A stretch of DNA of 64,000 nt from Gammaproteobacteria bacterium (GTDB taxonomy: Bacteria > Pseudomonadota > Gammaproteobacteria > 21-64-14): positions 1-64,000 of the forward strand of contig JALUXX010000029.1 of assembly GCA_027013145.1 (NCBI GenBank), read 5' to 3'. The translations under genes were made by a program, and so were the position numbers. Below, one piece after another: positions 1 through 64,000 of the stretch; within the stretch, counting starts at the first letter, position 1; every line of letters begins with the position of its first letter. The notes under the pieces were generated by a model. The model saw only the letters and a list, made by a program, of their open reading frames with translations, had not been told where the DNA came from and ran no database searches.

Positions 1-182
1 TCATCGTGGCCAGAGAACCCCTCGCGGGTCCTCACCAACAGGCCGAATATACGGACGCAACCTGTCCCTGCCATCGACCCGCTCACGGCCTTGCAAAATG
101 GGAGGAGACCATATACGGGCTACATCGCTACATCGCTACGGCGGGCTGGGAAAACGACCCGGCGACCACGCGCCACGCCATC

Positions 183-275
183 GTAGCCCGGATGAAGGCC
201 GCAGGCCGCAATCCGGGGAATCACGGCGCCGGAGAAAACTCCATCCCGGATTGCGCTTCGCTCCATCCGGGCTAC
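183..275. repeat. Inverted pair of GTAG-type REP-like palindromes (BIME-like)
   Basis: gtagcccggatgaag...aatccgggg facing tcccggattgcgcttcgctccatccgggctac, downstream of ligA. Confidence 0.7.
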
Positions 276-322
276 ATTGCCGTGGCTCGGTTCAGGCCGC
301 AGGAAGAAATGGGGGGCGCGGC

Positions 323-3144
<2,822 letters not shown>

Positions 3145-3283
3145 TCGAGGTTCCGGGGTCCGACGCGGGAGCGTCGGCACGGTCGTAGACGCGGCCGGCA
3201 GGCCGTCAGCGCGTAGGATACCGGCGCGGAACCCCACGTGAAAGCGGGTCGCCCCGGGGCGTTCCCCCCGCCCCTACATCAAC

Positions 3284-3324
3284 CCCTTACCCCCTCGGGT
3301 CGGTGACAACTGCGTCTCATTCGC
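3284..3324 (-). repeat. Left copy of ~42 bp inverted repeat bounding the zipA-smc insertion
   Basis: Reverse complement GCGAATGAGACGCAGTTGTCACCGACCCGAGGGGGTAAG matches 8167-8208. Confidence 0.75.
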
Positions 3325-3511
3325 ATCGCGGCCGGCAGGGGCGAGACGGACCAAAGGGGGGACCGCGGACCGGCACGCCCCTGATCGCGTGTTCGGTGTG
3401 ACGAGCCGGTCCGAGTCGACCGCTCGCGCCCGCCTTCGACAGGGGGTCCGCAACACACCTGGACCAAGGACCCGCACCAAGGCCCAACCCGCCGGGTACG
3501 GCTCCCCGAAT

Positions 3512-4270
3512 TCAGTGTGCGCTGCGTGCGACCGGCTTGCGCGCGGGCGCGCCGCGCGGCGTATCGGCCTGCCGTCCGCCGACCGCCACCCAGGGCCAAT
3601 TGAACCTGCGATCGGCGTTCTTCGGGAACTCCATCCTGCCAACCACCCGGTTGCCGAGTTGCAGTATCGGCTCGAGCGCCGCGATCTCTTTCTTGTCGGG
3701 CCGGTAGGTGGTGAACTTCTGCTCGATCAGCTTCCTGTCCTTGTACCAGATCTGAAACACCCACTCGCCCGCAACCATCTCATAGTCGCGGTTGAAGCCG
3801 TATCCCGTATACGCGAGGACCTGGTTGCTGCGGACCTTCCGTTTGATCATGAATTCGGAGCCGGTGGAGATCGACCCGTCGGGTCGGATCATCTTGGGGT
3901 GTTTCAGCACCCGCCTCAGTTCGACATAGGCCGGCCGATCCGGGAAGTACCACAAACGGTATTGCAGATACATCTGCGCCCCTTTGATCAGCGGGATCCG
4001 CTCCGTGGACTCGACCTGCTGGATCACCGCTTTCGATATCGCCTTGCCGGTACTGGTGAGCGGGCTGTCGATGATCCCGTCGCTGCGCACCATCCGGTAG
4101 AGCCCGCGCCGGCTGACCTTCCCCTGTATGGGCTGCTTGAAAAGGCCCCGGTTTCCACCGGTATCCCCTGCCGCGGGGGGCGTCGATCCGCCACTGTGCC
4201 CTTGCTGCGGAGAATCGGCCTTACAGCCGGGCAGTGCCAGCAACATAGCTGCCAGAATCAAAAGTCGCAT
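3512..4270 (-). CDS. Lipoprotein, DUF3859-like
   Basis: Lipobox-like LLALPGC; GLYRMVRSDG...YEMVAGEWVFQIWYKDRKLIEQKFTTY pattern resembles DUF3859. Confidence 0.6.
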   Translation of the reverse strand: MRLLILAAMLLALPGCKADSPQQGHSGGSTPPAAGDTGGNRGLFKQPIQGKVSRRGLYRMVRSDGIIDSPLTSTGKAISKAVIQQVESTERIPLIKGAQMYLQYRLWYFPDRPAYVELRRVLKHPKMIRPDGSISTGSEFMIKRKVRSNQVLAYTGYGFNRDYEMVAGEWVFQIWYKDRKLIEQKFTTYRPDKKEIAALEPILQLGNRVVGRMEFPKNADRRFNWPWVAVGGRQADTPRGAPARKPVARSAH

Positions 4271-4390
4271 ATACGGTCACCCACCCGAAGTCTCGGGACT
4301 CTTCGGCTCCGCGAGCCGCCCCACGGACCCCGCGGGGCGCGATCGACGGTCACGCCGACGTTCCCCCCCGATGTTTGGACGCAAAGAAGG

Positions 4391-4417
4391 CCCGGCGGAC
4401 AACCTTGTCCGCCGGGG
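4391..4417 (-). terminator. Strong hairpin downstream of the 4490-6187 gene, possible intrinsic terminator
   Basis: cccggcggacaa-cc-ttgtccgccgggg perfect stem; minus strand continues CCTTCTTTG (weak U tract). Confidence 0.45.
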
Positions 4418-4489
4418 CCGCTGACCACCGGGTCCCGCAGGCGCCGTTCCACATCACGCAGGCGCGGCGAATGGAACCGGGACGACGAT

Positions 4490-6187
4490 TTACTGTACGT
4501 ACGCCCTCTGAATGTGCATCAGCATACGCGGGTCGAGCGTCTCGACCGCACCCACCGGGAGCTTGCTGGTTTTCCCGTCGGAGAGAAAGTCGAACTGGGC
4601 GATCGGCAACGCGCATCCCGCATTGTGGCCGCCCGGCAGGAAGCTCTCGCCCTCATGGCCTGCGGCGTCCGGCGCTCCGTCACACTTGCCGCTGCCGTCG
4701 CCGTTCAAGGCACCGCCGTCCCAATGGCCCCGATCGATGCGGTATTCATACACGGTGCCGCCGGGGCGGAAGCATGCATTGGCGGGATTGGCTCCCGGCC
4801 CCTTGCCTTTGCAGCCGGCATTGCCCGCAGAGACGGCCACATACAGGGTCTGCACGTCACAGGCATCGCCCGAATTGGTGCCGGTCAAGGCCCGCTCCTC
4901 GGCCTCGACAAACTTGCAACCCGGCCCCGACATGCGGTTGATGCTGATTCCGGCAATGATGTCTACGCCCGGATCCAGGGCGATCGTACCGGACTTATGG
5001 TTTTCGCCGGGCTTCACGATAAAGACGTGCTGGCGGAAAACGCTTGGATTGCAACCCGCTTCACCTTCGGTGCAGGCCTTCGAACGTCCACGGAAGGTCC
5101 CGAACAAGGTGCCATCCTCGGCCATCCGGATCGCCCGCAGGCTGTCCCGGCGATAGGGCGAGTTGAACCCCGTGTCCTTGTCCGGCGCACCGTTTCCGGT
5201 GGTGTCGAGCAGATCGATGACGCGGATGATCTTGGCGCGGTTCTTCTTCTTGTTGAGCTCAAAAGGCTCGTCAGCCTCGAACGGGACGTTTGCACCTACA
5301 CCGCGGCTGTGCTTGTCGATACCGGCCTTCCAGTCGATCACGAAAACGGCGGCGCCGTGAAACATGCTGACGAACAGACCTTCGGAGGTGAACAATACGC
5401 CCGCCGGACAGTTCCACCGCGGGTCGTTCCGGTACCGCCCCCGCTTGGGGATACTGTATTCGTCGATCGCGGCGAGGGAATTCTGGTCGATCACGAGCAC
5501 CCGACCGTTTCGGCCCCGCTCCGGCGTGCCATACACCGGCGGAAAAAACAGGTTGGACGCGTTACCGGAGGGATGCGTGTGTCCGCTCGGACTGACCGAA
5601 TCGGAGTTGGGCGCGTTGAAGAAGTTGGCGTCACACACCGTTTGCGCGATGTTGCCGTTCGGCATGAAGCCGTTCCCCAGTATCCGCGGCACAAAACCGA
5701 AATTCCCGCCATGCGGAGACGGCGAGGTGGGCCAGACCGGGTTGGTCTTGATGGGGTCTCCGTCCCGGAAGAATTCGATCAGCGCGTGCTGGGCCGCGCT
5801 GGTCAGATAAGCATGCCCGTTCTCGCCGCCGGAGACGTTCCCCGTGGGTTTCCAGGGGGCGCTGCCGTCGCCGAACGGGCCGTCGGTGGTCCCGTTGCCG
5901 ATCGAGCAGGTGACGTGCGGGGGGCAGATAGGAGTGCCGACGTTGGCGGGTCTGAATGGATTGTCGACCGTAATGCCCCGCAAACCGGTCGTGGTGTTCA
6001 TCTCGAGCAGACGGCCGGGACCGGGTATGTTAGAGAACGGCGCGTTCTGGGAATCGGCCACCATGAAGTTGGATTCCAGGCAGACCGGCGTGCCGACCGG
6101 TGAATCGGCCGGATCCGCAACGGCGCCGCCGGCAAGCATCGAGATACCCGCGGCCAACGCGGTCGCGGTCCGTTTGTGTTTATGCAT
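4490..6187 (-). CDS. Secreted Cys-rich protein of unknown function, possibly beta-propeller/NHL-like
   Basis: RBS GGAGGGAGATTCTC before ATG; signal peptide MHKHKRTATALAAGISMLAGGAVA; many Cys residues. Confidence 0.6.
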   Translation of the reverse strand: MHKHKRTATALAAGISMLAGGAVADPADSPVGTPVCLESNFMVADSQNAPFSNIPGPGRLLEMNTTTGLRGITVDNPFRPANVGTPICPPHVTCSIGNGTTDGPFGDGSAPWKPTGNVSGGENGHAYLTSAAQHALIEFFRDGDPIKTNPVWPTSPSPHGGNFGFVPRILGNGFMPNGNIAQTVCDANFFNAPNSDSVSPSGHTHPSGNASNLFFPPVYGTPERGRNGRVLVIDQNSLAAIDEYSIPKRGRYRNDPRWNCPAGVLFTSEGLFVSMFHGAAVFVIDWKAGIDKHSRGVGANVPFEADEPFELNKKKNRAKIIRVIDLLDTTGNGAPDKDTGFNSPYRRDSLRAIRMAEDGTLFGTFRGRSKACTEGEAGCNPSVFRQHVFIVKPGENHKSGTIALDPGVDIIAGISINRMSGPGCKFVEAEERALTGTNSGDACDVQTLYVAVSAGNAGCKGKGPGANPANACFRPGGTVYEYRIDRGHWDGGALNGDGSGKCDGAPDAAGHEGESFLPGGHNAGCALPIAQFDFLSDGKTSKLPVGAVETLDPRMLMHIQRAYVQ

Positions 6188-6766
6188 GAGAATCTCCCTC
6201 CTGAATCGCGTATATATGAAGTCGGCCTCGTTCCGGCCGCGGCCCCCGACGCACCCGAAATGCGCAACAATCCCCTTCCCCTGGACATCGGCGACGGATG
6301 GGAGCGCACCGCGCCCGGGCGTTACCAACCCCGCACCTCCTGCTGCCTGAGTAGTGGTCTCGGACCGGCGATTTATTCCCGGCCGCGGCGGACCGCGGGA
6401 TACACGCGGATACCCGGGCCTCGACGGGCCGCTTGAAGGCCGGCCCGACCGCAGGTCATCGACTCCTCTTCGACGACCTCGCCGGCTGGAACCCAAGAGG
6501 ATCGGCTGCGCGTGCGCAAACGGCTTGGGACCGCCGGAATTGCGACTCAATGCGTAACGGGGACCGGGAGACCGGCGCGAGCGCACGGCGACGAGCGAGA
6601 GCAGGCGCCTTAAGCGCGCAATCGACGTTTCCGTCCGCCGGGAAGGCCAAGGCTCGCGCCCACCCGGCCGGCGTCGGCGGCAAGGAACGTCAAGAAGGGG
6701 ATCTTTCCGGAACGCCGCCTCCCGGGCGCGTCTGTCCAGGCGGCATACCGGAACGAGACATGGCTT

Positions 6767-7102
6767 CTAGTCGCACACCTCCGACCCGCACTTCTGCAGG
6801 GTCCGGATGTGGTACACGGATTCGACCGGGAGCACGGCGACGATCCCGTCGCCGTCCATACCGGTATGGGCGGCATGCATGATTGCCGTGGCGATCTCCT
6901 CGGCGCGCGCCCGGCCGATGTACACCTCGATGCGTACGTGACTGACCAGCCAGTCCTTCGAGAAAAAGTTCGCGTAATGCCCGTAGCCTTTCACCTGCGT
7001 CACGCTGACTCCCGGAACACCCAGCTCCCGTAGCCGCTCCTCCACCTTTTCCAAGGCACCTTTCTGAATGATCGCCGTAATCTTGCGGAAGTTCATCGCC
7101 AC
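6767..7102 (-). CDS. PII-family protein with shortened T-loop
   Basis: FRKITAIIQKGALEKVEERLRELGVPGVSVTQVKGYG....DGDGIVAVLPVESVYHIRT; lacks the GlnB Tyr51 region. Confidence 0.85.
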   Translation of the reverse strand: MAMNFRKITAIIQKGALEKVEERLRELGVPGVSVTQVKGYGHYANFFSKDWLVSHVRIEVYIGRARAEEIATAIMHAAHTGMDGDGIVAVLPVESVYHIRTLQKCGSEVCD

Positions 7103-7127
7103 CTCCTGCCGTCAGGATCGGCGAGTC

Positions 7128-7382
7128 TCAACGCTCGAGCTCGGCACGGCGGCGGCGGAACTCCGCCTCGTCGATCTCTCCCCGTGCAAACCGCCGTTCC
7201 AGTATCACCCGGGGATCATCGCCGACCGCCGGCGGTGGCGGGTCGCGCCGACCCGCCGAGACGCTTCGAAGGAGCCACACCACGACACCGATCAGCACGA
7301 TCCAGAAGATCCACATCACCGGCCCTCCGAACCACATCCCGCCGCCGCTTCCCCACATGTCCGCGCCCCCGTCTGCAGTCAC
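7128..7382 (-). CDS. SHOCT domain membrane protein
   Basis: One TM plus C-terminal DPRVILERRFARGEIDEAEFRRRRAEL. Confidence 0.8.
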   Translation of the reverse strand: MTADGGADMWGSGGGMWFGGPVMWIFWIVLIGVVVWLLRSVSAGRRDPPPPAVGDDPRVILERRFARGEIDEAEFRRRRAELER

Positions 7383-7607
7383 CCTGAATCCCGTTCCACC
7401 GGATCCAAGGTCAGTTTAGAACCTGCACCCCGGTGTCAGGTCAAGCCTCGCGGCGCCCGCGGACGCGCCGCAGACCCCGGCGCGTCGCATTCGCGGTCGT
7501 GGCGCACCGCGGGCGCGGCCGACAACGCGTCGGAGCGCACGCACGGGGTACGCCCGATCCGCCCGGAACGACGACACCCGCGCCGGGAAACCGGAAAACG
7601 ATTCGCG

Positions 7608-8036
7608 CTAACCGCTGATGTAATGCTCGAGCTGCTCGATGACGTGCTGCTGTTCGTCGATGATGGCCTTGACGAGATCCCCGATGGAGATCAGGCCGAC
7701 GACCCCACCGTCTTCGATTACCGGCAGATGCCTCACGCGCCGCTCCGTGATCACCGCCATACATTGGTCCAGCGTCTGATCCGGATTCGTACAGACCACA
7801 CGGCGGGTCATGATGTCCCGTACCGGGAGATCCTTGGAACTGTGCCCCTTGAGGATCACCTTGCGGGCATAATCCCGTTCCGAGATCAGGCCGACGGGCT
7901 TGCCATCCTGCATCACCAGCAGGGCGCCGATATCCCGGTCCGCCATAAGCCCGAGCGCCTCGTAGACCGAGGCGTCCGGCCCGATGGTCCAGACCCGGTC
8001 ACCTTTCGTCTGGAGCAGTTCCCGCACCGTCTTCAT
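7608..8036 (-). CDS. Tandem CBS domain protein
   Basis: TIGPDASVYEALGLMADRDIGALLV...GLISERDYARKV; second CBS ...RRVRHLPVIEDGGVVGLISIGDLVK. Confidence 0.9.
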   Translation of the reverse strand: MKTVRELLQTKGDRVWTIGPDASVYEALGLMADRDIGALLVMQDGKPVGLISERDYARKVILKGHSSKDLPVRDIMTRRVVCTNPDQTLDQCMAVITERRVRHLPVIEDGGVVGLISIGDLVKAIIDEQQHVIEQLEHYISG

Positions 8037-8130
8037 GGCCCGCCCCCTTCCGCGAACGCTCGCGGATCGTTGCGCTTACATAAAATTATAGTTGGGGCGC
8101 CTGAGAACGTTTCTTATTCGTATTCGTGCG

Positions 8131-8153
8131 CTGGATCCACCGGTTGGATCCAG
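8131..8153. other. Perfect inverted repeat between smc and the CBS gene
   Basis: ctggatcca-ccggt-tggatccag, 9 bp arms. Confidence 0.55.
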
Positions 8154-8166
8154 CCCGGCTCGAAAC

Positions 8167-8208
8167 GCGAATGAGACGCGTTTGTCACCGACCCGGGAAG
8201 GTAAGTGG
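8167..8208 (+). repeat. Right copy of ~42 bp inverted repeat bounding the zipA-smc insertion
   Basis: GCGAATGAGACGCGTTTGTCACCGACCCGGGAAGGTAAG matches reverse complement of 3284-3324. Confidence 0.75.
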
Positions 8209-8217
8209 CGGGAAAGG

Positions 8218-11200
8218 TTAGCCGGCGGCGGCCATGCGCACGGCCTGGTCGATGTCGACGGCGACGAGGCGGGAGACGCCGGGTTCGTTCATCGTCACCC
8301 CGGTGAGCTGGTTGGCCATCTCCATGGTCACTTTGTTGTGGGTGATGAAGACGAACTGGACGCGCTCGGACATCTCCCGCACGAGGTCGCAGAAGCGCCC
8401 GACGTTGGTGTCGTCGAGCGGGGCGTCGACCTCGTCGAGCATGCAGAAGGGGGCGGGGTTGAGTTCGAAGATCGCGAACACCAGCGCCACCGCCGTGAGC
8501 GCCTTCTCGCCCCCGGAGAGCAGGTGGATGTTGGTCACGCGCTTGCCCGGCGGGCGCGCGAGCACCGCGACCCCGGCGTCGAGCACCTCCTCGCCGGTCA
8601 TCTCCATGTAGGCGTGGCCGCCGCCGAACAGGCGCGGGAAGGTCTGCTGCAGCACGGTGTTGACCCGATCGAACGTGTCCTTGAACAGCGCCCGGGTCTC
8701 GCGGTCGATCTTGCGGATGGCGTTCTCGAGCGTCGTGACCGCCTCGGTGAGGTCCTCGTGCTGGGCGTCGAGGTAGCGCTTGCGCTCCTGCTCCTGTTCG
8801 AACTCCTCGATCGCGGCGAGATTGATCGCCCCCAGACGCTGGATGCGCTGTTCCACCGCCGCGACCTGCTCCGCCCAGGCCTCGGGATCCGCATCGGCCG
8901 CGAGGGCCCTGTCCAGCTCCTCGAACCCGGCGCCGGTCTCGGCGAGTTGCTCCTCCAGGGACTGGCGCCGCACCTTCAGCTCCTGCAGCGCGAGCCGCTC
9001 GCCCTCGACCGCCCCGCGCGCGGCCTCGATGCGCCCCTCGATCTGCACCCGCTCCTGCTCCTGGCCCCGCAGCGTCTCGTCGATCGCCTCGACCGCCCGC
9101 CGCGCATCGGCCAGTTCCGCCTCGACGCCGCTGCGCCGCTCGAGCAACACCGCCAGCTCGCGTTCCAGCTCCTCCAGCGGGGCGACGCCCTCGGCGAGCG
9201 CGTGCTCGAGCCGCGCACGACGCTCGGCGAAGCCCGCGAGCTGCTGCTCCATGCGCCCGAGGTTCTGCCCGGTGGCCGCGCGCGCGCTGCGCTGCGCCTC
9301 GACCTGCAGCGCCAACTCGTGTCCCGCCTCGCGGTCGCTGCGCGCCCGCTCGCGCGCGGCCTGCCGCTCGTCCCGCAGGCGCTCGCGCTCCTCCGTCAGG
9401 GCCGCGCGCTCGGTCTCCAGCCGCGCCGAGGCCTCGAGCGCCGCCTCGAGACGCCCGCGCGCGGCACCGATCTCGCCCTCGCCGTCGGCCACGCGCGCCT
9501 CCAGTTCGGCGCTCTCGCGCTCGGCGGCGGCGGCCCGTTCGCGGCGCTGCTCGAGCCGCGCCCGGCGGGTATCGTGTTCGGCCCGCACCTCGCTGTGACG
9601 CTGATGCAGCCGGTTGACCTCGGCCTGCAACCGCTCGCGCCGGTCCTCGGCCTCGTGCAGGTCCGCACGCAGGCCGTCGAGGGCATCCTGGGCGCGCGCG
9701 ATCTCCTGTGATTCCCGTTGAATTACGTCCTGTAACTCATTGATCTCTCGTCCACGCAACAGCACACCCGTGTGGCCGGAGTCGCCGCGCGCGACGCGTA
9801 CCCAGCCGGTTCCGAGCCAGAGCCCTTCCGGCGTGACCACCGACTCGCCGGGGGCGAGCCGCGCGCGGATCGCCAGCGCCGCGCTGAGGTCCGCGGCCGC
9901 ATGGATGCCCGCGAACAGCGCCCCGACCGGCCACGGCGCGCGCACCTTGTCGGCGAGGGCGGGCGCATCCGCGTCCGCCCCGCCCGGGCCGTCGCCCAAC
10001 CGTTCGGGATCGATCAGGGTGAGCGTGCCCGCATCGAGCTGCACCAGCGCATCGAGTACGCCGTCGATGCCGGGCCGGCATACCGCCTCGAGGTGACGCC
10101 CCAACACCGCCTCGACCGCCCGTTCCCAACCCGGTTCGACCTCGAGCTGCTGCGCCAGCCGCGGGGCCTGCGCCAGACCCTGTGCCTGCAACCATCCGGC
10201 GACGCTCTCCTCGCCCGCGCCGAGGGCGTCCTGCTGCAGCGCCTCCAGCGAGGCCAACCGCCCGCGCCGCGCCTGCAGCTGCGCGCGCCCCTCGTCGAGT
10301 GCGGCCACCTCGGCCGCGATGCGCCGGCGCAATTCGCCGATCTCCCCCAGGGCCGCATCGAGCTCGGCCTGGCGTTGCGCGGTATCGCGTGCGAGCGCCT
10401 CGCCCTCGCGCGCGAGTGCCTCCAGTTCGCCCTCCTCGGGCGCGGCATCGCCGAGCGCGGCGCGCTCCTCACCCAGGCGCCCGATGCGCTCGCGCAGCCG
10501 CAACACCTCGCGCTCGAGATGGTCGATACGCGTGCGCTCGACCTGCGCCGTGCGCGGGGGCTCGGCGGCGCGCTCGGTAAACGCCTCCCAGCGGCCCTCC
10601 CAGTCGCGCATCGCCTCCTCGACCCGCGCCAGCTCCCCCGCCGACGCCTCCGCCGCGGCCTGCAGGCGTTCGAGTTCGGGCTCCTTCGCCGCGAGCGAGG
10701 ATTCCAGCTCCGCCAGGTGTTCCCGGTCACGGGCGATGTGGGCCTCGATCCCGGCCACCGCCGCGCCGACCTCCTGCAGCTCCCCTTCCTGGCGCCGGCG
10801 CTGGTCGCGCGCATATTGGATCGACTGTTCCACGCGCGAGAGGTCCGCGCCGAGGTGGTAGAACCTCCCCTGGACCTCGTTGAACGTCTCGTTGGCCTCG
10901 ACCTGGCGTTCGCGGCCGCGCTCCATCTCCGCCTCGAGCGCGCGCAGATCGGCCGTGGCCGCCTCGAGTGCGGTCTCGCGCTCGCGCAAGCGCACGCGCA
11001 CCGCCTCGGCCTCGCGATCGAGTGCGCGCAGACGCAACACCAAGTGCTCGGCCTGCAGCCGGCGTTGCTCCTCCTTCAGTTCGCGGTAGCGTTCGGCGGC
11101 CCGCGCCTGGCGCTGGAGTCGATCAAGTTGTTTCGCAATTTCATCTCGCAAGTCGTTTAATCTGGACAAGTTTTCTCGCGTATGGCGAAGGCGGTTCTCG

Positions 11201-11739
11201 GCTTCGCGCCGGCGCTCCTTGTACTTGGAGATCCCGGCCGCCTCCTCGAGGAACACACGCAACTCGTCGGGCTTGGCGTCGATCAGGCGCGAGATCATGC
11301 CCTGCTCGATGATCGCGTAGGAACGCGGCCCGAGCCCGGTGCCGAGGAAGATGTCGGTGATGTCGCGACGCCGGCAGCGGGTCCCGTTGAGGAAGTAGGT
11401 GGACTGCCCGTCGCGGGCGACCTGGCGGCGGATCGAGATCTCCGCGTAGCTCGCATACTGCCCGCCGAGACTCCCGTCGCTGTTGTCGAAGACCAGTTCC
11501 ACCGAGGCCTGCCCGACCGGCTTGCGGGCGGTGGATCCGGTGAAAATGACGTCCGCCATGGATTCCCCGCGCAGGCTCTTGGCCGAACTCTCGCCCATCA
11601 CCCAGCGCACCGCGTCGATGACGTTCGACTTGCCGCAGCCGTTGGGCCCGACGATACCGACGAGGCTGCTGGGAACCGGGATGGTGGTGGGATCGACGAA
11701 CGACTTGAATCCTGCGAGCTTGATCTTGAGCAGGCGCAT
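8218..11739 (-). CDS. smc: Chromosome segregation protein SMC
   Basis: MRLLKIKLAGFKSFVDPTTI, GIVGPNGCGKSNVIDAVRWVMGE, long coiled coils, LSGGEKALTAVALVFAI. Confidence 0.97.
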   Translation of the reverse strand: MRLLKIKLAGFKSFVDPTTIPVPSSLVGIVGPNGCGKSNVIDAVRWVMGESSAKSLRGESMADVIFTGSTARKPVGQASVELVFDNSDGSLGGQYASYAEISIRRQVARDGQSTYFLNGTRCRRRDITDIFLGTGLGPRSYAIIEQGMISRLIDAKPDELRVFLEEAAGISKYKERRREAENRLRHTRENLSRLNDLRDEIAKQLDRLQRQARAAERYRELKEEQRRLQAEHLVLRLRALDREAEAVRVRLRERETALEAATADLRALEAEMERGRERQVEANETFNEVQGRFYHLGADLSRVEQSIQYARDQRRRQEGELQEVGAAVAGIEAHIARDREHLAELESSLAAKEPELERLQAAAEASAGELARVEEAMRDWEGRWEAFTERAAEPPRTAQVERTRIDHLEREVLRLRERIGRLGEERAALGDAAPEEGELEALAREGEALARDTAQRQAELDAALGEIGELRRRIAAEVAALDEGRAQLQARRGRLASLEALQQDALGAGEESVAGWLQAQGLAQAPRLAQQLEVEPGWERAVEAVLGRHLEAVCRPGIDGVLDALVQLDAGTLTLIDPERLGDGPGGADADAPALADKVRAPWPVGALFAGIHAAADLSAALAIRARLAPGESVVTPEGLWLGTGWVRVARGDSGHTGVLLRGREINELQDVIQRESQEIARAQDALDGLRADLHEAEDRRERLQAEVNRLHQRHSEVRAEHDTRRARLEQRRERAAAAERESAELEARVADGEGEIGAARGRLEAALEASARLETERAALTEERERLRDERQAARERARSDREAGHELALQVEAQRSARAATGQNLGRMEQQLAGFAERRARLEHALAEGVAPLEELERELAVLLERRSGVEAELADARRAVEAIDETLRGQEQERVQIEGRIEAARGAVEGERLALQELKVRRQSLEEQLAETGAGFEELDRALAADADPEAWAEQVAAVEQRIQRLGAINLAAIEEFEQEQERKRYLDAQHEDLTEAVTTLENAIRKIDRETRALFKDTFDRVNTVLQQTFPRLFGGGHAYMEMTGEEVLDAGVAVLARPPGKRVTNIHLLSGGEKALTAVALVFAIFELNPAPFCMLDEVDAPLDDTNVGRFCDLVREMSERVQFVFITHNKVTMEMANQLTGVTMNEPGVSRLVAVDIDQAVRMAAAG

Positions 11740-11833
11740 GGACGGGTCGGTTTCTCGCGCTCGGGGGTTGGTGTAGAGTGGCGGCGTACATTATGCACGA
11801 CAACCGCGAGAAAGCGCACCACCGCCCGCCCGC

Positions 11834-12235
11834 ATGCCGACCCGCCCCAGCAAAGACCTGGAAACCTTCGACAATCCGAACCCGGAGCGGGACTACTTCA
11901 TCCACATCCGGGTCCCGGAGTTCACCTGCCTGTGCCCGAAGACCGGCCAGCCGGACTTCGCGGTCCTCTACCTCGACTACGTCCCCGACCGGCGCTGCAT
12001 CGAGCTGAAATCGCTCAAGCTCTACGTCTGGTCCTACCGCGACGAGGGCGCCTTCCACGAGGCGGTGACGAACCGGATCCTGGACGATCTCGTGGCGGCC
12101 TGCGACCCGCGCTACCTGCGCGTGCGCGCCGAGTTCAACGTCCGCGGGGGCATCTACACGACCGTGGCGGCCGAACACCGCCGCCCCGGCTGGCGGGCCC
12201 CGGCGCCGGTCCCCGCCGCCGACGCGGCCCGCTGA
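11834..12235 (+). CDS. queF: NADPH-dependent 7-cyano-7-deazaguanine reductase QueF
   Basis: [50 protein letters not shown]. Confidence 0.95.
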
Positions 12236-12260
12236 GCCGCACCGCAAGGGGCCCGGCGCG

Positions 12261-13550
12261 ATGGACGGGCTGTACCTGGGGATCGATCTGGGCACCTCGG
12301 GCTGCCGCGTGTTGGCCGTCGACGCCGCGGGCGCCGTGCGCGCGGCGCAGGCCGAGCCGATGCCGCCCCCCCGGCGCCGCGACGGGTGCAGCGAGCAGGA
12401 CCCGCAGCAGTGGTGGACGGCCCTGGAGCGCGCCCTGCACGCCCTGCTCGCCGACGTACCGGCCGGACGGGTCCGGGCGCTGGCCGTCGACGGGACCGCA
12501 GCCACCGTCCTGCTCGCCGACGCCGACGGCGTCCCGCTCACCCCGGCGCTGCTCTACGACGACACCCGCGCGCGCGCCGAGGCGCAACGCATCGCCGCCC
12601 TCGCCCCGGCAGATAGCCCCGCCGCCCAGCCCGGCTCGGGCCTGGCCAAGCTCCTGTGGCTGCTGGGGTGTCCGGGCACCGAACGAGCGCGGTACGCGCT
12701 GCACGCGGCCGACTGGGTCGCCGGCCGGCTGCGCGGGCGCTTCGGCGCCAGCGACCTCAACCACTGTCTGAAGATGGGCTGCGACCCCGCCGGCGCCTGG
12801 CCCGAGTGGGTCGCCCGTCTCGGCCTGGACCGCGCGCTGCTGCCGCGGCCGCACCGCCCGGGCACCCCCCTCGGGCCGCTCGCCCCCGCGGTCGCCGCCG
12901 CATTCGGCCTGCCGCGTACCGTTCAGGTCGTCGCCGGGACCACCGACAGTACCGCCGCGTTCCTCGCCACCGGCGCGGCGCGCCCCGGCGAGGCGGTGAC
13001 CTCGCTGGGCTCCACCCTGGTGCTCAAGATCGTCTCGCGACATCCGGTGGCTTCGGCCCGCCACGGAGTCTACAGCCAGCCGCTCGACGACCGGTGGCTC
13101 GCCGGGGGTGCCTCGAACAGCGGCGGCGCGGTGTTGCGGGCGTTCTTCACGCAGGCGGCGATCGACGCCATGACCCCGCGCCTCGACCCCGACCGGGAGA
13201 CCGGGCTCGACTACTATCCGCTGCCGGGCCCCGGCGAGCGCTTCCCGGTCGCGGACCCGGACCTCGCGCCGCGACTCGCGCCCCGCCCCGACGACGATGT
13301 GCGCTTCTTCCAGGGCCTGCTGGAAGGCATCGCCCGCATCGAGGCGCGCGGCTATCAGTTGCTCGCCGAACTCGGCGCGCCGGCGCCGGTGTCGGTGCGC
13401 ACCGTCGGCGGCGGCGCGCGCAACGAGCCCTGGCGGCGCCTGCGCGAGCGGCTGCTGGGGATCCCGGTGATCGCCGCGGAGCACGAGGACGCGGCCTACG
13501 GCGCGGCCCTGCTCGCGCGGCGCAGCGCCGCAGCGCCCGATCCTCTATGA
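12261..13550 (+). CDS. FGGY-family carbohydrate kinase
   Basis: GIDLGTSGCRVLAVD, GTTDSTAAFLATGA, TVGGGARNEPWRRLRERLLGIPV. Confidence 0.88.
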   Translation: MDGLYLGIDLGTSGCRVLAVDAAGAVRAAQAEPMPPPRRRDGCSEQDPQQWWTALERALHALLADVPAGRVRALAVDGTAATVLLADADGVPLTPALLYDDTRARAEAQRIAALAPADSPAAQPGSGLAKLLWLLGCPGTERARYALHAADWVAGRLRGRFGASDLNHCLKMGCDPAGAWPEWVARLGLDRALLPRPHRPGTPLGPLAPAVAAAFGLPRTVQVVAGTTDSTAAFLATGAARPGEAVTSLGSTLVLKIVSRHPVASARHGVYSQPLDDRWLAGGASNSGGAVLRAFFTQAAIDAMTPRLDPDRETGLDYYPLPGPGERFPVADPDLAPRLAPRPDDDVRFFQGLLEGIARIEARGYQLLAELGAPAPVSVRTVGGGARNEPWRRLRERLLGIPVIAAEHEDAAYGAALLARRSAAAPDPL

Positions 13551-14323
13551 AATCGCGGCGCGCGCGCGGCCCCGCGGCGGGGGCGTTCTGCTTCGTACGC
13601 GGCCTGCGGCTGCTCGCCCATCCGCGGCTGCGCGGGGTGGTGGCGCTGCCGCTGGCGATCAACACCGCGCTGTTCGCCGCCGCGATCGCCTATGCCGCGT
13701 CCGACTTCCGCGCCTGGATCGACCGCCTGGTTCCCGCCTGGCTCGAATGGCTGCGCTGGCTGCTGTGGCCGCTGTTTGCGGCCGTGGCCCTGCTGGTCCT
13801 GTTCTACGGATTCTCGCTGATGGCCAACGTGGTCGCGGCGCCGTTCAACGCCGTGCTCGCCGCGCGCGTCGAGCGCCTGTTGGATCCGGGTCCGCACGGC
13901 GGCGCGGCCGGCGGCGCGGTACGCGAGGCGTTGCGCGGGCTGATCGCGGAACTGCGCAAACTCGGCTACTTTGCGGTGCGCGCCGCTGCGCTGCTGGTCC
14001 TGACCCTGATCCCCGGCGTCAACGTCGCGGCGCCGTTCCTGTGGGCTGCCTTCGGGGCCTGGGCGCTCGCCCTCGAGTACCTCGACTACCCCATGGGCAA
14101 CCACGGCATCGGTTTTCCCGAGCAGCGCCGCCGCCTGCGTGCGCGCCTCGGGACGACCCTCGGTTTCGGCGGGGCGGCCCTGCTGGCGACGATGATCCCG
14201 GTGGTGAACTTCCTCGCCATGCCCGCGGCGGTGGCCGGCGCCACGGTGCTGTGGACGGAGGCGTTCGCGCCCGAGCCCGGCGGCACCCGGGATCTGTCGG
14301 CCGCGGGCGTCTCGGAGCCGTGA
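13547..14323 (+). CDS. cysZ: EI24/CysZ-family membrane protein
   Basis: ATGA overlap with preceding gene; multiple TMs; GYFAVRAAALLVLTLIPGVNVAAPFLWAAFGAWALALEYLDYPMGNHG. Confidence 0.85.
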   Translation: MKSRRARGPAAGAFCFVRGLRLLAHPRLRGVVALPLAINTALFAAAIAYAASDFRAWIDRLVPAWLEWLRWLLWPLFAAVALLVLFYGFSLMANVVAAPFNAVLAARVERLLDPGPHGGAAGGAVREALRGLIAELRKLGYFAVRAAALLVLTLIPGVNVAAPFLWAAFGAWALALEYLDYPMGNHGIGFPEQRRRLRARLGTTLGFGGAALLATMIPVVNFLAMPAAVAGATVLWTEAFAPEPGGTRDLSAAGVSEP

Positions 14324-14399
14324 CGGGCGTAACCGGGCGGGGAGCGCCACCCAATCCACGGCGCCAACGCGCAGGGCGGGCCTGCCCCCCGACGACGAC

Positions 14400-15180
14400 G
14401 CCGATTGCGATTTCCATCCGGCGCGGCGGGGACCTTCGAAAACAGACCAAAGCGCCACGGAATCCACCGAACCCACGGACGGGTTTCATTCATTCCGTGC
14501 GTTCCGTGGATTCCGTGGCCTCCTCCTGCGGCGTCGGCCGGGCAAGCCCGGCCCTACCCCGCCTCCCACGCCGATCCAGGCACCGGTAGGGCGGGGCTTG
14601 CCCCGCCGCGATGCCTGGAATCATGATTTCCGTTGGCCGCGGCTGCGTCCCTCGGAGACGGACAAAAGCACCACGGAATCCACCGAACCCACGGACGGGT
14701 TTCATTCATTCCGTGCGTTCCGTGGATTCCGTGGCCTCTTCATGCGGCGTCGGCCGGGCAAGCCCGGCCCTACCCGGTCTCCCACGCCGATCCGGGCACC
14801 GGTAGGGCGGGGCTCGCCCCGCCGACGATGCCCGGGATCGCGATGTTCGCCCGGGCGCGGCTGCGTCCCTCGGAGACGGACAAAAGCGCCACGGAATCCA
14901 CCGAACCCACGGACGGGTTTCATTCATTCCGTGCGTTCCGTGGATTCCGCGGCCTCTTCATGCGGCGTCGGCCGGGCAAGCCCGGCCCTACCCCACCCCC
15001 AACGCCGGCCCGGGCGCCCGTAGGGCGGGCCTCGGCCCGCCGACGACGGCGATCCAAACGACAACGGTCCGATCAACGGCATCGGCCCGTAGGGCGGGGC
15101 TTGCCCCGCCGACGACGTTTGATCCAAACCACGTCCGACCAGGCAACGGCCTCGGCCGGGCAAACCCGGCCCTACGACAT
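14400..15180. repeat. Array of ~217 bp composite repeats (13 bp dyad plus REP palindromes)
   Basis: CCACGGAATCCACCGAACCCACGGACGGGTTTCATTC... starts at 14455, 14671 and 14889, each followed by GGCCGGGCAAGCCCGGCCCTAC; further REPs near 15020, 15089 and 15155. Confidence 0.9.
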
Positions 15181-16353
15181 CCGGTCGAGGAACGCGCGGA
15201 TGCGCGCCACGCCCTCCTGCAGGCGATCGAGGCCGGTGGTGTAGGCGAACCGCAGGTGTCGTTCCGGCGCATGGACGCCGAAGTCGTTACCCGGGGTCAC
15301 CGCCACTCCCGCCTCATCCAGCAGCGCGCGGCTGAAGGCCTCGCTGTCCGAGGTCAGCGCCGAACTGTCGGCATAGAGGTAGAAGGCGCCCTGAGGGACG
15401 AGGGGGATGGAAAAGCCCAGTTCACGCAGCGCCGGGAGCAGGTAGTCGCGCCGGCGGCGAAATTCCTCACGACGCGCCTCGAGCAGGGGCGCGGTCTGCG
15501 GCGCCAGCGCCGCGACGGCGGCATACTGGGCCGGCGTCGAGGCCGCGAGGAAGAGGTTCTGCGCCAGCTTGTCGAGGTCCTCCACCCAACGCCGCGGACT
15601 CACGACCCAGCCGACGCGCCAGCCGGTCATGCCGAAGTACTTGGAGAAACTGTTCACGACGAACACGTCCGCCTCCCCATCGGGTTCGACCGCCGACGCC
15701 GCCGGCTCGCCGTACACCAGGCCGTGATAGATCTCGTCGACCACCAGCACCGCACCGCGATTCGTCACGAATTCACGCACCGCCTCCAGCTCTGCGCGCG
15801 GCACGACGGTGCCCGTGGGGTTGGCCGGCGAGGCGATCAGGACGGCGGCGACATCCGCCGTCCAGTGTCGCTCGAGAAGCTCCGGCGTAAGGCGGTAGGC
15901 GCAATCGGGGCCGACCGGAACGGGGGCGGCGACGCCGTCGAACAGGCGCACGAAGTGTCGATTGCAGGGATACCCCGGGTCGGCCATGAGCACGCGCCGA
16001 CCCGGATCGACCACGGCGGCGAGCACCAGCTGCAGCGCCCCCGAGGCCCCCGGCGTGACGAGCACGCGCCCCGGATCGAGCGCGACGCCATGCCGCGCGT
16101 AATCGGCGGCGATCGCGGTGCGCAGCTCGGGGAGACCCGCGGCGGGCGTGTAGTGCGTGTGCCCGGCGCGCAGCGCGCGGCAGCCGGCCTCGACGATCGG
16201 CGCGGCGGTCGGGAAGTCCGGCTCGCCGATTTCCAGGTGGACGATATCACGCCCCTGCGCCTCGAGGGCGCGCGCGCGGGCGAGCAGGTCCATGACCCGA
16301 AACGGCTCGATCCCGGCCATCCGACCCGCCGCCACCGCCCGCGACATCGCCAT
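15172..16353 (-). CDS. PLP-dependent class I/II aminotransferase
   Basis: [61 protein letters not shown]. Confidence 0.93.
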
Positions 16354-16462
16354 CCGCCCTTCTCCCCGGGCCCGAGGCCCGCGCAGGTCCGCGGGGACCG
16401 GCGCCGAAATGCCCCGCCCGCGAGGCGCCACGACGCCTCGCGGCAGGCGGATCCCGCGCGCC

Positions 16463-17269
16463 TCAGCGCGTGCGCGCGAGCAGGGTCCGCAGCAGGGCCA
16501 GGTCCACCTGCGAGGCGCCGCCCGCATCGCCCGCGAGCAGCGTGAACGAGCGCTCCGGCTCCCCCAGGTGGTCCACCACGAGGCAGGCGCCGGCGAAATC
16601 CGCGCCGCGGCTGTAGTGGCTCACAGTGACGACGGTCGGCACGCCCGCGGCGCGCGCCGACTGCAGACCCGCCGGCGAATCCTCGAACGCGACGCAGTCC
16701 TGGGCCCGCAGCCCGCAACGCTGCAAGGCGTATTCGTAGATATCGGGCGCCGGTTTCTTCGCGGGCACGATGTCGCCGGCCGCGATCAGCGCAAACCACC
16801 CGTGCGCGTCGGGCGCGATGCAATGCTCCAGCAGCGCGTCGACGTTCGCCGGCGAGGTGGTGGTGACGATCAGCATCGGAATGCCGGCCGCGCGCGCCTC
16901 GGCGAACAGCCGGCGCACGCCGGGGCGCAGGCCGATCCGCCCGCGCGCCAGCAACTCGGCGTAGCGGCGGTTCTTGTCCCGGTGCAGCGCGGCGATGAAG
17001 GCGTCGCGATCCGGCGGCCAGGTGAATTCGGGTCGGTGTCGTGCCACGTAATGACGGATGCGTTCCTTGCCGCCGGTCACCGACAGCAGCTCGCCGTAGA
17101 GCGACTCGGACCACTCCCAGTCCAGGCCGGCGGCGTGAAACGCCTGATTGAACGCGACGCGATGACCGTCGCGCTCGGTCTCGGCCAACGTGCCGTCGAC
17201 ATCGAAGAGGAGCGCCGCGGGGAGCGGCGCCGCGGGATCCGCAGGGCGGGATGCAACCGTCTGGGCCAA
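16463..17269 (-). CDS. HAD-superfamily phosphatase, CbbY-like
   Basis: [58 protein letters not shown] start after GAGGG is the best guess. Confidence 0.85.
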
Positions 17270-17368
17270 CTGAATAATCCCTCGTGCGCCGGGGCGGCCA
17301 CGATAGCACGCGGCGCAGGGACCTCCAAGGGCCCGGGGACCGGGAACGCCGGCGCGCGGCACGTTTCC

Positions 17369-17397
17369 TTGCGCCTCCTGGACCTTTCTGGTATAGG
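17369..17397 (+). promoter_or_regulatory. Candidate sigma70 promoter for dksA
   Basis: TTGCGC - 17 nt - TATAGG upstream of dksA. Confidence 0.45.
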
Positions 17398-17434
17398 TTT
17401 CCCGCTTTACGAACGGGACCTCCAGGAGTCACGG

Positions 17435-18079
17435 ATGCCAGCCAGCAAGAAGGGCGCGAAGGGCCGGGCGAGCACGGGTACGAAGGCGGCCGCGTCTGCA
17501 CGCAAGAGCGGCGGCGGCAACGCCGCACCGAAGAAGGCCGCGACAAAGAAGGCGGCGACGAAGAAGGCCACACCCCGCAAGGCGCCCGCGACGCGCGGCG
17601 CGCGGCCGGTCGCGGTGCGGCCCGCGGGCGTCGCTCCTGCGGGTACCGAGGGGGCGGGCCCGCTGTCGATCACGGGTCTGGCCCCGTACGAGCCCAAGAA
17701 GGGCGAGCCCTATATGAGCGATGCCCAGACCGAGCACTTCCGCAAGATCCTGCTCGAGTGGAAGCGCCAGCTCATGGAGGAGACCGAGCGCACCGTGCAC
17801 CACATGCAGGACGAGGCGGCCAACTTCCCCGACCCCAATGACCGGGCGACGCAGGAAGAGGAGTTCAGCCTCGAGCTGCGCACGCGCGATCGCGAGCGCA
17901 AGCTCGTGAAGAAGATCAACGAGGCCCTGGCCCGCATCGAGACCGGCGAGTACGGATACTGCGAGGCCTGCGGTGTCGAGATCGGCATCCGCCGCCTCGA
18001 GGCGCGCCCGACGGCGACGCTGTGCATCGACTGCAAGACGCTCGATGAGATCCGCGAGAAGCAGATGAGCGCGAGCTGA
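17435..18079 (+). CDS. dksA: RNA polymerase-binding transcription factor DksA with Lys/Ala-rich N-terminal extension
   Basis: [83 protein letters not shown]. Confidence 0.95.
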
Positions 18080-18100
18080 GCGCCGCGGGTCCCCCGACCC

Positions 18101-19021
18101 GTGGCCGCCCCGACCGATCCCGCGACCGGCCGCTACTGCGGCCGCTTCGCCCCCTCCCCCACCGGCCCGCTGCACCTCGGCTCGCTGCTCGCGGCGGTCG
18201 CGAGCTTTCTGCAGGCCCGTACCCGCGGCGGAGCGTGGCGGCTGCGGATCGAGGACCTCGACCCGCCGCGCGCGGTCGCCGGCGCCGCCGACGCCATCCT
18301 GCGCACCCTCGAGGCCTTCGGCCTGCACTGGGACGGCGAGGTACGCTACCAGAGCGGGCGGGGCGACGCCTATGCGCAGGCCGTCGAACGCCTCCGGCGC
18401 ACCGGACACGTCTATCCGTGCGCCTGCTCCCGCCGCGAGATCGCCGACTCCGCTCGCGCGGGAATCGAGGGCGCGGTCTATCCCGGGACCTGCCGCGCGG
18501 GGGTCGCGGCGGGACGCACCGCGCGCGCCCTGCGCGTGCGCACCGACACCGCTGCGATCACCGTTGTCGACGGGATCCAGGGTCCCGTCACCCTCGACTT
18601 GGCGCGCGAGGTCGGCGATTTCGTCGTACGTCGCGCCGATGGGCCCTACGCCTATCAACTCGCCGTCGTCGTCGACGACGCCGAGGACGGCGTCACCGAA
18701 GTGGTGCGCGGGGCCGATCTGCTGTACTCGACCCACCGCCAGATTCACCTGCAGCGACTGCTGGACCTGCCCTCGCCCCGCTACCGGCACATCCCGGTAC
18801 TCACCGACCGCGACGGCCGCAAACTGAGCAAGAGCGGGGGCGACGCCGCCGTCGATCCGCGCAACCCCGTCCCGACGCTTTGGAGGGCGCTGGACCTGCT
18901 CGGGCAGTCGCCGCCGCCGGAACTTCACCGCGCCCCGGTCGGCGAACTGTGGGGCTGGGCCCGCGAACACTGGCGCATCGACGCGGTCCCCCGCGTGCGC
19001 TCCCTGCTGCTCACGGGGTGA
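18101..19021 (+). CDS. gluQRS: Glutamyl-Q tRNA(Asp) synthetase
   Basis: RFAPSPTGPLHLGSLLAAVAS, CACSRREI, KLSKS; downstream of dksA. Confidence 0.93.
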   Translation: MAAPTDPATGRYCGRFAPSPTGPLHLGSLLAAVASFLQARTRGGAWRLRIEDLDPPRAVAGAADAILRTLEAFGLHWDGEVRYQSGRGDAYAQAVERLRRTGHVYPCACSRREIADSARAGIEGAVYPGTCRAGVAAGRTARALRVRTDTAAITVVDGIQGPVTLDLAREVGDFVVRRADGPYAYQLAVVVDDAEDGVTEVVRGADLLYSTHRQIHLQRLLDLPSPRYRHIPVLTDRDGRKLSKSGGDAAVDPRNPVPTLWRALDLLGQSPPPELHRAPVGELWGWAREHWRIDAVPRVRSLLLTG

Positions 19022-19117
19022 ACCGCGGGCCCCGCTCGGCTAAGATCGGACCCTGGCGCCGCCCGCGGGCGCGGACGGCCGGACGATGAGCCACGAGGCG
19101 GGATACGGGGGAAGGAT

Positions 19118-21058
<1,941 letters not shown>

Positions 21059-21107
21059 ACCCGCCCGCCGAACCCGCTCGCCGAACCCGCTCGATAGGGC
21101 AGGCGCC

Positions 21108-21318
21108 GCGGATCGGTCCGCTGTGGTTCCGATCGCGCGTCGTCGGCGGGGCAAGCCCCGCCCTACGGGCGCCCGGGTCGGCATGGGAGGTGTAGGGTCG
21201 GGCTTGCCCGACCTACCGGCCGACGACGCGGATCGGTGCGACGTCGTCCGGATCGGGCGTCTCGGCGGGGCAAGCCCCGCCCTACAGGCCTACCGGCCGA
21301 CGTCGCGGATCGGTCCGA
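21108..21318. repeat. Cluster of GTAG-type REP palindromes in alternating orientation
   Basis: ggcggggcaagccccgccctac (~21145 and 21263), gtagggtcgggcttgcccgaccta (21192), interspersed cgcggatcggt(c/g)cg. Confidence 0.8.
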
Positions 21319-21348
21319 CATGGTCTGTGTGATGGGGTCGTGTGCGAT

Positions 21349-21421
21349 GGGGTCGGAGTCAGCGCCCGCAGGAGAACACCTCAAGGTTGCGACGATGTCC
21401 GGGGGCGGTGACTCCGACCCC
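21349..21421. repeat. GGGGTCGGAGTCA...TGACTCCGACCCC inverted-repeat element
   Basis: Near-identical over ~29 nt to reverse complement of 35636-35664; overlaps possible start codons of the next CDS. Confidence 0.8.
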
Positions 21422-21439
21422 GGCCGACACGTCGGTTCG

Positions 21440-22444
21440 GTGTCCGGACAAGAGGCCGCGTCCCCCACGGAAGGCGCGGAACCACCACCCTTTGCGCCCG
21501 CCTGGTGGCTCCCGGGCCCGCATCTGCAGACGCTCTGGCCGTACTTCGTCCGCCGCCGCCCGCGCGTCGCGCTGCGCCCGGAACGGATCGAACTGCCCGA
21601 CGGCGACTTCCTCGATCTCGCATGGACCACCGGAACGCGCGGGCCGGTCGTGCTCGTGCTCCACGGCCTCGAGGGCTGCGTGCGCTCGCGCTACGCGCTC
21701 GGTCTGCTGGCACAGGTGCACCGGCGCGGCTGGCGCGGCGTCGTGATGCACTTCCGCGGCTGCAGCGGAGAGCCGAACCGGCTCGCCCGCGGCTACCACT
21801 CGGGCGAGACCGGCGATCTGCAGACCGTCGTCGAGCGGCTGCGCGAGCGCGAACCGCACACGCCGCTCGCGGCGGTCGGCTACTCGCTCGGCGGCAACGT
21901 CCTGCTGAAATGGCTCGGCGAACGCGGCCCCGACGCTCCGCTCTCCGCCGCCGTGGCCGTATCCGTGCCGTTCGATCTCGCAGCCTCGGCACGGCGGCTC
22001 GAGACCGGCTTTTCGCGGGTATATCAGCGCGCACTCGTACGACGCCTGCGCCGTTCGATCCGGCGCAAATTCGCCGCACGCGACTGTCCGCTGGACCTGA
22101 GCGATCTCGGGCGCTGTCGCACGTTCCGCGCCTCCGACGACCGCGTCACCGCCCCGCTGCACGGCTTTGCGGATGCGGCCGACTACTACCGGCGCTCCAG
22201 CAGCGCCGCGTACCTGCACGCGATCCGCGTCCCCACGCTGGTGCTGCAGGCACGCGACGACCCGTTTCTACCCGCGGCCGCGATCCCTGCGTCCGCCGAA
22301 GTGTCGGAGGCCGTGCGTCTGGAGGTTCAGGCCCATGGGGGACACGTGGGGTTCGTCACCGGCCGCCTGCCCTGGCGGGCCGGATACTGGCTGGAGACGC
22401 GGATCCCCCACTATCTCGAGGCCTTCCTGCGCACGAGCGAATAG
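21440..22444 (+). CDS. YheT-like alpha/beta hydrolase
   Basis: PAWWLPGPHLQTLWPYFVRR, LVLHGLEGCVRSRY, VVMHFRGCSGEPNRLARGYHSGET, GYSLGGNVLLKWLGE; start uncertain (GTG 21440 or ATG 21395). Confidence 0.88.
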   Translation: MSGQEAASPTEGAEPPPFAPAWWLPGPHLQTLWPYFVRRRPRVALRPERIELPDGDFLDLAWTTGTRGPVVLVLHGLEGCVRSRYALGLLAQVHRRGWRGVVMHFRGCSGEPNRLARGYHSGETGDLQTVVERLREREPHTPLAAVGYSLGGNVLLKWLGERGPDAPLSAAVAVSVPFDLAASARRLETGFSRVYQRALVRRLRRSIRRKFAARDCPLDLSDLGRCRTFRASDDRVTAPLHGFADAADYYRRSSSAAYLHAIRVPTLVLQARDDPFLPAAAIPASAEVSEAVRLEVQAHGGHVGFVTGRLPWRAGYWLETRIPHYLEAFLRTSE

Positions 22445-22680
22445 GGGCGGGCCTCGGCCCGCCCACGACTCCCGGAATCGCGATTTCCGGCCGGGGACGG
22501 CGACCTTCGAAAACAGGCGACGGCGCCACGAAACCCACCGAACCCACGGACCGGTTTGATCCATTCCCTGGGTTCCGTGGGTTCCGTGGGTTCCGTGGCC
22601 TCTTCCCGCGCCGTCGGCCGGGCAAGCCCGGCCCTACCCCCCGCCTCCTACGCCGATCCAGGCGACGTCGGTCCGATGGA
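22443..22680. repeat. Second locus of the composite dyad/REP repeat
   Basis: ccacgaaacccac(22526-22538)...gtgggttccgtgg(22586-22598) followed by gtcggccgggcaagcccggccctac. Confidence 0.85.
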
Positions 22681-22697
22681 CGGCGTCGGCCGGGAGA

Positions 22698-23516
22698 TCA
22701 GAAACGGTGAACGACGCCCGCCTCGAAACCGACCGAGCGCGTGATACTCGCGGGTTCGAACACCGACGTGACGGGCGACCCCTGCTGCGTGAGCGCGCGC
22801 GCCGGGCTGCGGCCCAGCACCCACCACCGTACGAAAGGGCCCCCGCGCACCGTCCAACCCGGCGCCCACCGATAGGCGAAGCGCAGCCCGAGCCGACCTC
22901 CGAACCGGTCCGCCGGCTCCAGCGTCACCGCGTCGAAGACGCCGCCGAAGTCCGCAGCGACCTGTGCGCCGATCGTGCGCGTGAGCCCCGCGTCGAGCGC
23001 GACCCGCGTCCGCGGTCCGAAGCGGTAGCCGAGGGTCGTACCAAGCAATGCGTAGGCCCAACGGTAGGTCTCGAAGATCCCCGAGGCGACCGGCGTGGAT
23101 CGGATGTCGCGTTCCCAGTGGCGGTAACCGAAGCCGCCATAGGCCGCCGCGCTCCAGCGCCCCAGATCCGACCAGCGGTGCCCACCCACCAGCGCGCCGT
23201 CGAAGATCGCCTCATCGGTCCGGCTGAGCACCGGAACCCCGCCCTGGGTCTGACCGTCGTAGTCGACGCCGCCCGCGAAATACCCGATCCGCCCGCGCGC
23301 GAACCACGCGCCACGGGTGTAGCGCAGATCCGCATTGAAACCGGGCAGCGCGCCGCTTTCGCGGTCGAGCACCGCACCGTTGACGGTCTCTTCGTAGTGA
23401 AACTGCCGGAACGAGAACGCCAGCCCCGCCTGCCAGCGGTGCGGCGCGTCCCCCCCGACGGCGGCCGCCGCCCAGACCGGCAGCAACAGCCCGACCCCCA
23501 TCCACGCAGCCCGCAT
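22698..23516 (-). CDS. Putative outer-membrane beta-barrel protein
   Basis: Signal peptide MRAAWMGVGLLLPVWAAAA; alternating aromatic/hydrophobic strands; ends in F. Confidence 0.6.
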   Translation of the reverse strand: MRAAWMGVGLLLPVWAAAAVGGDAPHRWQAGLAFSFRQFHYEETVNGAVLDRESGALPGFNADLRYTRGAWFARGRIGYFAGGVDYDGQTQGGVPVLSRTDEAIFDGALVGGHRWSDLGRWSAAAYGGFGYRHWERDIRSTPVASGIFETYRWAYALLGTTLGYRFGPRTRVALDAGLTRTIGAQVAADFGGVFDAVTLEPADRFGGRLGLRFAYRWAPGWTVRGGPFVRWWVLGRSPARALTQQGSPVTSVFEPASITRSVGFEAGVVHRF

Positions 23517-23646
23517 CTCAAGCCTTTCGCCGCAACGCCCGCCGCGGCCGGTCCGCATTCCCCGAGTGCCGACCCCGGACGTGCGGCGCGACGCGCAGCC
23601 CGCTCCGAGAGGCTGCCGGCCACCGTGCCACCGATTCGCGCAAGGG

Positions 23647-24279
23647 TCAAGACATGCGGTCGCGAAGGCGATCGATCCGGCCCAGCAACCAACGGACGGC
23701 GAAGCTCACCGCGACGCCGGCATAGGCCCCCGCCACGACGTCGCCCACGAAATGATAGTCCGTAGCGATCAACGCGATCGCGAGCAGCATGAGCATCCCA
23801 GCGTAGAACGCGCGGAAACGTCCATAGTAAAACCACAGCGCCGTAAAGAAGGCGGCGAATACCGTCATGTGGCCCGAGGGGAACGAGGCGTACAGTGCAC
23901 CGCCATGAAACCAGTGAAAGCCCGGATCGGAGTAGCCCGCGAGCCACGCACGCGTGTTGGTGCGCGAGAACACGAGCTTGAAAACCGCCTTGGTCGCGAA
24001 ACTCACCGGCAGGCAGGTCCCGATGAGCCGCAACAGCTCCGCGTCGTGCGTGCGTCCGCGCGCCCGCGCAACGGGATAGGCGCCCCAACTCAGCGCCGTG
24101 CCGACGATCACGAACGTGGTCAGCAGATCCGGGAGGTGCGCGGTATAGTGGCGCCATCCGGCGTTCCACCGCAGCAGGCGCTCGAAGAACGCGGCCACGG
24201 GGACGTCGACGTAGCGGTAGCACAAGACCACCAGCACCACGACCACGGGCAGTGACACCCAGTAACGCAACGGTTTCAT
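23647..24279 (-). CDS. PAP2-family membrane phosphatase
   Basis: KAVFKLVFSR, ASFPSGHMTVFAAFF, ATDYHFVGDVVAG. Confidence 0.9.
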   Translation of the reverse strand: MKPLRYWVSLPVVVVLVVLCYRYVDVPVAAFFERLLRWNAGWRHYTAHLPDLLTTFVIVGTALSWGAYPVARARGRTHDAELLRLIGTCLPVSFATKAVFKLVFSRTNTRAWLAGYSDPGFHWFHGGALYASFPSGHMTVFAAFFTALWFYYGRFRAFYAGMLMLLAIALIATDYHFVGDVVAGAYAGVAVSFAVRWLLGRIDRLRDRMS

Positions 24280-24433
24280 CGCCGGCCTCTCCGCGCCCGT
24301 GTCGTGCGGCGGGACCGACGCAGGATACTCCGCGGGGCACGGGGTGCCCAGGGTCGCGGACGTGGTGCAGCGACGCGGTTTCGGGCGATAATGCCCCCGC
24401 GCAGGCGCAAGCACGAGGAGTCCGACCATCAGC

Positions 24434-25762
24434 GTGAACCCTGGGCAATCCGGATCCCGAACGTCGCGCCACCCCGCCGTGCAACGGCCGGGGGCCGCAC
24501 CCCCGGCCTCCCCCGAGCCCTTCGACCCCGCCCTGCCCGACGGATCGCTGGAGCGCCTGGCGGCGGACTTTCGCCGCTTCGGCGACGTGTTCGCCCTCCA
24601 CGCCGTGGGCGTGGAGACGCCGATCTACGTGGTGAGCCATCCGGATCACGTCAAGCACGTTCTCGTCAACGCACGCGCCCGCTACGTCAAGGGGCTGGGC
24701 ATCGAGCGCGTGCGCCTGCTGCTCGGCGACGGACTGATGGCGAGCGAGGGCGAAATCTGGCGCCGCCAGCGCGGTCTCGTCCAGCCGACCCTGCACCGGC
24801 GCGCGATCGGGGCGATCGAGGGGTTGATCCGGCGCCGCAACCTCGAGTTGAATGCGCGCTGGCTCGAAGCGGCGGGCCGCGGGGAGACGCTCAACGTCAC
24901 CCGCGCGGTCAGCGACCTGAGCCTGAACATCGTGCTCGAAGTCCTCTTCGGCCGCGACCTCCCCTCCCTCGCGGATGACGGGTCCCGCCCCTTCTCCCTG
25001 CTGACCGAGGAACCGGCCCGCGACTTGCGCTTCGCGGCCCGTTTCCGGGCGCTGCGCGAACCGGTACGCGCCTGTATCCGCCGCCGGCGGGCCGGCGCCG
25101 AAGCGCACAATGACATTCTCGCGCTGTTGATGGCCGCGCGTGAGCGCCACAGCGGCGAACCGATGACCGAGGAGGCCCTGGTCGACGAGGTGATGACCCT
25201 GATCGTCGCCGGGCACGAGACCACCGCCAGCGCATTGAACTGGACCTGGTACCTGCTGGCGTCGCACCCCGGGGTCGAGGCGCAGCTGCACGCGGCCATC
25301 GACGCGGGTGATCCAGCCTATCCGCGCCAGGTGCTGGAGGAGGCGATGCGGCTCTATCCCCCCGGCTGGCTGCTCACCCGGCGCGCGACGACCGACGACG
25401 AGATCGCCGGCTACCGGGTGGCGGCGGGAACGCACGTCTTCATCTCCCCCTACCTGGTCCACCGTCATCCGGCCTTCTGGGACGCACCCGAGGAGTTTCG
25501 TCCCGACCGCTTCGCGGCCGGGGCCGTGGAGGCGCGCCACCGCTACTGCTATCTGCCCTTCGGCGCCGGACCACGCCGGTGCGTCGGGGAGGCGCTGGCG
25601 ATGTTGGAGATGGAGACGCACCTGCGCACCGTCGCCGCGCACCTGCGCCTGCGTCGCACCGACGATGCCGCACCGGCGCTCGATGCGCGCATCAACCTGC
25701 GCACGCGCCGCGACCTGCACCTGCTGCCGCAGCGACGCGGGGACGCCGGGGCGCCGGCATGA
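24434..25762 (+). CDS. Cytochrome P450
   Basis: I-helix LIVAGHETTASALNW, ExxR EEAMRLYPPGW, heme loop FGAGPRRCVGEALAMLE. Confidence 0.95.
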   Translation: MNPGQSGSRTSRHPAVQRPGAAPPASPEPFDPALPDGSLERLAADFRRFGDVFALHAVGVETPIYVVSHPDHVKHVLVNARARYVKGLGIERVRLLLGDGLMASEGEIWRRQRGLVQPTLHRRAIGAIEGLIRRRNLELNARWLEAAGRGETLNVTRAVSDLSLNIVLEVLFGRDLPSLADDGSRPFSLLTEEPARDLRFAARFRALREPVRACIRRRRAGAEAHNDILALLMAARERHSGEPMTEEALVDEVMTLIVAGHETTASALNWTWYLLASHPGVEAQLHAAIDAGDPAYPRQVLEEAMRLYPPGWLLTRRATTDDEIAGYRVAAGTHVFISPYLVHRHPAFWDAPEEFRPDRFAAGAVEARHRYCYLPFGAGPRRCVGEALAMLEMETHLRTVAAHLRLRRTDDAAPALDARINLRTRRDLHLLPQRRGDAGAPA

Positions 25763-27738
25763 AGGCGCCGGCGGAAACGCTCCCGGAGCTGCTGCACCGG
25801 GCGGCCGGCTCGGGGCGGGGGGTCACCTTCCTCGACGGCGCCCGCGGCGCGCACCGGACCGGCTACGACGAACTGGAGGCCCGCGCGCGCGCCCTCCTCG
25901 GCCACCTCCAGGCGCGCGGCGGCGAGCCCGGGCGGGCCGTGGTCCTGCTGCTCGCGGACAACGCCGCCTTCGTCGACGCCTTCTGGGCCTGCCAGCTCGG
26001 CGGTCTGGTGCCGGTACCGGTCGCGGTCGCCAACACCCCCGCCAACCGTCTCAAGCTCTTCCGGGTCTGGGAGGCACTCGAAGATCCGCTGCTGTGCACG
26101 CGCGCCGCGACGCTCGAACGCTACGGCGCCTTCGCCGCCGCCGCAGGCGAAGAGGCCCGCTTCGCCGCGATGGCGGGCGCTGCACTGTGCCTCGACCGTA
26201 TCCCGGCCGCGGCACCCCACGCCCGCATCCAGAACGCGGAGACGGACCGCCCCGCACTGATCCAGTTCTCGTCGGGGTCCACGCGCAGCCCCAAGGGCGT
26301 GATCCTCACGCACGCCAACCTGCTGACCAACATCGACGCGATCGTCTCCGGAATCGGCCTCGGCGCACCCGACGTCACCCTCAGCTGGATGCCGATGACG
26401 CACGACATGGGTCTGATCGGCTTTCACCTCACACCGCTCGCCTGCGCCATCGACCACGTCCTCATGCCCACCGACTCCTTCGTGCGCCGCCCCCTCGCGT
26501 GGCTGCGCGAGGCCGGGGCGCGGGGCGCAACGGTCCTGTGCTCACCGAACTTCGGCTATCGCCACCTGCTCAGGGCCCTGGACGGGGCCGCGCCGGAGCC
26601 CTTCGACCTGAGCGCCGTGCGCCTGATCTTCAACGGCGCGGAACCGATCTCCCCGGGGCTGTGCGCGGAGTTCCTCGACCGCCTGGCGCCCTTCGGGCTG
26701 CGCCGCGAAGCGATGTTCCCGGTCTACGGCCTGGCCGAGGCGAGCCTTGCGGTGACCTTCCCCGCCCCGGGCGCGCCGGTGCACGTGCGCCACATCGATC
26801 GCCGCACGCTGCGCGTCGGTGCGCCCCCGGCCGAATGTCCGGCGTCAGACGCGCACGCACTCGCCCTGATGGGCGTCGGACGCCCGCTGCGTAACTGCGA
26901 ACTCGCCATCCGCGATTTCGACGGGGCGGACCTCGCGCCCGGCACCACCGGACGCATCCTCATCCGCGGCGCCGCGGTCACGTCCGGCTATCACGCCGCG
27001 GACGGCCGCCTCGACCGCAGCGCCTTCAGCGCGGACGGCTGGCTCGACACCGGGGATCTCGGTTTCCTGTACGGCGGCGACCTGTTCGTCGCCGGACGCA
27101 CCAAGGAGATCATCTTCGTCAACGGACAAAACCTGTTTCCGCACGACATCGAGGCCGTATTGCACGAGCATGCGGGCCTCGAACACGGGCGGGTCGCCGC
27201 GTGCGGCGCACCCGCGGACGACGGCGACGGGGAACAACTGCTGGTGTTCGTCGTCCACCGCGGCGGGCTCGAGGCGTTCGTGGAGATCGCACGGCGCGTG
27301 CGCCGCACGCTCGCCGGGCAGCTCGAGCTGGCCGCCGCGCGCGTCCTGCCCGTCGTGGGCCTTCCCAAGACCACGAGCGGCAAGCTGCAGCGCTACCAGC
27401 TCGCGCAACGCTACCGCGACGGGGAGTTCGCCGACCTCGCCCTGCGGCTCGACCGGCTGGAGGGGGGGGCGGCGGGCGGCCCGAAGGCGGACGGCGAGGT
27501 GGAGGCGCAGATCCTCGGGATCTGCGCGGCCTGTCTGCCCGGCGCGGCGATCGGGGCCGACGACAACCTCCTCGAACTGGGGACCGGCTCGCTGACGCTG
27601 GCCCAGATCTACGAGCAGGTGGACGCGCGCTACCCGGGGATGCTCGAGATCACCGACTTCTTCGAGCACCCCACACCGGCGCGCCTCGCCGCCCGCATCC
27701 GCGAGCGCGCCGCGGGGGCGGCCGAGGTTCATTCATAG
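25759..27738 (+). CDS. Fatty-acyl-AMP ligase-like enzyme fused to C-terminal acyl carrier domain
   Basis: ATGA overlap with P450; QFSSGSTRSPKGVILTHANLLTNIDA, SWMPMTHDMGLIGFHLTPL, GRTKEIIFVNGQN; C-terminal DDNLLELGTGSLTLAQIYEQV carrier motif. Confidence 0.9.
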   Translation: MKAPAETLPELLHRAAGSGRGVTFLDGARGAHRTGYDELEARARALLGHLQARGGEPGRAVVLLLADNAAFVDAFWACQLGGLVPVPVAVANTPANRLKLFRVWEALEDPLLCTRAATLERYGAFAAAAGEEARFAAMAGAALCLDRIPAAAPHARIQNAETDRPALIQFSSGSTRSPKGVILTHANLLTNIDAIVSGIGLGAPDVTLSWMPMTHDMGLIGFHLTPLACAIDHVLMPTDSFVRRPLAWLREAGARGATVLCSPNFGYRHLLRALDGAAPEPFDLSAVRLIFNGAEPISPGLCAEFLDRLAPFGLRREAMFPVYGLAEASLAVTFPAPGAPVHVRHIDRRTLRVGAPPAECPASDAHALALMGVGRPLRNCELAIRDFDGADLAPGTTGRILIRGAAVTSGYHAADGRLDRSAFSADGWLDTGDLGFLYGGDLFVAGRTKEIIFVNGQNLFPHDIEAVLHEHAGLEHGRVAACGAPADDGDGEQLLVFVVHRGGLEAFVEIARRVRRTLAGQLELAAARVLPVVGLPKTTSGKLQRYQLAQRYRDGEFADLALRLDRLEGGAAGGPKADGEVEAQILGICAACLPGAAIGADDNLLELGTGSLTLAQIYEQVDARYPGMLEITDFFEHPTPARLAARIRERAAGAAEVHS

Positions 27739-28607
27739 GGTCCTCTCGGATACTTCCACTTGTTGTACATCCACAGCCAATCGGCGGGCGCCGCGCGAAC
27801 CTCGCGTTCCACGGCCGCGGCGTAGGCCGCCACCACCTCGCACCCCGCGAGCGACCCCGGCTTCGCGGCCAGCGGCTCGAAGGTGACCTCGTAGCGCCCG
27901 CGCGCGACCCGCCGCATGGCCACGAAGTACACCGGCGCACGGGTGAGAAAGGCGAGCTTCTGCGGCCCGGTATAAAAAGCCGTGTCCTGTCCGAGGAACC
28001 GGACCCAGCACTTCCCCTCCTCGCGCCGCGGCGTCTGGTCCGCGACCAGGGCCAGCCCGTGCAGCCCGGAGCGGGGGCGCACGGCCGCGGCGAAGAATCG
28101 CTCCGCCGGGATCAGCGAACCGCCGAAGCGCGTACGCCGCTCCACGAGAAGCCGGTCGATGAGTGCACTGCGCGCACGCTTGTAGACGGCGTCGATGGGA
28201 AAAGCGCAGGTCAGCCGGCTGATCAGCAACAGCCATTCCCAGTTGCACTGGTGCGCGGCCAGAAAGATCACCGTACGCTCGCCCCCCCCGCGCGCCAGCC
28301 CGGCGCAGACCTCCGGATTGGTGATTCGCACGCGCCGGCGCAGCTCGGCCTCGCCGATGGTGATCGACTTGACCGTCTCGGCAAGGACGTCGCAGAAGTT
28401 GCGATAGCAACGGCGCGCCAGCCTGCGGCGCCCGGACTCGGTCATTTCCGGGAAGGCGCGACGGAGATTCGCGAGCGTCAGGCGGCGGCGGAAACCGAAC
28501 AGGTGATAGCCGAGGATGTAGATGACGGCACTGAGGCGGTGCAGTACGGGCAGCGGCAGGCGCGAGAGCAGTCTGAGCAGGGTTCGCACGGATTTCGCCG
28601 TTTCCAT
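27729..28607 (-). CDS. LpxL/HtrB-family acyltransferase
   Basis: LAAHQCNWEWLLL (HX4E), LVADQTPRREEGKCWVRFLGQDTAFYTGPQKLAFLTRAPVYF. Confidence 0.9.
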   Translation of the reverse strand: METAKSVRTLLRLLSRLPLPVLHRLSAVIYILGYHLFGFRRRLTLANLRRAFPEMTESGRRRLARRCYRNFCDVLAETVKSITIGEAELRRRVRITNPEVCAGLARGGGERTVIFLAAHQCNWEWLLLISRLTCAFPIDAVYKRARSALIDRLLVERRTRFGGSLIPAERFFAAAVRPRSGLHGLALVADQTPRREEGKCWVRFLGQDTAFYTGPQKLAFLTRAPVYFVAMRRVARGRYEVTFEPLAAKPGSLAGCEVVAAYAAAVEREVRAAPADWLWMYNKWKYPRGPYE

Positions 28608-28774
28608 CGCAGCCGCCGCGCTGGACCGGGGAACCGGGCCCGCGCTACCCTGACCTGCACCGCGCCCCGCAGGCCGCGGGTCCGCCGCACCGGCGCGGGT
28701 GTCCCCGCGGCAGCCGCCGCGCGCGGCGCGATTGGAACCGGCGGTATCATAGTTTCGGCGCCCGATACGGTCAA

Positions 28775-29527
28775 ATGAGACAGCCCCCCTTCGAGATCCG
28801 CGACATCCACCCCTGGCGCCTGGAACACCCGGGATTCCTGACCCTGGAGGGCGACGACATCTGCATCTGGCGTCTGCCCGCGGCGGCGGACCCGCGCAGC
28901 GTCGCCCCGCTGTGGGCGGTGCTTGCGCCCGAGGAGCGCGAGCGTGCACGGCGCCTGCGGCGTCCGGAGGACCATACCACCTTCGTGATCGCGCGCGGTG
29001 CGCTGCGCATGCTCACCGCGGCCTACCTGGATCGACCGCCGTTGAGCATCGAGTTCGAGTACGGACCGCGCGGCAAACCCGCGCTGGCACCCTGCGGTAT
29101 TCCGCTGCAGTTCAATCTCACGCACACCGGCGAGCTGTGCCTGATCGCCTTCAGCCGCCGGCGCATCCTGGGTGTGGACGCCGAGCGCCTCGACCGCCCG
29201 CTGCGCGTGGAATCCTTCGCCCGGCGCATCCTCGGCGCGCAGGAGCTGGAGGCCTTCGCGCGTGTGCCCGAACCGATGCGCCGGCGCGCACTCTTGGAGG
29301 CCTGGGTGCGCAAGGAGGCCTACCTCAAGGCCACGGGGGAAGGCCTCGCCGGCGGCCCGGGGACAGTGGCGGTCTCGCTGGCCCCGGATGAGCCGGCGCG
29401 TTTCCTCGACGGCCCACCCGTTGCGGCCGGGTGGGACCTCTGGGCCCTGGACCTCGGGCCGGGCTACGTCGGAGCACTGGCCGCCTCCCCAGGCTCGACC
29501 CGGCGACCCCCGACCAATTTCACCTGA
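28775..29527 (+). CDS. Sfp-type 4'-phosphopantetheinyl transferase
   Basis: FNLTHTGELCLIAFSRRRILGVDAERL; LEAWVRKEAYLKATGEGL. Confidence 0.92.
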   Translation: MRQPPFEIRDIHPWRLEHPGFLTLEGDDICIWRLPAAADPRSVAPLWAVLAPEERERARRLRRPEDHTTFVIARGALRMLTAAYLDRPPLSIEFEYGPRGKPALAPCGIPLQFNLTHTGELCLIAFSRRRILGVDAERLDRPLRVESFARRILGAQELEAFARVPEPMRRRALLEAWVRKEAYLKATGEGLAGGPGTVAVSLAPDEPARFLDGPPVAAGWDLWALDLGPGYVGALAASPGSTRRPPTNFT

Positions 29528-29541
29528 GAACGCGAACCGAT

Positions 29542-29784
29542 ATGCACACGCTACTGCTCGCCGCCGCGCTGCTCAGCGGCCTGTTTACCCTGCTGACCTT
29601 CCTGGGACTCGTTCATCCGCCTCTGGGCCTCGCTCGCACGCGCGAGCGCGTGCTGATCCGCAACGGCGCCCTGGCCCTCGTGTTCTACCTGCTGATGGCG
29701 GCTGTCCTGAGCGCCGGCGACCCGCGCCAGCGGATCATGACCGGGGCGCCCACCACCCCGGTTCCGGCCGCCGCCGTACGTTGA
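29542..29784 (+). CDS. Small membrane protein of unknown function
   Basis: 80 aa with two hydrophobic segments, between the PPTase and prsK genes. Confidence 0.5.
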   Translation: MHTLLLAAALLSGLFTLLTFLGLVHPPLGLARTRERVLIRNGALALVFYLLMAAVLSAGDPRQRIMTGAPTTPVPAAAVR

Positions 29785-29944
29785 GCAGGCCCGGCCGTCC
29801 ACGGAACGGGCGGGCTTTGGTGGTAGACTGGCCGGGCGGCGATACGCCGGGCGGGGGGCCCGGGCGGGGGCGGCGCCGCGCGGACCGGGCCCTTCGCAGA
29901 CCGAGGAGACGCGACCTCCGGGAGAGGAAGGACCGGCCTGCCCG

Positions 29945-32071
29945 ATGCAAGAGATCGGAAGCATAAGCTACTCCGCCGGCGCGCTGCTGTTCCTGCTGCT
30001 GACCCTGGTGCTGGTGACCGGTTGGCGCGGCCGGCTGCAGGGCGCGCTGCTGGTCGCGGCCACCGCGGTCACGACCCTGTGGGCCGCGCTCCTGGCATGG
30101 CGCGGCATCGGCGGCGCCGTCCCGGGTCCGGCGGTCCAGATCACCGAAAACCTGCGCTACCTCGCCTGGTACGCGTTCCTGTTCGGGATCCTTCGTCAAG
30201 CGGCGCCGTCGGGGCGCGGCAACGGGCGCCTGCGCGCGGGCGCAGCCGGCCTGTACGCGATGGTCGGTGCGCTTACGCTGCTCGCGCTGGTGCCCGTCGC
30301 CTCGCTGCACCCGGTCGTCGCCCTCGCCGTGGAGATGAAACTGCGCCTGGGTGGAGATCTCCTGCTCGCCGTCGGCGGTCTCTGGCTCGTGGAACTGCTG
30401 TTTCGCAACACACGGCCCGAACACCGCTGGGCGGTGAAGTACCTGTGTCTGGGCCTCGGCGTGATGTTCGCCTACGACTTCTTCCTCTACTCCGACGCGC
30501 TGCTCTTCCGGCACATCGATGTGCACCTCTGGAACGCCCGCGGGGCGGTCGACGCCCTCGCCGTTCCCCTGATCGCGGTCTCCGCGGCGCGCAACCCGCA
30601 GTGGTCTCTCGACGTGTTCGTCTCGCGCGGCGTGGTCTATCACGGTGCGACGCTCGTGGGCGCCGGCGGCTACCTCCTGGTAATGGCCGCCGCGGGATAC
30701 TACATCCGCCTGTTCGGCGGCGAGTGGGGCCCGCTGCTGCACACCGTGTTCCTCTTCGGCGCCGGTGCCGTCCTGCTCGCTCTGCTGTTCTCCGGCCAGG
30801 TACGGGCGCGCGTCAAGGTATTTCTCAATAAGCACTTCTTCAACTACCGCTATGACTATCGCGAGGAGTGGCTGCGGTTCACGCACACCCTCTCGGCGTG
30901 CAAGGCCACCGCGCAGCCGCGCGAGTGCGTGATCGGGGCGGTCGCGTCGATCGTCGAGAGCCCGGCCGGCATCCTCTGGACACGCCGCCCCTCGGGTGTA
31001 CTGGCGCCGGTCGCGGCGTGGAACATGGCGCCGCCGGAGGGCGCGGTGGAACCCCCGGACGGCGCCCTCGTGCGATTCCTGCGCGAACGCGAATGGGTGA
31101 TCCAACTCGACGAGTACCGCGCCACCCCGGAACTCTACGACGGCCTCAGGCTGCCCGCGTGGCTCGGGGCAATCCCGAAGGCCTGGGCGGTGGTCCCGCT
31201 CGTCGACCGCAACGAACTCTTCGGCTTCGTCGTCCTCACGCGCCCGCGCGTGGATGTCGCCTTCAACTGGGAGGTGCGCGACCTGCTCAAGACCGCCGCC
31301 TGCCAGGCGGCGAGCCACCTCGCACAACTCGACGCGATGGAATCGCTCGCCGAGGCGCGTCAGTTCGAGGGCTTCAACCGGCTCTCGGCGCTCATCCTGC
31401 ACGACCTCAAGAATCTGATTGCGCAGCAATCCCTGGTGGTCGACAGCGCCGCGCGCCACAAGCACAATCCCGCCTTCATCGACGACGCCGTGCGCATCAT
31501 GAGTCACTCGGTGGGGCGGATGAACCGGCTCATGGCGCTGCTGCGCAAGGGGCTCACCGACGCCGCCACGACAGCGCTCGACCTGGAATCGCTGATCGCC
31601 GATGCAGTCCGCGAGCGCGCCGCAACCGCGCCGGTGCCGCAGTTCACCGGCGCCGGGGTGGCGGTCACGGTCCTTGCCAACCGCGACCGGCTCCTCAGCG
31701 TCGTTGGCAACCTCATCCAGAACGCCCAGGAGGCCACGGCCAAGGACGGACACGTACGGGTCACGCTCGCGTGCGAGTCCGGGCGGGCGGTGATACATAT
31801 CGAGGACGATGGTTGCGGAATGGACGCCGACTTCGTGCGCGAGCGCCTGTTCCGCCCGTTCGACACCACCAAGGGGGACACCGGCATGGGTATCGGCGCC
31901 TACGAGGCACGCGAATACATCCACGAACTCGGCGGGGACCTGACGGTCGCGAGTACGCCCGGTCAGGGGAGCCGTTTCCGTATCGAACTGCCGTGCACCG
32001 CCGCGCCCGCCGCGACCTCGGATCATGCGGCACCGGAACCCGAGGCGATCGGCGGCGGGGGCGGACGGTGA
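29945..32071 (+). CDS. prsK: PEP-CTERM system histidine kinase PrsK
   Basis: Multi-TM N-terminus, GAF-like region, LSALILHDLKNLIAQQSLVV, C-terminal HATPase GMGIGAYEAREYIHELGGDLTVAS; PrsK architecture. Confidence 0.88.
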   Translation: MQEIGSISYSAGALLFLLLTLVLVTGWRGRLQGALLVAATAVTTLWAALLAWRGIGGAVPGPAVQITENLRYLAWYAFLFGILRQAAPSGRGNGRLRAGAAGLYAMVGALTLLALVPVASLHPVVALAVEMKLRLGGDLLLAVGGLWLVELLFRNTRPEHRWAVKYLCLGLGVMFAYDFFLYSDALLFRHIDVHLWNARGAVDALAVPLIAVSAARNPQWSLDVFVSRGVVYHGATLVGAGGYLLVMAAAGYYIRLFGGEWGPLLHTVFLFGAGAVLLALLFSGQVRARVKVFLNKHFFNYRYDYREEWLRFTHTLSACKATAQPRECVIGAVASIVESPAGILWTRRPSGVLAPVAAWNMAPPEGAVEPPDGALVRFLREREWVIQLDEYRATPELYDGLRLPAWLGAIPKAWAVVPLVDRNELFGFVVLTRPRVDVAFNWEVRDLLKTAACQAASHLAQLDAMESLAEARQFEGFNRLSALILHDLKNLIAQQSLVVDSAARHKHNPAFIDDAVRIMSHSVGRMNRLMALLRKGLTDAATTALDLESLIADAVRERAATAPVPQFTGAGVAVTVLANRDRLLSVVGNLIQNAQEATAKDGHVRVTLACESGRAVIHIEDDGCGMDADFVRERLFRPFDTTKGDTGMGIGAYEAREYIHELGGDLTVASTPGQGSRFRIELPCTAAPAATSDHAAPEPEAIGGGGGR

Positions 32072-33435
32072 GCGGCGAGAAGCGCACGCTGCTGGTGGTC
32101 GAGGACGACCCCGGCCTGCAGAGCGCCCTGCGCTGGGCCTTCGACGATTTCGAGGTGGTCACGGCCGAGGACCGCGAGGGGGCGATCCGCCAACTGCGCC
32201 GCCATCACCCCGAGGTCGTCACCCTCGACCTCGGGCTACCGCCGGAGCCGGGCGGCGCGGGCGAAGGACTCGCCGCGCTCGAGGAGATCTTGTCGCTGGC
32301 CCCGCAGACCAAGGTCATCGTCCTCACCGGCAACGACGACCGCGACAACGCCGTGCGCGCGGTCGAACTCGGCGCCTGGCTGTTCTGCCAGAAGCCGGTG
32401 GACGCGCGCCTGCTCGGGTTCATCGTCGAACGCGCCTGGCGCCTGCACGAGCTGGAGCGCAGCGCACAGGAACGGCGCAGCAGCGCCGCCGACGGGCCCC
32501 TGGCCGGGATCATCGCCACCAGCCCGGAGATGCTCGAAGTCTGCGCCACCGTGGAGAAGGTCGCGCCCACGGGCGTCACCGCCCTGCTGCTGGGCGAGAG
32601 CGGGACCGGCAAGGAGATGCTGGCGCGCGCCCTGCATGCGCTGAGCCCGCGCGCCGAACGGCGCTTCGCCGCGATCAACTGCGCCGCCATTCCCGACACC
32701 CTGCTCGAGAGCGAACTCTTCGGCTACGAGAAGGGTGCGTTCACCGGCGCCAACGCGCGCCGCGAGGGTCACATCGAGGGCGCCGACGGGGGCACGCTGT
32801 TCCTCGACGAGATCGGCGATCTTCCCTTACCCCTGCAGGCGAAGCTGCTGCGCTTCCTGCAGGAGCGGGTGATCGTGCGTGTGGGCGGGCGCGAGGAGAT
32901 CCCCGTCGACGTGCGGGTGGTGTGCGCCACCCACCGCGATCTGGAATCCCTGATGCGCGAGGGGACCTTCCGCGAAGACCTCTACTACCGCGTGAGCGAG
33001 GTGACCATCCGCATCCCCGCGTTGCGCGATCGCAGCGGCGAGGCCGTGGTCCTCGCCCGCCACTTCCTCGACCGCCACGCCCGCGAGCACGGACGCAACG
33101 GCCTCGCGTTCACCGACGACGCGATGCGCGCGATCGAGTCCCACCCCTGGCCGGGCAACATCCGCGAACTCGAGAACCGCATCAAACGCGCCGTGATCCT
33201 CGCCGAGGGCCGGCGCATCGACGCCACCGCTCTCGAGCTGCAGCCCGGCGACGCCGAGCCCCTGCCCTTCAGCCTGCGCCAGGTGCGCGAGAACGCCGAA
33301 CGCCAGGCCATGCTGCGCGCGCTGCGCTACACCGGCGGCAACGTCTCCCAGGCCGCCGAACTGCTCGGCGTCACGCGCCCGACCTTCTATGCGCTCGCCA
33401 ACAAGTACCGCCTCGACATCGGGCGCGGGGGATAG
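32068..33435 (+). CDS. prsR: Sigma54-dependent response regulator PrsR
   Basis: GTGA overlap with prsK; REC domain VVEDDPGLQSALRWAFDDFEV; AAA+ GESGTGKEMLARALH, GAFTGA; Fis-type HTH. Confidence 0.92.
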   Translation: MSGEKRTLLVVEDDPGLQSALRWAFDDFEVVTAEDREGAIRQLRRHHPEVVTLDLGLPPEPGGAGEGLAALEEILSLAPQTKVIVLTGNDDRDNAVRAVELGAWLFCQKPVDARLLGFIVERAWRLHELERSAQERRSSAADGPLAGIIATSPEMLEVCATVEKVAPTGVTALLLGESGTGKEMLARALHALSPRAERRFAAINCAAIPDTLLESELFGYEKGAFTGANARREGHIEGADGGTLFLDEIGDLPLPLQAKLLRFLQERVIVRVGGREEIPVDVRVVCATHRDLESLMREGTFREDLYYRVSEVTIRIPALRDRSGEAVVLARHFLDRHAREHGRNGLAFTDDAMRAIESHPWPGNIRELENRIKRAVILAEGRRIDATALELQPGDAEPLPFSLRQVRENAERQAMLRALRYTGGNVSQAAELLGVTRPTFYALANKYRLDIGRGG

Positions 33436-33496
33436 CGGGCGGCGCCGGCGGCATCGAGGGGGCGGAGTCGGCGCGCGCCGGAAGCCATCGGAATAC

Positions 33497-33628
33497 GCCG
33501 CGCGCCGAAGGCGGGCCGACTCCGACCCGGGTCCAGACGCAGTGGAACGATCCGGTTCGGGGTCAGAGTCGTCCGTGGAGGACCGCACAAGGAACCGGCG
33601 GCACTGCCGGGACGACTCCGGCCCCGGG
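33497..33628. repeat. Isolated copy of the 143 bp repeat
   Basis: gtggaacgatccggttcggggtcagagtcgtccg...ggcactgccgggacgactccggcccc matches 35131-35510 in the same orientation. Confidence 0.85.
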
Positions 33629-33785
33629 CAGGGGGCGGGGGCAGCGTCACCGCCCCCGAGCGCCGACGGGGCCCTGTAGCCTCTACCTCCGGGCGATGAC
33701 CCCGACCCCGGTCGTTCCGACGACGGATACGGTACCGGCGGCGCAACCCGACCGCCCTCGGTCCCGGGAAACCACGCCTGTCCGG

Positions 33786-34007
33786 ATTTTTTACACCGAC
33801 TGAGGTCGGAAGTTATTTATTTTACAGTAAGTTGCTAGCACACGCCGCGTGTGTGCCACCTTCTCGCCGATCCGCTTGTCATCGTCATCACTATTTCATC
33901 CGGCGCTGGCGCACACGTCCGTATGGGGCGTCAGGGGATTGTATCTACGGTATTTTTTTACAGACCCGCAGCCCCGCTACGGCCGGGGAATGTCACGAAT
34001 CTTTACA
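33786..34007. promoter_or_regulatory. AT-rich region with four TTTACA motifs, possible activator-binding sites
   Basis: ttttttacaccgactgaggtcgg, ttttacagtaag, tttttttacagac, tctttacacccac within ~220 bp. Confidence 0.4.
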
Positions 34008-34080
34008 CCCACGGGCCTCCCGGGCCGGAGCTGCCCGCGGTTGTTCCCGTATTGCACTGAATTCCCGAAAGTTCTCGTTA

Positions 34081-34097
34081 TTGGCATCGTTCTTGCT
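34081..34097 (+). promoter_or_regulatory. Candidate sigma54 -24/-12 promoter of the PEP-CTERM gene
   Basis: tTGGCATcgttcTTGCT, close to the TGGCAC-N5-TTGCW consensus. Confidence 0.65.
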
Positions 34098-34212
34098 CAT
34101 CCCAGATTCGACCGGCGATCACCGGACTTCTTCCCAATCCGGCCGGGCACCAACGACGCCGCGCCCACTAACAGGACGCGGAATCATCCAAACCCTTGGG
34201 GGGTACGACGTC

Positions 34213-35061
34213 ATGAAGAAGTGGTTGAACCGATTCGCGGCGCTCCTGCTCGGCCTCGCCGCCACGGCGGTCCAGGCGGGCCCGATCAACGTTCTCTGGT
34301 ACACGGGCGGGGTCACCAACAGCCCGAACTACAAAAACAACATCAACAATCTGATCTCCCAGGCCGCGGCCGCCCCGGGCCACAACACCTGGTCGATCAC
34401 CTACTGGGATTCGGGCTCGATGCCGAGCGGCAGCTACAACGCGCTCGTCGTCGCCTCGCCGCAGGGCGGCTGGGCTACCTATCCGAACTACGGCGCGCTG
34501 GTCAGTGCCGCCCCGACCTTCGGCGACCGCATCATGGTCACCGGCCAGGACGCCGACTGGCACTACCTGAACGGCCCGGGCGCGACTCCGTTCAACGGCC
34601 CGCAGGGCTTTCTGATCGACGCGGTCAACTGGGCCGGTTCGGGCACCGGGCTGGGGGCCGTCCTGCTCGGCGCGGACTCGAGCGATTACACCAGTGAAGG
34701 CGGCAACATCCTCGCGATGTTGACCGGCCTGGGCAGCGAGACAGGGCACGGCACCAACACGGTCAAGATCCCCGCGGCCTTCGCTTCGTTTCCGATCAAC
34801 CAGGGGCTGACCTCGGCCGGCATCAGCGGGTGGAACACCTCGGCGCACAACGGTTGGACCGGGTTCGACACCGGCCTCTGGACCGGGATCAACACCAACT
34901 CGGACGGCACCACCGCCATCACGCTGGTCTCCAAGGCCACCGCAGGCGGCGGTACCGGCGGCGGCACCCCGAGCGTGCCCGACCCGGCCACGCTCGCGCT
35001 GATCGGCATCGGACTGCCCGGACTGGGCTGGTCGTTGCGCCGCGGGCGACGCCGCGGCTGA
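34213..35061 (+). CDS. PEP-CTERM-like secreted protein (PDP variant)
   Basis: Signal peptide MKKWLNRFAALLLGLAATAVQA; C-terminus SVPDPATLALIGIGLPGLGWSLRRGRRRG (motif, TM, Arg cluster). Confidence 0.85.
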   Translation: MKKWLNRFAALLLGLAATAVQAGPINVLWYTGGVTNSPNYKNNINNLISQAAAAPGHNTWSITYWDSGSMPSGSYNALVVASPQGGWATYPNYGALVSAAPTFGDRIMVTGQDADWHYLNGPGATPFNGPQGFLIDAVNWAGSGTGLGAVLLGADSSDYTSEGGNILAMLTGLGSETGHGTNTVKIPAAFASFPINQGLTSAGISGWNTSAHNGWTGFDTGLWTGINTNSDGTTAITLVSKATAGGGTGGGTPSVPDPATLALIGIGLPGLGWSLRRGRRRG

Positions 35062-35088
35062 GCCGGTCCGCGCACGCGGCCGGACCCG

Positions 35089-35117
35089 ACGGCCCCCACT
35101 TCGGGGGCCGTTTTTTT
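35089..35117 (+). terminator. Rho-independent terminator after the PEP-CTERM gene
   Basis: acggcccccacttcgggggccgttttttt. Confidence 0.92.
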
Positions 35118-35130
35118 GTGCCCCGGGGTC

Positions 35131-35510
35131 GTGGAACGGGCTGGTTCGGGGTCAGAGTCGTCCGGTGAGGACCGCGCAAGGAACCCGCGACACTGCCGGG
35201 ACGACTCCGACCCCGGGCGTGGGGTGGCACCGCGCCGCGAAGGCGCGACGACTCCGATCCCGATCCAACCGTAGTGGAACGGGCTGGTTCGGGGTCAGAG
35301 TCGTCCGGTGAGGACCGCACAAGGAACCGGCGGCACTGCCGGGACGACTCCGACCCCGGGCGTGGGGTGGCACCACGCTGCGAAGGCACGCCGACTCTGA
35401 CCCCGATCCGGACGAAGTGGAACGAGCTGGTTCGGGGTCAGAGTCGTCCGTCGAAGACCGCGCAAGGAACCGGCGACACTGCCGGGACGACTCCGACCCC
35501 GGGCGTGGGG
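35131..35510. repeat. Tandem array of 143 bp repeat units (third truncated)
   Basis: Unit starts at 35131, 35274 and 35417; each carries GGGGTCAGAGTCGTCC ... GGACGACTCCGACCCC. Confidence 0.93.
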
Positions 35511-35512
35511 AC

Positions 35513-35664
35513 GGGGTCGGAGTCACCGCCCATCGGCCGAGGCGGATCCGCGTCGCGTTTTCCTGCGGGGGGCGGTGGTACGGGTCGGTTGGGGGTCGGA
35601 GTCACCGCCCATCGGCCGAGGCGGAACGCCGTCGCGTTTTCCTGCGGGCGGTGACTCCGACCCC
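35513..35664. repeat. GGGGTCGGAGTCACCGCCC repeat pair ending in a perfect 19 bp inverted repeat
   Basis: Copies at 35513 and 35592; GGGCGGTGACTCCGACCCC at 35646-35664. Confidence 0.9.
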
Positions 35665-36366
35665 CTATTGTTTTAGATAGAAGGCGGCGAGGGCGAGGTC
35701 TTCGGGGCGGGTGATCTTGAGGTTGTCGCCGGAGCCGGGGACCAGGCGCGGGCGGTGGCCGGCGCGTTCCATGGCGGCGGCCTCGTCGGTGACCAGGACG
35801 CCGGCGGCGACGGCCGCTTCGAGTGCGGTGCGCAAGGCCTCGAGGCGGAACATCTGCGGGGTCTGCGCGTGCCACAGGCCGCCGCGCTCGACGGTGCCGG
35901 CGACCCGCTCGTCGCCGTCGGCGCGTTTCATGGTGTCGCGCACCGGCACGGCGAGGAGACCGCCGACGGGATCCGCGGCCAGCGTGTCGATCAGACGGGT
36001 GAGGTCGGCCGGGCGCAGGCAGGGCCGGGCGGCGTCGTGGACCAGCACCCAATCCCCGGGCGCGGCCCGGGCGGCGAGATCGCGCAGCGCATTGAGCACC
36101 GAGTGGCAGCGCTCGGCCCCGCCGATGACGGTCCGCACCTCGACGCCGGGAGGCGGCCGGAGCCGCGCCCACTCCGTGTCGTCTGCCCCCAGGGCCACCA
36201 CGATCCCGGCGATGCGCGGATCGGCGGCGAGGCGCTCCAGGGTGTGTTCGAGGACGGTGCGCCCGGCCAGCTCGAGATACTGCTTGGGCCGCGCCGTACC
36301 CATGCGCGTACCCTTGCCGGCGGCCGGGATCACACCCCAGCAGCGTACCGCGCCGGGGCGGCTCAC
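35665..36366 (-). CDS. ispD: 2-C-methyl-D-erythritol 4-phosphate cytidylyltransferase
   Basis: GVIPAAGKGTRMGTARPKQYLELAG, VLVHDAARPCL. Confidence 0.95.
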   Translation of the reverse strand: MSRPGAVRCWGVIPAAGKGTRMGTARPKQYLELAGRTVLEHTLERLAADPRIAGIVVALGADDTEWARLRPPPGVEVRTVIGGAERCHSVLNALRDLAARAAPGDWVLVHDAARPCLRPADLTRLIDTLAADPVGGLLAVPVRDTMKRADGDERVAGTVERGGLWHAQTPQMFRLEALRTALEAAVAAGVLVTDEAAAMERAGHRPRLVPGSGDNLKITRPEDLALAAFYLKQ

Positions 36367-36731
36367 CGCGGTGCGGGCCCGGCGCCGGCGGGCGGCGTCG
36401 GGCCCGGCGGCGCGGCCGCGGCCGGCGGAGTCTCGGGAGACGGCGCGGCCGCCCCGGGAGCCCTGCCGACCACTTGGTAGAAGGTCTCGTCCGGGCCGAT
36501 CATCCCGAGCTGGGTACGCGCCAGTTCGGCGACGGCGGCGAGCCCGCTGCGTAGGTCGGAAACCTCAGCGCTCAGGGCGGCGTTGCGCTGCTCCAGGTCG
36601 CGGTTCTGCGCCTGCTGCGCGGCCACTGCCTGGCGCAGCCGCGCCACATCGGCGAAGCTCCCTTCGCCCACCCAGAGGCGGAACTGGAGCGCCAGCAGGA
36701 GGAGTCCGAGGAACGCGATCACCCACTTCAT
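36363..36731 (-). CDS. ftsB: Cell division protein FtsB with Pro/Ala-rich C-terminal extension
   Basis: N-terminal TM, LEQRNAALSAEVSDLRSG coiled coil, ELARTQLGMIGPDETFYQ; between eno and ispD. Confidence 0.9.
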   Translation of the reverse strand: MKWVIAFLGLLLLALQFRLWVGEGSFADVARLRQAVAAQQAQNRDLEQRNAALSAEVSDLRSGLAAVAELARTQLGMIGPDETFYQVVGRAPGAAAPSPETPPAAAAPPGPTPPAGAGPAPR

Positions 36732-36754
36732 GGCCCGAACGCCTCCGGCGCCCC

Positions 36755-38065
<1,311 letters not shown>

Positions 38066-38114
38066 TTAGCAATGAGAAAAACCGTCCGCGGCCCGACCCG
38101 CTCGCGGACTTTCG

Positions 38115-40654
<2,540 letters not shown>

Positions 40655-40764
40655 TCAAACTTACCAGAAGCGGTGCCGATCCACAACGCGCGCGCGCAAC
40701 GGGCCGCGTACCGCCGCGGCGCGGGCGCCGTCACAGCGCCGCCGCGCGCTGCGCGTGTTCCGCT

Positions 40765-42132
40765 TCAAAGAGTTGCATCGCCGCGTACCCAGGCCGCCTC
40801 CCAGCGCAGCCGCAGCGACGGCTCGTCGTGCCGCGCCGCAAACGGCGCGCAGACCCACAGGTGCGCCACGGCGGCGAGCTGCCCGTCCACATAGACGAGC
40901 GGCAGGCGGGCGCGGATCCAGGGCGGCACGCCGCGCTCCTGCAGCAGCTTCTTCACCGCCCGGCTGCGCGCGCCGCGCGCGCCGGGTCGGCAACGCTCGC
41001 CGCCCGAGCGCAGGCGCACGGTGACGGCGCCTGCGCGGCAGGCCGCCTCGCTCAGCCCCACGCCGCAGGCGGCCTGTGCATGCAGCACGCCGAGACCTGC
41101 AGGGAGGAGCAGGGATTCGCGCAGATCCCAGGGCAGGGACAGCGCCGCCGGGACCGGCGGGAGCGGCGCCATCGCGTGGAGACGCCCGCGGTAACGACGC
41201 ACCTCGGCGCCCGGCCAGCGCACCGACGGTTCACGGTCGTCCCGCGCGTCGAGCAGGTCCCGGCGACCCCGCTCGAGGCGGGCCGCCGGCGGCACCGGCA
41301 GACCCGAGGCGCGCAGCCAGACCCGCAGGACGAGGCGCTGGCGCGCCGGATCCAGCGCCCGCAGCCCCTCCACCGCCAGGCCCGCTGTCCCTCCGCCGAG
41401 GGCGGCGAGGTCCCCGCGCGCCACGGTCTCCAGAACGCGCGCCGCCTCCGCCTGGTGCGCGGCGGCCCGCGCCAGGGTCGCGGCGTACCCGGGCCAGCGC
41501 TCCGCCAGCGCCGGCAGGACCCTGTGGCGCAGATGACTGCGGGCCACGGCGGGATCGGCGTTGGCGCTGTCCTCGATCCACGCGAGCGCGTGCGCGTCGG
41601 CATAGCCGCGCAGGGCCGCGCGCGTGAAGCCGAGCAACGGGCGTACCAGGAGCCCGGCGCCGAACCGGCGCCGCGACGCCATGCCGGCGAGCCCCGCGGG
41701 TCCGGCCCCGCGCAGGAGCTGCAACAGGACGGTCTCGGCCTGATCGTCCGCGTGATGCGCGGTGAGCAGCAGTTCCCCGGGGCCGATGAGTTCGCGCAGG
41801 GCGGCGTAGCGCGCCGCGCGGGCGGACGCCTCCGGGCTCTCGCCGCGACCGGCGCGGGCGTCGACCCGCAGGATCCGCAGCGGGACGCAAAGGTCCGCGC
41901 AGATCCGCTCGCAGTGGCGCGCCCACGCCGCGGCGTCGGGATGCAGTCCGTGATCGACGTGCACCGCCCGCAATTCCCCGCCGAGCCTCTCGCGCAGGAC
42001 CGCGAGGGCGTGCAGCAGCGCGTGGGAATCGGCGCCGCCGCTGTAGGCGACCCACCACACCGGCGCCGGCGCCAGGTCCGCCAGCGCACGGGCGAGCCGC
42101 TGCGGATCGAATTCGCCGCCGGCTCTCGTCAT
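40765..42132 (-). CDS. tilS: tRNA(Ile)-lysidine synthetase
   Basis: WWVAYSGGADSHALLHAL, HVDHGLHPDA, LLTAHHADDQAETVLLQLLRG. Confidence 0.93.
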   Translation of the reverse strand: MTRAGGEFDPQRLARALADLAPAPVWWVAYSGGADSHALLHALAVLRERLGGELRAVHVDHGLHPDAAAWARHCERICADLCVPLRILRVDARAGRGESPEASARAARYAALRELIGPGELLLTAHHADDQAETVLLQLLRGAGPAGLAGMASRRRFGAGLLVRPLLGFTRAALRGYADAHALAWIEDSANADPAVARSHLRHRVLPALAERWPGYAATLARAAAHQAEAARVLETVARGDLAALGGGTAGLAVEGLRALDPARQRLVLRVWLRASGLPVPPAARLERGRRDLLDARDDREPSVRWPGAEVRRYRGRLHAMAPLPPVPAALSLPWDLRESLLLPAGLGVLHAQAACGVGLSEAACRAGAVTVRLRSGGERCRPGARGARSRAVKKLLQERGVPPWIRARLPLVYVDGQLAAVAHLWVCAPFAARHDEPSLRLRWEAAWVRGDATL

Positions 42133-42167
42133 CGCCGTTCACCCACGCGCCGCGCACGGCGGCCCGG

Positions 42168-43130
42168 TCAGCCCGATTCCTTGAAGTGCCCGTAGGACAT
42201 GAGACGCGCGCGCCGGCCCTCCACCAGCTCGTCCGGGGCGTGCGCGGCGAGGCGCTCGAGTTCCTCGACGAGGGCCTCGCGCAACGCCGCCGCGGCCGCA
42301 TCGGGGTCACGGTGCGCACCGCCCAGCGGCTCCGGAATCACCCGGTCGACCAGCCCCAGCCCCTCGAGCCGCCGGGCGGTGATCCCCATCGCCTCGGCCG
42401 CCTCCGGGGCCTTGTCCGCGCTCTTCCACAGGATGGAGGCGCAACCCTCCGGAGAGATCACGGCATAGGTGCTGTATTCCAGCATCAACAGCCGGTCGCC
42501 GACCCCGATGGCCAACGCCCCTCCGGAGCCGCCCTCGCCGATCACCGTGCACACCACCGGCGTGCGCAGGGCCGACATGTACATCAGGTTGCGCGCGATG
42601 GCCTCGCTCTGCCCGCGCTCCTCGGCGCCGATGCCGGGATAGGCGCCCGGCGTATCGATGAATGTAAGGACCGGCATCGAAAAGCGTTCGGCGAGCCGCA
42701 TCAGGCGCAGCGCCTTGCGATAACCCTCGGGACGCGGCATCCCCCAGTTGCGGTGGATCTTCTCCTTGGTGTCGCGGCCCTTCTGATGGCCGATCACCAT
42801 GACCGGGCGCCCATCGAGCCGCGCCGGACCGCCGACGATGGAAGGATCGTCGGCGAAGGCGCGGTCGCCGTGCAGCTCGCGGAACTCCGTGAAGACCCGC
42901 GGGATATAGTCCAGGGTCAGCGGGCGCTGCGGGTGGCGGGCGAGTTGCGTGACCTGCCAGGTGGTGAGCGACGAGAAGATCGACTCCGTGAGCGAACGGC
43001 TCTTCGCCTCGAGGCGCTGAATCTCCTCCTGCAGGTTGAGATCCTGTCCGTCGCTGACGAAGCGCAGCTCCTGGATCTTCGCTTCCAGCTCCGCGATCGG
43101 CCGCTCGAAATCGAGAAAGTTGAGATTCAT
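42168..43130 (-). CDS. accA: Acetyl-CoA carboxylase carboxyltransferase alpha subunit
   Basis: [65 protein letters not shown]. Confidence 0.98.
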
Positions 43131-43212
43131 GACCCCCGCCCCGCCCGCATGCGACTATACCGGATCCGCGACGGACCCGAAACCGCGCAGGCACCGTGCG
43201 CCGCAGTCCGCC

Positions 43213-46200
43213 TCAATAGACCAGCCGCACGCCTTCCCGGCCGGCCAGGTCCTCGAGTCGGTGCAGCAGCTCGTCGGTGGGCTGCACCCGCCACCGCGCG
43301 CCCAATGCGATCCGCGCACGGGCGCCGGGGCGCAGGTACTCGATCCAGACGGGGCAGCCGGCGGCCTCGCCGTGCGCCCCGGGCGGGACACAAAACGGCT
43401 CCAGCGTGTGCGCCAGCGTGGAGACGAAACCGTTGGCCGCGCGTTCGCTGTCGACGGCGACCTCCAGCCCGCGCAGGAACGCCGCGCGCGCCTGCGCGAG
43501 GTCCCAGATGCGATCGGCGCTCATGCGATAGCCGCCGGTGTACTCGTCGGCGCTCAGGGCCCCCTGCACCACCAGCAGCCGGTCCTTGGCGAGCAGCGCA
43601 CGATACCGCTGGAAGGCCTCGCTGAACACCGCGATCTCGATGCGTCCGCTGCGGTCGTCGAGCGTCAGAAACGCCATGCGCCCGCCGCGCTGCGTCTGCA
43701 TGGTCCGCAGCGCCACGACCAGGCCCGCGACCACGGCCGCGCGGTCCTCGCGCGGGGCCGGGCGCAATGCCCCGGCGCCGTTGGCGTCCGCCTCGCCGGC
43801 GAGGTCACCGATGCGCAAGGTCACGAAGTGCGCGAGTTCGGCCTCGTGGCGCGCGATGGGATGGCCGGTCAGGTACAGGCCCAGGGTCTCCTTTTCGCCC
43901 GCGAGGCGCTCGTCGTCGTCCCATTCGGGAGTCTCGGGCGCCGCGGCGGCGCCCTGCGGCGTCGCCGGTCCGCCGAAGAGGTCGTTCTGCCCCGCGGCGT
44001 GATCGCGCGTGTGCTGTTCGGCCGATTGGAGCGCCGCGGTGAGCTGCGCCATCAGCGCCGCGCGGTGGCGCCCGAGACCGTCGAGCGCCCCGGCGCGGAT
44101 GAGCGCCTCGAGCACACGCCGGTTGGCGCGCCGCAGGTCGATCCGCCGGCACAGATCGAACAGGTCCGGAAACGGCCCGCCGGCGCGGCGCTCGGCGAGG
44201 ATGGTCTCCACCGCCGACTCGCCGACCCCCTTGATCGCACCCAGCCCGTAGACGATGCGGTGATCGCCGTCGACGCCGAACGCGTAGTCCGAGACGTTGA
44301 CGTCGGGCGGCAGGACATCGAGCCCGAGCTGGCGGCACTCCTCGATGAGGCCGACCACCTTGTCGGTGTTGTCCATGTCGGAGGAGAGCACCGCGGCCAT
44401 GAACGCCGCGGGATAATGGGCCTTGAGCCACGCGGTCTGGTAGGAGATGAGCGCGTAGGCCGCGGAGTGCGAGCGGTTGAATCCGTAGCCGGCGAACTTC
44501 TCCATCAGATCGAAGATCCGCGTCGCGACGGAGTCCTCCACGCCCCGCGCGCGCGCGCCCTCGAGGAAGATGTCGCGCTGGCGCGCCATTTCCGCGGGCT
44601 TCTTCTTGCCCATGGCGCGGCGCAGGAGATCGGCGCCGCCGAGGGTGTACCCGGCCAGCACCCGGGCGATCTGCATCACCTGCTCCTGGTAGAGGATCAC
44701 CCCGTAGGTCGGGCGCAGGATCGGCTCGAGGTCCGGATGGGGGTATTCCACCCGGGAACGGCCGTGCTTGCGGGCGATGAAGTCGTCGACCATCCCCGAC
44801 TGCAGCGGTCCCGGCCGGTAGAGGGCCACGAGAGCGACCAGGTCCTCGAAGCTGTCCGGCTGCAGGCGCTTGATCAAGTCCTTCATACCGCGCGACTCGA
44901 GCTGGAACACCGCCGTCGTGCGGCAGGACTTGAGCAGCTCGAAGGCGGCCGCATCGTCCATCGGGATCGCGGTGATGTCGATTTCGGGCTCACCGGCGCG
45001 CGCGCGCCGGTCGTTGACGGTGCGCAGGGCCCGGTCGACGATGGTCAGTGTGCGCAGGCCGAGGAAGTCGAACTTCACCAGCCCGATCGCCTCGACGTCA
45101 TCCTTGTCGAACTGCGTGACCGCCGCACCGCCGCCGGGCTCGCAGTAGAGCGGCGTGAAGTCGGTCAGCGGTGTGGGCGCGATCACCACCCCGCCGGCGT
45201 GACGGCCGGCGTTGCGCGCGAGACCCTCGAGCGAGCGCGCAAGCTCCAATATGCCGCGCACCTCCTCATCGCTCTCCGACAGCCGGCGAAGCTCCTCCTC
45301 CTGTTCCAGGGCCTTCTCCAGGGTCATGCCGAGTTCGAAGGGGATGAGTTTGGCGATGCGGTCGACGAAGCCGTAGGGGTGACCGAGGACCCGGCCCACG
45401 TCCCGCACCACGGCGCGCGCGTTCATGCTGCCGTAAGTAATGATCTGCGCGACGCGGTCGGCGCCGTAGCGCTTGGCGACGTACTCGATGACGCGGTCGC
45501 GCCCCTCCATGCAGAAGTCGACGTCGAAATCCGGCATCGACACCCGCTCCGGATTGAGGAAGCGCTCGAAGAGCAGGTCGTAGCGGATCGGATCGAGGTC
45601 GGTGATGCCCAGGGCGTAGGCGACGAGGGAGCCGGCCCCGGATCCGCGACCCGGACCGACGGGGATGCCGTTGGCCTTGGCCCAGCGGATGAAATCGGCG
45701 ACGATGAGAAAATAGCCGGCAAAGCCCATGGTCGCGATGACGTCGAGCTCGTGCGCCAGGCGCTCGTCGTAGACCTCGCGTGCGGCGGCCGGCTCCCCGC
45801 CTGCGGTGCGCAGGCGTCGCTCCAGTCCGGATCGGGCCTCGGCGCGCAGATGGGCGTCGACGCTCACGCCCTCGGGCACCGGAAACGCGGGCAGGAAGTT
45901 CTCGCCCAGGCGCAGGCGCAGGTTGCAGCGGCGTGCGATCTCGACGCTGTTCTCCACCGCCTCCGGCACGTCGGCGAACAGCGCCGCCATCTCCTCCGGC
46001 CCGCGCAGATACTGCTCCTCGCTGTAGTGACGCGGGCGGCGCGGATCGTTGAGGGTGCGCCCGTCGTGGATACAGACGCGCGCCTCGTGCGCGCCGAACT
46101 CGCGCCGCTCCAGGAAGCGCACGTCATTGGTGGCGACCACGGGCACCCCCCGATCGAGCGCGAGCGCGACCGCCGCATGCAGGTACTCCTCCTCGCCCTC

Positions 46201-46713
46201 GCGTCCCGTACGGCTGATCTCGAGGTAGAAGGCCTCCGGAAACAAACGCTGCCAGTAATCCAGGCGCTCAGCGGCATCCCCGCCGCCGAGCAGCGCGCGC
46301 CCGACATCCCCGTCGCGGCCCCCGGAGAGGGCGATGAGCCCTTCGGCGGCCGGCTCCAGCCACTCCCGGGCGAGGACCGGCACGCCGCGCTGCTGCCCCT
46401 CGTAGTAGCTGCGCGTGACCAGCCGGGTCAGGTTGCGGTAGCCGGTCTCGTCGCGGCACAGGAGAGTGAGGCGCGCGGGCGGGCGGGCCGGGTCGGGATC
46501 GGCGACCCACGCATCGACTCCGAGAATCGGCTTGACCCCGGCGGCGAGCGCGGCGCGGTAGAACTTGACGGCGGCGAACAGGTTGCCCTGATCAGTCACG
46601 GCGACCGCGGGCATGCCCTGCGCGCGCACCGCCTCGATCAGCCGCGGGATGCGCACCAGCCCGTCGGCGAGGGAGTATTCGGTATGCAGTCGCAGATGCA
46701 CGAAGCCGGCCAT
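43213..46713 (-). CDS. dnaE: DNA polymerase III alpha subunit
   Basis: FVHLRLHTEYSLADGLVRIPRL; PVGPGRGSGAGSLVAYALGITDLDP; FDVDFCMEGRDRVIEYV. Confidence 0.98.
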   Translation of the reverse strand: MAGFVHLRLHTEYSLADGLVRIPRLIEAVRAQGMPAVAVTDQGNLFAAVKFYRAALAAGVKPILGVDAWVADPDPARPPARLTLLCRDETGYRNLTRLVTRSYYEGQQRGVPVLAREWLEPAAEGLIALSGGRDGDVGRALLGGGDAAERLDYWQRLFPEAFYLEISRTGREGEEEYLHAAVALALDRGVPVVATNDVRFLERREFGAHEARVCIHDGRTLNDPRRPRHYSEEQYLRGPEEMAALFADVPEAVENSVEIARRCNLRLRLGENFLPAFPVPEGVSVDAHLRAEARSGLERRLRTAGGEPAAAREVYDERLAHELDVIATMGFAGYFLIVADFIRWAKANGIPVGPGRGSGAGSLVAYALGITDLDPIRYDLLFERFLNPERVSMPDFDVDFCMEGRDRVIEYVAKRYGADRVAQIITYGSMNARAVVRDVGRVLGHPYGFVDRIAKLIPFELGMTLEKALEQEEELRRLSESDEEVRGILELARSLEGLARNAGRHAGGVVIAPTPLTDFTPLYCEPGGGAAVTQFDKDDVEAIGLVKFDFLGLRTLTIVDRALRTVNDRRARAGEPEIDITAIPMDDAAAFELLKSCRTTAVFQLESRGMKDLIKRLQPDSFEDLVALVALYRPGPLQSGMVDDFIARKHGRSRVEYPHPDLEPILRPTYGVILYQEQVMQIARVLAGYTLGGADLLRRAMGKKKPAEMARQRDIFLEGARARGVEDSVATRIFDLMEKFAGYGFNRSHSAAYALISYQTAWLKAHYPAAFMAAVLSSDMDNTDKVVGLIEECRQLGLDVLPPDVNVSDYAFGVDGDHRIVYGLGAIKGVGESAVETILAERRAGGPFPDLFDLCRRIDLRRANRRVLEALIRAGALDGLGRHRAALMAQLTAALQSAEQHTRDHAAGQNDLFGGPATPQGAAAAPETPEWDDDERLAGEKETLGLYLTGHPIARHEAELAHFVTLRIGDLAGEADANGAGALRPAPREDRAAVVAGLVVALRTMQTQRGGRMAFLTLDDRSGRIEIAVFSEAFQRYRALLAKDRLLVVQGALSADEYTGGYRMSADRIWDLAQARAAFLRGLEVAVDSERAANGFVSTLAHTLEPFCVPPGAHGEAAGCPVWIEYLRPGARARIALGARWRVQPTDELLHRLEDLAGREGVRLVY

Positions 46714-46801
46714 GGCGCCCCATTGTACTGCAGCCGCCCGCACCCGGGGTCGCTGCGGGCGACCTCGGTGCCGCCCGGCAACCGGACTGTTTTTCATTGA
46801 G

Positions 46802-47419
46802 TTATGGCCGCGGGTGCGCGGGCGCCCGAGCATCGGCGAGGCGACCCACCGGCGCGAAGGAGCGCCGGTGCACGGGGCAGGCCCCGAGCCGCTCGAGCGC
46901 GGCCAGGTGCGCGCGCGTCGGATAGCCCTTGTGCAGCGCGAAACCGTAACCCGGGTAGACGGCGTCGAGGCGCTCCATCTCGGCATCCCGCGCCACCTTG
47001 GCGAGGATCGAGGCGGCGCTGATCTGCGGTACGAGGCGGTCGCCGCCGATCACCGCGCAGGCGGGCACCGCGAGGCCCGCGGGACAGCGGTTACCGTCGA
47101 CGAACACCACCCCGGCCGCCGCCCCGAGCCCCGCGACCGCGCGCCGCATCGCGAGCAGGGTGGCCTGGAGGATGTTCAGGGCGTCGATCTCGGATACCTC
47201 GGCGCGCCCGAGGGCCCACGCCGCGGCGCAACGCCGGATCTGCGTCGCGAGTTCGGCGCGGCGCCCGGGGCTGAGCCGCTTCGAGTCGACCAGCCCGGGT
47301 ATCGGCCGCCCCGCATCGAGGATCACCGCCGCGGTCACCACCGGCCCCGCGAGCGGCCCGCGGCCGACCTCATCGACCCCCGCCGCACCCGCGCAGGGGG
47401 CGCCGGTCGTCGCGCTCAC
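46802..47419 (-). CDS. rnhB: Ribonuclease HII
   Basis: [39 protein letters not shown] start overlapping lpxB stop. Confidence 0.94.
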
Positions 47420-48594
47420 GGGCCGCAGCCTGCCGTGCCCGCGACCGCCTCGGCCGCCCGCGCGCTCGCGCCGCGGCGCAGATCGCGGTGCAGCGCCGCG
47501 AAACGCCCCTGCAGCGCGCGCACGGCGTCCGGACGCTCGAGCCAGTCCAGCAGGGCGCGTCCCAGGGCGGGGGCCTGCACCGCGTCCTGCAGGAACTCGG
47601 GGACCAGGTCCGCGCCGGCGAGGATGTTCGGCAGGGCGATGCGGCGCAGGTGCACCAGCCGCCGCGCCAGGCGATAGGTCAGCGGGTGCATGCGGTAGGC
47701 GACCACCATCGGCCGACGCGTCAGCATCGCCTCCAGCGTCGCCGTCCCGGAGGCCGCCAGGACGACGTCCGCCGCAGCCAGCACCTCGCGCGTCGCACCC
47801 TCGATCGCGGTCAGCGGCACCCCGGCGCCGGCGCCCGCGCGGATCGCCTCGAACCGGGCGCGCACCTTCGGACCCGCCATCGCCGCGAGGACGACCAGCT
47901 CCGGGCGCCGCGCCCGGCACCAGGCGGCCGCGTGGAGAAACGCGGCCCCCAGCCGGCGCACCTCCCCCTCCCGGCTGCCGGGCAGGAGCGCCAATACGGT
48001 CGCGTCCGGCGCCAGCCCGAGCCGTTCGCGCGCCGCGATCCGCCGGTCCTCCAGCGGGATCTCGTCGGCGAAGGGATGGCCCACGCAGGTCACCGGGATC
48101 CCCCGCTCGCGATAGAGTGCCTCCTCGAACGGAAACAGGGTGAGCATCCGGTCCACGGCGGCGGCGATCGTCCGCAACCGCCCGCGGCGCCAGGCCCAGA
48201 CGGTGGGACTGACATAGTGCACGGTCGGGATCCCGAGCGCGCGGGCGCGCCGTTCCAGGCCCAGATTGAATTCCGGCGCGTCGATCCCGACGAACGCGTC
48301 CGGCGGATCGCGCCGCAGCCGCCGGAGCAGCTCGCGCCGCAACCGCCACAGCCCGGGGACCCGCGCGAGCACCTCCACCAGCCCCATCACCGCCAGCCGG
48401 TCGGCCGGGAACCACGTCCGGCACCCCGCGGCCTGCATTCGCGGGCCCGCGACGCCTTCGCACACGACTCCCGGGCAACGCCGCCGCAAGGCCTCGATCA
48501 ATCCGGCGCCCAGGGCGTCCCCCGATTCTTCCCCGGCGACGAACACGACGCGCGCCGGCGCGGCCCCCTCCGCGCCCGGAGATTCGGCGCTCAT
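47416..48594 (-). CDS. lpxB: Lipid-A-disaccharide synthase
   Basis: [47 protein letters not shown]. Confidence 0.95.
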
Positions 48595-48718
48595 GTCGCC
48601 GCGCGCGGATGCGCGGCATGTCGCGGCAGATCCCGCCGCGGCGAACGGAGCCGCGCCCCTCGTCCCGCAGTGTATCCGGCCGCTCTCCCCCGCCGGCGGG
48701 ACCCGCGCGCGTCCATCG

Positions 48719-49489
48719 TCAGCGCACGAAGCTGCGCGTGCCCGCCTTGAGGAATGCCACCAGCGGCGCGACGTCGGCGTCCTCGACGGCGAGCGCCTCC
48801 AGCCGCTCCACCGCCTCCTGCAGGCGCAGCCCCGAGCGATAGAGCAGCTTGTAGGCGCGGCGCAGGCGCTCGATGCGCTCCTCGGAATAGCCCCGCCGCC
48901 GCAGACCTTCGCCGTTGATCCCGTAGGGTCGCGCCGGCTGTCCGCGCACGGTTACGTAGGGCGGCACGTCCTTGTGGATCCCCGAACCATACGCCGTGAA
49001 CGAATGCACGCCGAGCCGGCAGAACTGGTGCACCAGCGTGAAACCTCCCAGTACGACGTGGTCGCCGACGACGGCGTGACCGGCGAGCGAGGCGCCGTTG
49101 GCGAAGATGGTACGGCTTCCCACCTGGCAGTCGTGAGCGATGTGCACATAGGCCATGATCCAGTTGTCGTCGCCGATGCGGGTCACGCCGCCGCCCTGGA
49201 CGGTGCCGCGGTTGATCGTACAGAACTCGCGTATGACGTTGCGGTCCCCGATCTCGAGCAGCGTCTCCTCGCCGCGAAACTTGGTATCCTGCGGGATGTC
49301 CCCGATCGAGGAGAACTGGAACAGGCGGTTGTCCCGGCCGATGCGCGCCGGGCCCTGGATCACGACGTGCGGGCCGATCCAGGTCCCCGGACCGATTTCC
49401 ACGCCCGCCCCGATGATGCTGTAGGGCCCCACGCTCACGCCCGCGCCGATCCGCGCCTGCGGATCGATGACCGCACGTGCGTCGATCAA
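48719..49489 (-). CDS. lpxA: UDP-N-acetylglucosamine acyltransferase
   Basis: Hexapeptide repeats; [35 protein letters not shown]; likely TTG start overlapping fabZ. Confidence 0.95.
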
Positions 49490-49965
49490 GCCTCGATCTC
49501 CTTGGCCGCGCACATCAGCTCCGCATTCGCGACGAGCGCGCCGTCGACCCGCGCGTCCACGCTGAAACGCATCATGTTGCGCCTGCGGTCCCGATAGAGG
49601 ACCTCGAGCAGGATCTGATCGCCGGGCCCGACCGGTCGCCGGAACCGGGCGCGGTCGACGCCCACGAGCAGATAGATCGAATGGTCCTCCGGCCGCCGGC
49701 CGGCGGTCTCGAAGGCGAGCACCCCCGTGGCCTGCGCCATCGCCTCCAGGATCAGGACGCCGGGCATCACCGGCCGGCCGGGGAAGTGGCCCTGGAAGAA
49801 GGGTTCGTTCATGGTGACGTTCTTGACCGCGGTGAGGGATTCCCCCGGCCGGCAGGCCAGCACGCGGTCGATCAGGAGAAAGGGATAACGATGCGGCAGA
49901 TGCGCCATCACCGCCTGGATGTCCATCGCGCCGCCCGCCTCCGAATCCCCGCCCGTCCCGTTCAT
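49486..49965 (-). CDS. fabZ: 3-hydroxyacyl-ACP dehydratase FabZ
   Basis: [37 protein letters not shown]. Confidence 0.97.
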
Positions 49966-51020
49966 CACTCCTCCCCGCGATCTGTGCCGCGCGCCGTACC
50001 CCGCAGGGCCCGCAGCTCCCTCTCCAGCGCGCGCACGCGCCCCGCCAACGCCTCGAGCCGACGCAGGCGGGCATGGTTGCGCCGCCAGCGCCCCGCCGGC
50101 TCCGCCGGGATCCCCGACGAATAGACCCCCGCCCGGGGGATCGACTTGGTCACCAGCGACATGCCCGTGATCACCACGTCGTCGGCGATTTCCACATGTC
50201 CGGCGATGCCCGCGCCGCCGCCGATGCGGCAGCGCCTGCCGATCCGGACGCTGCCGGAGACGCCCACGCAGCCGGCGATCGCCGTGTGCGCACCGACCAG
50301 CACGTTGTGGGCGATCTGGATCTGATTGTCCAGCTTGACGCCGTCCTCGATCACCGTGTCCTCGAGCGCGCCGCGGTCGATGGTGGTGTTTGCACCGATC
50401 TCCACGTCGGCCCCGATGCGCACCCGGCCGAGCTGCGGCACCTTCACCCAGCGGTCGTCCTCCTCTGCGATCCCGAAACCGTCCGCGCCGATCACCGCAC
50501 CCGGATGGATCCGCACCCGCGGCCCGACCGTCGTGCCGGCGCACAGCACCACCCGCGCCCCGATACGGCCCTCGGCACCGATCTCCACCCCTTCCCCGAC
50601 CACGCAGCCGGGGCCGAGTTGCACGCCCGGACCGATGACCGCACCCGCCGCCACGACGCAACAGGGCCCGACCCACGCGCCCGGATCCACGCGGCTCTCT
50701 GCGCTCACCGAGGCGCTCGGGTGCACCCCGTGCAGGACCGGATCCGGCCGCGCGAACAGTTGGGCCACGCGCGCATAGGTGAGATAGGGATGCGCCGAGA
50801 CCAGTGCGGCGCACGGACAGCCGCCGAGGTCGTCCTCGGCCAGGATCACCGCCGAGGCGCGGGTCGCCGCCAAGTGGCGTCGATAGCGCGGGTTGGCGAG
50901 AAAGGAGATCGTCCCCGGCCGCGCATCCGGCAGGGGCGCGACCCCCTCGATCCGGCATGTCGCATCCCCGTGCACCCGGGCCCCGACCCGGCGCGCGAGA
51001 TCACCCAGGGCGAAGGCCAT
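49965..51020 (-). CDS. lpxD: UDP-3-O-(3-hydroxyacyl)glucosamine N-acyltransferase
   Basis: LpxD N-domain, hexapeptide repeats, [37 protein letters not shown]. Confidence 0.96.
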
Positions 51021-51038
51021 CGCGCAGACCCGCGGGCA

Positions 51039-51572
51039 TCACTTCTTCGCCGGCGCCTTTGCCTGCCGCTCCAGCTCCCGCAACACCTTGTCCGTAATAT
51101 CCACCTTCTTGCTCGCATAGAGGACGCCGTCGCTCACGATCAGGTCGTAGTGGTCGTCCTTCGCGACCTGAAGGATCGCCCTGCGGATCCGGCGTTCGAG
51201 CTTGCCCAACTCGGCGTTGCGGCGCACGTTGAGGTCTTCGCCGAACTCCTGCTCCTTGCGCTTGAGTTCGCGCTGGCGCGTGAGGATCTCGCGCTGAAGC
51301 TTTTCGCGGCGCGCCGCACTCATCACTTCCCCGTTGCGCTTGAGCTTGTCCTGCAATTTGGCGATCCCGGCCTGCTCCGCCATCAGCTTCTTCTGGCGCG
51401 GCGCAAACTCGCTCTCGAGCGCTTTGCTGGCGGCCTTGGCCTGCGGCGATTTCTGCAGCAGCACGGCGGGGTTGACGAAGCCGATCCTGAGTTCAGCGGC
51501 TACCGCGCCGCCGGCAACCATCGCCAACAACACGCAGACGAACGGTACCACGACTCGCGGCGATCTCTTCAC
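51039..51572 (-). CDS. skp: OmpH/Skp periplasmic chaperone
   Basis: Signal peptide, RIGFVNPAVLLQKSPQAKAASKALESEFAPRQKKL; bamA-lpxD context; probable GTG start. Confidence 0.93.
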   Translation of the reverse strand: MKRSPRVVVPFVCVLLAMVAGGAVAAELRIGFVNPAVLLQKSPQAKAASKALESEFAPRQKKLMAEQAGIAKLQDKLKRNGEVMSAARREKLQREILTRQRELKRKEQEFGEDLNVRRNAELGKLERRIRRAILQVAKDDHYDLIVSDGVLYASKKVDITDKVLRELERQAKAPAKK

Positions 51573-51591
51573 GACATCCTCCCTCCCGCAA

Positions 51592-53889
51592 TCAGAACGT
51601 GAACGGCGCACCGATGGTGAACTGGAACATCTGCTTTTGATCGGTCGGCGACGGGTTCAAAGGGTACCCCAGGCTGAAGTTCAACGCCCCGAACGGCGTC
51701 AGCCAGATCAGCGACGCGCCCGCCGAATAGCGCAACGTGCTCGCGTTGAAGCTGCTTACATCCTTGTATACATTACCCATATCCACGAACAGGCTCAAGC
51801 GCACCGACTGGCTCTTGGCGACGAACGGCGGCGGAAACAGCAGCTCGGCGCTGCCCGTGACCCGGAACCGCCCGCCCAGCGGCAGCCCGTTGGAGTCCAG
51901 CGGCCCCAGGGTATTGTCCCGATAGCCCCGTACCGATCCGATTCCGCCCGCGAAGAAATTCTGGAAAATCGGGTAGTCGCGGTTACCCGAGTAGGTGTCC
52001 CCATAGGCGAGTCCGCCGCGCAGCGAAAAGGTCAGATGCTCGGTCAGCGGAATGAAGTGGCGCTCGGTAAAGGTCAGTCGATAATACCGCGCGGTGCTCC
52101 CCGGCAGGGCCAGATCCAGATTCAGGGTGCGCCGCATACCGCTGTCCGGGAACACGGCCCGGTTGCGCGTATCGCGGATCCACCCCGTAGTCAGATCGAG
52201 CGTATTGTAACTCTCACCGTTGCGGGCGATGAAATCGAGCACCTGATTCGAGGCGAAGGAACCGGGACGGATCGTCGTCCGGTTGCCGCCGATCCCCATC
52301 TGAACCCGGTCGTACTCGCTCACCGGGATACCGAAGGTGACGCTCCCGCCCCCGACGTCGGTCGTATAGTTGGCGAGGTTCGCCAGCGCCGCGTCAGTCT
52401 TCTGATAGAAGCCGCTGAACGAGCGGCTGACGCCGCTCATGGTGTAGTAGGGATTCGTGTAATCCACGCTGTAGAGCGTATTGAAACTGCTGTTGTTGAA
52501 CGAAACGCTGACCCGGTTGCCGGTCCCCAGGAAGTTGTCCTGGCTGACGCTCGCGTTGAGCAGCAGGCCGCCGGTCTGTGAAAACCCAACGCCGGCCATC
52601 AGGCTACCGGACGGGCGTTCCGTGACCTTGTAGTTCACGTCGACCTGATCGCTGGTCCCCGGGACCGGCTTGGTCTCGACGTTTACGTGGCTGAAGAACC
52701 CCAGGCGCTCGAGCCGGCTGCGCGAGAGCTTGATCTTCTGGGTCGAGATCGGCGCCGCTTCCATCTGGCGCATCTCCCGCCGCAACACTTCGTCCTTGGT
52801 CTTGGTATTGCCGCTGAAGTTGATTCTGCGCACGTAGGTCCGCTTTCCGGGATCGACGTAGAACGTAAGCGTGACCTCCCGGTCCTTCTTGTCGATATCC
52901 GGAATCGTATTGACGTTGGCGAAGGCATAGCCGTAGTCGCCGAGCTTGTCGCTGACGGCGTTCGCCGTGTCACTTGCGGCCTTGCGCGAGAAGACCTGGC
53001 CCGGGCGGATCTTGACGAGCGGAAACAGCTCCGCGGGCTTGAGCACCAGATTCCCCGCCAGCCTCACCGCCTTCACTTTATATTTCTGTCCCTCCGTGAT
53101 ATTCACCGTAATGTAGATGTCCTTGCGGTCCGGAGACAGCGCGACCTGCGTCGAGTCGATGCTGAAGTTGATATAGCCGCGATCCATGTAGAAGGAGCGC
53201 AGCCGCTCGAGGTCACCGGCGAGTTTCTGCTTGGAATAGCGGTCGTTCTTGGTGTACCAGGAGAGCAGATTGGGGGTTCCGAGTTCGAAGCGCTTGCGAA
53301 GCACCTTTTCGCTGAAGGCGTGATTGCCCACAATATTGATCTGGCGGATTTTGGCCGCTTTCCCCTCCGAGATGTCGATCTTGATCGCGACCCGGTTGCG
53401 CGGCAGCGGGGTGACGGTGGTCTTGATTCTCACCGCGTATTTTCCGCGGCTGAAGTAGAGCTGCCTGAGCTCCTGCTCCACCCGGTCGAGCACCGAGCGG
53501 TCGAAGACCTGCCCTTCGGCGAAACCGATCTCCTTGAGGGATTTCTTCAGCTTCTTGGTTTCGATGTCCTTGTTGCCGGAGAACTTGATGCTCGAGATCG
53601 CTGGTCGTTCCGACAGCGAGACGATCAAGGTATCGCCGTCGCGCTCGAGGGTGACATCCTTGAAGAAACCGGTCTTGTACAAGGCGCGGATCACCTCGGC
53701 GGAGCGGGCGTCGTCCATCCGCTCGCCGACCTTGAAGGGCAGATAGTTGAAAACCGTACCCTGGGAGATCCGCTTGAGACCCTCCACCCGAATGTCCTTG
53801 ACGACGAACGGGGTGAACGCGTACGCCCGGACCGTGAACAGCAGCCCGAGCGCCACCGTCCAGAACAATCTGCCGATCAGTCGTTTCAT
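51592..53889 (-). CDS. bamA: Outer membrane assembly factor BamA
   Basis: POTRA start [48 protein letters not shown]; terminal F. Confidence 0.97.
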
Positions 53890-53918
53890 AAGGGAGGGAC
53901 GGGATTCTCGCTTGCGCG

Positions 53919-55286
53919 TCATCCGATGAACAGACGCCGCAGATCGTTATAGAAGGCCAGGCTCATGAGCAGCAGCAGGAGGACGATCCCGATCCTCTGT
54001 CCCGCCGCCTGCACCGCCTCGGACACCGGGCTGCCCTTGACGGCCTCGACGAGGTAGTAGAGCAGGTGTCCGCCGTCGAGGATCGGGATGGGGAGCAGGT
54101 TCAACACGCCGAGACTGATACTGACGATGGCGAGAAAACCGAGAAACGGGATCAGGCCGACGCTCGCGCTCTCGCCGGCATAGCGCGCGATGGTGATCGG
54201 GCCGCTGATGCTGCGTACCGAGACTTCGCCGGTGAACATCCGGCCGAGCATGCGCAACATCCGCACCGTCATGTCGGCGGTCCGTTGCACCGCGTGCAGG
54301 CCCGCATCGATGGGCCCGTAGCGCACGGTCACCCGCAGGCGGTCGAACAGCCCCTTGGGCACCTGCGGATAGACGCCGATGCGCCCCTCGGCCCCGTGCG
54401 GCCCGCCGATCCGGGCGGCCTTCACGGTCATGGTACGCGATACGCCGTCGCGCACCACTCTGAGACGCAGTTCCCCGCCGGGATGCGCCCGGATGATCGC
54501 CGCCATCGCGTCCCAGTCCTTCACCGCATGGCCGTCCACCGCGACCACGCGATCGCCGCGGCGCAGCCCGGCCGCCGCTGCGGGATCGCCCGGCACGACC
54601 CTCCCGACCACCGCCGGGAGGACCGGGCGCCAGGGTTTGATCCCGACCGCCGCCCACAGATCCTGCGACTGCAGCACCGTCCTGGAATCGGCGGCGGGCA
54701 GGACCCTGCGAACCGTTCCGCCGCCCGGCGCACGCAGTTCGAGGACGGCCGAACGGTTGCCCAGAGCGGCGTCCAGTAGCGCAAAGCGCGCCGTGTTCCA
54801 CGTCGGCGTGGCGCGCCCATCCACCGAAAGGATCTCCTCGCCGGCGCGGACTTCCGCACGGGCCGCCGGACTCCCGGGGGCGACGGCGCCGATCAGGGGG
54901 CGCATGCCCGGGATCCCCGTCGTGAACATCACCCAGTACGCCACGAGCGCAAGCAGGAAGTTGAAAAACGGCCCCGCCGCCACGATTGCCATGCGCGAGG
55001 CCACCGGCTTGCGGTTGAACGCCCGCCCGAGTTCCTGCGGGGGGACCGGCGCTTCGCGCTCGTCGAGCATCTTGACATAGCCGCCCAACGGAATCGCCGC
55101 CAACACATACTCGGTGTCGTCGCGCCGCGACCGCCAGGTCACCAGCGGTCTGCCGAAACCGATCGAGAACCGCAGGACCTTCACTCCGAGTCGGCGCGCC
55201 ACCCAGAAATGGCCGAATTCGTGGACCGTCACCAGCACGCCGATGGCCACGGCGAACGCCGCCAGGTAGAACAGGACATGGGTCAT
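53919..55286 (-). CDS. rseP: RIP metalloprotease RseP
   Basis: [31 protein letters not shown] domains; [18 protein letters not shown]. Confidence 0.96.
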
Positions 55287-56497
55287 GGCGCCGCCCTCGA
55301 GGCGTGCCGCGCGACCATCCGCGCGGCGACCGTGCGCGCCTGCGCGTCGTCGGCGAGCACCGCATCGACGCCGTCCGGCGCGTGAAACTCGACGGCGTCC
55401 AGAGTAGCCTCGATCACCTGCGGTATGGCGGTGAAGGGCAGCCGCCGCTCCAGGAACGACTGTACCGCCACCTCGTTGGCGGCGTTGAGGACCGCCGTCG
55501 CGGTGCCGCCGGCGGCGATCGCGCGATAGGCGAGCGCCAGACAGGGGAAGCGCTCGAGATCCGGTTCCTCGAAATCCAGACGCCCGCTGGCGACGATATC
55601 GAGCGGCTCCGCGCCCGAGCGCATCCGGCCCGGCCAGGCCAGCGCGTGGGCGATGGGCACGCGCATGTCCGGCGTGGCGAGATGCGCGAGGATCGATCCG
55701 TCCACGTACTCCACCATGGAATGGATCGTGCTCTGCGGGTGCAGTACCACGCGCACGCGCTCCGGCGTCGTCCGGAACAGCCAGCAGGCCTCGATGACTT
55801 CGAGTCCCTTGTTCATCATGGTCGCGGAATCCACGGATATCTTGCGGCCCATCACCCAGTTGGGGTGCGCACAGGCCTGCTCCGGGGTGACTGCGTGCAG
55901 TTCGGACAGCGGTGTCGTCCGGAACGGGCCGCCGCTGGCGGTCAGGAGGATCCGCTCCACGCCGACGTCCTCCAGATCGGCGCCCGCCGCACGCGGGGGC
56001 ATGCACTGGAAAACCGCGTTGTGCTCGCTGTCGATGGGCAGCAACTCGGCCCCGCAGCGCTCCACCTCGTCCATGAAGATACGCCCGGTCATGACCAACG
56101 CTTCCTTGTTGGCCAGCATCACCCGCTTGCCGGCGCGCACCGCAGCCAGGGTCGGCAGCAGTCCGGCGGCGCCGACGATGGCCGCCATGACGTAGTCGGC
56201 GGAGGGTAGACGGGCGGCCGCCTCGAGCCCTTCCGGTCCGCTCAGCACCTGGGTATCGAGGCCGGCCTCGCGCAGCCGGTCCTGCAGCGCCGCGGCGTCC
56301 CCGGCGCGGCCCAGGACCGCCAGTTCCGGCCGGTGTTCGCGGCAACAGGCGAACAGGCGCTCGCTGTCGGTGTGTGCCGTCAGCGCCGCCACGCGGTAAC
56401 GGTCGCGATGACGCGCCAGCACATCGAGCGTGTTCATGCCCACGGAGCCTGTGGCTCCGAGCACCGTGACCCCGATCAGCCCGTCATTTTCAGCCAT
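55283..56497 (-). CDS. dxr: 1-deoxy-D-xylulose 5-phosphate reductoisomerase
   Basis: [69 protein letters not shown]. Confidence 0.97.
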
Positions 56498-57312
56498 AAC
56501 AACCCCAGAACGAAAATCGGCGACGCCGCGGCCAGGCTGTCGATGCGGTCGAGGACGCCGCCGTGGCCGGGCAGCAGCGCCCCGCTGTCCTTCACTCCCG
56601 CACGCCGCTTGACCATGCTCTCGTAGAGATCGCCCACCACCGAGAAGGCGACCGCGACCAGGCTCAACAAAGTGAAGGCCAATCCGTCGCGCAGCGTCAG
56701 ACCGGACACGACCGCGGCCGACGCCGCGAAAACCGTGCTGGCAAGCAAGGCCCCGTAGAGACCCTCACGCGTCTTTCCGGGACTGAGCCGTGGCGCGAGC
56801 CGGATGCGACCGCGGCTGCGGCCGACGAAATATGCGCCGCTGTCCGCGATCCATACCAGCACGAGCAGATAGAGCAGCCACCCGGGGCCTTCCGGCCCGG
56901 AGCGATGAAGGCCCACCAGCGCCGCCCATGCGGGAATCAGCACCGGCACACCGGCCAGGGCGCGCGCCGCCGCCCCCGGCCGCCCGCCCCCGGCGCCGGC
57001 CGTCTGCGGCCGGTAGCGTACCAGCACCACGACGACGGCCGCCCACCACACCGACGCCGCGACGAGCAGCCCCGCGAATCCCGCCGGACGTTGCAGCAGC
57101 CACCAGCCGCCGAGCAGCGCCAATGATACCAACATCAGGTACAAAATACGCCCGCCGAGCCCCACAAGACCGGCGAGCCCGCTCCATTCCCACGCACCGG
57201 CGAGCACGAAGAGCGCGAAGATCACGCCCACCGCGGCGCTCGACAGAAACCATACCCCCGCGCCCACGCCCGCGATGAGCAGCGCCGCCGTGATCAGGCG
57301 CCGGCTAAGCAC
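56476..57312 (-). CDS. cdsA: Phosphatidate cytidylyltransferase
   Basis: Multi-[75 protein letters not shown]. Confidence 0.95.
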
Positions 57313-58081
57313 CCCGGATGGCTTCCACCTGCTGGCCCGTGAGCCCGAAGCGGCGCTGGCGCCGGGAAAACCAGTCCAGGGCATGTTCCAGCTCCTGTGC
57401 CTTGAAGTCCGGCCAGAGGACCTCGGTGAAATAGAGTTCGGCGTAGGCGAGCTGCCAGAGCAGAAAGTTGCTGATCCTCTGTTCGCCGCCGGTGCGGATG
57501 AAAAGATCCGGCTCGGGCAGGTCATGGAGGGAGAGGTGGGGTTGCAGCCGTTCCGGGGTGATATCGGCCGGGGCCAGCTCTCCCGCCGCAACGCGTGTCG
57601 CGAGGTGACGCGCCGCCTGCGCGATGTCCCAGCGTCCCCCGTAGTTTCCCGCAATCACCAGCGTGAGACCGCCGTTGCCCGCGGTCAATTCTTCCGCACT
57701 GCGGATGCGGGCCTGAAGGCGCGGCGGGAACGCTTCGCGTTCACCGATCACGCGCAGCCGGACGTTGTTGCGATGCAGCCGCCGTGCCTCGCGCCCCAGC
57801 GTGGCGATGAACAGCTCCATGAGCAGGCGCACCTCGGTGGGCGGCCGGCGCCAGTTCTCGCTGCTGAAGGCGAACAGGGTGAGCACCTCGACGCCCGCCT
57901 CGGCACAGCGCTCCACCACCCCGCGCACAGCCTCCACCCCGGCCTTGTGGCCGCGGTGGCGCGGCAGGCCGCGCGCCTGCGCCCAGCGCCCGTTGCCGTC
58001 CATGATGATGGCGATATGCCGGGGCAGCGACCGACGGATGCGGTCGTCGACGCCAGGTGGGATCTCCTCGTGTTTGGACAT
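57305..58081 (-). CDS. uppS: Undecaprenyl diphosphate synthase
   Basis: [68 protein letters not shown]. Confidence 0.97.
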
Positions 58082-58166
58082 GAACGGTTCGGCCCCGGCG
58101 CCTGTCCCTCGGGCGGACGCCACCGGTCCGCCGCGCCCGATGCACCCGCGCGGGCGCACCCTGACA

Positions 58167-58727
58167 TCAGATGTCGAGCAACTCCTTCTCCTTGGCCTGC
58201 AGGATGTCCTCGACGTCCCGGTCGACGAAACGCGTGGTGAGCCGCTGGATCTCCTCCTCCGCGCGACGCGATTCGTCCTCCGAGACCGCCTTCTCCTTCA
58301 GCAGCCGCTTGATCTCGTTGTTGGCGTCGCGCCGGATGTTGCGGATCGCCACGCGCGCCGCCTCCGCTTCCTGGCGTACCAGGCGGATCATATCACGGCG
58401 CCTCTCCTCGGTGAGCGGCGGAAGGGGGATCCGGATCGTCGTGCCGGCGGTGGCCGGTGTGAGGCCGAGATCGGAGGTCATGATCGCCTTCTCCACCGCG
58501 GCGACCATGCTCTTGTCCCACGGCACGACGGTCAGGGTGCGCGCGTCGGCGACGGTCACGTTGGCGACCTGATTGATCGGCGTCGGCGTCCCATAGTAGT
58601 CGACCGTGATGTGGTCGAGCAGACTGGTGTGCGCGCGGCCCGTGCGCAGCTTCGAGAGTTCCTGTTTGAGCGACTCGATGCTCTTGCGCATGCGCGCCTC
58701 GGCATCGGCACGGATCTTGTCGATCAT
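58167..58727 (-). CDS. frr: Ribosome recycling factor
   Basis: [35 protein letters not shown]. Confidence 0.97.
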
Positions 58728-58742
58728 CGAATCCTTCCCCCG

Positions 58743-59468
58743 TCAGTCGGCCGTCACCAAGGTACCGAGGTCTTCACCCCGGACGATTCGCACCAGACCG
58801 CCGGGGCGCGTCATGTTGAACACCCGCAACGGCATGCGGTGTTCGCGGCACAGGACGATGGCGGTCTGATCCATCACCGCCAGGCGCCGGTCGAGCACCT
58901 CCTGGTATCCCAGCCGCGCATAGCGGGTCGCCTCGGGATCCACGGCCGGATCGGCCGAATACACGCCGTCGACCTTGGTGGCCTTGAGGAGCAGATCGGC
59001 GCCGATCTCGATCGCCCGCAGGCTCGCCGCCGAATCCGTGGTGAAGAACGGATTCCCGGTCCCCGCCGCGAACAGCACGACGTCTCCGTTCTCAAGGTGA
59101 GCCACGGCGCGCCGCCGTGAGTACTCTTCGCACACGGCCGCGATCCGCAGCGCCGACATCACCCGCGCCGGCGAGCCCTGACGCTCGAGCGCATCCTGCA
59201 TCGCCAGCGAATTCATGACCGTCGCCAGCATGCCCATGTAGTCGCCCGTGGTGCGCTCCATTCCCGCCTGCGCGAGCGCGGCGCCCCGGAAGAGATTGCC
59301 GCCGCCGACGACCACGCCGACCTGGACGCCGAGGGAGCGGACCTCCCCGATCTCGGCTCCGACGCGGGTCAGCACCTGCGGATCGATGCCCGCGTCCGCG
59401 GATCCCTGCAGGGCCTCGCCACTGAGCTTGAGCAGTATGCGGCGGCAGGCCGGTCCCGGACCGCTCAT
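58743..59468 (-). CDS. pyrH: UMP kinase
   Basis: [64 protein letters not shown]. Confidence 0.97.
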
Positions 59469-59505
59469 CTACGGGCTCCCGGTCGGGCTGTGCCGCGGAC
59501 GCACA

Positions 59506-60396
59506 TCAGGAACCGCGCGCCTGGGACATCACTTCCTCGGCGAAGTTGTCGGCCTTCTTCTCGATCCCCTCGCCGACCTCGAACCGGCAGAAGCGGACCA
59601 CCGATGCGCCGTGCCCCGCGAGGAGCTTGCCCACGCTCTGGTCGGGATCCTTGACGAAGGGCTGGCCGAGCAGGGTGATCTCGGCGAAGTACTTGCGCAG
59701 GCGTCCGTCGATCATCTTCTCGACGATTTCCGCCGGCTTGCCGCTCTGCTCGGCCTGGGCGCGCAGGATCCCGCGCTCGCGCTCGATCAGCTCGGCGGGC
59801 ACGTCCCCCTCGCCGACGCACACCGGCCGGCTGGCGGCCACGTGCATGGCGACATCCTTGGCGAGCGCATCGTCCCCGCCGCGCAGCTCCACCAGCACGC
59901 CGATGCGGGTCCCGTGCAGATAGGCCCCGAGGCGCGAATCCGCATCCAGCACATAGCGCTCGAAGCGGCGCACGGCGATGTTCTCGCCGAGCTTCGCGAC
60001 CAGCTCCTGCCGGGCCGTATTGACGCTGGGCGTGCCTGCGGCGCCGAGGGGCGCCGCCAGCAGCGCATCGAGATCCGTCGGACCGGAGTCCAGGACACGA
60101 CGCCCGACCGCCTCCCCGAAGCCACGGAAGTCATCCCCTTTGGCGACGAAGTCGGTCTCGCAGTTGATCTCGACCAGGGCCGCGCTCCGCGCGTCCTCGG
60201 CCACGGCGAGCACCACGACCCCTTCGGCGGCCACCCGCCCGGCCTTCTTGTCCGCCTTGGCGAGACCGGCCTTGCGCATGCGTTCGACGGCGGCCTCGAG
60301 GTCCCCCCCGGTCTCCGTCAGCGCCCGTTTGCACTCCATCATCCCCGCGCCGGTCCGCTCGCGGAGCTCCTTCACCTGAGAAGCCGAAATCTGCAT
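59506..60396 (-). CDS. tsf: Elongation factor Ts
   Basis: [52 protein letters not shown]. Confidence 0.98.
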
Positions 60397-60454
60397 GGTC
60401 TGTCCTCTGGAATTCGCAGGATTGGGGCCGCCCCGCCACGGGGGGCGGCGCCGC

Positions 60455-61381
60455 TCAGGAGGCGTCCGCCGCGTCGGCACCCGTGGCGGCTCCGGCCGCG
60501 GGTTCGGGCGCCGCTTCCGCGGCGGCTTCGGACGCAGACGCCTCGCCGGCCTTCTCCGTACCCGCACCGTCCTTCGCCGCCCGCGGCTTGGCCGCGCTCT
60601 TGCGCTTGGGCGCCGCCTTGCGGCGCGGCGCGGACTTGGGCTTGGGCGCGCCCGATTCGTCCAGTTCGACGAACTCGTCCTCCGGCATGACCTGGGAGCG
60701 CGTCGCCCGTCCCTCGATCACCGCATCGGCCGCGCCGCCGAGGTAGAGCTGGATCGAGCGGATCGCGTCGTCGTTACCCGGAATCACGTAATCGACCCCG
60801 TCGGTGGAGTTGTTGGTGTCCACCACCCCGACCACCGGTATCCCGAGCTTGAGCGCCTCCTTGACGGCGATCTTCTCGTGGCCGACGTCGATGACGAAGA
60901 GCGCATCGGGCAGGCCGCTCATGTCCTTGATCCCGCCGAGGCTGCGCTCGAGCTTCCCGAGTTCGCGCCGCAGGCGGATCGCCTCCTTCTTGGTCATGCG
61001 CTCCAGCGTGCCGTCCTCGAGCATCGCCTCCAGTTCGCGCAGGCGCTTGATGGACTGTTTGACCGTCTTGAAGTTGGTGAGCATCCCGCCGAGCCACCGA
61101 TAACTTACATAGGGCATGCCCGCGCGCACGGCCTGCTCGCGGACGATCTCCTGGGCGGCACGCTTGGTGCCGACGAAGAGCACGGTGCCGCCCTGGGCGG
61201 CGAGGCGACCGAGAAAGTTCATCGCCTCCTGATAAAGCGGCAGGGTCTTTTCCAGATTGACAATGTGGATTTTGTCCCGCTCCCCGAAGATGTACGGGGC
61301 CATCCGGGGATTCCAATAGCGGGTCTGGTGGCCGAAATGCACCCCGGCCTCCAACATCTGACGCATGGTCACGTTGGCCAT
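60455..61381 (-). CDS. rpsB: 30S ribosomal protein S2 with extended Ala/Lys-rich C-terminus
   Basis: [32 protein letters not shown]-terminal [20 protein letters not shown]... Confidence 0.98.
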
Positions 61382-61533
61382 GGTTGCGGTACTCCTCGCT
61401 GTCTGGGTTGGGCCTCCATACACCCCGTGCGGCAACCGGAGGGGGGCTCCCCGCCTCCGGCACCCGGCCGCACGTGCCGGCGTATGTGCGGATTCGCGGC
61501 ATGACGCCGCAGCGTTGCGTGATAAAGCGGGGT

Positions 61534-61562
61534 TTTATACCATAATTCCCACGGGGCAACAA
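61534..61562 (-). promoter_or_regulatory. Candidate sigma70 promoter for rpsB-tsf
   Basis: Minus strand TTGTTG - 17 nt - TATAAA, ~150 nt upstream of rpsB. Confidence 0.6.
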
Positions 61563-61633
61563 TTGAAAGCCCCTGCCGGCCCGCGTATGTTTTCCCCCTC
61601 CACCCGAATCCTCCCGCCGGGAGCCGGATCGCC

Positions 61634-62401
61634 ATGGGCGTCACCATCAAGACCGCCGAGGAAATCGAGAAGATGCGCGTGGCGGGCCGCCTGGCGGGCG
61701 AGCTGCTGGCCATGATCGAGCCGCACATCCGCCCCGGGGTCACCACGGAGGAACTCGACCGCCTGTGCCACGAGTACACCGTCCGCGAGCAGCAGGCGAT
61801 CCCGGCGCCGCTGAACTACCGCGGGTTCCCAAAATCCATCTGCACCTCCGTCAACCACGTCGTCTGTCACGGCATCCCGGGCAACAAGCGGCTGAAAAAC
61901 GGCGACATCATCAACGTGGACGTCACCGTGATCAAGGACGGGTATCACGGGGACACGAGCAAGATGTTCTTCGTCGGCGAGCCCTCCGTCCTCGCGCGGC
62001 GCCTGGTGCAGGTCACGCACGAGTGCATGCTGATCGGCATCGAGATGGTCCGTCCCGGCGTACGTCTGGGCGACATCGGTCACGCCATCCAGCAGCACGC
62101 CGAACGCAACGGCTTCTCGATCGTGCGCGAGTATTGCGGCCACGGGATCGGACGTGAATTCCACGAGGATCCGCAGGTGCTGCACTACGGAACGCCGGGC
62201 ACGGGCATGGCCTTGCAGGCGGGGATGACCTTCACCATCGAGCCGATGGTGAACGCCGGGCGGCGCGACGTAAAACTGCTCCCCGACGGCTGGACCGTAG
62301 TCACCAAGGACCACAGCCTCTCCGCCCAGTGGGAGCACACCGTGCTGGTGACTCCCGGCGGCCACGAGATCCTTACCGTGCGCCCGGGCGGAGAGATTTG
62401 A
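61634..62401 (+). CDS. map: Methionine aminopeptidase, type I
   Basis: IKTAEEIEKMRVAGRLAGELL, VCHGIPGNKRLKNGDIINVDVTVIKDGYHGDTSKMF, CGHGIGREFHEDPQVLHYG. Confidence 0.97.
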   Translation: MGVTIKTAEEIEKMRVAGRLAGELLAMIEPHIRPGVTTEELDRLCHEYTVREQQAIPAPLNYRGFPKSICTSVNHVVCHGIPGNKRLKNGDIINVDVTVIKDGYHGDTSKMFFVGEPSVLARRLVQVTHECMLIGIEMVRPGVRLGDIGHAIQQHAERNGFSIVREYCGHGIGREFHEDPQVLHYGTPGTGMALQAGMTFTIEPMVNAGRRDVKLLPDGWTVVTKDHSLSAQWEHTVLVTPGGHEILTVRPGGEI

Positions 62402-62421
62402 GGCGGCCTTCCGATACCGCC

Positions 62422-64000
62422 ATGGGCTCGCCGAGCCGCCTTCCGCCGACCTTCGACGACGCACACATCGATGCGGCGCTCGCCCGCGGCGCGGATCTGA
62501 GCAGCGCACTGCGTGCGGCGCTCGCCGATGGACGCAAGGGATTCTCCGCGGGCTTCGCCGCCGGTGTCCCCGTGCGCGACCTCGTCGGCGGGCTCGCGCG
62601 CTTCGTCGACGGGCTCGTCACCTGCGCATGGCGGCATCTCCTGCCGGATTCCGGCGCGGGACTGTCGCTGGTCGCGGTCGGGGGATACGGACGCGGGGAA
62701 TTGCACCCCGCCTCCGACATCGATCTGTTGATCCTCGTGGCCGACCCCGCGGCGCGCGAACGGCACCGCGCGGCGATCGAGCGCTTCGTCGCGCTCCTGT
62801 GGGATCTCGGCATGGAGGTCGGCCACAGCGTGCGCTCGGTGTCCGAATGCGTCGAGGAGGCGCGGCGCGACATCACCGTCGCGACCAATCTGCTCGAGGC
62901 CCGCCCCCTCGCCGGCGCCGACGAATTGTTCGCGGCGTTGGGCGCGGCGACCGGACCGGACCGGTTGTGGCCGGCGCGGGAATTCTTCGCCGCCAAGTGG
63001 GCGGAGCAGCAGGCGCGGCACCGGAAATTCCACGAGACCGCGTACAACCTCGAACCCAATATCAAGGAAGGCCCCGGGGGCCTGCGCGACATCCAGATGG
63101 TGGGCTGGGTGGCGAAGCGTCACTTCGGCGCCGCCACTCTGGACGCCCTCGTTGGGCACGGTTTCCTGACCGAGCCCGAGTATCGCGCCCTCGTCGACGG
63201 CCAGGACTACCTCTGGCGTATCCGCTTCGCCCTGCACCTGCTCACGGGCCGACGCGAAGACCGGCTGCTGTTCGACCATCAGACGCAACTCGCGCGCCAG
63301 TTCGGGTTCCAGGACGACGACGCCAATCTCGCCGTCGAGCAGTTCATGCAGGTCTATTACCGCACGGTGATGGAGCTGAGCCTGCTCAACGAGATGCTGC
63401 TGCAGTTGTTCCAGGAGGCGATCCTGTACGCGGACGACGCCGGCGACCCGGTGCCGATCAACCGGCGCTTCCAGGCCCGCAAGGGCTTCCTCGAGGTGCG
63501 CCATCCGAAGACGTTCGAATACAACCCGTTCGCCCTCCTGGAGATGTTCCTGCTGCTGGAACAGCGGGCCGAACTCAAGGGCGTGCGCGCCTCCACGATC
63601 CGGCTGGTCCGCAGCAACCGCCACCGCATCGACGCGCGCTTCCGCGACGACCTGCGGGCGCGCAGCCTGTTCATGGAGATACTGCGCCAGCCGCGCGGGG
63701 TCACGCACGCGTTGCGGCGCATGAACCGCTACGGCATCCTCGCCGCCTACCTGCCGGCCTTCGGTAACGTGGTCGGACGCATGCAGTACGACCTGTTCCA
63801 TACCTATACCGTGGACGAACACACCCTGTTCGTCGTGCGCAATCTGCGCCGCCTCACGGTACCCGAATTCAGCGACGAACTGCCCCTGTGCAGCCGGCTG
63901 ATGCGCGAACTCCCGAAGCCGGAACTGCTCTATATCGCCGCGCTGTTTCACGATATCGCCAAGGGGCGGGGGGGCGACCACTCCGAGCTGGGGACGGCGG
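62422..64000 (+). CDS. glnD: PII uridylyltransferase GlnD, partial (runs off window)
   Basis: No stop before the window end, so absent from the ORF track; VAVGGYGRGELHPASDIDLLIL, EPNIKEGPGGLRDIQMVGWVAKR, LFHDIAKGRGGDHSELG. Confidence 0.95.
   Translation, partial: MGSPSRLPPTFDDAHIDAALARGADLSSALRAALADGRKGFSAGFAAGVPVRDLVGGLARFVDGLVTCAWRHLLPDSGAGLSLVAVGGYGRGELHPASDIDLLILVADPAARERHRAAIERFVALLWDLGMEVGHSVRSVSECVEEARRDITVATNLLEARPLAGADELFAALGAATGPDRLWPAREFFAAKWAEQQARHRKFHETAYNLEPNIKEGPGGLRDIQMVGWVAKRHFGAATLDALVGHGFLTEPEYRALVDGQDYLWRIRFALHLLTGRREDRLLFDHQTQLARQFGFQDDDANLAVEQFMQVYYRTVMELSLLNEMLLQLFQEAILYADDAGDPVPINRRFQARKGFLEVRHPKTFEYNPFALLEMFLLLEQRAELKGVRASTIRLVRSNRHRIDARFRDDLRARSLFMEILRQPRGVTHALRRMNRYGILAAYLPAFGNVVGRMQYDLFHTYTVDEHTLFVVRNLRRLTVPEFSDELPLCSRLMRELPKPELLYIAALFHDIAKGRGGDHSELGTA

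Follow-up and report, generated by a model that had tools for sequence, protein, structure and literature searches.

A conserved cassette of P450, FAAL-ACP, and late acyltransferase genes that may supply dedicated acyl chains to lipid A

A compact set of four genes, encoding a cytochrome P450, a fatty-acyl-AMP ligase fused to an acyl carrier protein (FAAL-ACP), a late acyltransferase, and a phosphopantetheinyl transferase (PPTase), lies in the window analyzed here, a 64,000-nucleotide stretch of DNA from a gammaproteobacterium (GenBank assembly GCA_027013145.1, contig JALUXX010000029.1), and raises the question of which acyl chain such a set would prepare and to what acceptor it would be delivered. 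A first-pass annotation had read it as a self-contained set that activates a fatty acid, oxidizes it on the carrier, and transfers it to an unknown acceptor. The open reading frames and the Pfam matches, which exceed the cut-off for all four genes, confirmed the genes it had placed there (Table 1), and the structural details that it gave were found in the sequence as well: the P450 and FAAL-ACP genes overlap by ATGA at 25759-25762, the LGTGSLT carrier is fused to the ligase, the 3' ends of the FAAL-ACP gene and the convergent HX4E acyltransferase gene share 10 nt (27729-27738), and an Sfp-type PPTase gene follows. Also in agreement with that reading, the window set holds no ketosynthase or condensation domain, nor a second A domain.

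Table 1. Features of the four-gene set in the window
Feature	Position	Strand	Evidence
Cytochrome P450, 442 aa, monooxygenase type	24434..25762	+	Pfam p450 1.9e-65; without fused reductase
FAAL-ACP didomain, 659 aa	25759..27738	+	Pfam AMP-binding 1.9e-48 and PP-binding 3.8e-8
Ser611 codon, predicted phosphopantetheine site, motif LGTGSLT	27589..27591	+	Sequence; Ser invariant in 81 homologues
PF03279 (LpxL/LpxM superfamily) late acyltransferase, HX4E, convergent	27729..28607	-	Pfam Lip_A_acyltrans 4.6e-33
Sfp/HetI-type 4'-phosphopantetheinyl transferase (PPTase)	28775..29527	+	Pfam ACPS 6.3e-15

The set is flanked in the window by PAP2, a barrel-like ORF without assignment, prsK, and prsR, from which an envelope or exopolysaccharide target had been suggested. 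A comparison of neighborhoods placed these genes beside the set in the window's own genus only, and they are therefore uninformative on the target. On this ground PAP2 and the barrel were rejected as members of the set, as was a link to exopolysaccharide or PEP-CTERM through prsK/prsR, which leaves the exopolysaccharide target unsupported.

FAAL-ACP didomains are well established to load a fatty acid onto their own carrier. Judged from its sequence, the window protein appears to be such a didomain rather than an acyl-CoA ligase: the ligase spans approximately residues 5 to 560 and the fused carrier residues 593 to 647, Ser611 is invariant across the 81 compared FAAL-ACPs with an adjacent P450, and the PDB relatives at E<=1e-30, among the matches listed, are FAALs or FAAL-type loading domains. 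The NCBIfam FAAL model PRK09192 is the best one for this protein, yet the score lies below its cut-off (363 versus 600). Ser611 would presumably be activated by the PPTase, which matches the HetI-like NCBIfam model at 6.8e-38, under that model's cut-off, and whose orthologue adjoins the acyltransferase in a congener genome (G001). The P450 carries the I-helix AGHETT, ExxR, and FxxGxxxCxG motifs, the residues of which are kept in 81 homologues. The median gap between the P450 and FAAL genes is -3 nt (79 loci), and the distances of the two proteins correlate (Mantel r 0.91).

The four-gene neighborhood turned out to recur in many soil and water bacteria. The clustering in relatives on which the first-pass annotation had made its reading depend was seen across 104 loci, with the exact window order (P450> FAAL-ACP> <PF03279 PPTase>) also present in the betaproteobacterial loci L024, L026, L030, L038, and L040. 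The P450 lies directly upstream of the FAAL-ACP in 84 of the 104, and a late acyltransferase of lipid-A type lies at most 4 kb from it in 90; this enzyme is a DUF374 (LpxJ family) protein in 60 of these and a PF03279 protein in 30, with at least 11 switches between the two types on the FAAL tree. The P450 is not beside the FAAL-ACP in 20 loci, some of them at contig ends, while L157, L158, L159, and L161 are P450-less operons. In an evenly drawn sample of 369 Gammaproteobacteria, 26 genomes (about 7%) are carriers, that is, have a FAAL-ACP, and 22 of these 26 have the acyltransferase beside it (18 with the P450 and 4 without). From the latter 4 of 22 it follows that the core is the FAAL-ACP plus the late acyltransferase, the unit kept most constantly, and that the P450 is a frequent tailoring option. 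Thus, the self-contained set proposed at first stood as a conserved unit, but the P450 is not essential to it. In G001 the P450 is absent from the whole genome, the FAAL-ACP is at the end of one contig, and the acyltransferase and PPTase are on another by toxin-antitoxin-like genes; the cassette has been either rearranged or split by assembly, and G001 is therefore no proof of a P450-less operon. The association of the genes is not due to chance, since dozens of loci spread over different genera retain both the coupling of P450 to FAAL and the acyltransferase.

The acceptor need not be left as unknown, as the alternation of the acyltransferase with DUF374/LpxJ proteins points to lipid A. PMC6148475 identifies DUF374 as the family of LpxJ, a late acyltransferase of lipid A, and W60, H61, D86, D132, W172, and D173 as essential residues. 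These six are kept in 72 to 76 of the 76 cassette DUF374 proteins, so that the partner enzyme of other loci has both the Pfam domain and the essential residues of LpxJ, and DUF374 is found in 21/26 carriers versus 29/343 noncarriers (Fisher p 3e-16). The window enzyme itself belongs to the PF03279 superfamily (115 bits; cut-off, 22.3), and its HX4E residues, H119 and E124, are invariant in 19 cassette acyltransferases. By sequence the best PDB match of the cassette PF03279 enzymes is LpxM (2.4e-19, versus 3e-5 for PatA), and by fold it is LpxM again (2e-12). One point against lipid A is their divergence from the LpxL and LpxM models, the window enzyme being far under the cut-offs of both TIGR02207 (70.7 versus 297.8) and TIGR02208 (48.1 versus 336). 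The window genome also encodes a canonical LpxL at C11 (277 versus 114 bits), and the window enzyme therefore fits a second, LpxM-like slot; the concern that it might be an ordinary LpxL/LpxM in a genome lacking another did not hold. Several near-complete carriers have no strong late acyltransferase other than that of the cassette: in G344 (100% complete) the cassette enzyme is the only PF03279 protein over the cut-off and DUF374 is absent, and in G063, G196, G209, and G299 the cassette DUF374 is accompanied just by weak PF03279 matches (22 to 32 bits). LpxC is present in 24/24 carriers checked, which discriminates little, as most gammaproteobacterial genomes should have it. The donor of LpxL and LpxM is acyl-ACP, which fits a partnership with a FAAL-ACP, and that of PatA is CoA bound (PMC9597891).

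The genes, motifs, conserved linkage, and swap of acyltransferase type are direct observations; the acceptor, the identity of the chain, the position of its oxidation, and the P450 chemistry are what we infer. With moderate confidence, we favor the reading that the cassette supplies a dedicated acyl chain to the final steps of lipid A acylation. The PPTase, as expected from its family, would convert the carrier to holo-ACP at Ser611, and the FAAL domain would adenylate a free fatty acid, salvaged or hydrolyzed, and load it onto its own fused carrier. The tight coupling of the two genes suggests that the P450 would oxidize the carrier-bound chain, most likely by hydroxylation, a step that would be optional, the P450 being found in most loci, not all. 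The PF03279 enzyme (a DUF374/LpxJ-family one elsewhere) would take the acyl group from the ACP and attach it to lipid A as a secondary chain, probably in an LpxM-like slot beside the housekeeping LpxL.

The same logic of activation and transfer might serve another envelope glycolipid or phospholipid, such as a VexE-like capsule anchor, an ApeD-like aryl polyene anchor, or a PatA-like glycolipid. PF03279/LPLAT enzymes with such acceptors exist, PatA acting on PIM and VexE on UDP-GlcNAc (PMC9597891), ApeD is encoded alongside an acyl-ACP synthetase and ACPs in the aryl polyene cluster of E. coli (PMC8253772), two loci (L083 and L091) adjoin a xanthomonadin-like cluster, and the divergence of the cassette enzyme from LpxL/LpxM would agree with this. 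We nevertheless hold it unlikely, given the alternation with DUF374/LpxJ, whose characterized members act on lipid A, the position of LpxM as the closest solved relative, and the genomes in which the cassette enzyme is the sole late acyltransferase; moreover, no glycan or polyene genes are common to the surroundings of the set.

A role in sphingolipid tailoring, with the P450-oxidized acyl-ACP as the N-acyl donor for ceramides, is improbable. It is suggested by the Diaphorobacter plasmid pDCB2, on which PPTase, P450, and FAAL-ACP genes lie inside a cluster that also encodes serine palmitoyltransferase (SPT; equivalog score of 582 bits versus a cut-off of 500), the ACP and acyl-ACP ligase belonging to SPT, and permeases resembling LptF/G. 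The 18 kb examined around this plasmid copy include no late acyltransferase, which counts against the lipid A reading. SPT loci also occur in the window genome and its congener, and SPT and FAAL-ACP co-occur slightly over chance (p 0.04). However, SPT is found in just 4/26 carriers, on which ground a general sphingolipid role was rejected as unlikely, and 16 SPT genomes lack a FAAL-ACP; furthermore, the window acyltransferase is of the O-acyltransferase type, and a different contig of the window genome carries the SPT locus, which has an acyl-ACP ligase of its own. Less probable still is that the P450 oxidizes the free fatty acid first and the FAAL-ACP then salvages the product for the acyltransferase: CYP102-type free-acid hydroxylases are among the solved relatives of the P450, and FAAL-ACPs can accept functionalized acids (AmbG, PMC11837247), but the near-fixed translational coupling and the correlated evolution of P450 and FAAL agree with oxidation on the carrier. 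It is highly improbable that the set is an orphan loading module of an NRPS/PKS or what is left of a natural-product cluster in decay, even though there are distant relatives that serve in the loading of NRPS/PKS lines and the annotation of the Diaphorobacter homologue is NRPS, given that the partner KS, C, and A domains are absent from the window set and the recurrent neighbors examined, the motifs are intact, the set is kept in dozens of loci, and a late acyltransferase is linked in 90/104.

Returning to lipid A as the acceptor, we propose, more tentatively, that the cassette represents an undescribed and widespread route from free fatty acids to lipid A in Beta- and Gammaproteobacteria, in which FAAL-ACP loading, on-carrier oxidation by the P450, and transfer by exchangeable LpxM-like or LpxJ enzymes would yield oxidized secondary chains independent of the ACP pool of fatty acid synthesis. 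The chains for late lipid A acylation normally come from the acyl-ACP pool of housekeeping metabolism, and rhizobial AcpXL is the exception with a dedicated carrier that we know of. If the proposal is true, this would be a second dedicated-carrier route, unrelated to AcpXL, that takes and oxidizes ready-made fatty acids; in about 7% of the sampled Gammaproteobacteria, the structure of the outer membrane would then be tied to lipid salvage. New lipid A structures would be predicted for organisms in which this lipid may not have been studied, and P450s would gain a function in lipids of the outer membrane that is not described in the literature searched. Searches of that literature found no paper joining P450, FAAL, and LPLAT, P450, LpxO, and lipid A, or sphingolipid and P450, and no title or abstract in a broader P450/FAAL/lipid A search described the set.

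Several known systems share parts of this logic. In the AasR-AcpR-SPT entry into sphingolipids (PMC9386255), a dedicated acyl-ACP ligase and ACP likewise serve one lipid enzyme, but the two are encoded separately, the enzyme they serve is SPT, and the paper makes no mention of a P450. The HapA, NocH, and AmbG FAAL-ACPs (PMC11837247) are didomains of the same kind and would be expected to load acids in the same way, whereas they feed PKS/NRPS; that review mentions no P450, and its available text no lipid A acyltransferase partner. An acyl-ACP synthetase, ACP, and LPLAT are also grouped in the aryl polyene cluster of E. coli (PMC8253772), for which an outer membrane lipid anchor is proposed, yet that cluster has full polyketide-type ketosynthase and dehydratase machinery and no P450 among the genes listed. 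LpxJ (PMC6148475) corresponds to the DUF374 acyltransferase, with its essential residues, of 60/104 loci, although the available text describes no dedicated FAAL-ACP or P450 for it, and the window itself has PF03279. Similar in design is rhizobial AcpXL-LpxXL, in which very-long-chain acylation of lipid A relies on an ACP of its own and on an acyltransferase of the LpxL superfamily (PMC5613085, PMC11901934): in both, a dedicated carrier is encoded with such an acyltransferase and a special chain is added to lipid A, as proposed for the cassette. There, FabF/FabZ-XL elongate the chain on a free ACP, while no clustered FabF/FabZ elongation genes were found in the window set or the recurrent neighbors examined; in the cassette the FAAL would load a ready-made acid onto a fused carrier, the P450 would tailor it, and the acyltransferase may be a DUF374 protein. 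The cassette carrier is a different protein from AcpXL, and the two systems would work similarly without being homologous.

Every gene of the set proposed in the first-pass annotation (P450, FAAL-ACP, which is a fatty-acyl-AMP ligase fused to a carrier, late acyltransferase, and PPTase) turned out to be present in the window, at the positions originally assigned. The P450 is of the monooxygenase type and requires a redox partner, as indicated by its acid-alcohol pair in the I-helix (AGHETT), its ExxR motif, and its Cys loop. The ligase half of FAAL-ACP matches the FAAL group, the PDB relatives listed at E ≤ 1e-30 being FAALs or FAAL-type loading domains, and the carrier Ser is invariant among 81 homologues with an adjacent P450. 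A second P450 of the same genome (G000:C64, L119 6448-7824) shares 40% identity with that of the window, and has no FAAL neighbour in the 14 kb seen around it.

Coordinates of the cassette genes and other features of the window
Feature	Position	Remark
P450	24434-25762	
FAAL-ACP	25759-27738	ATGA overlap with P450
PF03279 acyltransferase	27729-28607	strand opposite FAAL-ACP; convergent 10-nt overlap
Sfp/HetI-type PPTase	28775-29527	
PEP-CTERM-like protein	33832-35061	immediately 3' of prsK/prsR
216-nt and 143-nt repeat families	14378-15027, 22498-22645, 33539-33681, 35128-35556	tandem and dispersed; apparently intergenic

A scan of the genome collection gave at least 579 confirmed relatives of FAAL-ACP. 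Its recurrent neighbours, in the best 80 of these and in other loci, were P450s, PPTases, and acyltransferases of the PF03279 and DUF374 families. The P450 lay directly upstream in 84 of 104 loci and an acyltransferase within 4 kb in 90 (some of the exceptions being contig ends), so the genes do cluster in relatives, as the annotation had proposed to check. The reading frame of the P450 is coupled to that of the FAAL (median gap, -3 nt; 79 loci), and the distances of the two proteins are correlated (Mantel r, 0.91; permutation maximum, 0.31). Betaproteobacterial loci repeat the exact gene order of the window and cluster with it in the FAAL phylogeny, which was built with FastTree only (support, 94).

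Because the 80 loci were best matches, 369 Gammaproteobacteria were drawn evenly, and FAAL-ACP (E ≤ 1e-110) was found in 26. In annotated regions an acyltransferase adjoined it in 22 of these carriers; in the remaining four, the locus was split over two contigs (G001), the FAAL was truncated at a contig end (G205 and G311), or a long NRPS-like frame was present (G117). A P450 accompanied 18 of the 22 and was missing from G167, G196, G300, and G344; thus, the core is FAAL-ACP plus a late acyltransferase, with the P450 a usual but optional tailoring enzyme. DUF374 occurred in 21/26 carriers versus 29/343 non-carriers (P = 3e-16, kinship of genomes ignored). At two loci lacking the P450, a FabH-like (KAS III) gene instead shares an overlap with the 3' end of FAAL-ACP (L157 9330-10298 and L100 11941-12909), which suggests chain extension replacing oxidation. 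Elsewhere, a VanZ-like membrane protein of ~335 aa directly follows FAAL-ACP in 10 loci (L032, L035, L037, L047, and others; ~1.5 kb after), and a xanthomonadin-like cluster (chorismatase, FAD halogenase-like, GT2, PF03279) adjoins it in L083 and L091.

PF03279 is the LpxL/LpxM superfamily. Beside FAAL-ACP it exchanges with DUF374 at least 11 times on the FAAL tree, and the best explanation for one carrier repeatedly changing partner between two families of the lipid A type is that both do the same job. LpxC was present in all 24 carriers tested. In G344, no strong late acyltransferase was found other than that of the cassette; the same holds, less strictly, for G063, G196, G209, and G299. The window genome does possess another LpxL, the lack of which was part of a refuting condition set at first pass: one canonical copy (277 bits versus 114 for the cassette enzyme), in what looks like a heptose/LPS neighbourhood, judging by neighbours named from sequence rather than family search. 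The cassette enzyme would suit a second, LpxM-like slot. On balance we lean towards a mechanism, read from the genes, in which a salvaged fatty acid would be loaded onto the fused carrier, usually oxidised there by the P450, and moved to lipid A by the cassette acyltransferase.

That the same machinery serves another envelope lipid seems rather doubtful. The superfamily also includes VexE and PatA, and the window acyltransferase does not reach the cut-off of either the LpxL or the LpxM model; its profile match to LpxM (2.4e-19) is far stronger than that to PatA (3e-5), LpxM is the top structural match of its predicted model (pLDDT, 89), and HX4E is kept in 19/19 aligned cassette relatives. The acyl donor is acyl-ACP for LpxL and LpxM and CoA for PatA (PMC9597891). 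Ceramide is unlikely as a general acceptor, since serine palmitoyltransferase (SPT), although encoded elsewhere in the window genome and its congener, occurs in only 4/26 carriers and 16 SPT genomes lack FAAL-ACP of the cassette kind. It may be an acceptor at one locus, in Diaphorobacter sp. JS3051 (L103, NZ_CP065408.1 40962-58872), where a sphingolipid cluster whose SPT matches the equivalog model encloses PPTase-P450-FAAL-ACP; this cluster lies on a conjugative IncP plasmid, and the set is thus on a mobile element. The sphingolipid loci of the window genome (G000:C5, L116) and congener (G001:C61, L117) hold SPT and an acyl-ACP ligase, the latter locus also LptF/G-like, SDR, and ACP genes.

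No description of the cassette gene set was found in the open-access literature searched. Didomains of the FAAL-ACP type occur in known natural-product pathways; a 2025 review does not mention P450, and the passages of it consulted mention no late acyltransferase partner for FAAL-ACP (PMC11837247). In how it works, rhizobial AcpXL-LpxXL comes closest, likewise pairing a dedicated ACP with an LpxL-type transferase that adds a special chain to lipid A, but the cassette is not the same system, since it has no elongation genes and its carrier and ligase differ.
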